The translations under genes were made by a program, and so were the position numbers. Shown piece after piece: positions 1 to 64,000 of a stretch of DNA of 64,000 bases. The stretch's first letter is position 1. Every line of letters starts with the position of its first letter. A model generated the notes under the pieces. The model saw nothing but the letters and a program-made list of their open reading frames with translations, was not told where the DNA came from and did no database searches. Origin of the DNA: Flavobacteriales bacterium (GTDB lineage Bacteria > Bacteroidota > Bacteroidia > Flavobacteriales_F > PHOS-HE28); the NCBI GenBank assembly GCA_023957375.1, contig JAMLHB010000003.1, forward strand, positions 587,342-651,341, in the 5' to 3' direction.

Positions 1-49
1 CGATGGGCTGTACCGCACGCTGGTGGCGTTGATCAGGGGGATGAAGTGA
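1..49 (+). CDS. 3' end of an unidentified gene
   Basis: The first 49 bases read as an open frame that ends DGLYRTLVALIRGMK and stops at 47-49. Only 15 residues are visible, so no family can be named. The next gene on the same strand begins about 90 bases later. Confidence 0.4.
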   Translation, partial: DGLYRTLVALIRGMK

Positions 50-138
50 GCGCTGCACCGCCGTCAAGTGCAGAATCACGTACCTTTAGCATCCTGCACG
101 TAAGCCTGCAACTTCCCGGCACTTCAATTAAACGGGCC

Positions 139-348
139 ATGACCGAAAAGCTTACCTTGTCCGTACCCCTCAAGGTCAAGCGCAAGGCGCAAGTGCTCAG
201 CCGCAGGCGCAAGAAGAGCATCAGTGCGTTGTTCGTGGAGCGTGAGGCGAAGCGGGAGAAGGACCCGTTCGCGGGATTGGATGGCGTGTGGAGCGACAAT
301 CCGATCACGGCCGAGGAACTGCGCGAAAAGGCATGGAGCCGTGAATGA
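139..348 (+). CDS. orphan antitoxin-like protein (DUF6364 type)
   Basis: A 69-residue basic protein starting MTEKLTLSVPLK. The pattern of one N-terminal beta strand (KLTLSVP), a Lys/Arg-rich helix and a segment like SISALFVE resembles small DUF6364/ribbon-helix-helix antitoxins of Bacteroidota. The frame is open back to a GTG at 46, but the ATG at 139 gives the family-like N-terminus. Antitoxins of this type normally overlap a PIN-domain toxin by an ATGA junction. Here the corresponding ATG at 345 opens only MTDVRA before a stop, and rsmI follows directly. The partner toxin is therefore missing. The family assignment is inferred from pattern only. Confidence 0.55.
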   Translation: MTEKLTLSVPLKVKRKAQVLSRRRKKSISALFVEREAKREKDPFAGLDGVWSDNPITAEELREKAWSRE

Positions 349-379
349 CCGACGTGCGCGCTAGTATTGCTTTCTTCAA

Positions 380-1066
380 ATGAGCACCGAGCAATCCGGC
401 GGCAAGCTCATCCTTATCCCCACGCCCATCGGCAACCTGGAGGACATCACCCTGCGGGCCGTGCGCGTGCTGGGCGAAGTGGATGCGGTGATCGCCGAGG
501 ACACCCGCACCAGCGGCGTGCTGCTGAAGCACCTCGGCATCAGCAAGCCGTTCCTTGCGTTCCACATCCACAACGAGCACCAGATCACTGAACGCCTGGT
601 CCAACGCATGATGGCGGGTGAGCGTTTTGCGCTGGTCACCGATGCAGGCACACCGGCCATCAGCGACCCGGGCTTTTTGCTGGTGCGTGCAGCAGTGAAA
701 GCAGGCATTGCAGTGGAAACACTTCCCGGTCCCACGGCCTTCGTCCCCGCATTGGTGAACAGCGGCCTGCCCTGTGACCGTTTCACCTTCGAAGGTTTCC
801 TGCCGGTGAAGAAAGGGCGGCACACGCGCATCGCTGAGCTGGCCACGGAGCCGCGCACGATGATCTTCTACGAAAGCCCGCACCGCATTGCGCGTACACT
901 GGCGGAGCTGGCGGGAGCCTTCGGCGCGGAACGCCCGGCAAGCATCAGCCGGGAGCTCACCAAGCTGCATGAGGAAACGTTGCGAGGCACCTTGGCGGAG
1001 CTTTCGGAACACTTCCGGCAGCATGCTCCGAAAGGTGAGTTTGTGCTGTGCGTGGCAGGGGCATAG
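380..1066 (+). CDS. rsmI: 16S rRNA (cytidine(1402)-2'-O)-methyltransferase
   Basis: A 228-residue tetrapyrrole-methylase-fold enzyme of the RsmI family, which uses S-adenosylmethionine to 2'-O-methylate C1402 in the decoding centre of 16S rRNA. Visible hallmarks are LILIPTPIGNLEDITLRA at residues 10-27, the EDTRTSG segment near residue 40, DAGTPAISDPG near residue 95, and PHRI followed by SRELTKLHEET in the C-terminal half. The length is close to that of short Bacteroidota RsmI proteins; the C-terminal extension of E. coli RsmI is absent. The ATG at 380 follows a near-consensus TAGTATTG at 362-369, which could be its -7 element. It stands alone between small genes. Confidence 0.95.
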   Translation: MSTEQSGGKLILIPTPIGNLEDITLRAVRVLGEVDAVIAEDTRTSGVLLKHLGISKPFLAFHIHNEHQITERLVQRMMAGERFALVTDAGTPAISDPGFLLVRAAVKAGIAVETLPGPTAFVPALVNSGLPCDRFTFEGFLPVKKGRHTRIAELATEPRTMIFYESPHRIARTLAELAGAFGAERPASISRELTKLHEETLRGTLAELSEHFRQHAPKGEFVLCVAGA

Positions 1067-1159
1067 ACCTGCGGTGCCCACCTTCCGTTGTTGATGATCG
1101 GTGGCCAGATCATCTACCAGGTCTTCTTTCCAGCTTACCTTTCGTCAAACCCGGCCCCT

Positions 1160-1741
1160 ATGCGCGGTCTCCTGCTTATTGCTGCGGTACTTGCCACCGT
1201 TGGCGCCAAGCCCCAAGGCGTGCTTTTCCGCAACTACGGCGAGTACGAAGCCAAAGCGGGTGAACCCGTTGCCGGGCTGATCACCGTGGAGCCGCACTGG
1301 GGCAGGTTCATGGTGGCCTGCGAAAAGGAAGGGCGCACCGTGCGCATCCCCACGCGCCGCATTTGGGGTTTCCTGAACAAGGGCATGCTCTACCGCATTG
1401 AGCAGGAAGGCCGGTTGCCCGTGCGCCTGATGTCGCAAGGTGCCATTTGGTACTGGGAGAACGGTTTTGCCCACCTGCGCATGCAGAAGGATTCCGCCGA
1501 AGCAGCCGGTTTTGAATACGGCCATGCCGCCTACCTGAGCCATGACCTGAAAGGCACCATTGTGCCGGCGGCGTTTGCCGTTGATGACACCAGATCCGCC
1601 TCCGCGAAGTTCAAGGCCGCCTGGCCTGCCTACAAAGATCTGCTGGAAAGCATCGGCGACGGCACAGACATGGACCGCGTCCGCCAATTGGTGGTGGAGT
1701 ATGAAGTGGCCGTGGAGGAAGGACGGGCTCCGGGGCCGTGA
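1160..1741 (+). CDS. exported protein of unknown function
   Basis: A 193-residue protein. I chose the ATG at 1160 because it gives a signal peptide (MRGLLLIAAVLATVGAKP); the frame is open upstream to 1088, but that extension looks non-coding. The mature part is rich in aromatic and charged residues (for example FRNYGEYEAKAGEPVAG and GAIWYWENG) and has no family signature that I recognise. A TACCTTTC at 1137-1144, 16 bases before the ATG, resembles the Bacteroidota -7 box. It is probably periplasmic or surface-located. There are no functional partners nearby. Confidence 0.7.
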   Translation: MRGLLLIAAVLATVGAKPQGVLFRNYGEYEAKAGEPVAGLITVEPHWGRFMVACEKEGRTVRIPTRRIWGFLNKGMLYRIEQEGRLPVRLMSQGAIWYWENGFAHLRMQKDSAEAAGFEYGHAAYLSHDLKGTIVPAAFAVDDTRSASAKFKAAWPAYKDLLESIGDGTDMDRVRQLVVEYEVAVEEGRAPGP

Positions 1742-1789
1742 CGTTGGGAATTCGCCATTGCGGCAATTTGCCAAAGCCCCTCCCACTCG

Positions 1790-1836
1790 CCCGCGTTTGC
1801 AACGCGGGTGAAGATCCTGGCGCGCTTGCAGCGCGC
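1790..1836. repeat. pair of related hairpins with TGC loops
   Basis: CCCGCGTT-TGC-AACGCGGG (1790-1808) is a perfect 8-bp stem with a 3-base loop. Eleven bases further on, GCGCGCT-TGC-AGCGCGC (1820-1836) is a perfect 7-bp stem with the same loop. The shared loop and spacing suggest a repeat family rather than a terminator; no T-run follows. Confidence 0.6.
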
Positions 1837-2251
1837 ACATTGGCCCATGCAATTCCCGAAGTCCAGATCTCTCCCCTTCACGCAGCTTTCCGCTTGTGCG
1901 CGCTTTATCCGCTCGTGCCGTCTTTGCCCAGCGGCATGCACAAACGTATGCGTGGGAACTCCTTGGGTGCATGGGCAGAGACCGCCAGAGGCGGTAGCGG
2001 GCCGGGCACTCGGCAGACCTTTGACACCCTTGTCAAGCCGAGCGCCGGGAAGGAGAAAGAAGAGCATTGCTGATTTTACGTGCTATTTCAATGCGTCCTT
2101 TGCTCATTACATTTGTGATGCGAAGCCTTCAAGGGAGAAACGCGAGCGGAGCTGATGAGGCTTATGGAGCTCGAACCCTTGGGGACTTCATTCATTTGCA
2201 CGGCGTTTCACCTCCACCCCGGCGCTCGGCTCCTCGCATAGTTTTTCCTCC

Positions 2252-2279
2252 CGCAGGGTCTCCGCCTCGGGACCCTGCG
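2252..2279. repeat. GC-hairpin repeat, copy 1
   Basis: CGCAGGGTC, a 10-base loop (TCCGCCTCGG), then GACCCTGCG: a perfect 9-bp inverted repeat. Other copies lie at 2326-2375, 6231-6258, 16242-16273, 16323-16355, 17038-17069 and 17085-17114. Confidence 0.8.
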
Positions 2280-2325
2280 TTGCAGGTCGAGCACTTGAGC
2301 CTAAAAGCCGAATGCGCCCTTGTGG

Positions 2326-2375
2326 CGCAGGGTCCCACGGAGTTGATTGGCATCATTGGGGGTGGAGACCCTGCG
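2326..2375. repeat. GC-hairpin repeat, copy 2 (expanded loop)
   Basis: The arms CGCAGGGTC (2326-2334) and GACCCTGCG (2367-2375) match copy 1, but the loop is 32 bases long. It may be two half-elements or one element with an inserted loop. Confidence 0.65.
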
Positions 2376-2536
2376 GGAGTATTAAACCTCCACGCTCGTC
2401 CTATTTCATGCGTCAACTCCTGAACGCACGCGCGAGTTGAAGGCCCTACCATCCTTGTTCATCCGCGCTCATCCATGGCGTGCATGGCAGGGCGCCTTCG
2501 CCCGTTCCGCCGCTCCTTCGCATCTTTCACCCGCCC

Positions 2537-5500
2537 ATGTCCTCCACCCCGGCACAGATCCAGGCCTTCATCACCAAGTGGCAGCTCAGCGGCGCCGCCG
2601 AGCGCGCCAACGCACAGCTCTTCCTGGCCGAACTGTGCGACATCCTCGACTTGGAGCGCCCCCGACCCAGCGGCCCCGATGAAACGCTGAACGCCTACTG
2701 CTTCGAGAAGGCCATACCCAGCGGCACCGGCACCACCAACTTCATCGACCTGTACAAGCGCGGGCATTTCGTGCTGGAATGCAAGCAAGGCGTGGCGGAC
2801 CCGGAGTTGGCCGCACCCCTGAGCGCTGCCGGCAAGGCCGCGAGGAAGCAGATGAAGACCGGCCACGGCAAGCACGGCACCAAGGGCTTCGACACCGCCA
2901 TGCTCAAGGCCCATGCCCAGGCCCAACGCTACGCCCGTGCCTTGCCCAAGGAAGAGGTGCCCCACGGCCGCCCGCCCTTCGTGGTGGTGGTGGACGTGGG
3001 CCACAGCATCAGCCTCTACACCGATTGGACCCGCATGGGCGGCGAGTACCTGCCCTTCCCCGATCCCGCCAGCTACCGCATACCGCTGAAGGGCCTGCTG
3101 GCCGAAGCCACCCGCGCCACCCTGCGCGCCATCTGGACCGATCCCCTTTCGCTGGACCCCGGCCGCCGCAGCGCCAAGGTGACCCGCGAGATCGCCGACA
3201 GCCTCGCCAAGCTGGCCCGCTCGCTGGAAGGCAAGCACCCGCCCGAGGCCGTGGCCGCCTTCCTCATGCGCAGCCTCTTCACCATGTTCGCCGAGGATGT
3301 GGACCTGCTGCCCTTCGGCTCCTTCACCAAGCTGCTGGGCGAATTGAAGGACGAGCCCGGCCTCTTCAAGGACATGCTGGAGAACCTCTGGGCCACCATG
3401 AACACCGGCGGCCTCAGCCCCATCCTGCGCAAAAAGCTGCCGCGCTTCAATGGCGGCCTCTTCGCCCACGCCGATGCCATCCACCTGACCAAGGACCAGG
3501 TGCAACTGCTGCTGGAGGCCAGCACCGCCAACTGGAAGGATGTGGAACCCGCCATCTTCGGCACCTTGCTGGAACGCGCCCTGGACCCGCGCGAACGCCA
3601 CAAGCTGGGCGCGCACTACACGCCCCGCGCCTACGTGGAGCGCTTGGTGAACCCCACCGTGATCGAACCGCTGCGCGCCCAATGGAAAGGCGTGCAGGTG
3701 GCCGCCTTGCAACTGGCCGAGCAGGGCCAGCCCAAGAAGGCCATCGCCGCCGTGGAACAGTTCCTCTACGAGCTGGGCCACATCCGCGTGCTGGACCCCG
3801 CCTGCGGCAGCGGCAACTTCCTGTACGTAACGCTGGAACTGCTCAAGCGCTTGGAAGGCGAAGTGCTGAACACCCTGGCCGAGCTGGGCCAGCCCTACAA
3901 GCTGGAGTACAACACCCACACCATCAGCCCCGCCAATTTCTTCGGCATCGAGCTGAACCCGCGCGCCGCGGCCATCGCCGAGCAGGTGCTGTGGATCGGT
4001 TTTCTCCAGTGGCAGCTGCGCACGCAGGGCCACCTGCACAACCTGCCCGAACCCATCATCAAGGACCTGCACAACATCGAGAACCGCGATGCCGTGCTGG
4101 CGTATGACGGCAAACACGAGCAGCGCGATGCCCACGGCAACGTAGTGACCCGCTGGGACGGGCGCACCACCAAGCCGCACCCTGTGACCGGCGAACCCGT
4201 GCCCGACCCCGAGGCCCGCGAACCCGTGTACACCTACACCAACCCGCGCCCCGCCCAATGGCCGCAGGCCGATTACATCGTGGGGAACCCTCCGTTCATT
4301 GGCAAACACCGCATGCGTGAAGCGCTGGGCGATGGCTATACCGATGCCTTGCGCAGCGTCTATGACAATGTGCCCGATAGCGCGGACTTGGTGATGTATT
4401 GGTGGGACAAAGCCGCAGAGCTTACACGCACTGGTAAGGTGAAACGCTTCGGATTCATCACCACCAACAGCCTTCGCCAAACGTTCAATAGAAAGGTGCT
4501 GCAACACCACATGGATGCAAAGGAGCCGATTGCCTTGGCTTTCGCCATCCCCGACCACCCGTGGGTGGATAGCGCCGATGGCGCGGCCGTGCGTGTGGCC
4601 ATGACCGTGGGGGTATCAGGCGCCCAACAAGGGTTGTTGAAGCAAGTCGCGAAGGAAGTGGAAACAGCTAACGATGATGCGGCCGAGGTTACGTTGTCGT
4701 CTCAGAACGGGAAGCTCTTTGCCGATCTCTCGATCGGTGCGGATGTCGCAGGTGCTTTGGCACTACGGTCGAATAGTCAGATCTCCTATCCGGGTGTGAA
4801 GGTGTATGGTGCGGGTTTTATCCTTGACAAGGAGGATGAGAAGACGATCGGAAAAGATGCGATCAATAGAGCAGGCGACCATATTCGTACCTATGTGAAT
4901 GGCCGTGACTTGACCCAACGATCACGTGATGTCCGGATCATCGATTTGCTCGGATTGGAAATAGCCGATGTGCGCATAGCGCATCCGGAAGTCTACCAAT
5001 GGATCGCCGAGCGCGTGAAGCCGGAACGTGATGTAAGCCGCGAACCGAAAGTGAAGGAGCTCTGGTGGCTGCATGGTCGCACCCGCCCGGAGCTTCGCGA
5101 TTCGATCAAAGGTCTTCCACGTTACATCTCCACCGTCGAAACATCGAAGCACCGCTTCTTCGTTTTCCTCGACAAGAGCATTCTGCCAGACAACATGCTG
5201 GTGAACATCGCCCTTGATGATGCCTATTACCTCGGCGTGTTGAGCAGCAACATCCATGTCACCTGGGCATTGGCAACAGGCGGCACGTTGGAAGATCGCC
5301 CCCGCTACAACAAGACGCGCTGCTTCGAGACCTTCCCCTTCCCGGCCAGCACCCCAGCGCAAAGGGAAAAGATCCGCGCCTTGGGCGAGCAACTGGATGC
5401 GCACCGCAAGCGCCAGCAGGCCCTGCACCCCGAGCTGACGATGACCGGCATGTACAACGTGCTGGAGCGGGTGAGAGAGGTGGAGGGTGCGAGGGTGCAA

Positions 5501-6067
5501 GGGCAAGAGGCTGCGCCGCTATCTGCCAAAGAGAAGAAGATCTACGAGCAAGGGCTGGTGGGCATCCTGAAGCAACTGCACGACGAGCTGGATACCGCTG
5601 TGGCCGAAGCATACGGCTGGTCAGGTCTCCGTCATTCCGGGCCTGACCCGGAATCCCGGCTCCCCACCGACGAGATCCTTTCGCGCCTCGTGGCGCTGAA
5701 TACCGAACGCGCCGCCGAGGAAGCCAACGGCCAAGTGCGCTGGCTGCGGCCGGAATACCAAAACCCGCAAGGCAGCAAACAAACCGCCGGTAAGCAAGCC
5801 ACCCTTCCGGTGGACACGGTGGACACGGGGCACGGCCCCGCGTCCACTGTGTCCACCCGGGAATGGCCCAGCACCCTGCCCGCGCAAGCCGCCGCCCTTA
5901 CCGAAGCCTTGGAAGAATTGGAAGCGCTATGCACCTTGGAGGAGATCGCCGCACAGTTCCAGGGCAAGGCCACCAAGAAGCGGTTGGAGGAAATGGAACG
6001 CCTGCTGCACACGCTGGCGGCGGTGGGGAGGGCACGGAGTTGGAACGGGAAGTGGGCGGGGGTGTAA
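2537..6067 (+). CDS. MmeI-like type IIG restriction-modification enzyme
   Basis: A single 1176-residue polypeptide that should both cut and methylate DNA. The N-terminal nuclease motif D71-X9-E81-C-K83 (FIDLYKRG...ECK) has the spacing known from MmeI. A helical linker follows, then an N6-adenine methyltransferase domain with motif I (LDPACGSGN, about 419-427) and the catalytic NPPF (584-587). The target-recognition region (roughly 680-900) and a helical C-terminus complete the family layout. I chose the ATG at 2537 (MSSTPAQ); the frame is open to 2480, but that extension reads as non-protein. The recognition region is less GC-rich with different codon use, and the last 200 residues contain repeat-derived insertions (near 5483-5512, 5629-5659 and 5807-5860). 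No separate nuclease, methylase or helicase gene lies beside it, as expected for a one-gene system. Confidence 0.9.
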   Translation: MSSTPAQIQAFITKWQLSGAAERANAQLFLAELCDILDLERPRPSGPDETLNAYCFEKAIPSGTGTTNFIDLYKRGHFVLECKQGVADPELAAPLSAAGKAARKQMKTGHGKHGTKGFDTAMLKAHAQAQRYARALPKEEVPHGRPPFVVVVDVGHSISLYTDWTRMGGEYLPFPDPASYRIPLKGLLAEATRATLRAIWTDPLSLDPGRRSAKVTREIADSLAKLARSLEGKHPPEAVAAFLMRSLFTMFAEDVDLLPFGSFTKLLGELKDEPGLFKDMLENLWATMNTGGLSPILRKKLPRFNGGLFAHADAIHLTKDQVQLLLEASTANWKDVEPAIFGTLLERALDPRERHKLGAHYTPRAYVERLVNPTVIEPLRAQWKGVQVAALQLAEQGQPKKAIAAVEQFLYELGHIRVLDPACGSGNFLYVTLELLKRLEGEVLNTLAELGQPYKLEYNTHTISPANFFGIELNPRAAAIAEQVLWIGFLQWQLRTQGHLHNLPEPIIKDLHNIENRDAVLAYDGKHEQRDAHGNVVTRWDGRTTKPHPVTGEPVPDPEAREPVYTYTNPRPAQWPQADYIVGNPPFIGKHRMREALGDGYTDALRSVYDNVPDSADLVMYWWDKAAELTRTGKVKRFGFITTNSLRQTFNRKVLQHHMDAKEPIALAFAIPDHPWVDSADGAAVRVAMTVGVSGAQQGLLKQVAKEVETANDDAAEVTLSSQNGKLFADLSIGADVAGALALRSNSQISYPGVKVYGAGFILDKEDEKTIGKDAINRAGDHIRTYVNGRDLTQRSRDVRIIDLLGLEIADVRIAHPEVYQWIAERVKPERDVSREPKVKELWWLHGRTRPELRDSIKGLPRYISTVETSKHRFFVFLDKSILPDNMLVNIALDDAYYLGVLSSNIHVTWALATGGTLEDRPRYNKTRCFETFPFPASTPAQREKIRALGEQLDAHRKRQQALHPELTMTGMYNVLERVREVEGARVQGQEAAPLSAKEKKIYEQGLVGILKQLHDELDTAVAEAYGWSGLRHSGPDPESRLPTDEILSRLVALNTERAAEEANGQVRWLRPEYQNPQGSKQTAGKQATLPVDTVDTGHGPASTVSTREWPSTLPAQAAALTEALEELEALCTLEEIAAQFQGKATKKRLEEMERLLHTLAAVGRARSWNGKWAGV
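5629..5659. repeat. palindromic repeat inserted in frame in the R-M gene
   Basis: CCGTCATTCCGGGCCTGACC and the following bases form ATTCCGGG (5634-5641), a 5-base loop and CCCGGAAT (5647-5654), a perfect 8-bp stem. It is translated as RHSGPDPESR, a peptide characteristic of genomic palindromic repeats rather than of MmeI-like enzymes. A related GCGGGCTTGACCCGC sequence ends the array near 60795. Confidence 0.7.
5807..5860. repeat. long imperfect hairpin inside the R-M gene
   Basis: About 25-bp arms starting CCGGTGGACACGGTGGACAC and ending GTGTCCACCCGG, separated by a short loop. It is translated as VDTVDTGHGPASTVSTREW in the linker before the last helical segment. The low-complexity peptide and palindromic DNA suggest a repeat insertion that kept the frame. 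Confidence 0.6.
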
Positions 6068-6130
6068 GGATCCAGCAAGTCGCACAATGAAGTTGGACAA
6101 GCCGTTCAAGGGTTATTTCAAGCCTCTTCA

Positions 6131-6213
6131 TTGGCGCGAGCGTCCACGCTCGTGCCCTTTACATTCGTCCGATCATGAACGCACGAGCGTGGACGCTCGC
6201 GCGAGTTGAGGGA
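6131..6213. repeat. 81-bp palindromic element, copy A
   Basis: The arms CGCGAGCGTCCACGCTCGTGC and GCACGAGCGTGGACGCTCGCG are perfect 21-bp complements around a loop of about 25 bases, followed by CGAGTTGAGGGAT. It is nearly identical to copy B at 6370-6452; I see one base difference (CCCTTTAC against CCCATTAC). Confidence 0.85.
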
Positions 6214-6230
6214 TTTTTCCTTTCCACTTT

Positions 6231-6258
6231 CGCAGGGTCTCCGCTTCGGGATCCTGCG
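6231..6258. repeat. GC-hairpin repeat, copy 3
   Basis: CGCAGGGTC-TCCGCTTCGG-GATCCTGCG, with one mismatch in the right arm. It lies between the two 81-bp elements. Confidence 0.75.
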
Positions 6259-6276
6259 GGAGGAAAACCTGCCCGT

Positions 6277-6362
6277 CATCGCGAGGCCGCATTTGGGCCG
6301 AAGCGATCCAGCACGTGCTTGTGGCTGGACTGCCGCGCCCGAGGCGGGCTCGCAGTGACGAT
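6277..6362. repeat. single degenerate copy of the 105-bp array unit
   Basis: GTCATCGCGAGGCCGC at the left and GGGCTCGCAGTGACG at the right are imperfect inverted ends, with CCGAAGCGATCCAG and GGACTGCCGCGCC inside. The same ends and the same interior motifs occur in the six units at 60243-60815. It lies between the two 81-bp elements. Confidence 0.65.
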
Positions 6363-6369
6363 TCTTTTT

Positions 6370-6452
6370 TTGGCGCGAGCGTCCACGCTCGTGCCCATTA
6401 CATTCGTCCGATCATGAACGCACGAGCGTGGACGCTCGCGCGAGTTGAGGGA
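6370..6452. repeat. 81-bp palindromic element, copy B
   Basis: A second, nearly identical copy of the element at 6131-6213 in the same orientation, again with perfect 21-bp inverted arms. Together the copies bracket about 155 bases that hold two other repeat types. Confidence 0.85.
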
Positions 6453-6544
6453 TCCACTTACCGTCCCCACAGGGTCACGTTAAAATAGCCTCCGGCACAC
6501 AGCGGACCCTGTGCTGGGACGGCCTGAAACTGTAGCTTGCGCCC

Positions 6545-7564
6545 ATGCAAGCCTGGCAGCTCACCGCCCACGGTTCTCCGGATCAAGTGCTTCGGCTCTG
6601 CGAACTACCGGATCCCGCGCCCAAGCCGGGCCAGGTGCTGATCCGAAGCGAAGGCTTCGGCCTGAACTTCGCCGACGTGATGGCCGTGAAGGGCCTGTAT
6701 CGCGATGCGCCGCCGCCGCCGTGCGTGATCGGCTATGAGGTGGTGGGCCGCGTGGAGCGCTGCGGCGATGCGGCGCCCGTGGGATTGGAGGGGAAGCGCG
6801 TGTTGGCCTTCACCCGCTTCGGGGGCTATGCCGAGCTGGCCTGCACGGACCACCGCGCAGCAGTGCCGATCCCTGATGATTTGGACTTGGGCACTGCCTT
6901 GGCCATGGCCACCCAAGGGGCCACCGCATGGCACATGGCCATGGCGGCGGCGCCGGTGCAGCAAGGCGACCGTGTGCTGGTACACAGCGCGGCCGGCGGC
7001 GTGGGACAATTGCTGTTGCAGATCGCACTGCACCAAGGCTGCGAGGTGTTTGCCGTGGCGGGCGGGGCGGAGAAGATGGCCTACCTGAAGCAGCTTGGCG
7101 TGCAGCACGCCATTGCTCGCGGCACGGCGGACTATGCGGAACAAGTGGCGGGCCTACTGGCCTCGGGCAAGCTGGACATCAGCTACAACGCCGTGGGCGG
7201 CACCACCTTCAAGAAGGACATGGCCCTGCTGGGCACCGGCGGCAGGCTGGTGCTGTTTGGCGGTGCGGAGCGCGGCAAGGGCGGTGCCTTCGGCGACCTG
7301 CGCTTTGCCTGGAACATGGGACTGGTGGTGCCCATCTTCCTCATGATGCGCAGCAAAAGCCTCATCGGGGTGAACATGTTGCGGTTGGGCGACCACAAGC
7401 CGCAATTGGTGGCGGATGCCATGCACGGTGCACTTTCCGCCTTCTCTGCAGGCTGGCTTAAGCCGCGCGTCCATCCGCTCTTCACGGCCGATCAACTCCC
7501 CCAAGCCTTGGAACTCCTCGGCTCCGGCAAGAGCATCGGCAAGGTGGGCGTGCGGTGGAAATGA
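6545..7564 (+). CDS. zinc-free MDR-family oxidoreductase (quinone reductase / VAT-1-like)
   Basis: A 339-residue medium-chain dehydrogenase/reductase. The N-terminal GroES-like domain shows the QVLIRSEGFGLNFADVMAVKGLYRDAP region typical of quinone oxidoreductase and VAT-1-type enzymes, with GYEVVGRVE after it. The nucleotide-binding Rossmann motif is VLVHSAAGGVGQLLLQIA at about residues 145-162. The cysteine clusters of zinc alcohol dehydrogenases are absent, so it probably reduces an enone or quinone with NADPH; the substrate cannot be read from sequence. A TAGCTTGC at 6534-6541, three bases before the ATG, resembles the -7 box. The 3' end converges on the CoA-transferase gene with only 13 bases between the stops. 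Confidence 0.88.
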   Translation: MQAWQLTAHGSPDQVLRLCELPDPAPKPGQVLIRSEGFGLNFADVMAVKGLYRDAPPPPCVIGYEVVGRVERCGDAAPVGLEGKRVLAFTRFGGYAELACTDHRAAVPIPDDLDLGTALAMATQGATAWHMAMAAAPVQQGDRVLVHSAAGGVGQLLLQIALHQGCEVFAVAGGAEKMAYLKQLGVQHAIARGTADYAEQVAGLLASGKLDISYNAVGGTTFKKDMALLGTGGRLVLFGGAERGKGGAFGDLRFAWNMGLVVPIFLMMRSKSLIGVNMLRLGDHKPQLVADAMHGALSAFSAGWLKPRVHPLFTADQLPQALELLGSGKSIGKVGVRWK

Positions 7565-7577
7565 GCCCGGCGGGTGA

Positions 7578-8852
7578 TCAGCGGCTGCGCTCCCGCCAAG
7601 CGCGCTCCAACATTTCGCGGTGCTCCGGTGCAGCTATGGCGATCAGTGCTTGGGCGCGCTGCTCCAGGTTGCGGCCGTACAGATAGGCTACGCCGTGCTC
7701 GGTAGCCACGTAGTGCATGTGTGCGCGGGTGGTCACCACACCGGCACCTTGCCGCAGAAAAGGCACGATCTTGCTCTGCCCTTTGCCCGTGGTGCTGCAC
7801 ATGGCAATGATCGGCTTGCCACCCTCGCTCAGCGCGGCACCGCGCATGAAATCCATCTGCCCGCCGACACCGCTGTACTGGTAGGTGCCGATGCTGTCCG
7901 CGCACACCTGCCCGGTAAGGTCCACCTCGATGGCGCTGTTCACGGCCACCACCTCGGGGTTTTCGCGGATCACCTTAGTGTCGTTCACGTACTGCACGTC
8001 AAGGAAGGCGAACGACGGATTGTCGTCCACCAGGTCGTACAGCCTGCGGGTACCGAAGGCGAACGCGGTGACAATGCGGCCCCGGTGTTTCTTCTTGCGC
8101 GCATTGGTGATCACCCCGCGTTCCACCAGGTCGATGATGCCGTTGCTGCACATCTCCGTGTGGATGCCCAGGTCCTTGTGGCCGCCCAAGGCGCCTAGGA
8201 TCGCATCCGGAATGGCGCCGATGCCCATTTGCAGCGTGGCGCCGTCGTCGATCAGGCCGCTCACGTGGCGGGCCACAGCCTGCTCGGCAGGGCCGATGGA
8301 GGCGGCGTAATCCACTTCGGGCAGGGCATCATCCACGTGCACCATGGCGGCGAAGCGGCTGGCATGCACCTGCCCGTCGCCCAGGGTGCGCGGCATGTTC
8401 GGGTTCACCTGGGCGATCACTGTGCGCGCATTGCGCACCGCACTGCGCGCCACGTCCACACTGAGGCCCAACGAGCAGAAGCCGTGTTTGTCGGGCGGCG
8501 ACACATGCACCAAGGCCACGTCGATCGGCAGGATGCCCCGATCGAACAGCCGCGGGATCTCGCTCAGGAACACCGGCACATAATCACCATGCGGCCCGGC
8601 CACCGTGCTGCGCATGTTGGCGGACACGAACAAGGCGTTCAGAAAGAACGATCGCTGCACTTCAGGCCGTTCGAAGCCCAGCGCGCCGAAGGTGCTGATG
8701 GCGGTGAGCTCCACATCGTGCAGCTCCGCATGCCGGTCGAGCAAGGCATGCACCAAGCGCACCGGAGTGGCGGCGCTCCCCTGCATGAACACACGGTCGC
8801 CGCTGTTCACCGAACGTACCGCTTCCCCCGCCGTCATCCAAGGCAATTTCAT
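7578..8852 (-). CDS. acetyl-CoA hydrolase / 4-hydroxybutyrate CoA-transferase family protein
   Basis: A 424-residue class I CoA-transferase-fold protein. The N-terminal half has GDRVFMQGSAATP near the start and LQMGIGAIPDAILGAL in the middle. The C-terminal acetyl-CoA hydrolase/transferase domain is recognisable from GVGGQMDFMRGA, TTGKGQSKIVP and VATEHGVAYLYG. Members move CoA between acetyl-CoA and short carboxylic acids (acetate, succinate, butyrate, 4-hydroxybutyrate) or hydrolyse acetyl-CoA, in the cytoplasm. The sequence does not settle which. It is transcribed alone, and the upstream neighbour is a tiny ORF on the same strand. Confidence 0.9.
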   Translation of the reverse strand: MKLPWMTAGEAVRSVNSGDRVFMQGSAATPVRLVHALLDRHAELHDVELTAISTFGALGFERPEVQRSFFLNALFVSANMRSTVAGPHGDYVPVFLSEIPRLFDRGILPIDVALVHVSPPDKHGFCSLGLSVDVARSAVRNARTVIAQVNPNMPRTLGDGQVHASRFAAMVHVDDALPEVDYAASIGPAEQAVARHVSGLIDDGATLQMGIGAIPDAILGALGGHKDLGIHTEMCSNGIIDLVERGVITNARKKKHRGRIVTAFAFGTRRLYDLVDDNPSFAFLDVQYVNDTKVIRENPEVVAVNSAIEVDLTGQVCADSIGTYQYSGVGGQMDFMRGAALSEGGKPIIAMCSTTGKGQSKIVPFLRQGAGVVTTRAHMHYVATEHGVAYLYGRNLEQRAQALIAIAAPEHREMLERAWRERSR

Positions 8853-8918
8853 GCCTCAAATGTCCTTATGGCAAGCCAACGGCACCATGATAAAACGCAG
8901 GTGGCTCGGCCCCTCGTT

Positions 8919-9107
8919 CTAATCCTGCTTCGCCGCGTTGCCCGGGTTGTCTTCGGCAGGCTGCGGGTCACCACCGGGATCTTCTTCATCCTGCCGGAGC
9001 ACCTCATGCAAGGAACCGGGCGGCAGCGTAGGTGAAAACGGGTCGGGGCTTTCATTGCCTAACAGGCGCGGCTTGGGGTCAGGCTCCGGTTTGTGTTTGC
9101 TGTCCAT
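8919..9107 (-). CDS. small proline- and acid-rich protein of unknown function
   Basis: A 62-residue ORF starting MDSKHKPEPDPKPRLLG and ending NPGNAAKQD. It is hydrophilic, with many Pro, Asp and Glu, no cysteine and no membrane segment, so probably disordered. The composition reads like a true small Bacteroidota protein rather than a shadow frame, and no larger frame competes. It lies 66 bases upstream of the CoA-transferase on the same strand. I recognise no family. Confidence 0.45.
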   Translation of the reverse strand: MDSKHKPEPDPKPRLLGNESPDPFSPTLPPGSLHEVLRQDEEDPGGDPQPAEDNPGNAAKQD

Positions 9108-9495
9108 GGTTCATTCCTTTTGTTCTGTACAAGGTACGCACGAAAACCCGTGCCAGCGTCCTTTGGCGCCATGCCACACGTGATCCTCCGCACGATCGGA
9201 CCACTCCCCTCCTCCTTTCCCTCCCCCAGGGCTATCGGGTCTTCCTCTCGCTGTGAACAAGGGAACACCGGCTGCGACGCCCTTTGGGGTCGAGATCCAC
9301 AGTAGCCTATCTCAATATGCTGTGACCCCGTTGGGGTCAGGACCACAGACCGACCGCGAAGCGGTCACAGCATGTTGCCAGGATTCATCAAAGTCCAGCA
9401 CGACCCCGAAGGGCGTCGCAGCCGGTGTCAGGCCCGGCGCGGCTTGAAGACCCGATAGCCCTGTTCCCTCCCCCTCTCCCCTGCCTTCTCCCCGA
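9108..9495. other. non-coding interval between divergent genes
   Basis: About 390 bases without a credible gene between the small minus-strand ORF and the DAHP synthase gene. It is dominated by the nested inverted repeat at 9228-9462. The rest is pyrimidine-rich with no clear signals except the -7-like box next to the DAHP synthase start. Confidence 0.6.
9228..9462. repeat. three-level nested inverted repeat
   Basis: The outer arms AGGGCTATCGGGTCTT (9228-9243) and AAGACCCGATAGCCCT (9447-9462) are perfect 16-bp complements. The middle arms at 9268-9292 and 9401-9425 match in 24 of 25 positions (GGCTGCGACGCCC/GGGCGTCGCAGCC core). The inner arms ATGCTGTGACC (9317-9327) and GGTCACAGCAT (9363-9373) are perfect. 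Transcribed RNA could fold into one long branched stem ending just before the DAHP synthase gene. Confidence 0.85.
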
Positions 9496-9503
9496 TACCT
9501 TTG
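9496..9503 (+). promoter_or_regulatory. -7-like promoter box of the DAHP synthase gene
   Basis: TACCTTTG fits the Bacteroidota -7 consensus TAnnTTTG exactly and ends six bases before the ATG at 9510, implying a very short leader. No good -33 TTTG was found at the usual spacing. Confidence 0.45.
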
Positions 9504-9509
9504 CGCCCC

Positions 9510-10661
9510 ATGGCCGCCCGCATTCATCCTATCCCATTTGCCCAGTGGGACCTTGGGCTGGACCGGACGCTGTTGATCGCCGGCCCGTGCAGCGCGGAAA
9601 GCCATGGGCAGGTGCTGGCAACGGCGGAAGGCATCGCCCGGAACGCTCCGCAGGTGAAGGTGTTCCGCGCGGGTGTGTGGAAACCGCGCACCCGGCCCGG
9701 CGGATTTGAAGGCATCGGTGAACAGGCATTGCCGTGGCTGGCCGAGGTGAAGGAGCGGTATGGCTTGCTGACCATCACCGAGGTGGCCACGCCCCAACAT
9801 GTGGAAGCAGCGCTCAGGGGCGGCGTGGACATGCTGTGGGTCGGCGCCCGCACCACGCCCAATCCATTCAGTGTACAAGCCATTGCCGATGCGCTCGCGG
9901 GCGTGGACATTCCCGTGTTCGTGAAAAACCCCGTGAACCCCGATCTGCAACTGTGGACCGGTGCACTGGAACGGCTCTTTAATGCCGGCCTCACCCGCGT
10001 GGCGGCCATCCATCGCGGCTTCCACTGGTTCGGGCGGTCGCCCTACCGCAACCATCCCATGTGGGAACTTCCGGTACGCCTGAAGGCCGCCTTCCCCGAA
10101 TTGGAAATGATCGGCGACCCCAGCCACATCGCAGGCGAGCGATCCCTGCTGCAGGGCATTGCCCAGCAAGCGCTGGACCTCAACTTCAGCGGCCTGATGA
10201 TCGAGGCGCACCACTCCCCGGCCGAGGCCAAAAGCGATGCCGCCCAGCAACTGGACCCCGCCGCGCTGGCACTGCTGCTCAATGGGCTCTCTTTCCGGAG
10301 ATCCTCGGCCGATGGCCCCCTGCGCGACGAGTTGCAGGAGCATCGCGACCTGATCGACCGCCTGGACGAGGAGATCCTGCAAAAGATGGCCGCCCGCATG
10401 GAGATCTCCGGGCGCATCGGCGCCTTCAAGCAAGCCCACAACATCGCCATCCTTCAGCCCGCGCGTTGGCGGCGCATCATGCAGGCCCAACATGCCTTGG
10501 CCAAGGAGTTGGGCCTCTCACCAAGCTTCGTACAGGCGCTCATGGACGCCGTGCACGACGAAAGCATCCGCAAGCAAACAGACGTATGGGAGCAAGCCGA
10601 CCGGAAGGCGAACGGCCAAGTGTCGAAAAAAACGGGCTCGGCCAGTAAACGCAGGTCGTGA
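9510..10661 (+). CDS. aroF: bifunctional DAHP synthase / chorismate mutase
   Basis: A 383-residue fusion for aromatic amino acid synthesis. Residues 1-260 are a type I-beta 3-deoxy-7-phosphoheptulonate synthase, condensing phosphoenolpyruvate with erythrose 4-phosphate; hallmarks are IAGPCSAES at about 23-31, FRAGVWKPRTRPGGFEG, WVGARTTPNPF, VKNPVNPD, HRGF and MIEAHHSP. Residues about 271-355 are an AroQ-type chorismate mutase (LRDELQEHRDLIDRLDEEIL, then ISGRIGAFK), which makes prephenate. The catalytic-then-mutase order is a known Bacteroidota arrangement, and the mutase domain often mediates feedback control. The last 25 residues are a Lys/Ser-rich tail. I used the ATG at 9510, directly after a -7-like box. 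Confidence 0.95.
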   Translation: MAARIHPIPFAQWDLGLDRTLLIAGPCSAESHGQVLATAEGIARNAPQVKVFRAGVWKPRTRPGGFEGIGEQALPWLAEVKERYGLLTITEVATPQHVEAALRGGVDMLWVGARTTPNPFSVQAIADALAGVDIPVFVKNPVNPDLQLWTGALERLFNAGLTRVAAIHRGFHWFGRSPYRNHPMWELPVRLKAAFPELEMIGDPSHIAGERSLLQGIAQQALDLNFSGLMIEAHHSPAEAKSDAAQQLDPAALALLLNGLSFRRSSADGPLRDELQEHRDLIDRLDEEILQKMAARMEISGRIGAFKQAHNIAILQPARWRRIMQAQHALAKELGLSPSFVQALMDAVHDESIRKQTDVWEQADRKANGQVSKKTGSASKRRS

Positions 10662-10715
10662 AGACACCTAACTTGCACCTTCCGCAAACCCCGTCCGCAA
10701 CACCACTGCAGCAAC

Positions 10716-13520
10716 ATGGTCAAACACTACCTCATCGGCTTGGCAACCCTGATCGGGGCGGCCCGTGCCGCCGCACAACCCGCCTTCACCAACAGCACCC
10801 CGTTGCTGGGCCATGCCGCCAACAGCGGCGGCTGCATGGCCATTACCGACATGGACGGCGACGGATTGGACGACGTGGTGCAATTGCACAACAGCAAAAG
10901 CGTGTACGTGCTCTACCAGGAAGAAGACGGAAGCTTCACCACGGTGGGCTACGGAAACGTGTCCAACAGCAACCAGTGGGGCTGGGCCATTGCGGACTTT
11001 GCACATGACGGCCACAAAGACATCGTCAGTGGCGGCAACGGGGACGGCACCCACTTGGTGAATATCACCTCGCGCGGCGTGTATACCACCACCAACCTGG
11101 GCGGGCCGAACGTCTACCAGCAGAACATGAGCGTGGCGGACATCAACAACGACAGCTATGTGGATGTCTTTGCCTGCAACGATGTGGGGGCGCCCAACCT
11201 GTGGTTGACCGATGCCTCCGGCATGCCCCAGATCAACAACAGCTACATCAACTGGGCCACCAACCCGGCCAGTGACATGAGCGGCAACTACGGCAGCTGC
11301 TTCACCGACTTCGACAACGACGGCGACCTGGACCTGCACATCGCCAAATGCCGCCAAGGCGTGAACAACTCCAGTGATCCGCGCCGATGGAACCGCCTGT
11401 TCGTCAATGACGGGAACAACCAGTACACCGACCTGGCGGACCAATACGGCGTGCAGGACCGCGAGCAAACTTGGGCCACGGATTTCGGCGACTTCGACAA
11501 CGACGGCGACATGGACATGGTGAGCGTTGAGCACAGCACTTCCACCCAACTGTTCCTGAACGACGGCACGGGGCACTTCACCAACGCCACGGTCGGCAGC
11601 GGCCTGGAATCGCCCAGCTTCCCGTTGCAGTGCCTGTTCCGAGACCTGGACAACGACGGATTCCTGGACGTTCTGATCGCCGGTGGAAGCGAGCACTACT
11701 ACAAGGGCCACGGCGACGGCACGTTCACCCGGATCACCGGCCTGTTCCCATACAGCAAAGCCATGCACAGCTTTGCCTTTGGCGACTTGAACCGGGACGG
11801 TTTCGAGGACGTGTACGCCAACTATGGCAACTCCTACGTGGACCCCAGCGCAAGCAACCCGGACATCCTGTGGCTCAACACGCCCAACAGCAACCACTTC
11901 TTCCGGGTGCGCCTGGTGGGCACCACGAGCAACCCGGACGCCATCGGTGCCCGCGTCACCATCAATGGCCCATGGGGTACGCAGATCCGCGAAGTACGCT
12001 CGGGTGAGAGCTACGGATTGGTGAACTCCTTCATCATGCACTTCGGCCTCGGGGCGGAAACCGCCGTGCCCACCATGACCGTGCGCTGGCCCAGCGGGCT
12101 CGAGGAGACTTTCACGGACCTGCACGCCGACCAAACCATCACCGTGGTGGAAGGCACCTGCATTTCCCCCAACATGGCCATCACGGCAACACCCGCCACC
12201 TTGTGCCAGGAAGGCGACGAAGCAACGCTCACCGCCTCCCCCGCCGGCACCTACACCTGGAGCAATGGCACCACTGCCGGGCAGATCTCCGTGACCAGCC
12301 CCGGCAATTACTACCTGATCGCGGGCACCGGCAACTGCACCACGCAGGCCAACAAGTATGTGTGGCTGGCCCCGGACGAAACCCCAACGGTATCCGTGTC
12401 GGGGGAAACCACCATTTGCCCGTTGGACCAAGTGGTGCTCACCGCCAGCGCCGCGAGCAGCTACTCCTGGTCCAATGGAGGTACGGGGCAAAGCATCGCC
12501 GTCAACACCCCGGGCAGCTACACGGTGACCGTGCAGGGCGCCTGTGCCGAATTCACCTCGGACCCCGTGCAGGTGGCCGTGCTTGACGCCCCTGCGGCAC
12601 CTGTGGCCGACAATGTCAACATCCCGGTTCCGGGCACTGCCCTGCTGACGGCCGCTGGCGACAGCATCCTGTGGTATGACGACGAAGAAACTACCGTACC
12701 GATAGGTGCTGGCAGCCCATGGACCTCCCCCTACTTGGATGCAACCACCACCTTCTGGTGCGCCGACATGGGCCTGAACGGCGGGGATGTTCAATACGGC
12801 GGCAGGACGGATAATTCCAGCTCGGGAGCATATCACAGCAACGCCTCGTACTACCTGCTGTTCAACACCAGCGGGGATATGATCCTCAAAAGCGTGAAGG
12901 TATACGCCAACGGTGCGGGCAGCCGCACCATCGCCCTGGTGGATGCTTCCGGTGGTGCCACCATTGCGGAAGGCTCCTTCGACACGCCCGATGGTGAAAG
13001 CCGAATTCAGCTGGATTGGGCCGTTCCGGCCAATGGCTCATACGGCCTGCGGATCGCTTCGGGCAACCCCCAGCTGTGGCGCGATGGCCCCGGAAGTGGC
13101 ACCTCCTTCCCCTATGACCTGGGCGGCATGGGCTCCATCACCGGCACCAATGCCAGCTCCTCGCAGTACTACTACTTCTTCTACGATTGGGAGGTGGCGG
13201 AACCAGCCACGTGGTGTGAAGGACCCCGCACCCCGGTGGAAGCTCAGGTCGGACCCACCACGGGGATCGCTTCCACGGACGCTGGCCCGGTGCTTCGCCT
13301 TCACCCTAATCCGGCCCAGGACCTGGTATCCCTTACGGGTGCACTTCCCCAAGGGGCCACTGTTGCGGAATTCATTGATGTGGCCGGCCGCGTTTGCCTG
13401 AAGGCCGATCTGCTCAACGCCGGAAGCCCGATCCAGGTGGCCACCTTGGCGCCGGGGGCATACACCGTGCGCGTGCAAGGCGATCATGCCGTGGCCAATG
13501 CCACCTTTGTGAAGCAGTGA
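10716..13520 (+). CDS. T9SS-exported FG-GAP/VCBS repeat protein with ASPIC/UnbV domain
   Basis: A 934-residue secreted protein. A signal peptide (MVKHYLIGLATLIGAARAAAQ) is followed by repeated DxDxDG calcium-loop segments (ITDMDGDGLDDVV, FTDFDNDGDLD, FGDFDNDGDMD, FRDLDNDGFLD) typical of FG-GAP/VCBS beta-propellers. An ASPIC/UnbV domain covers about residues 398-480 (RVRLVGTTSNPDAIGARV, then VRWPSGLEETF). Two Ig-like segments with ATLCQEGDEATLTA and TTICPLDQVVLTA follow. The C-terminus (LRLHPNPAQDLVSL, about 859-934) is a type A T9SS sorting domain, so the product is probably attached to the cell surface or released. Function beyond adhesion or carbohydrate binding cannot be stated. A rho-independent terminator follows at 13541. 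Confidence 0.92.
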   Translation: MVKHYLIGLATLIGAARAAAQPAFTNSTPLLGHAANSGGCMAITDMDGDGLDDVVQLHNSKSVYVLYQEEDGSFTTVGYGNVSNSNQWGWAIADFAHDGHKDIVSGGNGDGTHLVNITSRGVYTTTNLGGPNVYQQNMSVADINNDSYVDVFACNDVGAPNLWLTDASGMPQINNSYINWATNPASDMSGNYGSCFTDFDNDGDLDLHIAKCRQGVNNSSDPRRWNRLFVNDGNNQYTDLADQYGVQDREQTWATDFGDFDNDGDMDMVSVEHSTSTQLFLNDGTGHFTNATVGSGLESPSFPLQCLFRDLDNDGFLDVLIAGGSEHYYKGHGDGTFTRITGLFPYSKAMHSFAFGDLNRDGFEDVYANYGNSYVDPSASNPDILWLNTPNSNHFFRVRLVGTTSNPDAIGARVTINGPWGTQIREVRSGESYGLVNSFIMHFGLGAETAVPTMTVRWPSGLEETFTDLHADQTITVVEGTCISPNMAITATPATLCQEGDEATLTASPAGTYTWSNGTTAGQISVTSPGNYYLIAGTGNCTTQANKYVWLAPDETPTVSVSGETTICPLDQVVLTASAASSYSWSNGGTGQSIAVNTPGSYTVTVQGACAEFTSDPVQVAVLDAPAAPVADNVNIPVPGTALLTAAGDSILWYDDEETTVPIGAGSPWTSPYLDATTTFWCADMGLNGGDVQYGGRTDNSSSGAYHSNASYYLLFNTSGDMILKSVKVYANGAGSRTIALVDASGGATIAEGSFDTPDGESRIQLDWAVPANGSYGLRIASGNPQLWRDGPGSGTSFPYDLGGMGSITGTNASSSQYYYFFYDWEVAEPATWCEGPRTPVEAQVGPTTGIASTDAGPVLRLHPNPAQDLVSLTGALPQGATVAEFIDVAGRVCLKADLLNAGSPIQVATLAPGAYTVRVQGDHAVANATFVKQ

Positions 13521-13540
13521 CCATCCCGTACCCACCGTTC

Positions 13541-13574
13541 AAAGGCCCCGGCACGTCCGGGGCCTTTGCTTTTT
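13541..13574 (+). terminator. rho-independent terminator after the FG-GAP gene
   Basis: AAAGGCCCCGG (13541-13551), loop CACGT, CCGGGGCCTTT (13557-13567), then GCTTTTTG. It is a perfect 11-bp stem with a T-run 21 bases after the stop. Confidence 0.88.
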
Positions 13575-13614
13575 GTCAGCCAGGGCTTCGGGCCGTTGTA
13601 TTTTCTTTGGAGGC

Positions 13615-14280
13615 ATGAACACGCCGGTGCAACCCTTGTCCGATAGGCTTCTAGTGGTCGGCACAGGTGCCATCGGCAATGCCCTGCTGCCCCGCATTGT
13701 GCGCTGGCCTTGGCAGGGCATCACCCTGATGGACGGCGACCGCGTGGAGGAAAGAAACCTGGAGCGCCAGGAGCTCTTCGCGCCGGTGGACATCGGAAAA
13801 CCGAAAGTGGAAGTGGCGGCGGCCTGGTTGCGCAACGCGCCCATTGCCCTGAGCGTGGCCACCCGCTTCGAATTCCTCGATGCCGCCAATGCCGAAGCCG
13901 TCATTGCCATGCACGACGTGGTGGCCGACTGCACCGATGATGCCCATGTGAAGTTGCTGCTGGACCGTACCTGCGCCGACTACGGCGTGGCGCTCGTAAG
14001 CGGATCGGTGCATGGCGCACAGGCACAGGTGGTGGTGCTGCATGCATCGGGCAAGGGAGAAACGATCGGCCGCAAGGACCTCTTCCGCGGCAGGCTGGGC
14101 ATGGAGCAGGACGGCTGCGATATGCGCAACGTGCCCTTGGCCACCATCGAGGAAACGGGGCGCCGCATGGCCCAGTTGCTGCGTGCGCTCCTCCATGGCG
14201 AAGCCATGCGCAACGGGGGCATCGACCTTTTCGACGGCAAGAAATGGACCGCCATTGAACCGCCTGGCAACCTGAATTGA
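13615..14280 (+). CDS. ThiF/MoeB-family adenylyltransferase (E1-like)
   Basis: A 221-residue E1-like enzyme that should adenylate the C-terminal Gly-Gly of a ubiquitin-like sulfur carrier; in this cluster that is MoaD. Visible features are the nucleotide loop VGTGAIGNALL near residue 16, the MDGDRVEERNLERQELF stretch, IGKPKVE, and the metal-binding-type Asp in VADCTDDAHVK. It is shorter than E. coli MoeB and lacks the paired CxxC zinc motifs in the C-terminal region. I used the ATG at 13615, since the frame upstream contains the terminator. It is the first gene of the molybdenum-cofactor cluster; its stop is just ahead of the transporter start. ThiF in thiamine synthesis is an alternative, less likely from context. 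Confidence 0.8.
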   Translation: MNTPVQPLSDRLLVVGTGAIGNALLPRIVRWPWQGITLMDGDRVEERNLERQELFAPVDIGKPKVEVAAAWLRNAPIALSVATRFEFLDAANAEAVIAMHDVVADCTDDAHVKLLLDRTCADYGVALVSGSVHGAQAQVVVLHASGKGETIGRKDLFRGRLGMEQDGCDMRNVPLATIEETGRRMAQLLRALLHGEAMRNGGIDLFDGKKWTAIEPPGNLN

Positions 14281-14285
14281 ACACC

Positions 14286-15014
14286 ATGGACCCCTTGTTG
14301 CTCATCCTCCTCATCGCCTGCGTGGCCTTCGCCTACGCCATGGTGGGCCACGGCGGTGCCAGCGGCTACCTCGCCCTGATGGCCCTGGCGGGCATGAGCG
14401 TGGTGGTGATGCGCCCGTCCGCGCTGGTGCTCAACCTTTTCGTAAGCGCCATCTCCTTCACGCAGTACGCGCGCACTGGCCATTTCAAGTGGCGCACCTT
14501 TCTGCCCTTCGCCGTGCTGTCCGTGCCTGCCGCGTGGTTCGGCGCGCAGGTGGTGCTGGACCCGCTCATCTACAAACGCATCCTCGGGGTGTGCCTGCTC
14601 TTCGCCGTGGCCCGCATGTTCGGCCTGCTCGGCAAGGGCAGCGACACGCTCCGGCCCGTGCCCTTGTTGCTCGGCGCGCTGATCGGCGCGGTGCTGGGCT
14701 TCCTCTCGGGCATGATCGGCATCGGCGGCGGCGTGCTGCTCAGCCCCGTGCTGCTGCTGTGCAACTGGGCCGACATGAAGACCACCGCCGCCACCTCGGC
14801 GCTCTTCATTTTCGTCAACAGCGCCTCCGGCCTGGCTGGCGCCTTGGGCAATGGCGAAACGCTCAGCCCGCACATGATCCCCTGGATCGCGGCGGCCGTG
14901 GGCGGCGGCTTGCTGGGCGGCTGGATCGGCGCGGTGAAAATGAACAACCTGCGGGTGAAGCAGGCACTGGGCATCGTGCTACTGTTGGCCAGCGTGAAAC
15001 TGATGATGCCATGA
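14286..15014 (+). CDS. TSUP-family (TauE/SafE) membrane transporter
   Basis: A 242-residue multi-pass membrane protein with about seven to eight hydrophobic segments. It has the duplicated TSUP layout: an N-terminal half starting LLLILLIACVAFAYAMVGHGG and a C-terminal half with LGFLSGMIGIGGGVLLSPVLL, the glycine-rich signature of TauE/SafE proteins. Members export sulfite, sulfoacetate or related sulfur anions. It is translationally coupled to moeA, whose ATG overlaps this stop in ATGA. A role in sulfur handling or oxyanion uptake for cofactor synthesis is an inference from this coupling. I used the ATG at 14286 rather than the upstream TTG. Confidence 0.85.
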   Translation: MDPLLLILLIACVAFAYAMVGHGGASGYLALMALAGMSVVVMRPSALVLNLFVSAISFTQYARTGHFKWRTFLPFAVLSVPAAWFGAQVVLDPLIYKRILGVCLLFAVARMFGLLGKGSDTLRPVPLLLGALIGAVLGFLSGMIGIGGGVLLSPVLLLCNWADMKTTAATSALFIFVNSASGLAGALGNGETLSPHMIPWIAAAVGGGLLGGWIGAVKMNNLRVKQALGIVLLLASVKLMMP

Positions 15015-16183
15015 TCGGTGTGGAAGAAGCCAAACGGCGCATGATGGCCGCGGTGCGCGTGCTGCCTGCGGAAACGGTGCCGCTGGCGCGCGCCGTGGGC
15101 CGCTTTGTTGCCACGGATGTTACCGCCCCGTACGACCATCCGCTGTTCGACGTGAGCGCCATGGACGGCTATGCATTTGCATTTTCCGGAACAGTGCAGC
15201 AGTACACCGTGGTGGGCGAAGTGCCTGCGGGCGGCGTCTTTCCGCACGTGCTGGCACCGGGCGAGTGCGTGCGCATCTTCACCGGTGGCATGCTTCCCCA
15301 AGGCGCGGACACCGTGGTGATGCAGGAGCTGGTGCAGCGCACCGGCGACCGGATCGCCTACGCCGACGCCAAGCTGAAGCGCGGTGGCAACGTGCGGCAC
15401 ACGGGCGAACAGGTCCGCGCAGGTGATGTGGCGCTTCCGCAGGGCACCTTGATCGATGCGGCCACCATCGGGTTGCTGGCCTCGGTTGGCGTGCGCGAGG
15501 TAGCCATGGGCGCATTGCCGCGCGTGGCGGTGCTGGTGAGCGGCGGGGAGTTCATTGAGGGCGGTATGCCGCAACCCGGCAAAATTTTTGGCAGCAACGA
15601 CGTGATGCTGGCCGCTGCCTTGCACAGTGCAGGCATCGAGGCCACCATGCGCCACGTGGACGATGACCGCGACGCGCTCCGCAAGGCATGGACGGAGCTC
15701 GCCGCCACGCACGACGTGGTGCTCTCCACCGGCGGCGTTTCCGTGGGCGACTTCGATCTGATCCCCGCCGTGCTCAACGAATTGGGCGCGGACATCCGCT
15801 TCCACGGCGTACTGCAGAAACCGGGCAAGCCCCTGTTGTTCGGCCGGCTTGGTGATGCGGCGGTGTTCGGCCTGCCGGGCAACCCCCGCGCGGTGATGGT
15901 GCTCTTCCGCGAATACGTGTTGCCCTTCCTGCAAGCCGTGCAGGGCGCGGCGCAACCGTGGATGCGCAGCGCCCGCCTGCCCTTGATGGACCAAGCTTCG
16001 ATCAAGGGCGTGCGCGCCGAGTTCCGTGCGGCGCGTGTAGCCAATGCACAGGTACAGCTGCTTGCCGATGAAGGATCGCACATGCTGCGCTCCTTGGCGG
16101 AAGCCGATGCCATCGCCTATATTCCGGCGGATGTGCGCGAACTGAAGAAGGACCAACTGGTGGAAGTGCATTACCTCAGATGA
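15011..16183 (+). CDS. moeA: molybdopterin molybdenumtransferase MoeA
   Basis: A 390-residue MoeA/gephyrin-E homologue that inserts molybdate into adenylated molybdopterin. Hallmarks are the N-terminal VEEAKRRMM, LARAVGRFVATDV, the DVSAMDGYAF motif around residue 48, FTGGMLPQGADTVVMQE, the MPT-binding GKIFGSNDVML, STGGVSVGDFDLIP, and KPGKPLLFGRLGDAAVFGLPGNPRA. The start overlaps the transporter stop, indicating co-translation. The full-length, intact domain set argues for an active enzyme. It should work with the MogA-like domain encoded at 18675-19592. Confidence 0.95.
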   Translation: MIGVEEAKRRMMAAVRVLPAETVPLARAVGRFVATDVTAPYDHPLFDVSAMDGYAFAFSGTVQQYTVVGEVPAGGVFPHVLAPGECVRIFTGGMLPQGADTVVMQELVQRTGDRIAYADAKLKRGGNVRHTGEQVRAGDVALPQGTLIDAATIGLLASVGVREVAMGALPRVAVLVSGGEFIEGGMPQPGKIFGSNDVMLAAALHSAGIEATMRHVDDDRDALRKAWTELAATHDVVLSTGGVSVGDFDLIPAVLNELGADIRFHGVLQKPGKPLLFGRLGDAAVFGLPGNPRAVMVLFREYVLPFLQAVQGAAQPWMRSARLPLMDQASIKGVRAEFRAARVANAQVQLLADEGSHMLRSLAEADAIAYIPADVRELKKDQLVEVHYLR

Positions 16184-16241
16184 TGGGAGATCATTCAACC
16201 ATTCCCACAAAGCTTCCGCTGCGGTCTCCCTTATCTCTGCT

Positions 16242-16273
16242 CCCGCAGTGGTCTCCCGAAAGGGACCCTGCGG
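16242..16273. repeat. GC-hairpin repeat, copy 4
   Basis: CCCGCAGTGGTCTCCCGAAAGGGACCCTGCGG, an imperfect hairpin of the same family as 2252-2279, between moeA and mobA. Confidence 0.75.
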
Positions 16274-16322
16274 CTTCTACGCTCATTTCCACACTTCCGC
16301 AGCGGTCTCTCGCCCCCCATGC

Positions 16323-16355
16323 TCCCGCAGTGGTCTCCCGAAGGGGACCCTGCGG
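16323..16355. repeat. GC-hairpin repeat, copy 5
   Basis: CTCCCGCAGTGGTCTCCCGA then AGGGGACCCTGCGG. It is almost identical to copy 4, 80 bases downstream of it. Between the two are further half-sites (TTCCGCAGCGGTCTC). Confidence 0.75.
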
Positions 16356-16427
16356 CTTCCATTCCCTTCACCAAACTCCGGCAGCTGTCTCCCGCAGGCC
16401 TTGCGGCAACCACACCATGAACAGATA

Positions 16428-16997
16428 ATGGGAAGCAAATACGCATGGACCGGAGTGGTGCTCGCAGGCGGCAAGAGCACGCGCATGGGGCAGGACAAGG
16501 CGGTGATGGAGGTGGAGGGCAAGCCGCTGCTGCTGCACGCCATCGATCGGCTGAAGCCCCACGTACGCGAAGTGATCGTGGTGGGCGACCCGCGGAAATA
16601 CGGGCACCTCTGGCCGGAAGTGCTGCCGGACGAGATCCCTGGCATGGGGCCGCTGGGCGGCATCGTCACCGCCATGGGCGCGGCACGCTTCGACCGCCTG
16701 TTGGTGCTGGCCGTGGATGTGCCCGGCGTGAACCCGCAGCTGCTGGAACGCCTCACGCGCGAAATGCCGGAAGAGGCCGATGCGCTGGTTCCCCGCCACA
16801 ACGGCGAGCTGGAACCCTTGGTGGCCGCCTTCCACCGCCGCTGCCTGCCGGCGTTCATGGGCCGCATGATAAAAAGCCAGCTCTCCATGCACGGCGCACT
16901 GGAAGAGGTGCGCACGGCCTACTTAGACATTAACCCCGGCGAGGACGGCTGGCCGGAAGACCTCTTTCGCAACCTCAACAGTCCTGCCGACCTTTGA
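16428..16997 (+). CDS. mobA: molybdenum cofactor guanylyltransferase MobA
   Basis: A 189-residue nucleotidyltransferase that adds GMP to molybdenum-MPT to give the bis-MGD cofactor of DMSO-reductase-family enzymes. The N-terminal signature VLAGGKSTRMGQDKA occupies about residues 11-25, followed by VVGDPRKYGHL, PGMGPLGGIVTAM and LAVDVPGVNPQLLERL. The length fits the family. I chose the ATG at 16428 because the longer upstream frame is made of repeat DNA. It is separated from moeA by about 245 bases of GC-hairpin repeats, so the two may be transcribed together but are not coupled. Confidence 0.93.
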   Translation: MGSKYAWTGVVLAGGKSTRMGQDKAVMEVEGKPLLLHAIDRLKPHVREVIVVGDPRKYGHLWPEVLPDEIPGMGPLGGIVTAMGAARFDRLLVLAVDVPGVNPQLLERLTREMPEEADALVPRHNGELEPLVAAFHRRCLPAFMGRMIKSQLSMHGALEEVRTAYLDINPGEDGWPEDLFRNLNSPADL

Positions 16998-17037
16998 TCT
17001 CCACAATGCTCCCGCAGCGGACTCACATACTTCAGCT

Positions 17038-17069
17038 CCCGCAGTGGTCACCCGAAGGGGACCCTGCGG
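17038..17069. repeat. GC-hairpin repeat, copy 6
   Basis: CCCGCAGTGGTCACCCGAAG then GGGACCCTGCGG, between mobA and moaD. Confidence 0.75.
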
Positions 17070-17084
17070 CACGCATCTCTCACT

Positions 17085-17114
17085 CCCGCCGGGTCTCCGC
17101 TTCGGGACCCTGCG
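17085..17114. repeat. GC-hairpin repeat, copy 7
   Basis: CCCGCCGGGTCTCCGCTTCG then GGACCCTGCGG, 15 bases after copy 6. It is closest to copies 1 and 3 (TCCGCTTCGG loop), and it lies 25 bases before the moaD start. Confidence 0.75.
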
Positions 17115-17138
17115 GCACACACTTCGTGAATTGACCCC

Positions 17139-17363
17139 ATGGAAGTAAAACTCTTCGGCATGATCGCGGAGAAGGCCGGCGCCGAAACCATCGCCGTGGC
17201 CGCCGCTACCGTGCGCGAACTGCGCCTGGCCGCAGAAGCCCGCATCGACGGGCTCGCCGCCATGAGCTACGCCATCGCCGTGGACCGGCGCATCGCCGAT
17301 GACGCATTGAAGCTGGACGGAAACGAAGAGGTGGCCTTGCTGCCGCCGTTTGCAGGAGGATGA
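17139..17363 (+). CDS. moaD: molybdopterin synthase sulfur-carrier subunit MoaD
   Basis: A 74-residue beta-grasp protein beginning MEVKLFGMIAEKAG and ending LLPPFAGG. The terminal Gly-Gly, exactly at the C-terminus, is the site that is adenylated (probably by the ThiF-like enzyme at 13615) and converted to a thiocarboxylate that supplies sulfur for molybdopterin. It overlaps moaE by an ATGA junction, consistent with an equimolar MoaD2-MoaE2 complex. Confidence 0.92.
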   Translation: MEVKLFGMIAEKAGAETIAVAAATVRELRLAAEARIDGLAAMSYAIAVDRRIADDALKLDGNEEVALLPPFAGG

Positions 17364-17860
17364 GCACCGACAAGCCACACAAAAAGCGGGACATTTTCAT
17401 CTATGGCCCCATCGATCCCGCCTTCGTCGCGGAGAGCATCGCCAAACACGCCTCCCGCACCGACATCGGGGGGCACGAGATTTTCCTCGGCCAAGTGCGG
17501 GCCGATGAACTGGCGGCTGCGCAAGGATCTGCGACAAGCGCCCTGACAACCGGCAACCAACAACTGGCAACTGTCCAAGCCATCGACTACACCGCCTACC
17601 GCGACATGGCCAACGAACAGATGATGCCCATCCGCGAGGAAGCTTTCGCGCGCTGGCCCATCACCTGCCTGCACGTGTACCACAGCCAGGGCGTCATCAA
17701 GGCCGGCGAGCTCTGCTTTTTCGTCTTCGCCTCGGCAGCACACCGCCAGGCCGCCCGCGAGGCCGTGGCCTACGTCACCGATGAAGTGAAGAGGCGGCTG
17801 CCCATCTTCGGCAAGGAGATCGTCGCAGACGGCAGCCACCAGTGGAAGAATAATTCGTGA
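17360..17860 (+). CDS. moaE: molybdopterin synthase catalytic subunit MoaE
   Basis: A 166-residue catalytic subunit that turns precursor Z (cPMP) into molybdopterin with MoaD thiocarboxylate. Recognisable segments are GGHEIFLGQVRAD, IDYTAYRDMANEQM, ITCLHVYHSQGVIKAGE, FVFASAAHRQAAREAV and RLPIFGKEI followed by the C-terminal DGSHQW. Between GQVRAD and IDYTAYRD there is an unusual stretch of about 20 residues (AAAQGSATSALTTGNQQLAT) where family members have only a short loop. The DNA there contains CAACTGGCAACTG-like simple sequence, so it looks like a repeat-derived loop insertion. All core segments are present, so activity is likely. Confidence 0.92.
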   Translation: MSTDKPHKKRDIFIYGPIDPAFVAESIAKHASRTDIGGHEIFLGQVRADELAAAQGSATSALTTGNQQLATVQAIDYTAYRDMANEQMMPIREEAFARWPITCLHVYHSQGVIKAGELCFFVFASAAHRQAAREAVAYVTDEVKRRLPIFGKEIVADGSHQWKNNS

Positions 17861-17948
17861 GCATCCCCCTCGCTCCTCCCGGCCGCATTTGACCGCGTTC
17901 ATTCCATCCGGCAAAGAACCTGCACCAACCGAGTGCTACATTTACACC

Positions 17949-18188
17949 ATGGAGGTCAAACTCGAGATTCCTTTCGAGCAATTGCTGCGGATGTTGCGCC
18001 AATTGACACCTGCCCAACGAGAGGTGGCACGGTCCGTGCTGAAGCCCGTCAAGGAAAGCAAGGGTGCGCGCATCATGGCCCTTGCCGGTGCATTCGCCGA
18101 CATGGATGAACATGAATATGCGGACTTGGCCCAATACCTCAAGGACACCCGGACCGGGCTGTTCGATCGCACCATGGCAGGCCGATGA
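17949..18188 (+). CDS. antitoxin-type partner of VapC (module 1)
   Basis: A 79-residue protein starting MEVKLEIPFEQLLRMLRQLTP and ending DRTMAGR, probably helical. It lies directly upstream of, and overlaps, a PIN-domain toxin gene through an ATGA junction, the usual order of VapBC modules. I recognise no defined DNA-binding family, so the antitoxin role rests on context. The ATG at 17949 is preferred over the upstream in-frame ATG at 17889 because a TACATTTA -7-like box lies at 17937-17944. It interrupts the molybdenum-cofactor cluster between moaE and the moaC fusion. Confidence 0.65.
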   Translation: MEVKLEIPFEQLLRMLRQLTPAQREVARSVLKPVKESKGARIMALAGAFADMDEHEYADLAQYLKDTRTGLFDRTMAGR

Positions 18189-18592
18189 AGCCCGTGCTGT
18201 TGGATACCGATATCCTTTCAGCATTCTTGCGTGGAGACGCCAGGGTTGTTGCGAGAGCCAAAGCCTACGTGGAGGAACACGGTTCGCTTAGCTTGAGCGT
18301 GATCACCTATTACGAAATGTGCAATGGCCTGCTATACAAGGACGCGCGAAAACAGATGGAACGATTTGAATCGTTCATCGATCTCAACCAGGTGTTGCCA
18401 TTGACCTTGGAGGCCGCGAAGCGTGCCGCAAGTATTCAAGCCGATCTGCGGAAGAAGGGCGCCGTTATCGGGCACACGGACACGTTGATCGCCGGTATCG
18501 CTCTGACCAACGGGCTCCATCTCGCCACAAACAATACAGCCCATTTCAAGCGCATCAAGGGTTTGGAACTGGACAACTGGCTGATGAGGTGA
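18185..18592 (+). CDS. vapC: VapC-type PIN-domain ribonuclease toxin (module 1)
   Basis: A 135-residue PIN-domain protein, a Mg-dependent RNase that in VapC toxins cleaves tRNA or rRNA. The acidic residues are visible: D7 and D9 in LLDTDIL, E44 in ITYYEMCNG and D99 in GHTDTLIAG. The fourth position, usually Asp in LATNNxxDF-like ends, is Asn116 here (LATNNTAHFKRIKGL), a common variant. The start overlaps the partner stop. Its location inside a cofactor gene cluster suggests insertion of a complete module. Confidence 0.88.
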   Translation: MKPVLLDTDILSAFLRGDARVVARAKAYVEEHGSLSLSVITYYEMCNGLLYKDARKQMERFESFIDLNQVLPLTLEAAKRAASIQADLRKKGAVIGHTDTLIAGIALTNGLHLATNNTAHFKRIKGLELDNWLMR

Positions 18593-18674
18593 TCCGATCA
18601 TTCCCTGGATAGGGGACCCGGTGCCAGCCGAAGGGCCCGGAGCCTTCATCCCAGTCCATTCAGATCTACTTCCC

Positions 18675-19592
18675 ATGATCGACATCACCCGCAAATCCAC
18701 CACCCTCCGCGAAGCCATCGCCGAGGCCACGGTGCTCGTCAGCTCGGCGGAGACCATCGCCGCCGTGAAGGAACGCCGCGTGCCCAAGGGCGACGTGCTG
18801 GAAGCCGCGCGCATCGCGGGGCTGTTCGGCATCAAACGCACGGCCGACATGATCCCCGACTGCCATCCGCTGCCGGTGGAGCACGCCGAGGTGAGCAGCG
18901 AAGTGCATGAACTGGCCATCGTGGTCACGGTGAAGGTGCGCACCATCTACCGCACCGGCGTGGAGGTGGAGGCCATGCACGGCGCCAGCGTGGCCGCGCT
19001 CACCATCTACGACATGCTCAAGCCCATCGACAAGGGCATCAGCATCGAGCGCATCCGGCTGGTGGCGAAAAAGGGCGGAAAGAGCGACTGGAAGGATGCC
19101 TTCGAGCGGCCGTTGAAAGCCGCTGTGCTGGTGATCAGCGACAGTGTGGCCGCAGGTAAAAAGGAAGACAAGGCCGGAGCGGCCATCGCCGAGCGTTTAG
19201 CGGCCATCGGCGTGGAAACCGCCGCGCAGGGCCTGGTGCCGGACGAGCCGGAGCAGATCGCCGCACAGGTGAACGCTTGGGCCGCACAGGGCCTGGACCT
19301 CATCCTCACCACCGGCGGCACGGGCCTTTCCCCGCGCGACCGCACCCCCGAAGCCATCGCACCGCTGCTGGACCGCACCGTGCCCGGCATCATGGAAGCC
19401 GCGCGCAGCTATGGCCAGGAACGCATCCCGCTGGCCATCATGAGCCGCGGCATCGCCGGCATGATCGGCCGCACCTTAGTGATCACCCTGCCGGGATCAA
19501 CGCGCGGCTCCATGGAGACGATGGACGCGCTTTTTCCATTCGTGCTGCATGTGGCCAAGGTGCAGGAGCATGCGTTCAGGCATGGGATGTGA
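18675..19592 (+). CDS. MoaC-MogA/MoaB fusion for molybdenum cofactor synthesis
   Basis: A 305-residue two-domain protein. Residues 1-150 are MoaC (cyclic pyranopterin monophosphate synthase): KGDVLEAARIAGLFGIKRTA, DMIPDCHPLPVEH and EVEAMHGASVAALTIYDMLK. Residues about 155-305 are a MogA/MoaB-type molybdopterin adenylyltransferase domain: AVLVISDSVAAG, LILTTGGTGLSPRDRTPEA, SRGIAGMIGRTLVITLPGS. So one chain covers the cPMP-forming step and the adenylation before MoeA. I used the ATG at 18675. No moaA gene for the partner radical-SAM step is in this window. The convergent downstream remnant at 19596 begins three bases after its stop. Confidence 0.93.
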   Translation: MIDITRKSTTLREAIAEATVLVSSAETIAAVKERRVPKGDVLEAARIAGLFGIKRTADMIPDCHPLPVEHAEVSSEVHELAIVVTVKVRTIYRTGVEVEAMHGASVAALTIYDMLKPIDKGISIERIRLVAKKGGKSDWKDAFERPLKAAVLVISDSVAAGKKEDKAGAAIAERLAAIGVETAAQGLVPDEPEQIAAQVNAWAAQGLDLILTTGGTGLSPRDRTPEAIAPLLDRTVPGIMEAARSYGQERIPLAIMSRGIAGMIGRTLVITLPGSTRGSMETMDALFPFVLHVAKVQEHAFRHGM

Positions 19593-19595
19593 GCA

Positions 19596-19865
19596 TCAGA
19601 ACCGTGTCGGCATTTTCGGTTCCAAACCGAACACCAGCGACCAGTAGTTCAGCGATTTCCGGTTCCATTCCCCAGGCCGTGGGTGGGCCGCTACCTCGCC
19701 GATGTCCTGCCGGGGATAGGCCTTGAATAGCCAGAGCAACGCCTCGTGCGCGCCGAGGTTCGGCACGTTGGTGATGATGGGCACCTTGTGCAATTCAAGG
19801 TCCAGTTACTCCGTGTCGTACGACCAAAGCACGGCTTTCAGGGGCGCTGTAAGGTGCGTGGCCAT
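19596..19865 (-). pseudogene. DUF6922-like small protein broken by an in-frame TAA
   Basis: Read on the minus strand from the ATG at 19865, the frame gives MATHLTAPLKAVLWSYDTE, then TAA (19806-19808), then LDLELHKVPIITNVPNLGA and on to a final LEPKMPTRF before TGA. The frame is the same on both sides, so one nonsense codon splits an 88-residue protein. The VLWSYDxxxLDLExHK, WLFKxY and GEWNRKSLNYWSLVFG pattern resembles DUF6922 proteins of Bacteroidota, which I recall often accompany AbiEii-type nucleotidyltransferase toxins. No such partner is present. The family call comes from memory of the pattern. Confidence 0.65.
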
Positions 19866-19930
19866 GGCACCCGAAAGATGAGGAGGCTTCAGCCGTGGTA
19901 GCACAGCGCGTGAACATTCCCAGCCGCCGG

Positions 19931-19960
19931 TTGTACCGCTTTTTGACCTTGATACCTTCA
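19931..19960 (+). promoter_or_regulatory. promoter candidate of the aldehyde dehydrogenase gene
   Basis: TTG at 19931-19933, 19 bases, then TACCTTCA at 19953-19960, matching the Bacteroidota TTTG-N19-TAnnTTTG pattern with small deviations. It ends four bases before the ATG at 19965. Confidence 0.4.
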
Positions 19961-19964
19961 CCCC

Positions 19965-21458
19965 ATGCCAGTAAACACGACGACACCTCCATGGACCATA
20001 TCTGCGGAAGCCTTGAACCTGCCGGAGGATGCGGCCTTTCCACGATCCAACTACATCAATGGCCGCAAACGGACGGACGGCAACGGGCGCTTCAACACGG
20101 TGACGGACAAGTACCATGGCACCGCCTTGGCCCATGTGCCATTGGCCACTGCCGCACAGATGGACGAGGCAATTGCAGCAGCGGTAGCGGCACGTTCGGC
20201 CTTGCGCCGGATGAGCGCCGGGGAGCGGAGCAGAAACCTGGCCCACCTGGCCCACGCCATCGAGGAGAATGCGGATGTCTTCGCCCGCACCATCATGCAG
20301 GAAGCCGGAAAGCCCATTGGCTATGCCGAGGCCGAGGTGGCACGCGCGCTGGTGACCGTGCGCACGGCTGCTGCGGAGGCCCTTCGGCTCACCGGGGAGC
20401 AGGTGGCCATGGACTTTGGCAAAGGCATTGGCCGTACCGCCATTACCAAGCGCATCCCGATCGGGGTGGTGGCGGCGATCACCCCGTTCAATTTCCCGCT
20501 GAACTTGGTGCTGCACAAGGTGGCACCCGCCTTGGCCTCAGGCTGCCCGGTGGTGCTGAAACCTGCCCCGCTAACCCCGCTCACCTCACTGCTGCTGGCG
20601 GAACTGATCGATGGTGTCGGTTGGCCCGCAGGTGCGTTCAATGTGCTGGTGGCCACCAACGAAGTGGCCGAGGTCCTGGTGCGGGATGAGCGCGTGGCCA
20701 TGCTTAGTTTCACGGGAAGTGATGCCGTGGGCTGGCGTCTGAAGGAAATGTGCGGCAAGAAGAAAGTGGCATTGGAGCTCGGCGGCAATGCGGCCGTAGT
20801 GATCGATGAGGGAACGGACCTGGCCGCAGCCGCCCGGAACGTGGCCATGGGCGCCAATCTTTACGCTGGGCAAACCTGCATCAGCACGCAGCGCATCTTC
20901 GTGGTGAAGTCCGTGTTCGATCCCTTCCGCGACCTGCTGGTAAGGGAATTCCATGCACTGAGGGCCGGCGATCCTGCCGACCGCGACGTGGCCGTGGGGC
21001 CCCTCATCGACCGCAAACACTTCCGGCGCATTGCCGACTGGCTGGACGAAGCCATCAAAGGCGGGGCCCGCCTGTTGGCCGGTGGCAAGCCCGTGGACAC
21101 GGAGCACAACGTCTTCGCCGCCACGCTGCTCACCGGCACCAAGCCGGACATGAAGGTTTTCAGTGAAGAGATGTTCGGTCCGATCACGTTGGTGGAGCCC
21201 GTGCGGGATTTCAGTGAAGCGATCGCGCAAGTGAACAACAGCCGCTACGGACTACAGGCGGCTGTGTACACGAACAACCTGGCGCACATGAAGCAGGCGC
21301 ATGCTGAACTGGAGGTCGGCACCGTGGTCATCAACGACATCCCCGGCTTCCGCATTGACAGCATGCCTTACGGCGGCGTGAAGGACAGTGGCCTGGGCCG
21401 CGAGGGCCTGCGCTACGCCATGGAAGAGATGACCGAGCCAAGGTTGATGGTGTATTGA
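19965..21458 (+). CDS. NAD(P)-dependent aldehyde dehydrogenase
   Basis: A 497-residue ALDH-superfamily enzyme oxidising an aldehyde to a carboxylate. The catalytic residues are visible: E271 in LELGGNAA and C305 in GQTCIST. Cofactor-binding segments include AITPFNFPLNLVLHKVAPALASG, KPAPLTPL and SFTGSDAVGW. The C-terminal MPYGGVKDSGLGREGLRYAMEEMTE is typical of the lactaldehyde/glyceraldehyde-3-phosphate (non-phosphorylating) and succinate-semialdehyde-like branch. The physiological aldehyde cannot be named. It is monocistronic, with its own promoter candidate and an inverted repeat after the stop. Confidence 0.92.
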   Translation: MPVNTTTPPWTISAEALNLPEDAAFPRSNYINGRKRTDGNGRFNTVTDKYHGTALAHVPLATAAQMDEAIAAAVAARSALRRMSAGERSRNLAHLAHAIEENADVFARTIMQEAGKPIGYAEAEVARALVTVRTAAAEALRLTGEQVAMDFGKGIGRTAITKRIPIGVVAAITPFNFPLNLVLHKVAPALASGCPVVLKPAPLTPLTSLLLAELIDGVGWPAGAFNVLVATNEVAEVLVRDERVAMLSFTGSDAVGWRLKEMCGKKKVALELGGNAAVVIDEGTDLAAAARNVAMGANLYAGQTCISTQRIFVVKSVFDPFRDLLVREFHALRAGDPADRDVAVGPLIDRKHFRRIADWLDEAIKGGARLLAGGKPVDTEHNVFAATLLTGTKPDMKVFSEEMFGPITLVEPVRDFSEAIAQVNNSRYGLQAAVYTNNLAHMKQAHAELEVGTVVINDIPGFRIDSMPYGGVKDSGLGREGLRYAMEEMTEPRLMVY

Positions 21459-21476
21459 GCCGTTGTTGGATCGGTC

Positions 21477-21549
21477 GATCGAAAAATCAGAGAATCAGAC
21501 AACTATGGTGCATCCGCATTCCATCGTCTGATCGTCTGATTTTCTGATC
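21477..21549. repeat. inverted repeat after the aldehyde dehydrogenase gene
   Basis: GATCGAAAAATCAGAGAATC followed by AGAC (21477-21500) pairs with GTCTGATCGTCTGATTTTCT followed by GATC (21526-21549). There are few mismatches around a 25-base loop, and the core is AAAATCAGA/TCTGATTTT. There is no T-run, so it may be a repeat element rather than a terminator. Confidence 0.6.
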
Positions 21550-21619
21550 ACCCTCCCTTCTCCACGTTGAGTAACAGGTTGGCTTTGTAACTTCGTGCTA
21601 CCTCTAGCCGAGCAAAGCC

Positions 21620-21820
21620 ATGGCCGCCCAAGACCTCTTTGTAAAGATCAACTCCCTCCCGGAGGACATCAGGAAGGAGCTGGAGGAGTATGTGGACAAG
21701 CTCCTGAAACGCCTGAAGAAGGAGCCTAAAGCGAAGCGGCCCATTGGGTTGATGAAGGGGAAGATCTGGATTGCCGACGATTTCGATGAACCCTTGGAAG
21801 ATTTCAAGGATTACATGTAG
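21620..21820 (+). CDS. DUF2281-like antitoxin (module 2)
   Basis: A 66-residue acidic-basic protein starting MAAQDLFVKINSLPEDIRKELEEYVDKLLK and ending EPLEDFKDYM. The layout, a short helix-forming region followed by a GLMKGKIWIADDFDEPLEDF tail, is typical of DUF2281-type antitoxins that wrap around a PIN-domain toxin. It lies two bases upstream of a VapC-type gene. A TAACTTCG at about 21588 is a weak -7-like box. Confidence 0.82.
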   Translation: MAAQDLFVKINSLPEDIRKELEEYVDKLLKRLKKEPKAKRPIGLMKGKIWIADDFDEPLEDFKDYM

Positions 21821-21822
21821 CA

Positions 21823-22209
21823 ATGGTGATCCTGCTGGACACCCATTTCGTGATCTGGGCCTTGGCAGGAGACGGTCGCATTTCCAAAGCCCACCTCAAG
21901 CTCCTTGAAGACCCGGGGCAATTGGTCCGGGTGAGCTTGGCCTCGATCTGGGAAATAACCATCAAACTGTCCATCGGTAAGCTTAAACTTCAAGCAAGTC
22001 TTCCTGAAACCATGCACAACATTCGGGCTTTGGGGTTCGGTCTATTGCCCATGGAGGAACAGCACTTCTTCGCATTGTCCGCTCTCCCCCACCACCACCG
22101 CGATCCCTTCGACCGCATGCTCATTGCCCAGGCCAAGCACGAAGGCATGCACATCCTCACAGCGGACAAGCACTTCAAGACCTATGATGTGAAGCTGGTG
22201 GGCGGTTGA
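21823..22209 (+). CDS. vapC: VapC-type PIN-domain ribonuclease toxin (module 2)
   Basis: A 128-residue PIN protein with the full acidic set: D6 in LLDTHFVIWAL, E44 in SIWEITIKLSIGKL, D97 in HRDPFDRMLIAQA and D115 in LTADKHFKTYDVKLV. This is the subfamily often annotated as type II toxin-antitoxin PIN nuclease beside DUF2281 antitoxins. It differs clearly from the VapC at 18185, so the two modules are not recent duplicates. Confidence 0.9.
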   Translation: MVILLDTHFVIWALAGDGRISKAHLKLLEDPGQLVRVSLASIWEITIKLSIGKLKLQASLPETMHNIRALGFGLLPMEEQHFFALSALPHHHRDPFDRMLIAQAKHEGMHILTADKHFKTYDVKLVGG

Positions 22210-22297
22210 TCGTGTATTGAATTGGGGGAAAAGTTCGTAGGGAGTGGTTCGTAGGACGGAGAGCTCATGGAAGCCATGCCCCACGAACTACGAGCGT

Positions 22298-23311
22298 TCA
22301 ATCTCCCCGTTCCAGCTTCTCCAACCTTCCCACGATCTTCTCCAAATTCCGGAAGTGGATGTAGCTCTTGCGGTACTTGCTGGCCTCCCACGCCGGGCTG
22401 CCCATGTAGCTCTCGCCCGCCTTGGTGTCCTTGCTGATGCCGCTCTGCGCGGCGATGATGGTGCCATCGGCGATCTTCAGGTGGCCGATGATGCCCACCT
22501 GCCCGCTGAACATGCAGTTCTTGCCGATCTTGGTGCTGCCGGCCACCACGCCGCCCGCCGCGTAGTAGGTGTTCTCGCCCACCTCCACATTGTGCGCAAT
22601 GTGGATCAGGTTGTCGAATTTCACGCCCTTGCGCAGGATGGTGCTGCCCAGCGTGGCCCGGTCAATGGCGCAGTTGGCGCCGATCTCCACGTTGTCCTCG
22701 ATCACCACGTTGCCGATCTGCGGGATCTTGGCCCCTCCGTCCGGACCCGTGGCAAAGCGGAACCCATCGCTGCCGATCACCGTGCCACTGTGGATGATGC
22801 AATCCTTGCCCACCACGCAGTCCGAGTAGATCTTCACCCCGGCATAGAGGGTGGTGTTGTCGCCGATGGTGACGTTGTCGCCCACATAGGCCTGCGGGTA
22901 GATCTTCACGTTGTTGCCCAGCTTGGCATTTTCGCCGATGAACGCCAAAGCGCCGATGTAGCAATCGCTACCATGCACGGCCCCTTCGGAAAGCACCGCC
23001 TGGGGTGAAATGCCCTTCTTGTTCCGCTTGATCTGGTCGTAGAGCTCAAGCACTTTGGCGAAGGCGCCTTGCGCATCGGCCACGCGCACCAAGGTGGTCT
23101 TCACCGGATGGGTGAGCGCATGGTCCTTGCCGATGATCACCACCGAGGCTGTGGTGCCATACACGTACTGCGTGTATGCCGGATTGGCTAAGAAGGAAAG
23201 TGATCCTTCACCACCCTCCTCGATCTTGGACAGGCGCGTTACGGTGGCATTGCCGTCCCCTTCCACGGTGCCGTGGAGAAGTTCGGCGATCTGGGTTGCC
23301 GTGAATTGCAT
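22298..23311 (-). CDS. lpxD: UDP-3-O-acylglucosamine N-acyltransferase LpxD
   Basis: A 337-residue acyltransferase for the third step of lipid A synthesis: transfer of a 3-hydroxyacyl chain from ACP to UDP-3-O-acyl-glucosamine. The N-terminal domain ([18 protein letters not shown], then [20 protein letters not shown]-like residues) is followed by many hexapeptide repeats forming a left-handed beta-helix ([20 protein letters not shown] and similar). The catalytic His is in [16 protein letters not shown] chose the ATG at 23311; the frame is open to 23449, but that extension overlaps the upstream region of the divergent gene. CCAAGGTA at 23315-23322 is a -7-like box on this strand. It confirms a Gram-negative outer membrane. 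Confidence 0.95.
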
Positions 23312-23532
23312 GGGACCAAGGTAGGTTTGGCACCGCAACGGGTTGTTCCTTTCAGTAGCGCTGGTGGGCCTGCGGGGTGCCGAGGTTGGGGGTTTTTCCT
23401 TTCCCCAGGCATCTATTAGGGGTTCAATGCGCGTCTTGCAACCATCCACGGCTCGTATCCAACACGGATCTATTCCCAGTTTCAGTACTTTTCACTTTCC
23501 CCGTCCGACATTCACAGCATCATTTCCCCCAT

Positions 23533-26500
23533 ATGCGCAACCTGGTCCTTTCCTGGCTCCTGATCATTTCGGCTTTGTTCTCCAGACAACCGGCGGCGGC
23601 GCAGAACGGTGTCATCCCCACCATGGGAACCGAGTTTTGGGTGGGATTCATGGAGAATTACGCCGGGGGCAATGAACAGATCCGCCTGTTCATTTCCAGC
23701 TACCACAACACCTCGGGCACCGTCTCCATGCCGCTCACCGGCTATTCGCAGAACTTCACGGTCATGGCCAACACGGTCACCACCGTATCCCTGCCGGGAA
23801 CGGCGGTCACCTATGGCTCGGAAACCGTGGGCGACCGGTCCATCCTGGTGCAGGCGGCCGATACCATCGCCGTCTTTGCCCTCAATTTCGCCAATGCCAC
23901 CGCCGACGCCGCCGCGATCTTTCCCATCAAGACCCTCGGCACGGAATACCGTGTGCACTGTTATAAAGGTTTGGACAGCGACAACGCGTCGGAATTCATG
24001 ATCGTATCCACCAAGGACGGCACCGAGGTGGAGATCACCCCCACGGCTCTCACGGCAGGGGGGCGTCCAGCGGGCGTGCCCTTCATCGTGAATTTGGACA
24101 GTGCGGAGACCTACCAAGTGAAGGCGGCCAGTGGGAACGGCGACCTCACGGGAAGCCTGGTTCGCGGCACGGACGTCAGCGGAAGCTGCCGCCCCTTTGC
24201 GGTGTTCAGCGGTGCGAAGTGCACCAACATCCCCACGGGATGCACGGCCTGTGACCATTTGTATGAACAGGCCTTGCCGGTTCCGGGTTGGGGCAAGCGG
24301 TACTTCACCGTGCCCTGGTCCGGGCCGAACAGTTACACCTATCGCGTCATGGCCAATACCAATGGCACGGTATACACTGTGGACGGCGTGGCACAGGCCA
24401 TGCTCAACGCAGGGCAGTTCGCCGAGGTGAACTACGCCACCGGTGCCAAGGTCATTGAAAGCAGCGTGCCGATCAGTGTGGCCCAATTCATCCAAGGCCA
24501 AACCTGCTCGGGGAACGTTGGGGACCCGGCCCTGTTGGTGCTAAACTCGATCGATCAACGCATCTCCAACATCAGCTTCGCCACCGTGGTATCCAGCAAC
24601 ATCTCCTCGCAATTCATCGCCGTGGTAGTGGAAACGGCGAGTACCGCGCAGGTGGTTTTGGACGGCGTAACCATGCCGGCATCCAGCTTCACCGCCTACA
24701 CATCAGACCCCTCGTTCAGCCATGCCACTTTCCCGGTGAACCAGGGCAGCCACAACATCAGTTGCCCAACGGGGTTGACAGGCTATGTGTACGGCGTGGG
24801 CTCCAATTATGAAACCTATGCATACAGTGCCGGATCGTTTTCACAGCTTCCGCCCATCGTAGTGGATTCCGTGTTCTGCGGGGTGGACAGCACCGGAACG
24901 CTCACCTTGGTGGCGGAGGGCGGCATGAACAACCCGTGGTGGGCGTTGGTGTCCGCTCCGGAAGACACCTTGCACACCGGCCAATCGTACACGTTCGCCC
25001 CGCAGGGTAGCGATGTGTACGTGGTTTCGGGCACCGAATTCCTGAGTGCCTGCACACAGCAATATTTCTACAGCGTGGAAGTGGAAACACCTCCGGTGCT
25101 GAACGTGACCGCCAGCGCCACCAACGTCTGCGCCTATGAGGAAATACAGCTCGGCGTAACCGTGTCGCCCGCCGGCACCTACCTGTACAACTGGTGGCCC
25201 GATCCGCCCCTGAGCTCGGGGTCCATCGCCAACCCCGTTGCCACCCCGGCACAGAGCGGTTGGTTCCATGTCAGTGTCAGTTCCCTTTCCGGCTGCTCGG
25301 TGGCCGCCGACAGCATCTACATCGCTGTCACCCCGGGCAGTGTACTGCGCTATGATGCCGGGGTGGACGATGCACAGATCTGCGTGGGCGATACCGTGCA
25401 ACTCGGGGTGGTGGTGTACCGCACCATTGCCATGGACACCTTGGACGCGGCCCCAGACCCTGCGATCTGGGGCACCATTACGGGCGGAACCATCAGCAAC
25501 GCCTGCGGATCCGTCGGCGGAAATGCACTTTATTTCAATGGGCCTGCGCCCATGCGCCAAGCACAAACCACGGACATGGATGTCTCCACGGGCGGAATTA
25601 TCCGTTTCAACATCAAGCTGGGCAGTAGCACTGCTCCCTGCGACAACGTGGATGCGGGAGAGGACATCTTGGTGCAGTACAGCACCAATGGCGGAGTGTC
25701 GTGGATCACGTTCAGCACGTGCTTCTCGTATCAATACGCCAACTGGACCCAATTGGAGCTCGCCATTCCCGCTGCCGCCCAAACGGCTAGCACCCGCTTC
25801 CGGTGGGCCCAGCCCATATTCAGCGGCGCTGGCGAGGACAACTGGTCGATGGACAACGTGGCCATCGCCGTGGAGGAAACCACGGGCTTGGATTTTACCT
25901 GGTCGCCCTCCACGTTCCTCGCCGACCCCTCGGCAGCCAACACGGCGGCATGGCCCGCAACCTCCGGGTGGTACCACGTGGGCAGTACGGACAATACCTC
26001 GGGGTGTACCTATGCGGACAGCTTGTTCATTACCGTGGGCCAGGCCTTTACCTTGGCCTTAACCCCCGACACCTCCATCTGTGACGTGGCCGGCATCCAA
26101 TTGCAAGCCGTACCCAGCAGCGGCACCAACGTGTCCTTCCAGTGGTCACCGAACACCAACATCTCCAGCGTGGTAGCTGCTGCACCAGTGGTAACGCCCA
26201 CCACCACCACCACCTACAGCGTGGTCGCCACCAGTGCGGAAGGGTGCGAGGCCACCGGGGATGTGCAGATCACCGTGGCCTCCCTGCTCAACCTGGATGC
26301 CACCACCACGGACAATGACATTTGCGCGGGGGACCTGGTCACTCTGAATGCCGCGGTGGGCGCGGCCACCAACATGGCCTACCTGTGGACGCCCGCCAAC
26401 AGCCTGGACAATGCCACGGCCCAGAACCCGGGTGCCCAGCCATTGCAGGACACTTGGTACGTGGTACAGGCCACCGATACGGCCAGCGGGTGCGTGCTGC

Positions 26501-28125
26501 GCGACAGTGTGTTCGTCGCCGTTACGAACCCGGGTGGTGTGAGTGCGGGCAACGACACCACCGTGTGTTCCGCACTGGGCCTGCAACTGCACGTGGCACA
26601 CAACATCTCCGCGCCGCAGATCCAATGGCAGCCGGCGGTGCATCTTACCGGGGCCAACACCGCCAACCCGATCATCCAGTTCGACAGCACCATGACGTAC
26701 ATCGTTTCCGTGGGTGACGGTGCGGGCTGCAGTGCATTGGACACGATCGTGGTCACTGTTTCATTTCCACAGTTGACGCTGCAAACCGACAGCTCACTCT
26801 GCGCCGGCGACATGGCCGTACTTGACCCCGGCTTTCCAGGTGCCCCGCGCTTGTGGAACACCGGGGCCACCACGCCAACCATCACCGTGGGCACGGCAGG
26901 CACGTACACCTGCACGCTGTCGGATGCGGGCGCCCAGTGTTCCGTGGATGCTGTTTTCCAGATCACGGTGGACCCCCTGCCCGTGGTAGAGCTTGGGCCG
27001 GACACCTCCCTGTGCATCGGCGAAAGCTGGACCCTGCAGGCCAACAATCCCGGCAATGCCGTGATGTGGAGCACCGGGGCTACCAGCCAAGCCATAACGA
27101 TCACTGATGACGGCCTCTACCACGTGGCCGTTACGGACCAGCAAACATGCGTGGGCCGGGACAGCATCTTGGTGACCTTCGACCCCCTGCCGGTGGTCTC
27201 CTTGGCCAATGCCACCGTGTGCGTCAGCGAAACGATCACCTTGGATGCCGGCAACCCGGGGAGCAGCTACCTATGGTCACCCAACGGCGAAACCACCCAG
27301 GCCATCCAGGTACAGGGTAGCAGCGGCACCTATTCCGTGACCGTGACCACGCCCACCATTTGCACCAGCAGCGCCCAGGCCGTGCTGCAGTTCATGCCGT
27401 ACCCGCCCTTGGAACTCGGGCCGGACACGGCCCTCTGCCACTTGGAAAGCCTTACGCTGGATGCCGGTTGTGACACGTGCAGCATCGTGTGGAGCACGGG
27501 GGCTACCACCCGGGAGATCATCCTCTTCGCCAGCCACCATGCGGTGGTGCAGGTGTACAACGGCTACTGCACCTCAACGGACAGCATCAACGTGGTCTTC
27601 AACCCGTTGCCCAACGAGCTGTCCGTGCACGAGATCACCACCTGCTTCGATTACCCGCCCGGCGAATTGGTGCTGGATGGTGAGAACCCGGGCAACACCT
27701 ACTTATGGCATCCCGGCGGCCAATCCACCAGGACGATCACCGTGCAGAGCTATGGGCTGTACACCGTGGACCTCACCACACCGGAGAACTGTTCCATTTC
27801 GCAGGACATCCGGGTGAACGAATTCTGCATGAGCACCTTGTACATGCCCAACTCCTTCACCCCGGACAATGACGGGCACAACGATGTGTTCAAGCCGAAC
27901 GGAACCAATCTGGCGACAGTGGAGCTGTACATCTTCGACCGCTGGGGCGGTTTGATCCGCCACGGGACCGATGCGGATGCGTATTGGAACGGCGAAGCGA
28001 AGGGAGGTCCGTGCGAACTGGGGGTTTACACTTGGAAACTGGTGTACCGCTTCTATACCGATACCACGCGCACCACCATGGGCGAGGAACGGGAAGCCAT
28101 CGGGCACGTCACCCTGCTGCGCTGA
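23533..28125 (+). CDS. T9SS-exported surface protein with IgGFc-binding-like N-terminal domain
   Basis: A 1530-residue secreted protein. Signal peptide MRNLVLSWLLIISALFSRQPAAAQ is followed by GTEFWVGFMENY and related strands up to about residue 430, resembling the IgGFc-binding N-terminal domain found in bacterial surface proteins. A long middle region contains Ig-like/PKD-like segments with paired cysteines (for example GPDTSLCIGESWTLQANNPG, then CVGRDSILVTF). The C-terminus from M1438 (MPNSFTPDNDGHNDVF, then FDRWGGLIRHG) is the gliding-motility-associated type B T9SS sorting domain. It is probably an adhesin or matrix protein. I used the ATG at 23533, the only start giving a signal peptide. 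It is divergent from lpxD. Confidence 0.93.
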   Translation: MRNLVLSWLLIISALFSRQPAAAQNGVIPTMGTEFWVGFMENYAGGNEQIRLFISSYHNTSGTVSMPLTGYSQNFTVMANTVTTVSLPGTAVTYGSETVGDRSILVQAADTIAVFALNFANATADAAAIFPIKTLGTEYRVHCYKGLDSDNASEFMIVSTKDGTEVEITPTALTAGGRPAGVPFIVNLDSAETYQVKAASGNGDLTGSLVRGTDVSGSCRPFAVFSGAKCTNIPTGCTACDHLYEQALPVPGWGKRYFTVPWSGPNSYTYRVMANTNGTVYTVDGVAQAMLNAGQFAEVNYATGAKVIESSVPISVAQFIQGQTCSGNVGDPALLVLNSIDQRISNISFATVVSSNISSQFIAVVVETASTAQVVLDGVTMPASSFTAYTSDPSFSHATFPVNQGSHNISCPTGLTGYVYGVGSNYETYAYSAGSFSQLPPIVVDSVFCGVDSTGTLTLVAEGGMNNPWWALVSAPEDTLHTGQSYTFAPQGSDVYVVSGTEFLSACTQQYFYSVEVETPPVLNVTASATNVCAYEEIQLGVTVSPAGTYLYNWWPDPPLSSGSIANPVATPAQSGWFHVSVSSLSGCSVAADSIYIAVTPGSVLRYDAGVDDAQICVGDTVQLGVVVYRTIAMDTLDAAPDPAIWGTITGGTISNACGSVGGNALYFNGPAPMRQAQTTDMDVSTGGIIRFNIKLGSSTAPCDNVDAGEDILVQYSTNGGVSWITFSTCFSYQYANWTQLELAIPAAAQTASTRFRWAQPIFSGAGEDNWSMDNVAIAVEETTGLDFTWSPSTFLADPSAANTAAWPATSGWYHVGSTDNTSGCTYADSLFITVGQAFTLALTPDTSICDVAGIQLQAVPSSGTNVSFQWSPNTNISSVVAAAPVVTPTTTTTYSVVATSAEGCEATGDVQITVASLLNLDATTTDNDICAGDLVTLNAAVGAATNMAYLWTPANSLDNATAQNPGAQPLQDTWYVVQATDTASGCVLRDSVFVAVTNPGGVSAGNDTTVCSALGLQLHVAHNISAPQIQWQPAVHLTGANTANPIIQFDSTMTYIVSVGDGAGCSALDTIVVTVSFPQLTLQTDSSLCAGDMAVLDPGFPGAPRLWNTGATTPTITVGTAGTYTCTLSDAGAQCSVDAVFQITVDPLPVVELGPDTSLCIGESWTLQANNPGNAVMWSTGATSQAITITDDGLYHVAVTDQQTCVGRDSILVTFDPLPVVSLANATVCVSETITLDAGNPGSSYLWSPNGETTQAIQVQGSSGTYSVTVTTPTICTSSAQAVLQFMPYPPLELGPDTALCHLESLTLDAGCDTCSIVWSTGATTREIILFASHHAVVQVYNGYCTSTDSINVVFNPLPNELSVHEITTCFDYPPGELVLDGENPGNTYLWHPGGQSTRTITVQSYGLYTVDLTTPENCSISQDIRVNEFCMSTLYMPNSFTPDNDGHNDVFKPNGTNLATVELYIFDRWGGLIRHGTDADAYWNGEAKGGPCELGVYTWKLVYRFYTDTTRTTMGEEREAIGHVTLLR

Positions 28126-28168
28126 GCCGGCCCACGTGCGGGTTGCGCGGGAAGGGCTACGCTACGGT

Positions 28169-29155
28169 CTACTTTACCTCGGCCAGCTTGCCCTTGAGCA
28201 TGTTGATCACCCCGATCTCGGTGGCGTCAACGCCCTTCTTTTCCGCCAAGTACCAGCTGGCCCAGTCGCCAAGGTGGATCAGAAAGAGCTGCCTGCCCAG
28301 GAGGTCATCCCCTTGGCTCCACACCTCATGGATGTGCGGGGTGTACTTGGCAAAGACGTCCTTGTTGATGGCCAAGCGGATCTGGCTCCGCTCGTGGTCG
28401 TCCTTGTGGCGGAAGATCACCACGGAAAGGCGGTCGCTGCCTCCGGCCCAACCCACCAGTTCGTTGTGGTTCATCTCCGGGATGGCATGGTGCCAGCACA
28501 GTTCCTTGCTGTTCTCATTGAGCTGCTGGCGGAAGCGGATGCACACCGCCTCGGTGGATGCCTCGCTATAGATCACCGGCCGTTTGCCGTGGAGCTTTTC
28601 CGCCAGCTCCTTGCCAGCGGCCTCGATGGCCTTCTGACCGCCCTTCAATTGTGCGGCCGCCTTGCCGATGGAAGCTTCAAAATCACTTTGAATGATGCCG
28701 AAGTGCTTCAGCACGAAGAATTGCTGGGTGAGCGAGTAGGCCAGCATGGTGCGCGGCGGGTTGCCGCCGGGGATCACAATGTGGTCCAGCCCTTTGGCTT
28801 TGGCGGTCTCCAGCATGGTGCCTCCGCTGGTAATGCAGACTACGCGCGCACCCTTGCCCAGCGCTTCGTTCATGGCAGCGAGCGTTTCCTCGGTGTTCCC
28901 GCTGTAGCTGCACGCGATCACTAAGCTGCCCTTGCCCACGTAGGCCGGCAGGTAGTAGTTGCTGTACACTTCAATGGGGCAGGTGGCCTCCTGCGCCACG
29001 GCCTGCGCTGCAATGCGGCCGCCGATGCCGCTGCCGCCCAGGCCGGTGACCACCACGTTGGCATACGGACCGCCCGGTGCGGACAGTTGGGCGTTGCGGC
29101 CGATGGCCAATGCTTCTTTCAGGTGGTCGGGGAAATCCCGGATCAGATCGTACAT
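28169..29155 (-). CDS. bifunctional phosphoglucose/phosphomannose isomerase-type SIS protein
   Basis: A 328-residue protein with tandem sugar-isomerase (SIS) domains, similar to archaeal and Bacteroidota PGI/PMI enzymes that interconvert fructose-6-phosphate with glucose-6- and mannose-6-phosphate. Visible are VVVTGLGGSGIGGRIAAQ near residue 35, IACSYSGNTEETLAAM (the phosphosugar-binding SIS signature) and VVCITSGGTM. The C-terminal half has HHAIPEMNHNELVGW, with the conserved histidine and glutamate expected at the active site. I used the ATG at 29155. It is convergent with the adhesin gene (43 bases between stops). Confidence 0.88.
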   Translation of the reverse strand: MYDLIRDFPDHLKEALAIGRNAQLSAPGGPYANVVVTGLGGSGIGGRIAAQAVAQEATCPIEVYSNYYLPAYVGKGSLVIACSYSGNTEETLAAMNEALGKGARVVCITSGGTMLETAKAKGLDHIVIPGGNPPRTMLAYSLTQQFFVLKHFGIIQSDFEASIGKAAAQLKGGQKAIEAAGKELAEKLHGKRPVIYSEASTEAVCIRFRQQLNENSKELCWHHAIPEMNHNELVGWAGGSDRLSVVIFRHKDDHERSQIRLAINKDVFAKYTPHIHEVWSQGDDLLGRQLFLIHLGDWASWYLAEKKGVDATEIGVINMLKGKLAEVK

Positions 29156-29268
29156 GGTCGGGTGTTGGGGCTTGTGCGCGAAAATAGGCACCCTCCTACG
29201 GTGAAATCCGTTGGTGGGTTTAGCGGCGCGGTGGTCCGGGACAATGGATGCACCAAGCCCCGAATGGA

Positions 29269-30969
29269 TCAAGGTTGCTGCTCCAGGTCACAGGTTTCGG
29301 CCGGCGTTACGTCCTTCAGTTCCTTCATCTTCAGGAACACGTTGTTGACCTGCTGCGTGATGCTGGTGCCGGCATTAAGGGCGCTTACCTTCAAGAACCA
29401 GCACTTGGCCTTGGCGCGGTCCACACCGCTTTGGTTGTACAGGTAGTATAGGCCCATGTAGTTGTACGCTTCCTCCAGGTCGGCCTTTTGGGTTTCCTTC
29501 TCTTCAGGTTTCATCTTGCGGATCACCTCCTCATAGAAGGGCTTGGCCGTCCAGCTCTTCGCTTCGGCGGTATCCATGCCGGCCTGCGAGCGTGCCCGGT
29601 ACAGGTATCCTTGGTAGATGTTGGGCTGCTTGGTGGTATACATGGCCCAAGCGCTGTCGGCCGTTTGGTACATTTTGGCCCGGTTGGCCATGGCCCCGAG
29701 GTAGTACCAGTCGTTCACCTCCGGCTTGGCGCCCTTCACTTTGGCGCGCATAGCGTTTACCGCCTTGCCGTATGCCTTGGCATCGGTGAAGGCTTTGGCG
29801 GCCTCCACGTACAGGTAGTCCTTGCCTGGATCCATTCCGGCGGCGATCAAGTACTGCTCACCGGCCAGTGAGTCGGAACGCATGGCCGCCACCGGGTCTG
29901 CCGTTGGGTCCTTGGCCAAGCCTTGCAGGATCTTGCCTTGGTACTCGTGGTCCACGCTGATCACCTTGGCCTTGGGCTGCTCGGCGAAGTAGAGCTGCAG
30001 GGCGGAATCGGCGGCTTGGAACTCCCCTTTCTCAGCCAGGTCGAAGGCCTTGAGGCGCTTCAGGGTCATGTTCTTCACCCCTTCCTGCTCCAAGGCTTGG
30101 ATCTCCTTGAGGCTTTCATCGTACTGGCCCACCAGAAAGAGGAACTGTGCATTGCGCACCCGCGCACTGATGTTGCCCGCGTTCAGTTCCAAATATTTCT
30201 TCATGTCGGCTGTGGCCTTATCGAAGTTGCGGTCCTTGAACCAAGCTTCGGCACGGCCCCGATAGGCCGGTGCATAGCCGGGGTCCAGCGCGATGGCATT
30301 GGTATACTCCTCCACGGAGACCGGGAAGTTCTTGGCCCGGTAGTACATGAACGCCTTGCGGGCCACCGGCCTGGCGCTCAGCGGTTCCAGCTCCATGGCC
30401 TTCTTGTAGTTCTCCAGCGGGGCCGATCCATCGCGCGGATTGCGGTCGAACAAGGCATCGCCCTTGAGGATATAGGCCTCGGCATCCTTGGGATACAGGT
30501 CGATGGCCTTCTGCAGCAGGGCCAGGGCTGCGTCATGGTCCGGGTGGTCGCCCGCCAACAGGCCTTCGGCCACTTCGCGGTAGGCGGCCGCGATCTGCTG
30601 CTTGCTGAACTTGTTGGTCTTCAACAAGGCTGTTTCGGTGGCCTTGTCGAACTGGGCCTGGGCGTCGGCATCCTTGCCTTCGTCGCGCAGCACCTTGCCC
30701 CATCCGGCGTAGTTGAGCGGATAGCTGGGGTTCACCTCGATGCCCTTGCGGAAGGCCAGGGCGGCACTGTCCGGGCGGTCGTTGGCAAAATAGTTCTCGC
30801 CCATGTAGAACCATGCCTCGCCGCTGTTGGGCGCGGCTTGCACGATGGCCTTGAATGCAGAGGCGGCTTTTTCGAACTGCTCACGTTCGGTGAGCTTGAT
30901 GGCCTCGGGCAGCTGGGCAAAAGAGCCCAAGGCGGCACAGGAGAGGCCAATGGTCATAAGGGTCTTCAT
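29269..30969 (-). CDS. periplasmic tetratricopeptide-repeat protein
   Basis: A 566-residue protein with a signal peptide (MKTLMTIGLSCAALGSFAQ) and about ten TPR-like helical pairs, e.g. GEAWFYMGENYFANDRPDSAALAFRKG and KDAEAYILKGDALFDRNPRDG. It is a protein-protein interaction scaffold, probably periplasmic. It is the last gene of the operon with the PstS-like lipoprotein, a small membrane protein and TonB. The same order (tonB, small membrane protein, PstS-like protein, TPR protein) recurs in Bacteroidota next to exbB/exbD. Its job within that unit is not established. Confidence 0.88.
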   Translation of the reverse strand: MKTLMTIGLSCAALGSFAQLPEAIKLTEREQFEKAASAFKAIVQAAPNSGEAWFYMGENYFANDRPDSAALAFRKGIEVNPSYPLNYAGWGKVLRDEGKDADAQAQFDKATETALLKTNKFSKQQIAAAYREVAEGLLAGDHPDHDAALALLQKAIDLYPKDAEAYILKGDALFDRNPRDGSAPLENYKKAMELEPLSARPVARKAFMYYRAKNFPVSVEEYTNAIALDPGYAPAYRGRAEAWFKDRNFDKATADMKKYLELNAGNISARVRNAQFLFLVGQYDESLKEIQALEQEGVKNMTLKRLKAFDLAEKGEFQAADSALQLYFAEQPKAKVISVDHEYQGKILQGLAKDPTADPVAAMRSDSLAGEQYLIAAGMDPGKDYLYVEAAKAFTDAKAYGKAVNAMRAKVKGAKPEVNDWYYLGAMANRAKMYQTADSAWAMYTTKQPNIYQGYLYRARSQAGMDTAEAKSWTAKPFYEEVIRKMKPEEKETQKADLEEAYNYMGLYYLYNQSGVDRAKAKCWFLKVSALNAGTSITQQVNNVFLKMKELKDVTPAETCDLEQQP

Positions 30970-30980
30970 CGAATGGTTGG

Positions 30981-31913
30981 CTAGTAGGGAACGAGCTGGA
31001 TGTTCCGTTCGGGCATCTTTACGGGCACCAAGCCCTGCTTGAGGATGATCCGTTGTCCTTTGATGTTTGCGACAAAGGAAACAAAACCGGTGCCAAGACC
31101 GCTCTTCCCTTCCGTGAGCACCATGTTCACCGTGCGCATCAGCGGGTAGGTGCCGTCCCCCAAGGTGGACTGGTTCAGGGCCACCGGAAGGCTGGCCGCA
31201 TCCTTGGCGATGGGCACCAGGCGCACCTGTTCACGCAGGGCCCGCACGGCCGGGTCATCCAGGTCACTGATGGCCTCGAACGGAAGAAAGCCGACCACCC
31301 TTGTGCTGCGCGAAACCTGCTCCACCACCGCCGCCACGTCGGGCAGGGCTTGGGCCTTGAGCTGCCCTATGCGGAGCGAATCACGCAATTGCCGGGCCAC
31401 CCCACTGCCCGCATCGGCGAAGAGCGCCCTGAGGCTATCCAGGAACCGGTTGTCCTCCGCATCGGTGGTTACCTGTACCCCATCGGTTTTGCCCAGCAAG
31501 GCGGCCACCTGGCCCAAGTTGAGGTACTTCACCGGACTGTCCCGGTGTACCACCACGGCAATGCCTGCACGGTAGATGGGCACCACCGGGGTACTGATGT
31601 TGCGCTTGCGGTAATGGGCCTGCTGCGCGCCGGTGGGCACCAGGGTGGTCACTACGCAACGGACGCTGTCGTTGAGCATGGCGGGCAGCAGGTCGGCTTC
31701 GTCCAAATAGCGCACCTGGATCTCCGCCTTGGGGTAAAGTGCGCTGAACACCGAGAGTTCCTTGTCCACCACCGCCCGGCAATCCCGGTCGGCCAGGATC
31801 AGGATATGGCCTGAAGTGGGCGTGTCGTCCTTGGCCGGATCGGGACCCTTGAAGCGGCAGCCCGCCAGTAGCGCCAAGCCCAGCAGGAGCGGAATATGTC
31901 TGCGGTCAATCAC
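30981..31913 (-). CDS. PstS-like phosphate-binding-family lipoprotein
   Basis: A 310-residue substrate-binding protein with a lipobox at L16-A-G-C19 (MIDRRHIPLLLGLALLAGC), so it is lipid-anchored. The fold resembles PstS: ILILADRDCRAVVDKEL, then VVPIYRAGIAVVVHRDSPVKYLNLGQVAALLG, in the style of PstS. No ABC transporter genes are nearby, so a classical phosphate-uptake role is not supported. In this Bacteroidota operon type the protein goes with TonB and TPR partners. Its start overlaps the preceding small gene by eight bases. Confidence 0.85.
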   Translation of the reverse strand: MIDRRHIPLLLGLALLAGCRFKGPDPAKDDTPTSGHILILADRDCRAVVDKELSVFSALYPKAEIQVRYLDEADLLPAMLNDSVRCVVTTLVPTGAQQAHYRKRNISTPVVPIYRAGIAVVVHRDSPVKYLNLGQVAALLGKTDGVQVTTDAEDNRFLDSLRALFADAGSGVARQLRDSLRIGQLKAQALPDVAAVVEQVSRSTRVVGFLPFEAISDLDDPAVRALREQVRLVPIAKDAASLPVALNQSTLGDGTYPLMRTVNMVLTEGKSGLGTGFVSFVANIKGQRIILKQGLVPVKMPERNIQLVPY

Positions 31914-32097
31914 TTTGCCTGCGGCTTAGTGCATCCTTGCGCTGCCACATGAATGCCCGGAGTGCACCGTAGCCCAGCAACACCACCCCCAGCGGCACCC
32001 GGAAGCGGGTGATCTGGGGCAGGAACGACGCGTTGAACAGGATCATGGCTCCGACCACGGCATAGGCCACGCTCATCATCAAGGCAAAATATCGCAT
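31906..32097 (-). CDS. small membrane protein of unknown function
   Basis: A 63-residue protein with two hydrophobic segments, MRYFALMMSVAYAVVGAMILF and FRVPLGVVLLGYGALRAFMW, and a basic tail QRKDALSRRQSD. It lies between tonB and the PstS-like lipoprotein and overlaps the latter's start, so it is clearly part of the operon. Homologues of this size are common in the same position in Bacteroidota, but I know no assigned function. Confidence 0.72.
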   Translation of the reverse strand: MRYFALMMSVAYAVVGAMILFNASFLPQITRFRVPLGVVLLGYGALRAFMWQRKDALSRRQSD

Positions 32098-32106
32098 GCG
32101 GCAAAG

Positions 32107-32967
32107 CTACCGGGTCTCGTACCGGATCGGCAAGGTAAGCCGGCAGCGCACGGCATGGCCGTTCATGCGCCCGGGGGCCCAGCGCGGCATGCGCTTCACG
32201 GCGCGCTCGGCCGCATCCTTCACGGCGCTGTTTCCACCCTTCACGGCCCGCACATCGCGCAGTGAACCGTCGCGCATCACCGTGAACTGCACGAAGACCA
32301 TCCCACGCCCGGCAGGACCCGCCGGCAAGTCCAGGTGGTCTTGCATCCACGCCTGAAGCGCCGCATCACCCCCGGGGAAGGCGGGCATCTCCTGCACCTC
32401 CAACGGGTTCCAAACGGTATCGATGTCCGTGGCGTGGCCACTGCCGCCCGCAGCAGCACCCGCTCCACCGGCCGGGCCGGCGCTGGCCACATGGCCAGTT
32501 CCACTACCTCCTGCTGCCCGGTTAAGCTCCGCGGTGTCCTTCGGAACCGGTCGTGCAGCCACAATGCTGTCCACCACCTCCACAGGCCGTTCTTCGGTGG
32601 TGGTGCTGCGCGGGGTGGTAGGGGCCATGGCTACGGCCGGCTTCGGCTTTGGGGCGGGTGGCGTGTAGGTGCGTTCCAAGTCCACCTCCACCACGGTATC
32701 CACGGGGGGTGGTGGCGCGGCCGGCGCACCAGTGGCCAGCAGTTTGGAAAAACCCACCACCAAGGCCAACAACCCGAAGGTGGCTACGATGGCGAGCAAC
32801 AGGCGTTGGTGGTAGTTTCGGCGCAAGCGGTAGGCGCCATATTCCTGGTTGCGGCCTTGGAAGACCAAGGCATTGCGCTCCACCAGCGTTTCGTCGCTCC
32901 ATGAACGCTGCGCTCCCATGGCGATGCAGACCAAGGCGAAGAGGGTCAACAAGGTGGCGGTGATCAT
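32107..32967 (-). CDS. tonB: energy transducer TonB
   Basis: A 286-residue TonB. The segment VFQGRNQEYGAYRLRRNYHQRLLLAIVATFGLLALVVGF holds the cytoplasmic motif and membrane anchor typical of Bacteroidota TonB. A Pro-rich periplasmic spacer (PPPPVDTVVEVD, PPAPKPKPAV) and the TonB C-terminal domain (FPGGDAALQAWMQDHL, VFVQFTVMRDGSLRDVRAVKG, RMPRWAPGRMNGHAVRCRLTLPI) follow. It transmits the proton-motive force to TonB-dependent outer-membrane receptors. An additional hydrophobic stretch precedes the usual start (MITATLLTLFALVCIAMG), giving two predicted membrane segments. No exbB or exbD gene lies beside it in this window. Confidence 0.92.
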   Translation of the reverse strand: MITATLLTLFALVCIAMGAQRSWSDETLVERNALVFQGRNQEYGAYRLRRNYHQRLLLAIVATFGLLALVVGFSKLLATGAPAAPPPPVDTVVEVDLERTYTPPAPKPKPAVAMAPTTPRSTTTEERPVEVVDSIVAARPVPKDTAELNRAAGGSGTGHVASAGPAGGAGAAAGGSGHATDIDTVWNPLEVQEMPAFPGGDAALQAWMQDHLDLPAGPAGRGMVFVQFTVMRDGSLRDVRAVKGGNSAVKDAAERAVKRMPRWAPGRMNGHAVRCRLTLPIRYETR

Positions 32968-33073
32968 GTGTTCGGGGTGTTTGGTTGGACAGGTGTGCCG
33001 AACTACTGTACAACCGGGAAGGAGCCCGGTTCATTGTACCGGTGCCTGGCCGGACTGCACCGTTTCCCGTGCT

Positions 33074-34861
33074 TTACTGCACGGCATACACCCGCATCCG
33101 CCCCGAGTAGCCGAACGGTTGCCGATGCGCATTATGGATGCGTGCCACCAAGCTGGTGGTGCCGGGGGGAACCGGGGGGATCAGGCGCACGGTGACCAGG
33201 CTGTCGTGAAGGGCCGGATTGCGCAGAAAGGGGATTGCCGTTTCGTCATGGTGCGTGATGGCCGTTCCTGCCTTGGTCTCCACCACCAAGCTGCCCGTCA
33301 TGGTGCCTTGGCCCGGGGGCAACGCCAGCTCCAGTTCCAGCAAATAGCTGCCGCCCTTCAAGGGCAGTACGTCCGGGTTCCAAAGGTCCGTTGACCCCCT
33401 TGTGCCGGGTGCTGAGGACACCAGCGTGTCCAGCAACAAGGTTGCGAAGCGGGCCGGATCACGGGCATACAGCACCAGCCGGCCGCCGGGGGCTGCTTCC
33501 ACCGGGCGGTAGCCCTGTGGCGGCACAACTTGTGCCGGGTCCAGCAACACCAAGTCGTGGCCCCCATCGGGGTATCCCGCCGCGCTGGCGGTGTTCAGGC
33601 GCAAGCCGTATTGGCGCAGCCCGAAGGCCCACACCGCCTGCTCCATGCGGTAACAACCGATGGTCAACAAACGCGGGGCGTGTTGTTGGATCGCCTCCAC
33701 GGTGCCGAAGAAGGAGCGGGGGATCGCCTGCTCCGGCCAATAGGATGTGAAGGAGAGGTTGGCCGTGGCCATGGTGCGCAGCGGGAATGCAAGCAGGAGC
33801 AAGGCCATCCAGCGGGCCTTCGGCTGCCGTTCGGACCACCGGCCCAGGGCGAACACGGCCATCAGCAGGAAGGGCAGCACCCATTGCAGGGCGGTGCGGT
33901 CCTCCGGGAACAAGGTGTCCCTCCAGGCAAAGAGCAGTTCGCGGCCCAGCACGTCGGCCCACAGCAGGCCAGCGGAAAGCACCAGGGCCCAAGCCCGGAA
34001 ACCCGCCGGTTTTTCCCGCACTGCCCGCCATGCGGCCCACGTGCCTGCCAGCATGGCCAGCAGCACCAACCAGCGCGCCGAGATCCCCACCCCGCCAAAC
34101 ATGGCCTTGAGCAAGGAGGGCACTGTGCCGCCGAAGACGCCGGTCCGCAGCCCATAGTAGAGGCTCCCGTGGGCGGAAAGTTCCTGAAGCCAAGCGGTGG
34201 CCCATACGAAGGGCAACAGCCCGAGGACAGCCCAAAGAACGATCCATTTCCTGCGCTGGTTGCGTGCAACGGACCGGCCCCACAGAGTGCCCATCAGCAC
34301 CGCCAGCACCGCCGCCCACAGCGTCAGCAGGCTCAATCCGCTGAAGGTGGCACATGCGGAAGCCGCAAGCACCCGGACCAAAGCGCCGGTGCTGCGCCGT
34401 TCCAGCCAGGCAACCAACTCGTACAGGGCCATGGACCAACAGGCGATGGACAAGCCGTAGCCCCGGAAGAGGGAGAAGAAATCGAGCAGGAAAGGCATGC
34501 CCAACAAGGCGGCCCACAGGCACCGGCGCAACAGGGGTGTACGGAGCTGCCGACCCCAGCGCCACGCATAGGCGGCGTATAGCACGAAGGCAAGCAACGA
34601 GGGCAGGCGCAACGCCCACAAATGGAACCCGAACAACTTCCACGCCACCCAGCCCAGCCCGGTGACGAGCACGTGGTTGCCTGCATCCCAACCACCACGG
34701 AACGGAAGGAAGTCCCGGGTCTCCACAAAAAGCAGGAAGGTGATGGCCTCGTCGTGCACCACCGGCACCAGAAAGGCCCGCAGCGCCACATAGGCAAAGA
34801 CAACCCATGCGGCCAACAGGAACGCAATACGTTCCGCGCGGGATATGGTCCCCGCAGGCAT
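33074..34861 (-). CDS. multi-pass membrane protein, GT-C-type glycosyltransferase candidate
   Basis: A 595-residue protein with roughly ten hydrophobic segments in its first 390 residues and a soluble C-terminal part. The first loop after the N-terminal helix contains H36-D37-E38 (VVHDEAITFLLF), the acidic signature position of GT-C enzymes that use polyprenyl-phosphate sugars, such as the PMT/ArnT-like GT39 group. The C-terminal domain has beta-rich segments with no recognised family. Sugar, lipid donor and target are unknown. It ends 106 bases before tonB on the same strand; the start lies just after the scoA stop, so the two could be co-transcribed. Confidence 0.72.
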   Translation of the reverse strand: MPAGTISRAERIAFLLAAWVVFAYVALRAFLVPVVHDEAITFLLFVETRDFLPFRGGWDAGNHVLVTGLGWVAWKLFGFHLWALRLPSLLAFVLYAAYAWRWGRQLRTPLLRRCLWAALLGMPFLLDFFSLFRGYGLSIACWSMALYELVAWLERRSTGALVRVLAASACATFSGLSLLTLWAAVLAVLMGTLWGRSVARNQRRKWIVLWAVLGLLPFVWATAWLQELSAHGSLYYGLRTGVFGGTVPSLLKAMFGGVGISARWLVLLAMLAGTWAAWRAVREKPAGFRAWALVLSAGLLWADVLGRELLFAWRDTLFPEDRTALQWVLPFLLMAVFALGRWSERQPKARWMALLLLAFPLRTMATANLSFTSYWPEQAIPRSFFGTVEAIQQHAPRLLTIGCYRMEQAVWAFGLRQYGLRLNTASAAGYPDGGHDLVLLDPAQVVPPQGYRPVEAAPGGRLVLYARDPARFATLLLDTLVSSAPGTRGSTDLWNPDVLPLKGGSYLLELELALPPGQGTMTGSLVVETKAGTAITHHDETAIPFLRNPALHDSLVTVRLIPPVPPGTTSLVARIHNAHRQPFGYSGRMRVYAVQ

Positions 34862-34866
34862 GCCGC

Positions 34867-35565
34867 TCAGGCGCGTTGGCGCACCGTGCGCTGCTCGATG
34901 CGCTTCTCGTACTCCGCCCCTTGGAAGATGCGGTGCACGAAAATGCCCGGGGTGTGGACCTGGTCAGGGTCCAGCTCACCGGGCTGCACCAAGTGCTCCA
35001 CCTCGGCGATGGTGACCTTGCCCGCCATGGCCATCATGGGGTTGAAGTTGCGCGCCGTGTGGCGGTACACCAAGTTGCCGTTGGTGTCGCCCTTCCAGGC
35101 CTTCACCAAGCTGAAGTCGGCACGCAGCCAGCGCTCCATCACGTACATCTTGCCGTCGAACTCCCGCGTCTCCTTGCCCTCGGCCGCCTCGGTGCCGAAA
35201 CCGGTGGGCGTGAAGAAGGCCGGAATGCCCGCCCCGCCCGCGCGGCAGCGCTCGGCCAAGGTGCCCTGCGGGGTCAATTCCACATCCAATTCGCCCGCCA
35301 GTAGCTGGCGTTCGAATTCCGCGTTCTCGCCCACGTAGCTGGCGATCATCTTTTTGATCTGGCGCTGCTTCAGCAAGAGGCCCAGTCCGAAATCGTCCAC
35401 CCCGGCATTGTTGCTGATGCACGTGAGGCCCTTCACGCCACTGCGCACCAAGGCCGCGATCAGGTTCTCCGGTATGCCGCACAGGCCGAAGCCGCCCACC
35501 ATCAGGGTCATGCCGTCCCGGAGGCCTTCCAGGGCTACATCGGCATTTTCAACTTGCTTCTTCAT
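34867..35565 (-). CDS. scoA: 3-oxoacid (succinyl-CoA:acetoacetate) CoA-transferase subunit A
   Basis: A 232-residue alpha subunit. Hallmarks are the N-terminal [22 protein letters not shown], the [15 protein letters not shown] segment, [15 protein letters not shown], and [27 protein letters not shown]. It moves CoA between succinyl-CoA and a 3-oxoacid together with subunit B, which carries the catalytic glutamate. Usually scoA and scoB are adjacent or fused, but no scoB is next to this gene in the window. I used the ATG at 35565; the frame is open to 35952 but overlaps nuoN. All core motifs are intact. Confidence 0.92.
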
Positions 35566-35633
35566 GCTGGCGAAGATAGCGGAAGGAAAGCGGGACCGTT
35601 GGAGGAATGCAGGCCCGGATGCAGGCCTCGGCC

Positions 35634-37016
35634 TCACACCAACCAGCCCGGCCAAAGGCCAAAGGCCAGCACCCCGATGGTGCACAGGGTGATCACCACC
35701 CAATTGAGGCGTGACACCACGAAGGCACCGGACCCCTCGGCGGGCAAGAACGCCTCGCGCGCCACCATGATGTAGTAGTAGATGCCCAGCAAGGCCATCA
35801 GTACGCCGAAGCCCATCACCTTCAACCAGCCCGCGCCGATGGCCAGCAGGAACACTTGGTACTTGGCGATGAAGCCCGCCGTGAGCGGGATGCCCGCCAA
35901 GGAGAGCAGCATGGCCAACAGGCAAAGTGCCAACCACGGGTTCGCATGCCACAACCCCTTGAAAATACCGTTGTGCTCGGCACCGGCATTGGCCCGCTTG
36001 GCGATGGTGAACAGGATGAACAGGCCCGTGGTGGCCAAGGAATAGGTGAAGGTGTAATAGAACAGGGTGCCGCCCACCGCGCTGCCATGGCCTTCGTGCA
36101 AGCCGCTGTCCGTGAGCAGGGCCAACAGCAGGAAGCCGCTGTGCGAAACACTGGAATACGCCATCAGGCGCTTGAAGTTGGTCTGGCGCAGGGCGGACAC
36201 GTTGCCCACGAGCAAGGTGGCCAGGGTGAGCAGCACCATGCTGCGCGCCAGGCTGTCGGGCATGCCCGTGCTGTCGATGAAGCGGAAGAAGCCCGCAATG
36301 CCCCCCATCATCACCACGGTGGCCATGAAGGTGGTGACCAGCGTGGGCGAACCTTGGTACACGTCGGGCTTCCAGAAGTGGAAGGGCACCGCCCCCACCT
36401 TGAACGCCAGGCCCACCACCACGAAGAAGAGGCCGAAATTGAGCACCATGCCCGAGGCGCCCGGCGCTGCCATGTGCTCAGCCAGCTTCCCCAGGTCGAA
36501 GGAGCCCGTAAGGCTGTACAGCAGCGTGATGCCCATCAGCATGAAGGCCGTGGCGAAGGAACCCAGGATGAAATATTTCAGCGAGGCCTCATTGCTGCGC
36601 AGGCTGCGTTTCTTCCCGCCGGCCAGCACGTACAGGGGGATGCTCAGCACCTCATAGGCCAGGAACAGCATCAGCAAGTTGGAGTAGGAAGCCAGCAACA
36701 GGCCACCCACCAGCGAAAAGAGCATGAGGGCATACTGCTCGGCCACGTGCCATTCCTTGCGCTCGTAATAGTCCGGGCCGAACAGGAAGATCAGCGCGGT
36801 GATCACCAGCATGCCGATGCTGAAACTGGTGGCGAAGCCGTCGAATTCGAGCATGCTCCCCAGCAGGTGGTGCGGGATGTGCCAGCCGGTGGCAAAGAGG
36901 GCGATGGCCGCCAGCAGGCCAAGGATGGCCACCGGTGCCAGCACCTGCTTGCGGCTGAAGATGCCCAAATAGAGCATCACCACGCCCAGCACGGAGATCA
37001 GGATCAGCGCGCTCAT
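35634..37016 (-). CDS. nuoN: NADH-quinone oxidoreductase subunit N
   Basis: A 460-residue antiporter-like membrane subunit of complex I, the proximal proton-pumping module of the three. It has about 13-14 hydrophobic segments, the central [24 protein letters not shown] and [19 protein letters not shown], with the conserved lysine and glutamate of the proton channel, and [21 protein letters not shown]. It is the last gene of the nuoJKLMN cluster, with a single base between it and nuoM. Confidence 0.94.
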
Positions 37017-37017
37017 T

Positions 37018-38466
37018 TCAAGGCAGGGGCGGAATTGAGTTCAACAAGAGCTGCACCGGTGCATCCACCAGCTTCAGGACCAGGTTGGGGAACACCCCCA
37101 CCAGGAAGATGATCGCGACCAACGGCACCAGCATGAAGTGTTCCTCCCCGTCGGCGTCGCCGAAGGCCACTTCGCGGTCGGGGCCCAGCATTACGCGTTG
37201 AAAGGCAAAGAGCATGTAGATGGCCCCGAGGATGATCAACACCACGCCGGCCAAGGCCATCCAGTGGTTGAGCTGCCAAAGGCCGTTGAACATCAGCCAT
37301 TCGCCGGGGAAGCTTTGGGTGAGGGGCATGGAGATGGCGTTACCCACGATCAGCATGAACAGCAGGGCGAAGCGCGGCATGCGCGTTTTCAGTCCGCCCA
37401 TGTCGGCGAAGTTGTTGCTGCCCACGCGCAGCTCCATCAGGCCCACGATGTAGAACAGGCAGACCATCAACACGCCGTGGGCGAAGGTTTGGTACAGGCC
37501 GCCGCCGATGCCGTAGGCGTTCCAAGTGAAGAGCGCTGCGGCCATCAGGCCGAGGTGGCTCATGGAGCTGTATGCCACCAGGCGCTTGAAATTCTCCTGC
37601 CGGAAGGCGATCACCGCCGCATAGAGCGCGCCGAAGAGGGAGATGGCGATCACGAAGTCCTGCCAGTAGGCCGTGCCCAGGGGCACGATCGGGTAGAGGA
37701 ACACCACGATGCCGTAGATGCCCATCTTGCCCATGATGGCGCTGAGCACCATGGTGCCCTGCGTGGGGGCCATGGTATAGGTCTCGGGCTGCCAGCTGTG
37801 GAAGGGGAAGATCGGCATCTTGATGGCAAAGGCCAGGAACATGGTCCAGAAGAGCCATTGCTGCGTGGCCAAGGGCAGTTGCAGGGCGGCCAAGGCACTG
37901 AAGTCGGCGCTGTGCGGTGCGGGGGTCTGCAGGGTGGCGTATGCGATGGAGAACAGCAGCGCCAAACCGCCCATGAGGGTGTACAGGAAAAAGCGGATGG
38001 TGATGGCCCGCTTGTGCATGCCGCCCCAGCGCAGCAGCAGAAAGAAGATGGGGATCAGTGAAAGCTCGAAGAAGATGTAGAAGAGGATGGCGTTCTGCGC
38101 CATGAACACCCCGAACAGCGCTGCCTGGCAATAGAGCAACAGGGCGTTCACCAGTGCGGCATCACCCACGGGCTGCTTGTAGCCGGTGCCGATGACGAAC
38201 GGGAAGAGCACGGCCGTGAGCACCAGCATCAGCAGGCCGATGCCGTTGTAGCCCAGCACGAGGCGCATGCCCCACGCGGGTACCCAGTCGTGCGAAAGGG
38301 CCGTAACGGCCACGCCGTCCCATGCATACCACAGCCACAGGGTGATGGCCAGGGTGAACAGCGTGGAGGTGAGCGCCAAGCCGCGCGCCGTGGCCGCCGC
38401 AGGGCGCATGGCCAGCAGCAGTGAACCGGCGGCCAAGGGGATGAGAAGCAGGGCTAACAACACCAT
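37018..38466 (-). CDS. nuoM: NADH-quinone oxidoreductase subunit M
   Basis: A 482-residue antiporter-like subunit of complex I. Signatures are ILFYIFFELSLIPIFFLLLRWGG (the conserved FELSLIP acid), IKMPIFPFHSWQPETYTMAPTQGT (the conserved lysine region) and QENFKRLVAYSSMSHLGLMAAAL. It is intact and of usual length. It is placed between nuoL and nuoN with one-base gaps, consistent with one transcript. Confidence 0.95.
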   Translation of the reverse strand: MVLLALLLIPLAAGSLLLAMRPAAATARGLALTSTLFTLAITLWLWYAWDGVAVTALSHDWVPAWGMRLVLGYNGIGLLMLVLTAVLFPFVIGTGYKQPVGDAALVNALLLYCQAALFGVFMAQNAILFYIFFELSLIPIFFLLLRWGGMHKRAITIRFFLYTLMGGLALLFSIAYATLQTPAPHSADFSALAALQLPLATQQWLFWTMFLAFAIKMPIFPFHSWQPETYTMAPTQGTMVLSAIMGKMGIYGIVVFLYPIVPLGTAYWQDFVIAISLFGALYAAVIAFRQENFKRLVAYSSMSHLGLMAAALFTWNAYGIGGGLYQTFAHGVLMVCLFYIVGLMELRVGSNNFADMGGLKTRMPRFALLFMLIVGNAISMPLTQSFPGEWLMFNGLWQLNHWMALAGVVLIILGAIYMLFAFQRVMLGPDREVAFGDADGEEHFMLVPLVAIIFLVGVFPNLVLKLVDAPVQLLLNSIPPLP

Positions 38467-38467
38467 C

Positions 38468-40354
38468 TCATGCGCCCGATAAGGTGATCAACAGAAGTAC
38501 CACAACGCCCACCATCATGCCGAAGAGGTAAAAGCCGGTATTGCCGGTATGCACCTTGCGCAGCCATTCCGATAAGCCTTGGGCCGCATTGCCGGTGCCC
38601 ACGGTAAGCGGCACGGTCAACTTGTTCTCGCCGAAGCTGAAGAAGTGCCTGCTCATCCACCCGAATGGTTTCTCGAAGAGGGCGGCATACAGCTCGTCCA
38701 GCATCCAACGCTTGGCCACTATGCGCTTCAGCACCGGCATCGCCTCCGGCTCCGGGTCTAAGGTGGTTTTCTTGCCATAGAGGGTCCAGGCGTACCAGAT
38801 CGTGAGGAGCACCAGCAGGGTGCTCAAGGTCATTAGGATGTACTCGGTGGAGGCCGCAACCGCCAAGTGCTCGCCGGCCACCCCTTCCACAGCCGCTGCC
38901 AGGTGCCGCTTCAACCATTCGTTGCCGCCGAACACGTGGGGGATGTTGAGCGCACCGCCGATGGCGCTCAACACGGCCAGCGCCACCAAGGGCAGGGTCA
39001 TCACGCTTGGGCTCTCGTGCGGCTGGGCCTTGCCCCGGTATGTGCCGAAGAAGGTGAGGAAGAGCAGGCGGAACATGTACAACGCCGTGATCATGGCGGT
39101 GAGCACCAGGATGCCGTAAGCCAGCGGGCTGTCCCCGAAGGCGTGCGCCAAGATGCTGTCCTTGCTGAAGAAGCCGCTGAGCGGGGGGATGCCCGCGATG
39201 GCCAGCGTGGCCACCAGGAAGGTGAGGTAGGTGGTTTTTGTCTTGTTCCTCAGGCCGCCCATTTTGCGGATGTCCTGCTCGCCGCCCAAGGCGTGGATCA
39301 CGCTGCCCGCGCCGAGGAAGAGCAAGGCCTTGAAGAAGGCATGGGTAGTGACGTGGAACATGCCCGCGCTGTATGCGCCAACGCCCAAGGCGGCGAACAT
39401 GTAACCCAATTGGCTCACGGTGGAATAGGCCAGTACCTTCTTGATGTCGTTCTGGAACAGGCCCGCCGTGGCGCCGAACAGGGCAGTAAGCACGCCCACC
39501 CACAGCACGATGTTCTGCGTGTAGGGCGCCAAGTCGTACATCACCGAGCTGCGCACCACTAGGAACACGCCTGCGGTGACCATGGTGGCGGCGTGGATCA
39601 AGGCGCTCACCGGGGTGGGGCCGGCCATGGCGTCGGGCAGCCACGTAAGCAGCGGCAACTGGGCGCTTTTGCCCGTGGCGCCGAGGAAGAGCAACAAGGT
39701 GGCCGTGATCAGCACCGGGTTGTTGCCGCCGAGCATGCCCGCCTGGTCCATCACCGGCAGGTAGTTCAGCGTGCCGAACTGCAGGAACATCAGCGTCATG
39801 GCCAGTACCATGCCCACGTCGCCGATGCGGTTCATTACAAAGGCCTTGCGCCCGGCGTAGTTGAACGCGGGGGTCTTGTACCAGAACCCGATCAGCAGGT
39901 AGCTGCACAGGCCCACGCCCTCCCAGCCGATGAAGGTGACCAGGAAGTTGGAACCCATCACCAACAACAGCATGGCGAAGCTGAACAGGTTGAGCTGGGC
40001 AAAGAAGGTGGCCACGCGCGGGTCGTCGTGCATGTAGCCAATGGAGTACGCATGGATCAGGGTGCCCACACCGGTAACGATCAGCATCATCCACAGGCTC
40101 AGCCCGTCGACCTGGAAGGCGAAGGGGATGTTCATCTCCCCGATGGTGATCCAGTTGAACAGGTGAACGATGTGCGCCTGGCCGTCGTGCCCGGCGAACA
40201 ACACCAGGCTGCACAGGAAGGATGCCGCCACCATGGCCGTGGCCAGTGCACCGCCGCTCTTGGCCGTGAACTTGTTCCGGCCGAAGCCGAGGAGCAAGGT
40301 GCCCAACAGCGGAAGGGCCGGCACCAGGATGGCGAGCAGCTCGTTCCTTACCAT
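38468..40354 (-). CDS. nuoL: NADH-quinone oxidoreductase subunit L
   Basis: A 628-residue distal antiporter subunit with the long lateral helix expected near the C-terminus. Signatures are FQVDGLSLWMMLIVTGVGTLIHAYSIGYM, FLVTFIGWEGVGLCSYLLIGFWY, LLTWLPDAMAGPTPVSALIHAATMVTAGVFL and YSTVSQLGYMFAALG. Both termini are complete. It overlaps the end of nuoK by seven bases. Confidence 0.96.
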   Translation of the reverse strand: MVRNELLAILVPALPLLGTLLLGFGRNKFTAKSGGALATAMVAASFLCSLVLFAGHDGQAHIVHLFNWITIGEMNIPFAFQVDGLSLWMMLIVTGVGTLIHAYSIGYMHDDPRVATFFAQLNLFSFAMLLLVMGSNFLVTFIGWEGVGLCSYLLIGFWYKTPAFNYAGRKAFVMNRIGDVGMVLAMTLMFLQFGTLNYLPVMDQAGMLGGNNPVLITATLLLFLGATGKSAQLPLLTWLPDAMAGPTPVSALIHAATMVTAGVFLVVRSSVMYDLAPYTQNIVLWVGVLTALFGATAGLFQNDIKKVLAYSTVSQLGYMFAALGVGAYSAGMFHVTTHAFFKALLFLGAGSVIHALGGEQDIRKMGGLRNKTKTTYLTFLVATLAIAGIPPLSGFFSKDSILAHAFGDSPLAYGILVLTAMITALYMFRLLFLTFFGTYRGKAQPHESPSVMTLPLVALAVLSAIGGALNIPHVFGGNEWLKRHLAAAVEGVAGEHLAVAASTEYILMTLSTLLVLLTIWYAWTLYGKKTTLDPEPEAMPVLKRIVAKRWMLDELYAALFEKPFGWMSRHFFSFGENKLTVPLTVGTGNAAQGLSEWLRKVHTGNTGFYLFGMMVGVVVLLLITLSGA

Positions 40355-40677
40355 TTCAGGCGGTTCAGCAGGTTGATGTCCACGTCGTTCGTGTTGCGCT
40401 TCATCTGCACCAGGATGGCCAGGCCCACGGTCACTTCCGCAGCGGCCACCAGCATGATGAAGAAGACCAGCACCTGTGCCCCGGCATCGCTGCGGAAGGC
40501 GCTGAGGGCCACCAGCAACAGGTTCACGCTGTTGAGCATCAGCTCAAGGCACATGATCACGATCAGGATGTTCCGGCGCAGCAAGGCTCCGGCCACACCG
40601 ATGCTGAACAGCAGAAAGCTGAGGAAGAAGTAGTGCTCCAACGGCACCACGCGGATGGCAGTGATCACGTTCTCCAT
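40348..40677 (-). CDS. nuoK: NADH-quinone oxidoreductase subunit K
   Basis: A 109-residue protein with three membrane helices: YFFLSFLLFSIGVAGALLRRN, IVIMCLELMLNSVNLLLVAL (carrying the conserved glutamate) and FFIMLVAAAEVTVGLAILV (the second conserved glutamate). These glutamates line the proton path of the membrane arm. The start shares one base with the nuoJ stop. Confidence 0.95.
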   Translation of the reverse strand: MENVITAIRVVPLEHYFFLSFLLFSIGVAGALLRRNILIVIMCLELMLNSVNLLLVALSAFRSDAGAQVLVFFIMLVAAAEVTVGLAILVQMKRNTNDVDINLLNRLKW

Positions 40678-41216
40678 CAGGCGGCACGTTCGTCGGGTTC
40701 GCTGCTGGGCGGCAGGTTCAGGTTGTCAGTGCCTTCCTTCTTGGCCAGCATCATGGCCCCGGCCATTGCCGCCAGGAAGAGCACGCTGCTCACTTCAAAC
40801 GGTACTAAATAATCCCGGAAGAGCACGGTGCCGATGGTGCGTACAAGGCCAATGCCCGCATCATAGGTTTCCGGCGCCTGCCCCAGGCCCTGCCGCGTGG
40901 CGGCCAGCAGCACCAGGAACAACATGCCGCCGGTCACCACGGCCATCAGGCGAGCCGCCAACGGCTTGCGCTGCTCCACCAGGGTGTTCATGTTCAACAG
41001 CATGATCACGAAGAGCATCAGGATCAGGATGGCTCCGGTGTACACGATCACGTGCACCATGGCCAGGAACTGGGCGTTCAGCAGGATGTAGTGCCCCGCA
41101 ATGCTCAGAAAGCACACCACCAGCGCGATCACGCTCGTGATGGGGCTCCTTGAAGCCACCACCACCACGGCGGATACAATGGAAATGGCGGCAAGCAGGT
41201 AAAAGAGGTACAGCAT
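40677..41216 (-). CDS. nuoJ: NADH-quinone oxidoreductase subunit J
   Basis: A 179-residue membrane subunit of complex I with about five hydrophobic segments: YLFYLLAAISIVSAVVVVASR, ALVVCFLSIAGHYILLNAQFLAMVHVIVYTGAILILMLFVIMLLNM and others. The start at 41216 begins the local nuo cluster; no nuoA-I genes lie upstream in this window, where a methyltransferase gene occupies the next position on the same strand. The remaining complex I genes must be elsewhere or in the unseen neighbourhood. Confidence 0.93.
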   Translation of the reverse strand: MLYLFYLLAAISIVSAVVVVASRSPITSVIALVVCFLSIAGHYILLNAQFLAMVHVIVYTGAILILMLFVIMLLNMNTLVEQRKPLAARLMAVVTGGMLFLVLLAATRQGLGQAPETYDAGIGLVRTIGTVLFRDYLVPFEVSSVLFLAAMAGAMMLAKKEGTDNLNLPPSSEPDERAA

Positions 41217-41356
41217 GAACGGCCCGCAACAAGGGGAACGGCGGCGAAAGTAAACCCTTCCCGCGAATTGCCGACCAGCATCCGTCGGCCTGCCGGAATG
41301 TTATCCGCATCCAGCGGTGCATCGCGGCCCCGCACTGGGCTGCGAAGGCCCCGTGG

Positions 41357-42202
41357 TCACCGCTTCCGGGCCACGATGGCGATGGCCTTCATGGAGCCCT
41401 CATAGCGGCGGAACACCCGCCGCATTTCCAGGATGCGCTTGCGTGCCTTGGGGTGGGTGAGGATGTTCCAGGTGATCTTCAGCGTGCGCCAAAAGCCTTC
41501 ATCGTCGATGATCCGTGAGGTCTCCAGCAGGTGCATCGGGTTGGTCATTACCGTCTCCACGGCAAATCCTTCCGCTTCCAGCATGGCCGTCCATTCGGCG
41601 CGGGTCAACGGGCGCGCATTCACTTTGATGGTGACGGCCAGGTCGTGCTGCACTTGTTTCTTGCCCTCCTCGGGCATATTGTCGGGCACCAGGGCAATTT
41701 CGTGGATGCCGTACAGTCCGCCGGGCCGCAACAGGCGGTAGGCTTCACGGATGATCTCCGCCTTGCGGTGATCGGCCTGCATGGTGAGCATGGCTTCGCC
41801 GTACACCTTGTCCGCCACTTGCTTGTCCAGCGGGCAGCAGCATGCGTTGCCGATCACGATCTGACGGCCCTCGCCGTTCACTTTCCGGCGCAAGATCCCC
41901 GCCGCCTCCTCGTTCAGCTCCACCCCGGTATAGCTCTTCGGGCCCTTGGACAGGGTGATGCCCGCGGTAAAGCCTAGGCCGGGCGCAAATTCCACCACGT
42001 CGTCGGCATGCGAAATGGCCAGCTTGTCCAGCAATCCCAAGGTCAGTTCCTTGCCACCGGGCCGCAACACCTTCTTGCCCATCTTGGCCAACAGCCAGTG
42101 GCCCTGCTCGGCGTTCAATTTCTGGTTGGCCGTGGAGTGGTGGGGGGCAGGTGCCTTGCCGGTTTCCGATACCGCAGGTTCCAATATTTCCTGGTCTTGC
42201 AT
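41357..42202 (-). CDS. class I SAM-dependent methyltransferase
   Basis: A 281-residue methyltransferase starting MQDQEILEPAVSETG. The SAM motif is DDVVEFAPGLGFTAGITL near residue 70, with YTGVELNEEAAGILRRK after it, then the acidic motif and the RLLRPGGLYGIHEIAL segment typical of small-molecule or lipid methyltransferases. The substrate is unknown. I used the ATG at 42202, because an imperfect -7 box and a perfect 17-base palindrome lie directly upstream and the open frame beyond it is not protein-like. The gene after it on this strand is nuoJ, about 140 bases away. Confidence 0.85.
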   Translation of the reverse strand: MQDQEILEPAVSETGKAPAPHHSTANQKLNAEQGHWLLAKMGKKVLRPGGKELTLGLLDKLAISHADDVVEFAPGLGFTAGITLSKGPKSYTGVELNEEAAGILRRKVNGEGRQIVIGNACCCPLDKQVADKVYGEAMLTMQADHRKAEIIREAYRLLRPGGLYGIHEIALVPDNMPEEGKKQVQHDLAVTIKVNARPLTRAEWTAMLEAEGFAVETVMTNPMHLLETSRIIDDEGFWRTLKITWNILTHPKARKRILEMRRVFRRYEGSMKAIAIVARKR

Positions 42203-42210
42203 CTCTCTTA

Positions 42211-42227
42211 TTTGGAATGATTCCAAA
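42211..42227 (-). promoter_or_regulatory. palindromic operator candidate of the methyltransferase gene
   Basis: TTTGGAATGATTCCAAA is a perfect 8-1-8 palindrome beginning 8 bases before the ATG at 42202. Its position directly after the -7-like box TACTCTTG (42235-42228 on the minus strand) would put it at or just after the transcription start, as expected for a repressor site. The binding protein is unknown; Fur-family and Rrf2-family boxes have similar dyad forms. Confidence 0.6.
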
Positions 42228-42235
42228 CAAGAGTA
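42228..42235 (-). promoter_or_regulatory. -7-like box of the methyltransferase gene
   Basis: The minus strand reads TACTCTTG, one mismatch from TAnnTTTG, touching the palindrome. No clear -33 element was found at normal spacing. Confidence 0.35.
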
Positions 42236-42280
42236 CAGGCATTGCCGGAGCACCCGGCTGACGATCGTCAGGTTTGCCCG

Positions 42281-42315
42281 AAAATGATGCGCCCCGGCCG
42301 AAGCCAGGGCGCATC
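42281..42315 (-). terminator. rho-independent terminator of the adhesin operon
   Basis: On the minus strand GATGCGCCC and GGGCGCATC form a perfect 9-bp stem (42315-42307 with 42294-42286) around a GC-rich 12-base loop, followed by ATTTT. It lies 17 bases after the OmpA-family stop codon. Confidence 0.75.
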
Positions 42316-42331
42316 TCCCTCTACCCAACCC

Positions 42332-44530
42332 CTATTTTGAAAGCACTTTGAATTCCGTGCGGCGGTTGGCCTGGTGCTGTTCCTCGGTGCACTTGGTGCA
42401 TTCACACGTTTCCACCGGTTTGGTTTCGCCATAACCCTTGTAGGTCAGGCGGTCTTTGGCGATGCCTTGCTTGATCAGGTACTCCACGGCGCTCTTGGCG
42501 CGCTTCTCCGACAGGCTCATGTTGTAGGCATCCTGGCCGCGGCAGTCGGTGTGCGAGCTCAGCTCGATCTTCACCGTGGGGTTGTCGCTGAGGGTTTGCA
42601 CCAGTTTGTCCAGCTCCACTGCGGCATCCGGGCGGATGTTCCACTTGGCCAGGTCGTAGTAGATGTTGTCCAGCCGCACCACTTGGTCCACCTGCAGGGG
42701 GAAGAGGTTGAAGTCGGTGTGGATCACCGTGTTGGTTTTCCCCTTGGTGGAGATGCGCGCACTTTGCTTGAAGAAGCCGTCGCGGTCCACGGTGACGCGG
42801 TAATCGCCTTCAGCCTGCAGGGCGAACTGGTAGTGGCCGTCCGGCCCGGTGGTCATTTCCTCGACCACGGTACCGTTTGCATCCATCAGTTGCACCTTGG
42901 CACCGTCCATGGGCTGCTTGGTTTCCCCGTGCATCACCGTGCCCTCCGCACCGTAGTCGTACTTCTCCAACTGCAGCACCACGTGGTCCAGGTCGTCATC
43001 ATCGCTGCCCACCTGGGCGGTGCTTTGCCGGTAACCGTTCCTGCTGGCCGAAAGGGTGTACTTGTCGCTGTATGGCAGATCAATGGAGAAGCGGCCACCC
43101 TCAAGCATTTCCACTTTGGCCGCATCAATGAACTTGCCGTTGGCATCGCGCACGTCGATCAGTGCCCCGTCCACGGGGGTTTGCGCCAATTTGTCCACCA
43201 CCATCCCTTGGATGCGGATGCGGGGCGGATGCACGGTGCAGCCGTAGATGTCCATGCTGCCCATGCCGCCGGGCCGGTCGCTGGCAAAGAACCCGGTGCT
43301 GTCGTCGGCCAACAGGACCAGCGAGATGTCGTTGTGCACGGTATTCATCGGGCGGCCGAGGTTGAACACGCGGCCGGGCCCGTCGGGCGTCAGGCGCACG
43401 CTGAAGAGGTCATACCCGCCCAGGCCGGGATGGCCTGTGCTGCTGAAGTAGAGGGTGCTGTCGGCGGTGATAAAGGGGTACATCTCGCTGCCGGGCGTGT
43501 TCACCTTGCCCCCGAGGTTCACCGGGTCGGCCCAGCCGTCGCCCTTGCGGTCGCAATACCAAATGTCGGTTCCGCCCTTGCCACCGGGCCGGTCGCTCAC
43601 GAAGTACAGCCGCTGTCCGTCGGGTGATACGGCGGGCTGCCCCAGGTTGAAATCAGGGTCATTGTGCTCAAACGGTACCAAGGCGCCCCACTCCTGCTGG
43701 CCGAACTCGCCCTTGGTGATATCGGCATGGTAGATGCCCAGTTTCACCTCGCCGTTGGAGGCCTTCATCAGTTTGCCGTAGTAGTAATTGTCACGGGTGA
43801 AGTACAGCCGCTTGTTCACGGGGTCATAGCTGGCGGTGCCATCGTGGAACCGGCTGTTGACGTCCTTGCGCATCACCAAGGGGTCGGTGGCGGTTTCGCC
43901 CTTGAGCAATGCCGAATAGAGGTTGAGGAAGGGTTCGCTATCCCACTTGTATTTGGTTTTTCCGCCCGCTCCTTCGCCGCGCGAGCTGCTGAACAACAGC
44001 AGGTCTTCCATCACGGCGGGCGCCAAGTCGGCCTCGGCGGAGTTGATGGGCAGGGTGCGCACGGCGTCCTTGGTGCTGTCGCGCTCCAGCCGTTCGAAGA
44101 AGTCGCCCCGTTTCAGGTAGGGCTTCACCCAGTCGTCGTCCGGCGCTTTCTCGGCATAGGTGCGGTACCAGGCCAAGGCCTCCTCGTACTGGCCCATGGC
44201 CCTCAGTTGGTCGGCGTAGCCCAGAATGTCGTCCGGGGCCGGATTGCCCAGATCGATGAGCCGCTTGTAGGTGGCGGCCGCCTTGGCATGGTCGCCCAGC
44301 TTCTTGTAGGCAAAGGCCAGTTGCCTGAAATCCGCCGGCTGGGCCTGCTTGCCCGTGGTGATGTCCTCATACACTTTGGCCATGTTGGTGTAATCGAACA
44401 CGGCGGCATACTGCTCACCCATCCGGTGCTTGAGCCGCTGCGCCTGCACCGCCGTGCATGCCAGCAACAGAAGGGCCAGCACCGGCACCAGGCGCTGTTT
44501 GTGCAGGGTAGTGGATCGGTCCATGTGCAT
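42332..44530 (-). CDS. OmpA-family protein with TPR, PD40 and carboxypeptidase-regulatory-like domains
   Basis: A 732-residue envelope protein. Order: signal peptide (VLALLLLACTAVQAQ), TPR-like repeats (about 35-150), a WD40-like PD40 propeller (LFSSSRGEGAGGK, YFVSDRPGGKGGTD and FFASDRPGGMGSMD), two carboxypeptidase-regulatory-like beta domains (IRIQGMVVDKLAQTPVDGALI and AEGTVMHGETKQPMDGAKV) and a C-terminal OmpA peptidoglycan-binding domain (IELSSHTDCRGQDAYNMSLSEKRA). This layout matches T9SS-linked OmpA proteins encoded beside PorP/SprF genes (PorE-like). It probably ties the outer-membrane SprF-like partner to peptidoglycan. The start shares one base with the SprF-like stop. Confidence 0.92.
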   Translation of the reverse strand: MHMDRSTTLHKQRLVPVLALLLLACTAVQAQRLKHRMGEQYAAVFDYTNMAKVYEDITTGKQAQPADFRQLAFAYKKLGDHAKAAATYKRLIDLGNPAPDDILGYADQLRAMGQYEEALAWYRTYAEKAPDDDWVKPYLKRGDFFERLERDSTKDAVRTLPINSAEADLAPAVMEDLLLFSSSRGEGAGGKTKYKWDSEPFLNLYSALLKGETATDPLVMRKDVNSRFHDGTASYDPVNKRLYFTRDNYYYGKLMKASNGEVKLGIYHADITKGEFGQQEWGALVPFEHNDPDFNLGQPAVSPDGQRLYFVSDRPGGKGGTDIWYCDRKGDGWADPVNLGGKVNTPGSEMYPFITADSTLYFSSTGHPGLGGYDLFSVRLTPDGPGRVFNLGRPMNTVHNDISLVLLADDSTGFFASDRPGGMGSMDIYGCTVHPPRIRIQGMVVDKLAQTPVDGALIDVRDANGKFIDAAKVEMLEGGRFSIDLPYSDKYTLSASRNGYRQSTAQVGSDDDDLDHVVLQLEKYDYGAEGTVMHGETKQPMDGAKVQLMDANGTVVEEMTTGPDGHYQFALQAEGDYRVTVDRDGFFKQSARISTKGKTNTVIHTDFNLFPLQVDQVVRLDNIYYDLAKWNIRPDAAVELDKLVQTLSDNPTVKIELSSHTDCRGQDAYNMSLSEKRAKSAVEYLIKQGIAKDRLTYKGYGETKPVETCECTKCTEEQHQANRRTEFKVLSK

Positions 44531-45513
44531 CAGAAGTATCGGGGTGAACGGATGCCCTTGGGCGCGGTGCCGAGATCGAGGCCGAGCATGATCTCATGCG
44601 AACCACCGCTGTAATTGCGCAAGGGTGACAACGGATAATCATAGGCGTAACCGGCGGAGAGGCTGTTGGTGATGTTGTACTGCACCAAGGCCCCCACGGC
44701 GTCCGTGTGGCGGTACATGGCGCCGAGCCATAGCTTTTCGTAGAGCAGGAAGTTGGCGCTGAGGTCGAAGCTCAGGGGTGCCCCTTCCACGGCCTTCACC
44801 ATCGCCGTGGGCTTGAACTTGGTGTAAGTGCCCACGTCGAACACATAGCCGCCGGTGAGGAAGTAGTGCGCACGCTGGCCGGGTTCGCTCACGAAGCGCA
44901 GCGAATCGGTTTCGAAGAAATCCGTCCGCAACACCTTGGGGGAGCTCAGCCCCAAGTAGAAGCGGTCGCTATACCACATCACCCCGAAGCCGAACTGGGG
45001 ATCGGTCTTGGTGCTCACATCCTGCTGGAATACTTGGTCGTTCGCTTCCAGCGGGTGCAGGGAGGCGAAGTTGCCCTGGAAGAGGTTCAACCCGCCCTTG
45101 ATGCCGAAGGCCAATTTCTGGTCGTTGGCCAGGAACATGCGGTAGGCCACGTCGAGGATCAGGCCGTACTGGGTCACCGGGCCATGCTGGTCGCGCATCA
45201 CCGTGCCGCCCAAGCCTAAGCTTTGCACCAGGAAAGGGCTGTGCACCGTGAGGGTCTGCGTGGTGGGTGCCCCTTCGAAGCCCACCCATTGGTGGCGGGT
45301 GAGGGCTTTGATGCTGACCCGGTCGGCACTGCCCGCATAGGCCGGATTGAGGGCGAGCAGGTTGAACATGTACTGGGTGAACTGCGGATCTTGCTGGGCT
45401 TTGGCCTGCTTGGGCAGCAAGAACGGGCCGACCAGCAGCAGGGCAAGCAGCGCGGTCCTCCAACGGCAGGCTCCACATTCCATCGGCGTGGTGTGTTTCA
45501 GTGTTGCGTTCAT
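44530..45513 (-). CDS. PorP/SprF-family outer-membrane protein
   Basis: A 327-residue type IX secretion-associated protein. After the signal sequence (TALLALLLVGPFLLPKQAKAQ) come the family's signature QDPQFTQYMFNLLALNPAYAGSADRVS, HQWVGFEGAPTTQTLTVHSP, and beta strands of an outer-membrane barrel ending GIRSPRYF. In Flavobacterium, sprF lies directly after sprB and is needed to export that adhesin. Here the gene begins two bases after the giant adhesin's stop. I used the ATG at 45513; an internal ATG ten residues in would also leave a signal peptide. Confidence 0.93.
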   Translation of the reverse strand: MNATLKHTTPMECGACRWRTALLALLLVGPFLLPKQAKAQQDPQFTQYMFNLLALNPAYAGSADRVSIKALTRHQWVGFEGAPTTQTLTVHSPFLVQSLGLGGTVMRDQHGPVTQYGLILDVAYRMFLANDQKLAFGIKGGLNLFQGNFASLHPLEANDQVFQQDVSTKTDPQFGFGVMWYSDRFYLGLSSPKVLRTDFFETDSLRFVSEPGQRAHYFLTGGYVFDVGTYTKFKPTAMVKAVEGAPLSFDLSANFLLYEKLWLGAMYRHTDAVGALVQYNITNSLSAGYAYDYPLSPLRNYSGGSHEIMLGLDLGTAPKGIRSPRYF

Positions 45514-45515
45514 GG

Positions 45516-48500
45516 TCAGCGGCGCAGGTAGATGTAACCGGTAATGACCTCCTTGCCATCGCCCGGGTCGAGGATGAAGTAGTAGGTGCTTTCGGGCAGC
45601 CCGGTGCCCCATGCGGCCTTGGTTTCGCTGGTGCCGTTCCAATCGTTGCGGTAAGGGCTGCGTTCGTACACCTTCGAACCCCAACGGTTGAACACCTGGA
45701 ACTTGTTGCTGGAATAGTATTCCAAGCCCTGCACCACATACGTGTCGTTCACCCCGTCGCCATTGGGCGAGAAGGCGTCGGGCACCACCAGGATGCTGCA
45801 ATCCCGCAGGACGATCAGCATGGTGTCGTAAGAGGTGCCGCAGGCGCCGTTGTCCAACACCCACTGGAAGATGTTGTTGCCCAACTGCAGTCCGGTGATG
45901 GTGGTGGTGGCGTTGTCGGCCTGCTCAATGCTGCCGTGGCCCCCGATCAGCTCCCAGTGGCCGCTGGCGGTGCTGCTGGCGGGTACGGCGGCCATGATGG
46001 TGAAGGTGGTGTCGTGGCACAGCGCCTGGTCCGGCCCGGCATCCGCCAAGGGTGCGTTGAGGTCGAAGACGGAGACGGTCATCTCGCTGGTGCTGGTACC
46101 GCATACGCCATTGTCGATGGTCCACACCAGGGTGGTGGTGCCGAAGCCGATGCCGCTGACGGTGGTGTGCGGGTTCGCGGGATCGGCAATGGTGCCTTCA
46201 CCGATGATGCTCCACGAGCCCGTGGCCGGCAGTACGGCGGCATTGCCGAACATGTCGGCCTGCGCTTCGCCGGGCTCACAGAGCGATTGGTCCGGGCCGG
46301 CGTCGGCAGCAGCCTGCTGGTTGTTGTACACCACCACTTCCACCAGGTCCGTCAAGGGTTCCGGCGTGCAGGGCCCATTTTCCACCGTCCAGGCGAGCAC
46401 CGTGGTTTGGCCGGGCACCAAGCCGCTGAGCAGCGCTTGGCTGTCCGAGGGGTCGTTCAGGGATCCGGGGCCGGACACGATGGACCAATAACCATAGGCG
46501 GGCTGGTCCACCTGGGTGGCTTCCAGGGCGGTGCTGGTTTCGCTGCACAGCGCCTGGTCCGGGCCGGCATTCGCTGCGGTGAGGGTGCCGTCATAGCGCG
46601 TAATGGTCACCATGTTGGCGAGCTCCCCGCAAGGGCCGTTGTCCACGGTCCATGCATAGATGTTCTCCCCGGGGCTGATGTTGGAGACCGTGGTGTGTGG
46701 ATCGGTGGCGTCGGCAAAATCGCCGCTTCCGCTGATCACGCTCCACTGGCCGCTGGCCGGATAGGCCACCACATCGGCATCCAGTATGGCCGTGTTGTCG
46801 CTGCACAGTTCCTGTGGCTCTCCCGCGCTTATTTCGGTAAGCCCGGCATCGAAAATGCGGATCAGCAGCGTGTCCGTCGTGGTGCCGCACGCCCCGTTGT
46901 CCAGGGTCCACACGAAGTGGTTGTCGCCCAATGACAGGCCGGAGGCCGTGCTCAGCGGGTCGGCGGGGTCGGTGATCACCGGACTGCCTTCCAAGGCGGT
47001 CCATAGGCCCGTGCCGGGGAACGTGGCTTCATTGCCGGACAAGGTGGCCACCGCGTCGGTCCCGCAGAGGTCTTGGTCCCCACCCACGCTGGCCGACGGT
47101 GCCGATTGGTCATAAAGGAAGATCTGGATGGTGTCCAACGCGATGGCCGGGCCAAAGAAGCAATCGCCGTTGTAGACTGTCCAGGTGAAGACGTTGATGC
47201 CCACGTCCAGCCCGGTGATCGAGGTGTACGGGTCCGACGGGTCGGTGATGGTGCCTTGGCCACTGATCAGCTCCCACGTGCCCGTGGCCGGGAACAAGGG
47301 TTCATTGGCCTGCATCTGGGCATTGTCCAACGGCGTGCACAATTCCATGTCGGGCCCGGCATTTGAGATCGTGGCTGCGGGATCGAACACCTTGATGGTG
47401 AGCGTATCGGACATGATGCCGTTGTTCGGGCACGGTCCGTTGTCCAAGTTCCACACCAAGGTGGTGATGCCCAGGTCCAGGCCCGTGATCATGGAGTGCG
47501 GGTCAAAGGGGTCCGCAAGCGTGCCGGGGCCGCTCAGCACCGCCCACATGCCCGTGGCGGGTACCTGGGGTATGGCCGCGGCCAATGCGGTTTCGGTCAT
47601 GGGCAGGCACAGCTCAATGTCCTCGCCCGCGTATGCCGCTGCGGTGCTGTCGCTGAAGATGGTCACGGTCACCACGTCCATGGTGATGCCGTTCTCCGGG
47701 CAAGGCCCGTTGCTGGTCGTCCACATGAACGTATTCTCTCCGATGGCCAAGCCAACCACCTTGGTATTGGGGTCGCTCGGGTCCTCGAACAGGCCGGCAC
47801 CATCCACCAGGGTCCATTGCCCGGTGGCCGGGAAGGTGGGCGTATTCCCTTGCAACCACGTGCTGTCCTGCGGTGTGCAGTATTCCTGGTCGGGGCCTGC
47901 GTTCGCGGGCGGATTGTTGGCGTCGAAGATGAAGACGCTGATGTTGTCCGCCGTGAAGCCGCACACGCCGTTGTCAAACGACCAGGTGAGGATGTTCTCC
48001 CCTACGGTAAGGCCATGGACCGTGGTGAGGGGGTCGTTCACATCATCGAATGAGATGCCCGTTCCCTGCGTAACGGACCACTCGCCCACGGCAGGCAGCG
48101 TGGCTGTGTTCGCTGCCATGGTCGCACTTTCGACCGGGGTGCAGAATTCCTGGTCCGGCCCCGCATCCGCCGGTGGCGCGTTCATATCAAACAGGGTGAT
48201 GGTCACCTGGTCGGTGGTGATGCCGCCGCCGCAAGGCCCGTTGTCCACGGTCCACTCAAAAATATTCACCCCGACGCCCAGGCCGGTGACCGTGGTGGAC
48301 GGGTTTGAACTGTTGGTGACCGTCCCTTGCCCGCTTACCAGGCTCCAAGTTCCCGTGGCCGGGAATTGGATCGCGCTTCCGGCCAGCGTTGCACTGGTGA
48401 TCGGGGTGCACACCTGCTGGTCCGGTCCGGCATTCGCTAAGGCATTGTGCTCGTCGAAGACGAAGATGCTCACTTGATCGGTGGTGGGTGCCCCGCAGGG

Positions 48501-51500
48501 CCCGTTCTCCACGGTCCACTCGAACACGTTTTCGCCAATGGCCAGGCCTGTGATGGCCGTTGCGGGCAACCCGGGGTCCGCAATGGTTCCCTGGCCGCTC
48601 ACCAAGGTCCAGGTGCCGGTGGCAGGGAAGATCAGGGCACTGCCCGCCATGGTGGTGGCGGGGTTGTCCGAACAAAGCTCCTGGTCCGTGCCTGCGTTGG
48701 CAACCGGGTTGTTCTGGTCGTACAGCATGATCGTCACCTCGTCATAGGTGAGCGCATCATTGCAGTTGCCGTTGGACACGGTCCATCGCAGCACGTTCAC
48801 GCCTACGACCAGGCCGCTTACCGTGGTGTGCGGATCATGCTCATCGGCGAAAGCGCCCCCACCCTGTTGCACGGTCCAAGTACCCATGGCCGGAGGTGTG
48901 ATCGCACTGCCGGCCAGCACCAGGCTGGTGCCGTCCACGGTGCACAGCAACGTGTCCGCACCGGCATCGGCCCTGGGGTTCTCCTGGTCAAAGACCTCGA
49001 TGGTCATTTGGCTGGTGGTGATGCCATTGGTGCAGGGCCCATTGTCCACGGTCCAGGCAAACACGTGCGTTCCCACCGGCAGGTCAATGATGGTGGTGGT
49101 GGGCGAATGAATGTCGGTGATCACGCCCGACCCGCTCACCAAGGTCCATGTACCTTCCGCCGGATAGGTCACCGCACTACCGTTCATGGCCACCGTGCTG
49201 GCTGGGGTGCAGATCTGTTGGTCGGCGCCCGCATCGGCATCCGGGTTCTGATCATCGTACAGGAAGATGGTGACATCGGCCGTGCTGCTGGCACATTGGC
49301 CATTGCTCACCGTCCAGCGGAAGGTGTTGGCACCTACGGCAAGGTTCGTAACCGCAGTATGCGGATCGGAGGCATCGGCAATGGTGCCTTGGCCTGCAAC
49401 CAGTGTCCAAATGCCCGTCGCCGGGAAAATGACGGGGCTACCGTCCAGCGTGGTGGCGGTGGTGGGGAGGCAGAGGCTTTGGTCGTCGCCGGCATCGGCA
49501 TTGGGTGTGTTGGAGTCGAACAGGAAGATGCTCACCGCATCCGTGGTGGGCGTGCCATTATCGCAGGGGCCATTGTCCACGGTCCACGCGAAAATGTTCT
49601 CTCCCACGCCTATGCCGGTAACGGTGGTGTTGGGGTTGTGGATGTCCGTGATGTTGGCAGCGGTACCCTGCAATTGGGTCCACGTGCCCACGGCCGGGAA
49701 GGTGGGGGCATTGCCCTGCAACGTCGTGCTTTCGGTAGGCGTGCACAGCTGTTGGTCCCCGCCGGCATCAGCTGCTGCGTTGTTCGCGTCGTACACAAAG
49801 ATGCTCACCCGGTCGGTGGTCACGGGGTCTGCACAAGGACCGTTCACCACAGTCCATTCAAAGATGTTCTCGCCAATGGCCAGGCCGCTCACTTCCGTGG
49901 CGGGGTCATGGTTGTCCACCAGGTTGCCCGCTCCGCTCACCAGTATCCACGTGCCTTGTGCAGGGAAGGTCACCAAGCTGCCCTCCAGGTTGGTGCTGGT
50001 GGTAGTGCCGCCAGGTGTGCAGAGCTGCTGGTCCGCCCCCGCATCGGCCACGGCATTGTTTTCATCATACACGAAGATGGACACCAGGTCATTGGGGGGG
50101 TCCACCTCGCAAGGGCCATTGGTCACCGTCCAGCGGAAGGTGTTCTCGCCCACGGGCAGGTTGGTGACGGTGGTGGCCGGGTCGTTCACGTTGGAGATGG
50201 TACCGCCGCCCGACACAAGTTCCCAAGTGCCTTGGGCGGGGAAGGGGGCCGCGCTGGCCGCCATGATGGCGGTGGTGGTGGGCGTGCACAGCGATTGGTC
50301 CGGTCCCGCATTTGACCCGCTCACCATGTTGTCGAAGAGGGTGATCGTTACCTCATCGGAAGTGGGCGCAGCACAGGGGCCGTTGTTTACCGTCCAGCGG
50401 AAGACGTTGGGGCCGAAGCCCAGACCGGTAACGGAAGTGGTGGGCAAGGAGGGAGTTGCAAGGGTGCCTTGGCCGCTCACCAGGATCCAGGTGCCCGTGG
50501 CCGGGTAGATCAGGCTGCTTCCTTGCAGCGTATAGCTATCGTTGGGGCTGCACAGTTCGTGGTCATCCCCGGCATCGGCCACGGGGTTGTTCATGTCGAA
50601 CACGCGGATGTTCACCTGGTCCGAACTGCTTCCGCAGGAGCCGTTGTCAATGGTCCACGTGAGGATGTTGTCCCCCACCTGCAAGCCGTTCACCGTGGTG
50701 TTGCGGTCGTGAACATCGTTGAAGGTGATGCCTGCGCCCGCACTCCACGTACCCTGGCCCGGTGCCACGGCCACGTTCGCATCCAGCCCCGTTGAAGTAA
50801 CCGAACAGAGGTCTTGGTCAATGCCTGCATTGGCCGCCTGCGCGGTTCCGCTGAACACGCTGACGGTCACCTCGGCGAAGGTGGTTCCCGAAGCACAAAC
50901 CCCGTTGTCCACTGTCCAGCGGAACACGTTGTTGCCGATGCCCAAGCCGTTCACCTGGGTAGTGGGGCTGTTCGGCGATACGATGTTGCCTTGCCCGCCC
51001 ACCAGCGTCCACGTGCCCGTGGCCGGGGCGATCACGGTGCTGCCCGTAATGGTGGTGGCGGTGGTGGGCGTGCAGAGCTGCTGGTCAGCACCAACGGTGG
51101 CTGTGGGATTGGCCGCGTCATAGACGGTGATGCGTACTTGGTCCGTACTGGTTCCGCAGGCGCCATTGTCCAGCGACCACACCAGGATGTTCACGCCTAC
51201 GGGAAGGCCGGTGACCGTGGTTTGCGGATCGGCCGGATCAACGAAGGTGGCGCTGCCCTGCTGCACGCTCCACAGGCCGGTGGCCGGGGCCACGGCGGCA
51301 TTGGCGCCCATGACCGCAGTGGCATTGTCGCTGCACAGTGATTGGTCCATGCCCGCGTCCGCCTGCTGCGCATTCCCGTTGAACACGGAGATGACCACAT
51401 CATCGGAGCTGGGCGCGGCGCAAGGGCCGTTGTTTACCGTCCAGCGGAAGATGTTTTGCCCAAGCGAAAGACCTGACACGGCCGTACCCGGGTTGGTGGC

Positions 51501-54500
51501 CTCGGCAAAGGTGCCACTGCCACTGACCAGGGTCCATTGCCCGGTGCCGGGCGCGATAAGCGCACTGCCCTGCAAGGTGGTGCTGGTGATGGGCGTGCAC
51601 AGGCTCTGGTCCGGGCCGGCATCCGCCGTGGGCATGTTGGCGTCGTACACCGAAATGGACACTTGGGCGCTATTGCCCGGGAAGGTGCATGGACCGTTAG
51701 TCACCGTCCATTGAAAGACGTTCACCCCTACGCCCATATTGGTGATGGTGGTGGAGGGGCTGTTCGGCGAAGTGATGTCGCCACTGCCGCTGATCAGCGT
51801 CCAATGGCCGGTGGCCGGTGCCACGGGCGTGGAACCCGTGACGATGACCTCGTTGGGCGCGGTGGGCACACAGATGCTTTGTGCGGGGCTTACCGTAACC
51901 ACCGGGTGTGTCGCGTCATACACGGTGATGGCCACCTCATCGAAGGTGTTGGCATTGGCGCAGGTGCCGTTGAGCACCGTCCACCGGAAGACGTTCACGC
52001 CCACGGGCAGTCCTGTTACGGCCGTGGTGGGGCTGTTGGGCGTAACGAGGGTGCCGCCACCGCCCACCAAGGTCCACAGGCCTGCGGCCGGATAGGTGAC
52101 CGCACTGCCCGCCAGGGTGGTGGAGTTCACATCGGAGCACAGTGTTTGGTCTGGCCCGGCATTGGCCACGGGGTTGCTGCCGTCGTACACGCGAATGCGC
52201 ACCTCATCGGTGGTGATCGGGTTGGCGCAGGCCCCGTTCAGTACGGTCCAGCGGAAGATGTTGTCGCCTACGGCCAGGCCGGTGACCTGTGTGTTGGGGC
52301 TGTTCGGGGAAACGATGGTGCCCGAGCCGCTCACCAGTGTCCAAGTTCCCGTGGCCGGGGCGATCACGGCGCTGCCGTTCAGGCTCGTGGAACTGGCAGG
52401 CGTGCAGAGGTCCTGGTCGGGGCCAGCATTGGCCGCCGCATTGGCGGAGCTGTACACGGTTACCGATACCACATCCTGGGTGATCGGATTGGCACAGGGG
52501 CCATTGTTCAACGTCCAACGGAAGGTGTTCACCCCCACGCTGAGGCCCGTGACCGCGGTCAGCGGGTCGTTGGCATTGGCAAATGTGCCGGTGCCGGCCA
52601 CCACGGTCCACTGGCCCGTGGCCGGGAAGGTGGGTGCATTGCCCGCCAGCACGGTGGCCGTTGCGGGAGTGCAGAGCTGCTGGTCCGGGCCTGCATTGGC
52701 GGCTGGCGCGTTGTTGTCGTAGATGAAGATGGATACCTCGTCGCTGGGCGGGGTTACCTGGCAGGGGCCGTTGGTGATGGACCAGCGGAACACGTTCTCG
52801 CCCACGGACAAGCCCGTAACCGTGGTATTGGCGTTGTTGGGCGAGGTGATGGTGCCCGATCCGCTCACCAGGACCCAGGTGCCTTGTGCAGGGGCCGGTG
52901 CTGCGCTGGCGGCCATGGTGGCCGTGGTAGTGGGCAGGCAGAACGATTGGTCCGGACCGGCATTGGCACCGCCCACGGCGGGATCAAAGGCGGTGATGGT
53001 CACCTGGTCCGTAGTAAGCCCGTTGGCACAGGAGCCGTTGTTCACCGTCCACTGGAACACGTTGGCACCGAATCCCAGGCCGGACACCCCCGTGGTGGGG
53101 CTGTTGGGTGATGCAAGGGTACCCGAGCCACTGACCAGGGTCCACACCCCGGTAGCCGGTGGCGTGGGGGTGCTGCCTGTGAGGGTGGCACCGGCACCAC
53201 CGCACACTTGCTGGTCGGGGCCGGCATTGGCATTGGGGCTGTTGTTGTCATAAACGGTCACAGTCACCTCATCGGAGGTGGTGGCCGGGGTGCACGGGCC
53301 GTTGCTGATGGTCCAGCGGAACACGTGGATGCCTGCCGGCAAGCCGGTTACTGTACTGTTGCGTTGGTTCGGGTTGGTGATGGTGCCGGAGCCGCTCACC
53401 AAGGTCCACTGGCCGGTGGCCGGGGCAGTGGCCGCGTTGCCGTTCAAGGTCACTGAGTTTGCGGGCAGGCAGGTGGTGATGTCCGCACCTGCGTTGGCCA
53501 CGGCTTGGGCACTGCTGTACACAGTGATCACCACCTCGTCCTGGGTATTGCCGCAGGGCCCGTTGTTGATGGTCCAGCGCAGGCGGTTCTCCCCGGGGGC
53601 AAGGCCGGTAACGGAACTTGTGGGCAAGTTGGGGCTGGTGATGGTGCCGGAGCCGGTCACGAAGGTCCAGGTCCCCACTGCGGGTGCCGTGGCTGTATTG
53701 GCCGACAGGTTCACCGTGTTGGGCGGCCCGCAGATGGCTTGGTCGGGGCCGGCATTGGCAGCGGCTTGGCCATTGCTGTAGCTGGTGACGGTCACTTGGT
53801 CCGACCGGATGCCGCAGTTGTAGTCCACGGTCCATTGGAACACGTTGGCGCCAGGCGACAACCCGGAGACGGCGGAAGTGCGCGAGGTGGGCGTAGCGAA
53901 GGTGCCGCTGCCGCTCACCACGGACCACATGCCCTGTAGGCCGGGGTAGGGATTTACCGCTGCCATGGTGGCGGTGGTACCGCACACGGAAATATCCGGA
54001 CCGGCATCCACGTCCGTGGCCGGCGGGGTGACTACCACGGTGAAGCCGTAATCATTGGTGGCCTTCAACGGGCAGCCGTTATCCTCCACGTGAACGGTGA
54101 ACGTGTTGTTGCCGAGGTTGGCCAGTGTGGGCGTCCACGTGAACGTGCCCGTGGGGAAGGGCGAACCGCTGGTGGTGAACGTGGCACCCGGGATCCCGTT
54201 GTTCCACGTCATGATCACGGTTTGGCCCGCATTGGGGTCGTTGGCGTTCACCGTAAAGGAAACCGGCGTACCGGCGCATACTTGGAAAGTGTAGTTGGAG
54301 GTGCCATTGATGCCGCTCACCGTGGGGGGTGAATTGCCGGTGCAGGGGCGGATCACGAACTGCACGTCGCGGGTGATGGTGCCCACCAGCACGCCGTTGC
54401 GGTATTCACGCACTTGGTAGGTGACCACGGCCACCTGGGTCACACTGGGGGTCACCGTCATCGTGCCCGTTTGCGGGTTCAGCACCACCGCATTGGCACC

Positions 54501-55268
54501 ACCTGTGTTGCGGATGGGCTGCTGGGCGGTGTAGTTGGCATTGTACGGCAGGTTCGCACCGTTCGCGCCACGCGCGGCCACTAGGGAATAGGCCAATGAA
54601 TCCCCATCGGCATCCACCGCGCCGGGGTTGTAGCTGATCTGTTCGCCGATGCAATAGAAGGCCGCCGGCGAATTGGTGAACGTGGACGAGCTGTTGCACA
54701 ACCCGGCAGTCTTGTTCAGGCGGGCATCCAAATACAGCTCCCGGTTGCCGGGATCGTTCAGCGAGGTGATGGCGTTGTTGCGGCAGCACAGCGACCAGGA
54801 GAAGAACCAGTCATCGGCACCGCAAGACGCATAGCCGCTTAGGTCAACGACCTTCTTGTAGGTGTATTTCTCCACGCCGTATGTGCCATTGACGTTTACG
54901 CAGCGGTCCGTTTCGCTCGGGCAGATCGGCGTGATGATCTGCACCGTGGGCGAGTTGGGGAAGCATTGTGTGAAGCTGGCCCCGCACGTGGCCGAACGCA
55001 CCCTGAACTGCAAGCCGTTGTTGCAGTTGGTGGGTGCCGCTACGCCGTTGCAATCGCGGTAGAAGTTCAAGGTCACTTCCCAGCGGTTGTTGCCTAAGCA
55101 GGTGTAGGTGAGCTCGCCGCCCATGGCGTGGGTGGCCATGGCCTCGTTGCTCCACAGCAGCAGGGCGAAGGCGGCCAAGGCAAGCTTGTGCAGGAACCCA
55201 AGCAGTCTGGGCGCCATGCGCCGGGCTTGTTGTTCCGATGTGTCCTGGGGGCGTATCTGTTCGATCAT
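45516..55268 (-). CDS. giant 31-repeat T9SS surface adhesin (SprB-like role)
   Basis: A protein of about 3250 residues. A signal segment (LALAAFALLLWSNEAMA) is followed by THAMGGELTY and a Cys-rich N-terminal domain to about residue 415. Then come 31 consecutive repeats of roughly 86-92 residues, each with ANAGPDQxLC near its start, PATGxWxLVSGxGTI in the middle and WTVxNGPC near the end, so each probably has its own Cys pair. The C-terminal VPDAFSPNGDGVNDTYVV then RWGSKVYERS is the gliding-motility-associated type B T9SS sorting domain. It is translated with SprF-like and OmpA-like partners. The ATG at 55268 is used; the ATG at 55217 gives a shorter, classic signal peptide and is equally possible. 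The frame is intact for 9.75 kb. Confidence 0.93.
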   Translation of the reverse strand: MIEQIRPQDTSEQQARRMAPRLLGFLHKLALAAFALLLWSNEAMATHAMGGELTYTCLGNNRWEVTLNFYRDCNGVAAPTNCNNGLQFRVRSATCGASFTQCFPNSPTVQIITPICPSETDRCVNVNGTYGVEKYTYKKVVDLSGYASCGADDWFFSWSLCCRNNAITSLNDPGNRELYLDARLNKTAGLCNSSSTFTNSPAAFYCIGEQISYNPGAVDADGDSLAYSLVAARGANGANLPYNANYTAQQPIRNTGGANAVVLNPQTGTMTVTPSVTQVAVVTYQVREYRNGVLVGTITRDVQFVIRPCTGNSPPTVSGINGTSNYTFQVCAGTPVSFTVNANDPNAGQTVIMTWNNGIPGATFTTSGSPFPTGTFTWTPTLANLGNNTFTVHVEDNGCPLKATNDYGFTVVVTPPATDVDAGPDISVCGTTATMAAVNPYPGLQGMWSVVSGSGTFATPTSRTSAVSGLSPGANVFQWTVDYNCGIRSDQVTVTSYSNGQAAANAGPDQAICGPPNTVNLSANTATAPAVGTWTFVTGSGTITSPNLPTSSVTGLAPGENRLRWTINNGPCGNTQDEVVITVYSSAQAVANAGADITTCLPANSVTLNGNAATAPATGQWTLVSGSGTITNPNQRNSTVTGLPAGIHVFRWTISNGPCTPATTSDEVTVTVYDNNSPNANAGPDQQVCGGAGATLTGSTPTPPATGVWTLVSGSGTLASPNSPTTGVSGLGFGANVFQWTVNNGSCANGLTTDQVTITAFDPAVGGANAGPDQSFCLPTTTATMAASAAPAPAQGTWVLVSGSGTITSPNNANTTVTGLSVGENVFRWSITNGPCQVTPPSDEVSIFIYDNNAPAANAGPDQQLCTPATATVLAGNAPTFPATGQWTVVAGTGTFANANDPLTAVTGLSVGVNTFRWTLNNGPCANPITQDVVSVTVYSSANAAANAGPDQDLCTPASSTSLNGSAVIAPATGTWTLVSGSGTIVSPNSPNTQVTGLAVGDNIFRWTVLNGACANPITTDEVRIRVYDGSNPVANAGPDQTLCSDVNSTTLAGSAVTYPAAGLWTLVGGGGTLVTPNSPTTAVTGLPVGVNVFRWTVLNGTCANANTFDEVAITVYDATHPVVTVSPAQSICVPTAPNEVIVTGSTPVAPATGHWTLISGSGDITSPNSPSTTITNMGVGVNVFQWTVTNGPCTFPGNSAQVSISVYDANMPTADAGPDQSLCTPITSTTLQGSALIAPGTGQWTLVSGSGTFAEATNPGTAVSGLSLGQNIFRWTVNNGPCAAPSSDDVVISVFNGNAQQADAGMDQSLCSDNATAVMGANAAVAPATGLWSVQQGSATFVDPADPQTTVTGLPVGVNILVWSLDNGACGTSTDQVRITVYDAANPTATVGADQQLCTPTTATTITGSTVIAPATGTWTLVGGQGNIVSPNSPTTQVNGLGIGNNVFRWTVDNGVCASGTTFAEVTVSVFSGTAQAANAGIDQDLCSVTSTGLDANVAVAPGQGTWSAGAGITFNDVHDRNTTVNGLQVGDNILTWTIDNGSCGSSSDQVNIRVFDMNNPVADAGDDHELCSPNDSYTLQGSSLIYPATGTWILVSGQGTLATPSLPTTSVTGLGFGPNVFRWTVNNGPCAAPTSDEVTITLFDNMVSGSNAGPDQSLCTPTTTAIMAASAAPFPAQGTWELVSGGGTISNVNDPATTVTNLPVGENTFRWTVTNGPCEVDPPNDLVSIFVYDENNAVADAGADQQLCTPGGTTTSTNLEGSLVTFPAQGTWILVSGAGNLVDNHDPATEVSGLAIGENIFEWTVVNGPCADPVTTDRVSIFVYDANNAAADAGGDQQLCTPTESTTLQGNAPTFPAVGTWTQLQGTAANITDIHNPNTTVTGIGVGENIFAWTVDNGPCDNGTPTTDAVSIFLFDSNTPNADAGDDQSLCLPTTATTLDGSPVIFPATGIWTLVAGQGTIADASDPHTAVTNLAVGANTFRWTVSNGQCASSTADVTIFLYDDQNPDADAGADQQICTPASTVAMNGSAVTYPAEGTWTLVSGSGVITDIHSPTTTIIDLPVGTHVFAWTVDNGPCTNGITTSQMTIEVFDQENPRADAGADTLLCTVDGTSLVLAGSAITPPAMGTWTVQQGGGAFADEHDPHTTVSGLVVGVNVLRWTVSNGNCNDALTYDEVTIMLYDQNNPVANAGTDQELCSDNPATTMAGSALIFPATGTWTLVSGQGTIADPGLPATAITGLAIGENVFEWTVENGPCGAPTTDQVSIFVFDEHNALANAGPDQQVCTPITSATLAGSAIQFPATGTWSLVSGQGTVTNSSNPSTTVTGLGVGVNIFEWTVDNGPCGGGITTDQVTITLFDMNAPPADAGPDQEFCTPVESATMAANTATLPAVGEWSVTQGTGISFDDVNDPLTTVHGLTVGENILTWSFDNGVCGFTADNISVFIFDANNPPANAGPDQEYCTPQDSTWLQGNTPTFPATGQWTLVDGAGLFEDPSDPNTKVVGLAIGENTFMWTTSNGPCPENGITMDVVTVTIFSDSTAAAYAGEDIELCLPMTETALAAAIPQVPATGMWAVLSGPGTLADPFDPHSMITGLDLGITTLVWNLDNGPCPNNGIMSDTLTIKVFDPAATISNAGPDMELCTPLDNAQMQANEPLFPATGTWELISGQGTITDPSDPYTSITGLDVGINVFTWTVYNGDCFFGPAIALDTIQIFLYDQSAPSASVGGDQDLCGTDAVATLSGNEATFPGTGLWTALEGSPVITDPADPLSTASGLSLGDNHFVWTLDNGACGTTTDTLLIRIFDAGLTEISAGEPQELCSDNTAILDADVVAYPASGQWSVISGSGDFADATDPHTTVSNISPGENIYAWTVDNGPCGELANMVTITRYDGTLTAANAGPDQALCSETSTALEATQVDQPAYGYWSIVSGPGSLNDPSDSQALLSGLVPGQTTVLAWTVENGPCTPEPLTDLVEVVVYNNQQAAADAGPDQSLCEPGEAQADMFGNAAVLPATGSWSIIGEGTIADPANPHTTVSGIGFGTTTLVWTIDNGVCGTSTSEMTVSVFDLNAPLADAGPDQALCHDTTFTIMAAVPASSTASGHWELIGGHGSIEQADNATTTITGLQLGNNIFQWVLDNGACGTSYDTMLIVLRDCSILVVPDAFSPNGDGVNDTYVVQGLEYYSSNKFQVFNRWGSKVYERSPYRNDWNGTSETKAAWGTGLPESTYYFILDPGDGKEVITGYIYLRR
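45796..54022 (-). repeat. 31 tandem repeats of about 260 bp within the adhesin gene
   Basis: Counting AGPDQ-type starts in the protein gives 31 units, from VDAGPDISVC (first) to LADAGPDQALC (last). Units 5 and 15 (both with MAASAAP), 4 and 14 (both with GTLA and GLGFG), 12 and 22, 11 and 21 (both CSDN) and 13 and 23 look closer to each other than to their neighbours, indicating a ten-unit higher period. Confidence 0.85.
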
Positions 55269-55393
55269 GGATCTGCTGCCTGATGTGCAACTCACTTCCA
55301 ACTTGGTTTCCGCAACCGCCCGTCATCCGGGGCCCGTTGCCCGCTTTTCACAGCGATCGGCGGGGGTCTTTTCGGGTTGTGGAATGCCAAGGC

Positions 55394-55401
55394 CAAACAT
55401 A
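55394..55401 (-). promoter_or_regulatory. -7-like box upstream of the adhesin operon
   Basis: The minus strand reads TATGTTTG, a perfect TAnnTTTG, about 125 bases before the ATG at 55268. No good -33 was seen at 19-21 bases. The long leader would carry any translational control of the operon. Confidence 0.35.
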
Positions 55402-55545
55402 GACGCACCCTTACAGCAGCCTTTTGCGAAGCAGCCGGAATTGTCAACATGCCCGTGTTGGGCCTGCGGGTGCCATCTGGCAGCAGATCCGCCGCAGGAA
55501 TGCGATCCAGACCGCTTTATTGTTAGCCCGGTACTTACAGCCGGA

Positions 55546-55902
55546 TCACTGGCCCGGGCCGCGTTGATTACGGGTTTCCCGCAGCCACTTGACCCATTTC
55601 GCACAGGTGGTGGCACCCAACACCCCCTCGATCTCCGCCTTGCGGGCTTCCCCCAGGCGGGCCATGCGGTCTTCCAGGTCTTGACCGTTCAAACCGGGCG
55701 TGTTCCATAGCTCCTCCCGCTCCAGCCCGTAATCCTCCTCGATCACCTGTACGCGCCGCATCTGGTCCCCGCTCAGCTGCCAAGCCCGCATCAGGCTGTC
55801 CGGCAGCGGTTCCCAACCGGTCATCCCCGCAGTTCCCTGCGCAGACAGCCTGCCGGCAAGGGCAGCCCAGACGAACAATACGGCAAGCACTGCGCGAAAC
55901 AT
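55546..55902 (-). CDS. small exported protein of unknown function
   Basis: A 118-residue protein with a signal peptide (MFRAVLAVLFVWAALAGRLSAQ), chosen over a longer start at 55947. The mature part is mostly helical and charged (SGDQMRRVQVIEEDYGLEREELWN, then LGEARKAEIEGVLGATTCAKWVKWLRE). The shape recalls small periplasmic Spy/LTXXQ-like or DUF4168-like helical proteins, but no diagnostic motif is present. It lies between the sucB gene and the adhesin operon on the same strand, with gaps on both sides, and is probably transcribed alone. Confidence 0.7.
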   Translation of the reverse strand: MFRAVLAVLFVWAALAGRLSAQGTAGMTGWEPLPDSLMRAWQLSGDQMRRVQVIEEDYGLEREELWNTPGLNGQDLEDRMARLGEARKAEIEGVLGATTCAKWVKWLRETRNQRGPGQ

Positions 55903-55986
55903 GTTACCAAGATACGCACGGCCAGCGACCAACTGTTCGTTCGGCAACAGGAAAGGACCTGTTAGGCGTCCGCCGGCCGCTGACGA

Positions 55987-57237
55987 TCACAACCCTGCCA
56001 GCACTTCGCCCGGGTCCTTGCCGCCCAGCACCAACTTGGCCGGGTCCTCCAACATCTCCTTCACCTTGTACAGGAAGCTCACGCTCTCCTTGCCGTCCAC
56101 GATGCGGTGATCATAGCTCAGGGCCACGTACATCACCGGGCGCACCACCACTTGGCCGTTGACGGCCACGGGCCGCTCCACGATGTTGTGCATGCCGAGG
56201 ATGGCGCTCTGCGGCGGGTTGATGATCGGGGTGCTGAGCATGCTGCCGAACACCCCGCCGTTGGTGATGGTGAAGGTGCCGCCGGTCATTTCCGCCAAGC
56301 TCAGCTTGCCATCGCGCGCCTTGATCGCCAGTTCCTTGATCGCCAGCTCGATCTCCGCCAAGCTCATTTGCTCGGCATTGCGCACCACCGGCACCATCAA
56401 GCCTTTGGGCGAGCTCACGGCTATGCCGATGTCGGCATAGTCGAAGGCGACGATGTTCTCCCCGTCCAGCTGGGCGTTCACGTTGGGGAACAGCCGCAAG
56501 GCCTCGGTAACGGCCTTGGTGAAGAAGGACATGAAGCCGAGGCTAACGCCGTACTTCTCCTTGAACTTGTCCTTGTACTTGTTGCGCACGGCCATCACGG
56601 CGCTCATGTCCACCTCGTTGAAGGTGGTGAGCATGGCGGTTTCGTTCTTCACGCTCACCAAGCGCTCGGCCACCTTTTTGCGCAAGGTGCTCATCTTGGT
56701 GGTGGTGCTGTTGCGCGTGCCGCCCCAGCTGTTCATCATCACGGGTGCCGCCACGCCCCCGGCGATGTACGCCTCCACGTCGCCGCGCATGATGCGGCCT
56801 CCGGGGCCGGTGCCTTTCACTTGGCTCTCATTGATCCCCTTGTCCGCCATCACCGCCTTGGCCACTGGCGTGGCGTGCGCGGCGGCTGCGGCAGGGGCCG
56901 GGGTCGGCTTGGCCGCCTCCTTGGGTGCCGGTGCGGCTACCGCAGGGGCGGGCGCGGCAGGCTTCGGTGCCGGCTTCTTCTCTTCCTTCGGCGGCTTCAC
57001 ACTGGTGTCGATCTTGGCCACCACGTCGCCCACGTTCACCGTTTCATCGGCCTTCGCCAAAAGGCTGATCTTGCCCCCGTCCTCCGCGCTGAGCTCCAAG
57101 GTGGCCTTGTCGCTGTCGATCTCCGCGATCACTTGGTCCTTTCTCACCACATCCCCGTCGGCCACCAGCCATTGTGCAATGCGCACTTCGCTGATGCTTT
57201 CACCGGGGCTGGGAACTTTCACGTCGATGTTGGCCAT
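55987..57237 (-). CDS. sucB: dihydrolipoyllysine-residue succinyltransferase (E2 of 2-oxoglutarate dehydrogenase)
   Basis: A 416-residue E2 subunit. Order: one lipoyl domain with the modified lysine K44 in [11 protein letters not shown], an Ala/Pro-rich hinge, a peripheral subunit-binding domain ([30 protein letters not shown]), and the catalytic acyltransferase core with the active-site H377 and D381 in [11 protein letters not shown]. It passes the succinyl group from E1 to CoA. It sits 63 bases downstream of sucA as a two-gene unit; lpd (E3) is not in this window. Confidence 0.96.
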
Positions 57238-57300
57238 GGGATGCTTTCGGAATGATCGGGCGTTGGTTGGTTCAGGGTATTGAGGCCGGCACTAACCGGT

Positions 57301-60105
57301 TCAGGCGCGCACTTTCGTTTTTACCCGTTTGACGGCCTTGGCGGCCGGGCGGTCGGCAAAGGCTTCCGCCATGATGCGCTTCTGCTGGAAGGCACTGCGC
57401 ACACCGCTGCCGGTGGCGGGCGGGCCGCTGGCCTTGCGTGAAACCACGTGCACGGCGGCCGGGTCGGGCGCACCGGGCACTTGGTGCAGGCTCTCCAGGA
57501 AGTATGTGGCCGCGCCCATGTTGCGGGGTTCCTCCTGCACAAAGCGGAAGTCGGTGGCCGCTTGGTACCGTTCGAAAACAGCCGCCAATTGGGGCACCGG
57601 AAGCGGATAGAGCTGTTCCATGCGCACAATGGCCACGTCGTCCGCGGCCATATCCTCCTTGCATTGCAACAGCTCGTAGTACACCTTGCCTTGGCACAGC
57701 ATCAGGGTTTTCACCTTGGCGGGGTCCGCAGCGGGATCGTCCAGCACCTCCATGAAATGCCCTTGGGCCAGGTCGTTCATGCTGCTGACGCAGCGCGGGT
57801 GCCGCAGCAGGCTCTTGGGCGTAAAGACGACCAGCGGCTTGCGGAAGGACCACGTGAGCTGCCGCCGCAGCAGGTGGAAGAAGTTCGCCGGCGTGGTGGG
57901 GTTGGCCGCGATCATGTTCTGCTCCGCGCACAGCTGCAGGAAGCGTTCCATGCGGGCGCTGCTGTGTTCGGCGCCTTGGCCTTCATAGCCGTGGGGCAGC
58001 AGCATTACCAAGCCGTTCATGGCGTTCCACTTCTCCTCGGCCGCGCTCAGGTACTGGTCCACCAAGATCTGGGCCCCGTTGTAAAAGTCGCCGAACTGGG
58101 CTTCCCACAGGGTGAGGCTTCCCGGAGTGGCAAAGGCATAGCCGTACTCGTAGGCCAGCACGGCGTATTCATTCAGGGGTGAATTGTACACCTGCATCAG
58201 CGCTTGGCCGTCCTGCAGGTGCTTCAGGTGGATGTATTCCTCCTCGCTGTCCTCCACTTTCACCACGGCGTGGCGGTGGCTGAAGGTGCCCCGCTCCACA
58301 TCCTGCCCGGTCAGGCGCACCGCGTGGCCCTCGCACAGCAGCGACCCGTAGGCCAGCAGCTCGCCCATGCTCCAATCCAAGCGGTCCTCCGCCACCATCT
58401 TCGTGCGCTCGTGCAGGATGCGCTCCAGCTTGTTGAAGAACTTCTTGCCTGGCGGCACTTCGGCCAGCTTGGCCGCGATCTTCAGCAGTTGGTCCTTCTT
58501 CACGCCCGTTTCGGGCGACTGCTGCATGCTTTCCCGGGTGGCGCGCACATGGCCCATCCACCGGTCCGCCAAAAAGGAGGTGATCACCGCCTTGGGCAGC
58601 TCCTTGCTCTCGGTCAAGCGCTCCTGCAGCAGGTTGTTGAAGCTTTCCTCCATCTCCTGGGCCATGTCGGCATCGATGTCGCCATTGGCCTGCAGCTTCT
58701 CGCTGTAAATGGTGCGCGGGTCCTTGTGCGCGGCAATGGCCTTGTACAAGATGGGCTGGGTGAACTTGGGTTCGTCACCCTCGTTGTGGCCGTGGCGGCG
58801 GTAGCCCAGCAGGTCCACGAACACGTCGCTTTGGAAGCGCTGGCGGTAGTCCAAGGCCAGCTTCATCACATGGCACACCGCCTCGGCATCGTCCCCGTTC
58901 ACGTGGAAGACGGGCGATTGGGTCACTTTGGCCACATCGGTGCAGTAGGTGCTGGTGCGCCCGTCGATGTAGTTGGTGGTGAAGCCCACTTGGTTGTTCA
59001 CCACGATGTGCATGGTGCCGCCCGTGGTGTAGGCCTTCAGCCCTGCCATTTGGGCAAGTTCATACACCACGCCCTGGCCCGCGATGGCCGCGTCGCCATG
59101 GATGATCACCGGGCACAGCTTGCTGTTTTGGAACCCGTGGTCCTTCTCGATGATCGCCCGGGAGATTCCCTGCATCACCGGCCCCACGCTCTCCAAATGG
59201 CTGGGGTTGGGCACCAAGATCAGGTTCATGCCCTTGCCGTTGTTGGTGACCATGCAGCTGTTGAAGCCCATGTGGTACTTCACGTCGCCTTCCACGTAGG
59301 CGTCCTCATAGTCGCGGCCCTCGAAATCGGCGAAGATGGATTCGTAGGTTTTGTTGAAGGTGTTGGCCAGCACGTTCAGCCGCCCGCGGTGGGCCATGCC
59401 GATCACGATGTCGGTAACCCCGTGCACATCGGCACCGTGCTCGATCACCGTGTTCAGCGCGGGGATCAGTGTTTCACCGCCCTCCAGGCTGAAGCGCTTC
59501 TGGCCGATGAACTTCTTGCCCAGGAAATGCTCGAACACCACGGCCTGGCCCAGCTTGCGCAGGATCTCCTTCTTCTCGTCCATGGAGAACGACGGCTGGT
59601 TGCGGTCCTTCTCCATGCGCTGCTGGAGCCACTGCGTGCGCTCCACGTCGCGGATGAAGCGGTATTCCGCCCCGATGCTCTGGCAATAAGTGGCTTTCAA
59701 GTGTGCCACGATGGTGGCCAAGCTGGCCCGCCCGATGCCGATCTCGTTGCCCGCCTCAAACTCCGTGGGCAGGTCGCCGTCGCCCAGGCCGAAGTTGGCC
59801 AGGTCCAACGTGGGGGTGTAGGTGCGCCGTTCACGTACCGGGTTGGTGCGCGTGAAGAGGTGGCCCCGTTCGCGGTACCCGTTGATCAAGGCGATCACTT
59901 TGAATTCCTTCTCCACTTGCTCCGCTGCGGCACCGCCGGCCACGACCGCGCCCGGCAATTCCGGATAGCGGGTGCGAGCCAGGTCAAATCCTTCGAAGAA
60001 CTGGGCCACGTCTGGTGCTACAGAACTTGCGTCGGACCGATATTGCTGGTACAGGCCGTCCAAGGCCGCAGGATCGATGTTGCTGAGGAATTTGTTGTTG
60101 TCCAT
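57301..60105 (-). CDS. sucA: 2-oxoglutarate dehydrogenase E1 component
   Basis: A 934-residue thiamine-diphosphate enzyme that decarboxylates 2-oxoglutarate and succinylates the E2 lipoyl group in the TCA cycle. The start MDNNKFLSNIDPAALDGLYQQYRSD gives the usual length (E. coli SucA 933). Recognisable segments are IGMAHRGRLNVLANTFNK, VIIHGDAAIAGQGVVYELAQM, GTMHIVVNNQVGFTTN, and LPHGYEGQGAEHSSARMERFLQ. An in-frame extension to 60426 exists, but it is the translated palindromic repeat array, so it is not part of the protein. A -7-like TACCTTTG lies 24 bases before the ATG. Confidence 0.97.
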   Translation of the reverse strand: MDNNKFLSNIDPAALDGLYQQYRSDASSVAPDVAQFFEGFDLARTRYPELPGAVVAGGAAAEQVEKEFKVIALINGYRERGHLFTRTNPVRERRTYTPTLDLANFGLGDGDLPTEFEAGNEIGIGRASLATIVAHLKATYCQSIGAEYRFIRDVERTQWLQQRMEKDRNQPSFSMDEKKEILRKLGQAVVFEHFLGKKFIGQKRFSLEGGETLIPALNTVIEHGADVHGVTDIVIGMAHRGRLNVLANTFNKTYESIFADFEGRDYEDAYVEGDVKYHMGFNSCMVTNNGKGMNLILVPNPSHLESVGPVMQGISRAIIEKDHGFQNSKLCPVIIHGDAAIAGQGVVYELAQMAGLKAYTTGGTMHIVVNNQVGFTTNYIDGRTSTYCTDVAKVTQSPVFHVNGDDAEAVCHVMKLALDYRQRFQSDVFVDLLGYRRHGHNEGDEPKFTQPILYKAIAAHKDPRTIYSEKLQANGDIDADMAQEMEESFNNLLQERLTESKELPKAVITSFLADRWMGHVRATRESMQQSPETGVKKDQLLKIAAKLAEVPPGKKFFNKLERILHERTKMVAEDRLDWSMGELLAYGSLLCEGHAVRLTGQDVERGTFSHRHAVVKVEDSEEEYIHLKHLQDGQALMQVYNSPLNEYAVLAYEYGYAFATPGSLTLWEAQFGDFYNGAQILVDQYLSAAEEKWNAMNGLVMLLPHGYEGQGAEHSSARMERFLQLCAEQNMIAANPTTPANFFHLLRRQLTWSFRKPLVVFTPKSLLRHPRCVSSMNDLAQGHFMEVLDDPAADPAKVKTLMLCQGKVYYELLQCKEDMAADDVAIVRMEQLYPLPVPQLAAVFERYQAATDFRFVQEEPRNMGAATYFLESLHQVPGAPDPAAVHVVSRKASGPPATGSGVRSAFQQKRIMAEAFADRPAAKAVKRVKTKVRA

Positions 60106-60128
60106 GGCCGGAAAGGGGAACCGGGCCG

Positions 60129-60136
60129 CAAAGGTA
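60129..60136 (-). promoter_or_regulatory. -7-like promoter box of sucA
   Basis: The minus strand reads TACCTTTG, an exact TAnnTTTG, 24 bases before the sucA ATG at 60105. The tandem repeat array begins about 70-110 bases further upstream. Confidence 0.45.
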
Positions 60137-60204
60137 GCCACGGCCCGGGCCTTTGGTACGGGCGAACGGCGGGGCTGGTTCCTTGTTCCCGAGTGTTTAT
60201 CCAA

Positions 60205-60815
60205 ACAGTTCGCAGGGCCTCCCGCAATGACGCATCGTATAAGAGCGTCGTCACTGCGAGGAGGCCCCGCGGCGTGGCAGTCCAGACACGAGAGTGACCA
60301 GATGGATTGCTTCGGCCGAAGCGGCCTCGCAATGACGGGTTGGATAGGAGCGTCGTCACTGCGAGGAGGCTTTGCGACGAAGCAGTCCATGGCGAGAGTG
60401 CCCAGAAGGATTGCTTCCCGGCACAAGGCCGGGACCCGCGACGGCCTCGCAATGACGGGTTGGATAGGAGCGTCGTCACTGCGAGCCGGCTTTGCGGCGC
60501 GGCAGTCCAGGCAAGGGGTGACCAGATGGATTGCTTCGGCCGAGGCGGCCTCGCAATGACAGGTTGGATAGGAGCGTCGTCACTGCGAGCCGGCTTTGCG
60601 GCGCGGCAGTCCAGGCAAGGGGTGACCAGATGGATTGCTTCGGCCGAGGCGGCCTCGCAATGACGGGTTGGATAGGAGCGTCGTCACTGCGAGGAGGCTT
60701 TGCGACGAAGCAGTCCATCCACAAGGGCGCCCAGATGGATTGCTTCGGCCGCGACGGCCTCGCAATGACGGGTTGGATAGGAGCGTCGTCACTGCGGGCT
60801 TGACCCGCAGTCCCG
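60205..60815. repeat. six tandem palindromic units of about 105 bp
   Basis: GAGCGTCGTCACTGCG begins units at 60243, 60348, 60468, 60572, 60676 and 60781, i.e. spacings of 105, 120, 104, 104 and 105 bases. Each unit contains TCACTGCGAGxxGGC, GCAGTCCA, GATTGCTTCGGCCG and ends GGCCTCGCAATGACGGGTTGGATAG. Its ends are imperfect complements, so each can form a hairpin. The 120-bp unit has a short insertion (CCCGGCACAAGGCCGGGACC), and the last unit is truncated and ends GCGGGCTTGACCCGC. The first half-unit at 60205 is degenerate. Confidence 0.9.
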
Positions 60816-61003
60816 GTCGCCTTCCTACATGCCGATCCATGGACCAAGGATCCCATCATTCAATGACCTTGCGGGAGACCGTGATGGAGCTATGAACTGA
60901 CCCGACCAACGTGCGGTGCTTTTATGCACCGCGAAGCATTCACGCAAATCCCATTACATTTTTTATGTATACCTTGGCAACGAACCTTTAATACCAAACC
61001 CCC
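60816..61003. other. non-coding leader of the last gene
   Basis: No gene is seen. A hairpin, GCGGTGC-TTTTAT-GCACCGC, lies at 60913-60932. TACCTTGG at 60970-60977 is one base from the TAnnTTTG consensus and lies 26 bases before the ATG at 61004, with an AT-rich stretch (ATTACATTTTTTATGTAT) upstream. Confidence 0.4.
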
Positions 61004-64000
61004 ATGAAAACCAAAATGACGTTTAATCTACGCGCGGGCGAAGCTACCCCCCCCCCTCCCCCCCCCGCAGGGGCCTGCTGGGCGCGATAACCGTAGCCGC
61101 CATGTGTAGTGGTGGCCTGCTGGCCGCACAGGACAACCTGTGGGTGAGCGGGTCCCAACTGCTGGACTTCAACGTGCCGGACAATGGGGCCACCACGGTG
61201 TGCCCCCTGCCCACCGGGCCCACCAGCACGGACTATCAAGGGCAACCGGCGCAGTACGCCCAAAATGCCCAGTACGATGAGAACGGCAAGCTGCTCTTCT
61301 TCGTGGTGGACGGTGCCGTTTACGACCACGCCGGGTATTTGATGGCCGACAACGACGCAGCCACCTCTTGCACGGACTGCCTGATGAAAGGCATCCAGGA
61401 AGTGAGCATCGTGCTGGTACCCGGCACCTGTGACAAGTACTATATCATTTCGGCGGACACCCGGTCGGTCGGCGGCTCCAACAGTTCCCTGCTGGCCTTC
61501 AGCATCCTGGACCTTTCCATGGGCAGCCGCTACCACACTGGCCGGAAAGGTGCCGTTCTGCACCAATACGAGCTGCCCCCGGAATTTGCCCTTCTCGAGG
61601 CAAGGGCGGGGAATGTCTCGGGGCTTCCCGGAGTGAACGGCTATGCCTCCTACATCATAAAGGACGGGCAAGCGGGCATCCTGCCGGGCAACAACAGCTC
61701 CCGCTACAACAACATCCAGCATACCGTTCTTGACGGGGCCATGGCCAACGGGAACAAGGTGCTGTTCATCCGCACCGCTGCCGAGAACTGCTATGCCCTG
61801 ATCACCCCCTACGGCATCGGCGAAGCCCTCCTCCTGGGCTCGGTGCACAACAGCGGCGCCGATGCAAAGCTCTTTATGATCGGCGGCAACGCCGTGGCGC
61901 AAGGACCCGATGGCAAATACCGCTATGCCGTTAGCCGAAGCCTCAGCTTTGTGGTCGGCCCGGCGGACAACCAGATCCTCGAGCTGCACGAGGCCCATAT
62001 CGGCACCAGCAGCGTAAGCATCAGCCCCATCGACCTGGGCATCAACACGAACATTTACGGGTCTTCCAACAGCACCGGCCGCATCCGGGGCCTTGCCTTC
62101 AGCCCCAATGGCAGGTATCTGTACTTCACGCAAGCCTTTGCACCACACGTGGGTTACATCGATGTGCTGGACCCCGCCTTGCAGGTATACGACCTGGGCA
62201 TGCAGCTTGGAATACCCGCAGCCAACCTGGCTCCCTTTGCCCAAGGGCAGATACGGCCCAACAAAACCCCCGACGGCTTGGACGATGCCATCTACTTGCC
62301 TTCCGCCAACGGCTTTGGGTATATCATGAACCCGGATGCACCTGCCTCGGCGAGTTGGCACCCCGGCATGTCCACCACAGCCACGCTCAATGGCCTCCCA
62401 ATATCCATGGCCGCGCAATCATCCTCCCCATCCTTTACGCAATACCTGATGGACATGCAGAACTACCGTGACCAGCAGATCCCCAGCTTGGCATTGGCCC
62501 GGTGCTGCCGGGACAATGAACGCATACCCGAATGGAGCCACCGATATGAGGATGTTTGGACGAGCACGGCCGCAAACCCATGGACCCCCGCGGACAATCC
62601 GTTCACCAGCATTTCATGCCCGCCGTCCCCGACCCTTTACTCCCAACACCAGATCGATTCCATCTACACGGTACACGGCTACCTATACTTCGAAGAGAAC
62701 TTCGTGATCAAGACGGGTAGCCGGTTGTACGTGAAGAACATGGATTGGCGCTTTGCCCCGAACGCCCGCCTGATCATTGAAAAGGGGGCCTTCGTACGCT
62801 TTGATAGCTGCTTGGTGAGAGGAACCATTGATTCATTGGGGTGCATACCCCGCAAATGGCCCGGCATGGAACTCTACGGAACCCCCACCGCCATACAGGG
62901 GCAAAGTGCCTACCCGGCCGACCAAGGCCGCTTGGTGCTCAACAACACCACCGTGCAGGATGCCGTGGTGGGCGTTACCGTGGGCAAAAAGAACCAGTAC
63001 GGCCTAGTGGTGGGCACCGGGGGCATACTGGAAACCAACGGCAGTACCTTCCGCAACTGCCGCATAGGCGTGAACTTCTATGCCTACCAGAACAGGCTGC
63101 CCAACAACAACCCCATACGCAACCGCAGCCGGTTCATCCGCACCACTTTCACCGCGGACGCCAACTACATCGCCCCGCTGGACTTTGCCCTGCATGCCCA
63201 ACTGTGGAAGGTGGACGGCATCGATTTCTTGGGTTGCACCTTTGAAAACCTGCGCATCACCGAAACCAGCAGCAGCCAGTTGGGCCAAGGCATCCGCAGC
63301 TTGGATGCCCACTTCCGCGTGCTGCCCAGTTGCATGGACCCCCTGCCAACGCCTCCGGGTGGCACCTGCCAAAACCTCATGCCTTCCCGCTGTACCGGGT
63401 TGGACATGGGCATACGCGCCGCCAATGCCGTAACCGCCCGCAACTTCACCGTGGACTATGCCGAATTTTCCAACAACGTCTGCGGCGTGTACGCCAACAG
63501 CGTGCTCAACTTCGAGGTGCATAACAGCAACTTCCAAGTGGGGAGCAGCAAGGCAACAAGTTACACGGGACAAGATGATGAGCAGTACTGGCAAGGTGCT
63601 CACCGCGGCATTTACAGTTTCAAAAGCTGGGGCTTCTTGGTGGACGACAACACACTCACCAACAACCCCAATGCGACCACCACCCAACTGGAGGGCATTG
63701 TAACGGGTTACAGTGAGGCCCACAACGATGTGGTGTTCCGCAACCACGCCAGCAACTTGCAAACCGGCTTTGCCGGCGAAGGCATCTGCGCGGACCCCAG
63801 CAACCGCGCACTGATCGGTCTCACCTATCTGTGCAACACCAACAGCGGCAACGTGAACGACATCTGGGACCGACGGGTGACAAGCGACCCAAGCACTTTC
63901 GCCAACCAGACCATCCGCACCACCCAAGGTTCCTACAGCCGTCCGGCCGACAACAGTTTTGGGCAGCAAGCAGGTGGACACTTGGACCTCAAGAACACCA
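61004..64000 (+). CDS. large secreted protein with a frameshift at a poly-C tract; runs off the window
   Basis: From the ATG at 61004 the frame reads MKTKMTFNLRAGEAT, then Pro codons, and stops at 61088 (28 residues). The frame one base back, entered by adding one C (or removing two) in the C10-T-C9 tract, gives RRGLLGAITVAAMCSGGLLAAQ, a good signal peptide, and then stays open for about 977 codons to the end of the window. The secreted part starts DNLWVSGSQLLDFNVPDNG, has propeller-like segments (IRGLAFSPNGRYLYFTQ), and after about residue 550 reads like a right-handed beta-helix (ARLIIEKGAFVRFDSCLVRG, RLVLNNTTVQDAVVGVTVG). It is probably a T9SS cargo, but the C-terminus is not visible. The break is either phase variation or a sequencing error. 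Confidence 0.8.
61047..61066 (+). repeat. C10-T-C9 homopolymer tract in the signal-peptide region
   Basis: Ten C, one T, nine C. Slippage of +1 or -2 would join the ATG at 61004 to the long downstream frame. No other run of similar length was noticed in the window. Confidence 0.9.

Follow-up and report, generated by a model that had tools for sequence, protein, structure and literature searches.

In the 64,000-nucleotide stretch of Flavobacteriales DNA analyzed here (referred to as the window), a gene for a large, putatively secreted surface protein carries a C-rich tract, C10-T-C9, within the region encoding its signal peptide. This gene is probably a phase-variable (contingency) locus that operates by slipped-strand variation of the tract and that was assembled in its OFF state. 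Four observations carry this reading, namely the tract itself, the arrangement of the reading frames around it, the recurrence of such tracts in the genus, and the differences in tract length between close relatives.

A C-rich tract sets the reading frame of a putative surface protein

The switch tract lies on the plus strand at positions 61047-61066 and is made up of C10 (61047-61056), a single T (61057), and C9 (61058-61066). It is found 43 nt after ATG 61004, the start codon of a short pre-tract leader (61004-61046, plus strand; MKTKMTFNLRAGEA + T). An alternative in-frame ATG is present at 61016, and the related gene L085 of genome G034 starts at MTF, the equivalent of the MTF of the window gene. 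ATG 61004 is backed as the intended start by a promoter -7-like element, TACCTTG (60970-60976, plus strand), that a sequence scan located 27 nt before it; the -7 consensus of the Bacteroidota is TAnnTTTG. Translation from ATG 61004 yields MKTKMTFNLRAGEATPPPPPPAGACWAR and then reaches a premature TAA (61088-61090, plus strand), giving a product of 28 residues. The frame of the surface protein is displaced by 2 relative to ATG 61004, i.e., it is one base out of step. It opens at 61027, directly after a TAA, and remains open on the plus strand to the end of the window (64000) and beyond it to a stop at position 652672 of the contig (C3), for 1409 residues counted from ATG 61102. No start codon was found in this frame upstream of ATG 61102, and ATG 61102 itself is located too far downstream for the core of the signal peptide to be part of the product. 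The hydrophobic part of the signal peptide (RRGLLGAITVAAMCSGGLLAAQ, 61067-61131, plus strand) was assigned from the sequence and from comparison with relatives, without a signal-peptide predictor. The length of the tract sets the frame of the full product, a 28-codon product as assembled versus a 1409-codon frame, and at its present length the gene is OFF. Upon re-reading of the sequence, the tract, the start codon, the stop after 28 residues, and the shifted open frame were all as the initial annotation had described them.

The genome from which the window derives has a GC content of 62.5%, and a first-order Markov model predicts 7.4 C or G runs of at least 8 in the 64-kb window and 0.002 runs of at least 15. 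Only two runs of at least 8 were found, and these are the two halves of the tract; with none outside it, such runs are avoided elsewhere in the window. It should be noted that, with the central T, neither slippery unit is longer than C10 or C9, which is a point against phase variation.

The 1409 residues from ATG 61102 matched no family above its cut-off in profile searches and gave no match in NCBIfam. The C-terminus aligned with positions 1-74 of the 75 positions of Por_Secre_tail (PF18962), the T9SS type A sorting domain, with a score of 15.0 bits, which is below the 27-bit cut-off. An AlphaFold2 model covering residues 1-965 (mean pLDDT 65, pTM 0.54), searched with VIA-align, contains a predicted beta-propeller at residues 8-453 (61123-62460, plus strand) and a predicted right-handed parallel beta-helix at residues 482-925 (62545-63876, plus strand). 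The propeller aligned at Z of about 19-20 with PLL-type sugar-binding lectins and 6-phosphogluconolactonase-like propellers, and the helix at Z 26.8 with alginate epimerases, 21-26 with phage tailspikes, and 22 with the adhesin PfbA. Propeller-like and helix-like parts had been proposed from the letters alone, and structure prediction bears this out with moderate confidence. By inference from its predicted fold, the product is most sensibly read as a surface protein that is secreted and may bind carbohydrates; the earlier suggestion of a variable surface antigen is too specific, since binding of sugars, adhesion, or service as a phage receptor is equally likely for an environmental bacterium.

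The stop of the surface-protein gene overlaps by ATGA the start of the next gene (L048; 512 aa, MNLRNLAAVAILATAATAAQQPF..., C3:652669-654207). The start of this 512-aa gene is duplicated at the end of contig C3, where the assembly turns into G/C junk. On the other side, imperfect intergenic repeats (GCGTCGTCACTGCGAG...GGATTGCTTCGGCCG...CTCGCAATGACGGG) cluster at window positions 60240-60800, between the surface-protein gene and a minus-strand neighbor that probably encodes 2-oxoglutarate dehydrogenase E1.

Signal-peptide tracts recur within the gene family

The comparison set comprised 45 genomes (MAGs) of one uncultured Flavobacteriales genus. Family- and order-level searches returned members of this genus only, and all counts reported here are within-genus. 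A search by protein similarity yielded 32 N-termini of homologues, of which 18 carried a C or G tract of at least 8 in the signal-peptide region; the tract either follows the start and precedes the hydrophobic core or lies inside the signal peptide. The tracts range from C8 to C15 and from G9 to G21, with one interrupted C5AC6; a T19-G21 tract in G041, which is counted among the 18, is suspicious in that it is located at a contig end. Relatives lacking the homopolymer would have refuted the initial annotation, and every one of the closest relatives that has an N-terminus (60-70% identical) carries a tract, C15 in G033 (60% identical) and C12 in G034. Three paralogues in G017 have C11, C12, and C9, and other tracts are G10 in G016 and G9 and G12 in G006. 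The 14 N-termini without a tract belong to more distant homologues with ordinary signal peptides, and they count against the reading. Two additional paralogues, beyond the 32 N-termini, were recovered by means of leader DNA. One leader, MKTTDLLKPLLVAAFVA-PPP-LNPLVGAGLLMAQ, is 83-95% identical among paralogues at the DNA level, whereas the mature parts are only 33-60% identical. In one relative, L079 (G031), the ATG is lost as well. At L282/L287 (G017:C130:8425), the contig is broken at C19-Ns-C23, between an ATG and the signal peptide of a secreted protein, a possible sign that long switch tracts fragment MAG assemblies.

Tracts in unrelated families and in the genome background

A family with SprB repeats (PF13573, E 2.8e-16), which is unrelated to that of the window gene, is represented by 54 N-termini from the genus, of which 30 carry a tract. 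These tracts (C8-C16 or G8-G19) extend between the ATG and the signal-peptide core and follow several unrelated leaders, e.g., MRFY-C12, MHYI-C15, RSADRM-G9, and MQQFNTLR-G13; in 4 further members of the family the tract is 5' of the start codon. A signal-peptide tract is present in a third family, DUF7948, too. The differing distances from the ATG, the use of either C or G, and the unrelated leaders suggest, on comparison of the sequences, repeated origin or strong retention rather than one inherited accident.

Tracts at signal-peptide positions (18/32 and 30/54 N-termini) are enriched over the background, which amounts to approximately 21 C or G runs of at least 9 across the entire 3.9-Mb complete genome G002. 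Furthermore, five of six runs of at least 8 in the 80 kb around homologues were signal-peptide tracts. The generic pattern ATGAN{25,55}C9 showed modest enrichment over a reversed control, because the control matches GC-rich junk too. The G/C tracts at contig ends of the window's genome, G000 (C1 end, both ends of C2, C3 end; up to G20/C25), were rejected as probable assembly junk, as were runs adjoining the N gaps of G001.

Further long tracts in the window's genome are located at the starts of genes for secreted proteins or in their promoters. A G10 signal-peptide tract leaves a gene of the SprB family OFF (L046:9359; G000:C3:243765), and a gene of approximately 1380 codons with a C9 signal-peptide tract is ON (L047:4001; G000:C3:404499). 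Poly-C is found upstream of the start in the SprB-repeat paralogues L035 (G000:C1:602770; C10), L039 (G000:C2:322862; C13), and L348 (G025:C22, ~9150; C11), flanked by conserved GTTAAT...TTA and AACAGACCTTCAC elements, and this arrangement looks like transcriptional (promoter-spacing) phase variation. At L040 (G000:C2:381576), a C10 run separates TTTG from ACCTTCG, which together form a -33/-7-like pair, and is located 18 nt upstream of the ATG in a gene for a secreted protein; it is a possible promoter-spacer switch.

Tract lengths differ between close relatives

Two genomes, G001 and G002, are 99.6% identical over approximately 30 kb around their shared tracts, and both signal-peptide tracts that could be compared differ in length, being ON in one genome and OFF in the other. 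The difference in the first gene, C9 (ON) versus C11 (OFF), is the sole gap in 2.3 kb, and the difference in the second, G+C10 (ON) versus GCCT+C11 (OFF, interrupted), is the sole gap in 1.6 kb. By comparison, 11 of 12 control C9/G9 tracts shared by these genomes were unchanged and one differed by a base (Fisher p 0.03 for signal-peptide versus control tracts). It should be noted that the control tracts are slightly shorter on average than the signal-peptide tracts, that G001 is incomplete, with only 2 of 10 unpaired G002 tracts located in it, and that in G001 and G002 alike the first gene has an extra frameshift approximately 105 codons further downstream. Leaders of the SprB family with 92% identity apart from the tract have G9 (ON), G10 (OFF), G9 (ON), and G8 (OFF). 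These frame-flipping differences between near-identical genomes and near-identical paralogues support the phase variation first proposed from the window alone. Length polymorphism confined to the tract is present at sister loci among close relatives; it is inferred for the window's own locus, for which the genomes compared included no close strain.

Frame states and alternative explanations

A start could be assigned in 45 genes of two families, and of these 8 were ON, 17 OFF(+1), and 20 OFF(+2). Where either of two ATGs could serve, the start was chosen manually; five further genes, either ambiguous or without a start, are not part of the 45. The ON state falls short of one third (8/45, P 0.016), and only 1 of 18 genes is ON in the window's family. 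A single fixed programmed frameshift does not fit these data, because all three frames occur and both OFF classes are common. Simple random switching does not predict the excess of OFF genes, and the excess is unexplained; selection may have favored the OFF state in the populations sampled, or slippage during expression may contribute.

Taken as the whole explanation, slippage during expression would mean that slipping of RNA polymerase or of the ribosome on the tract delivers a fixed in-frame fraction at any DNA length, so that the tract would set a low expression level and would not be a heritable switch. That 37 of the 45 genes are OFF in the DNA, yet have downstream frames that are open and conserved for more than 1000 codons, is what such slippage would leave behind. 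However, OFF(+1) and OFF(+2) occur at similar frequencies, alongside some ON genes, and thus no direction of slip has been selected; moreover, the length of the tract in the DNA differs between near-identical genomes. Transcriptional slippage is not known to occur typically on poly-C or poly-G. This explanation is considered unlikely, but it is the strongest of the alternatives.

It is very improbable that the true tract is in frame and that a miscalled homopolymer in the consensus or assembly produced the OFF state. Homopolymers are the commonest error of long reads, and the four-contig assembly of the window's genome has long G/C junk at its contig ends; however, a long tract occurs at the same place in many independent assemblies, several with contig names that suggest short-read assemblers (NODE_, k127_), and the agreement of G001 and G002 at 11 of the 12 control tracts also argues against miscalling. 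Such an error cannot yield a 20-base C-rich tract at the same site in unrelated gene families, and even if the exact length were miscalled, the tract and the recurrent pattern would stand. Least probable of all is a decaying gene, in which a neutral homopolymer carries the frameshift of a pseudogene, for although the gene is OFF as assembled, L079 has no ATG, and L115/L207 have a second frameshift, the downstream frame, in this genome as in most relatives, is strongly conserved and stays open for approximately 1400 codons, the disruption is limited to the tract, and tracts recur in unrelated families.

A proposed model of slipped-strand phase variation

In the favored explanation, slipped-strand phase variation, replication slippage in C10-T-C9, within the region encoding the signal peptide, would gain or drop Cs. 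One length class in three would link ATG 61004 to an exported protein of approximately 1400 residues (ON), and the remaining two would terminate after a few dozen residues (OFF). Codons composed only of C would be read as proline and, in the poly-G relatives, codons composed only of G as glycine, whichever the frame, and the signal peptide can for this reason tolerate a variable tract length. The tract would amount to a run of one helix-breaking residue beside the hydrophobic core, and it is inferred that its length is free to vary without obviously destroying export. The mismatch-repair gene mutS is present; the strain is thus no obvious hypermutator, and switching would depend on the length of the tract and not on a mutator state. 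Because the same design recurs in unrelated secreted-protein families, single cells probably carry differing ON/OFF combinations of surface proteins, and the benefit, by inference, may be escape from phages or predators, or varied attachment. With neither reads nor a second isolate at hand, it is an inference that slippage is the cause, that it is reversible and switches genes within a population, and that cells in the OFF state lack the protein; the function and benefit of the system are inferred as well.

Relation to known systems

The closest parallels are pilC (poly-G) and opa (CTCTT) of Neisseria, in which a repeat within the signal-peptide coding region sets the frame of the mature protein by its length and paralogues are switched separately; the present case differs in belonging to another phylum and in involving both C and G tracts and unrelated T9SS/SprB-type proteins. 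Leader switching in Neisseria is experimentally proven, whereas the case presented here is only inferred. The poly-G contingency loci of Campylobacter jejuni are similar in having long G/C homopolymers near starts, a genome-wide repertoire, and random ON/OFF states; however, that genome is AT-rich, so that poly-G is conspicuous, in contrast to a 62.5% GC genome in which such runs are otherwise avoided, and many of its targets are surface-glycan genes and not secreted proteins. Phage escape by phase variation in C. jejuni is listed in a 2025 review (PMC11868660). The same review lists the poly-C of Streptococcus mga, and Bordetella homopolymers appear in PMC1891110; in both the homopolymer is the slipping unit, but the genes are regulator or virulence genes, without a signal-peptide tract spread over families.

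Within the same phylum, Bacteroides switches surface components by DNA inversion, but this is driven by invertases acting on promoters or genes and does not involve homopolymers. As far as the accessible portion of PMC11868660 extends, phase variation in the Bacteroidota is DNA inversion only. Slippage in a run of 4 Cs was raised in a B. fragilis paper as speculation only (PMC3090145), and Bacteroidetes and Flavobacteria are absent from the main text of a 2010 study that surveyed 99 chromosomes for homopolymeric tracts. A search of the open-licence literature, which is incomplete, found no case of homopolymer phase variation for the Bacteroidota. The type of mechanism is known from Proteobacteria, and being the first in the phylum is a lead, not proof.

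Beyond the single locus, the evidence tilts towards a genus that carries a genome-wide phasome, which would be the first of its kind in the Bacteroidota, in which C/G homopolymer switches in signal peptides and promoter spacers would exert OFF-biased, combinatorial control over large T9SS/SprB-type surface proteins. In such MAGs, many genes annotated as lacking a start or as carrying a frameshift may in fact be intact and switchable. Homopolymer phase variation has mostly been described in host-adapted pathogens and commensals, and several MAG names in this genus suggest wastewater. If the reading is true, bet-hedging with surface proteins would matter in an abundant uncultured Flavobacteriales genus too, perhaps against phages or predators.
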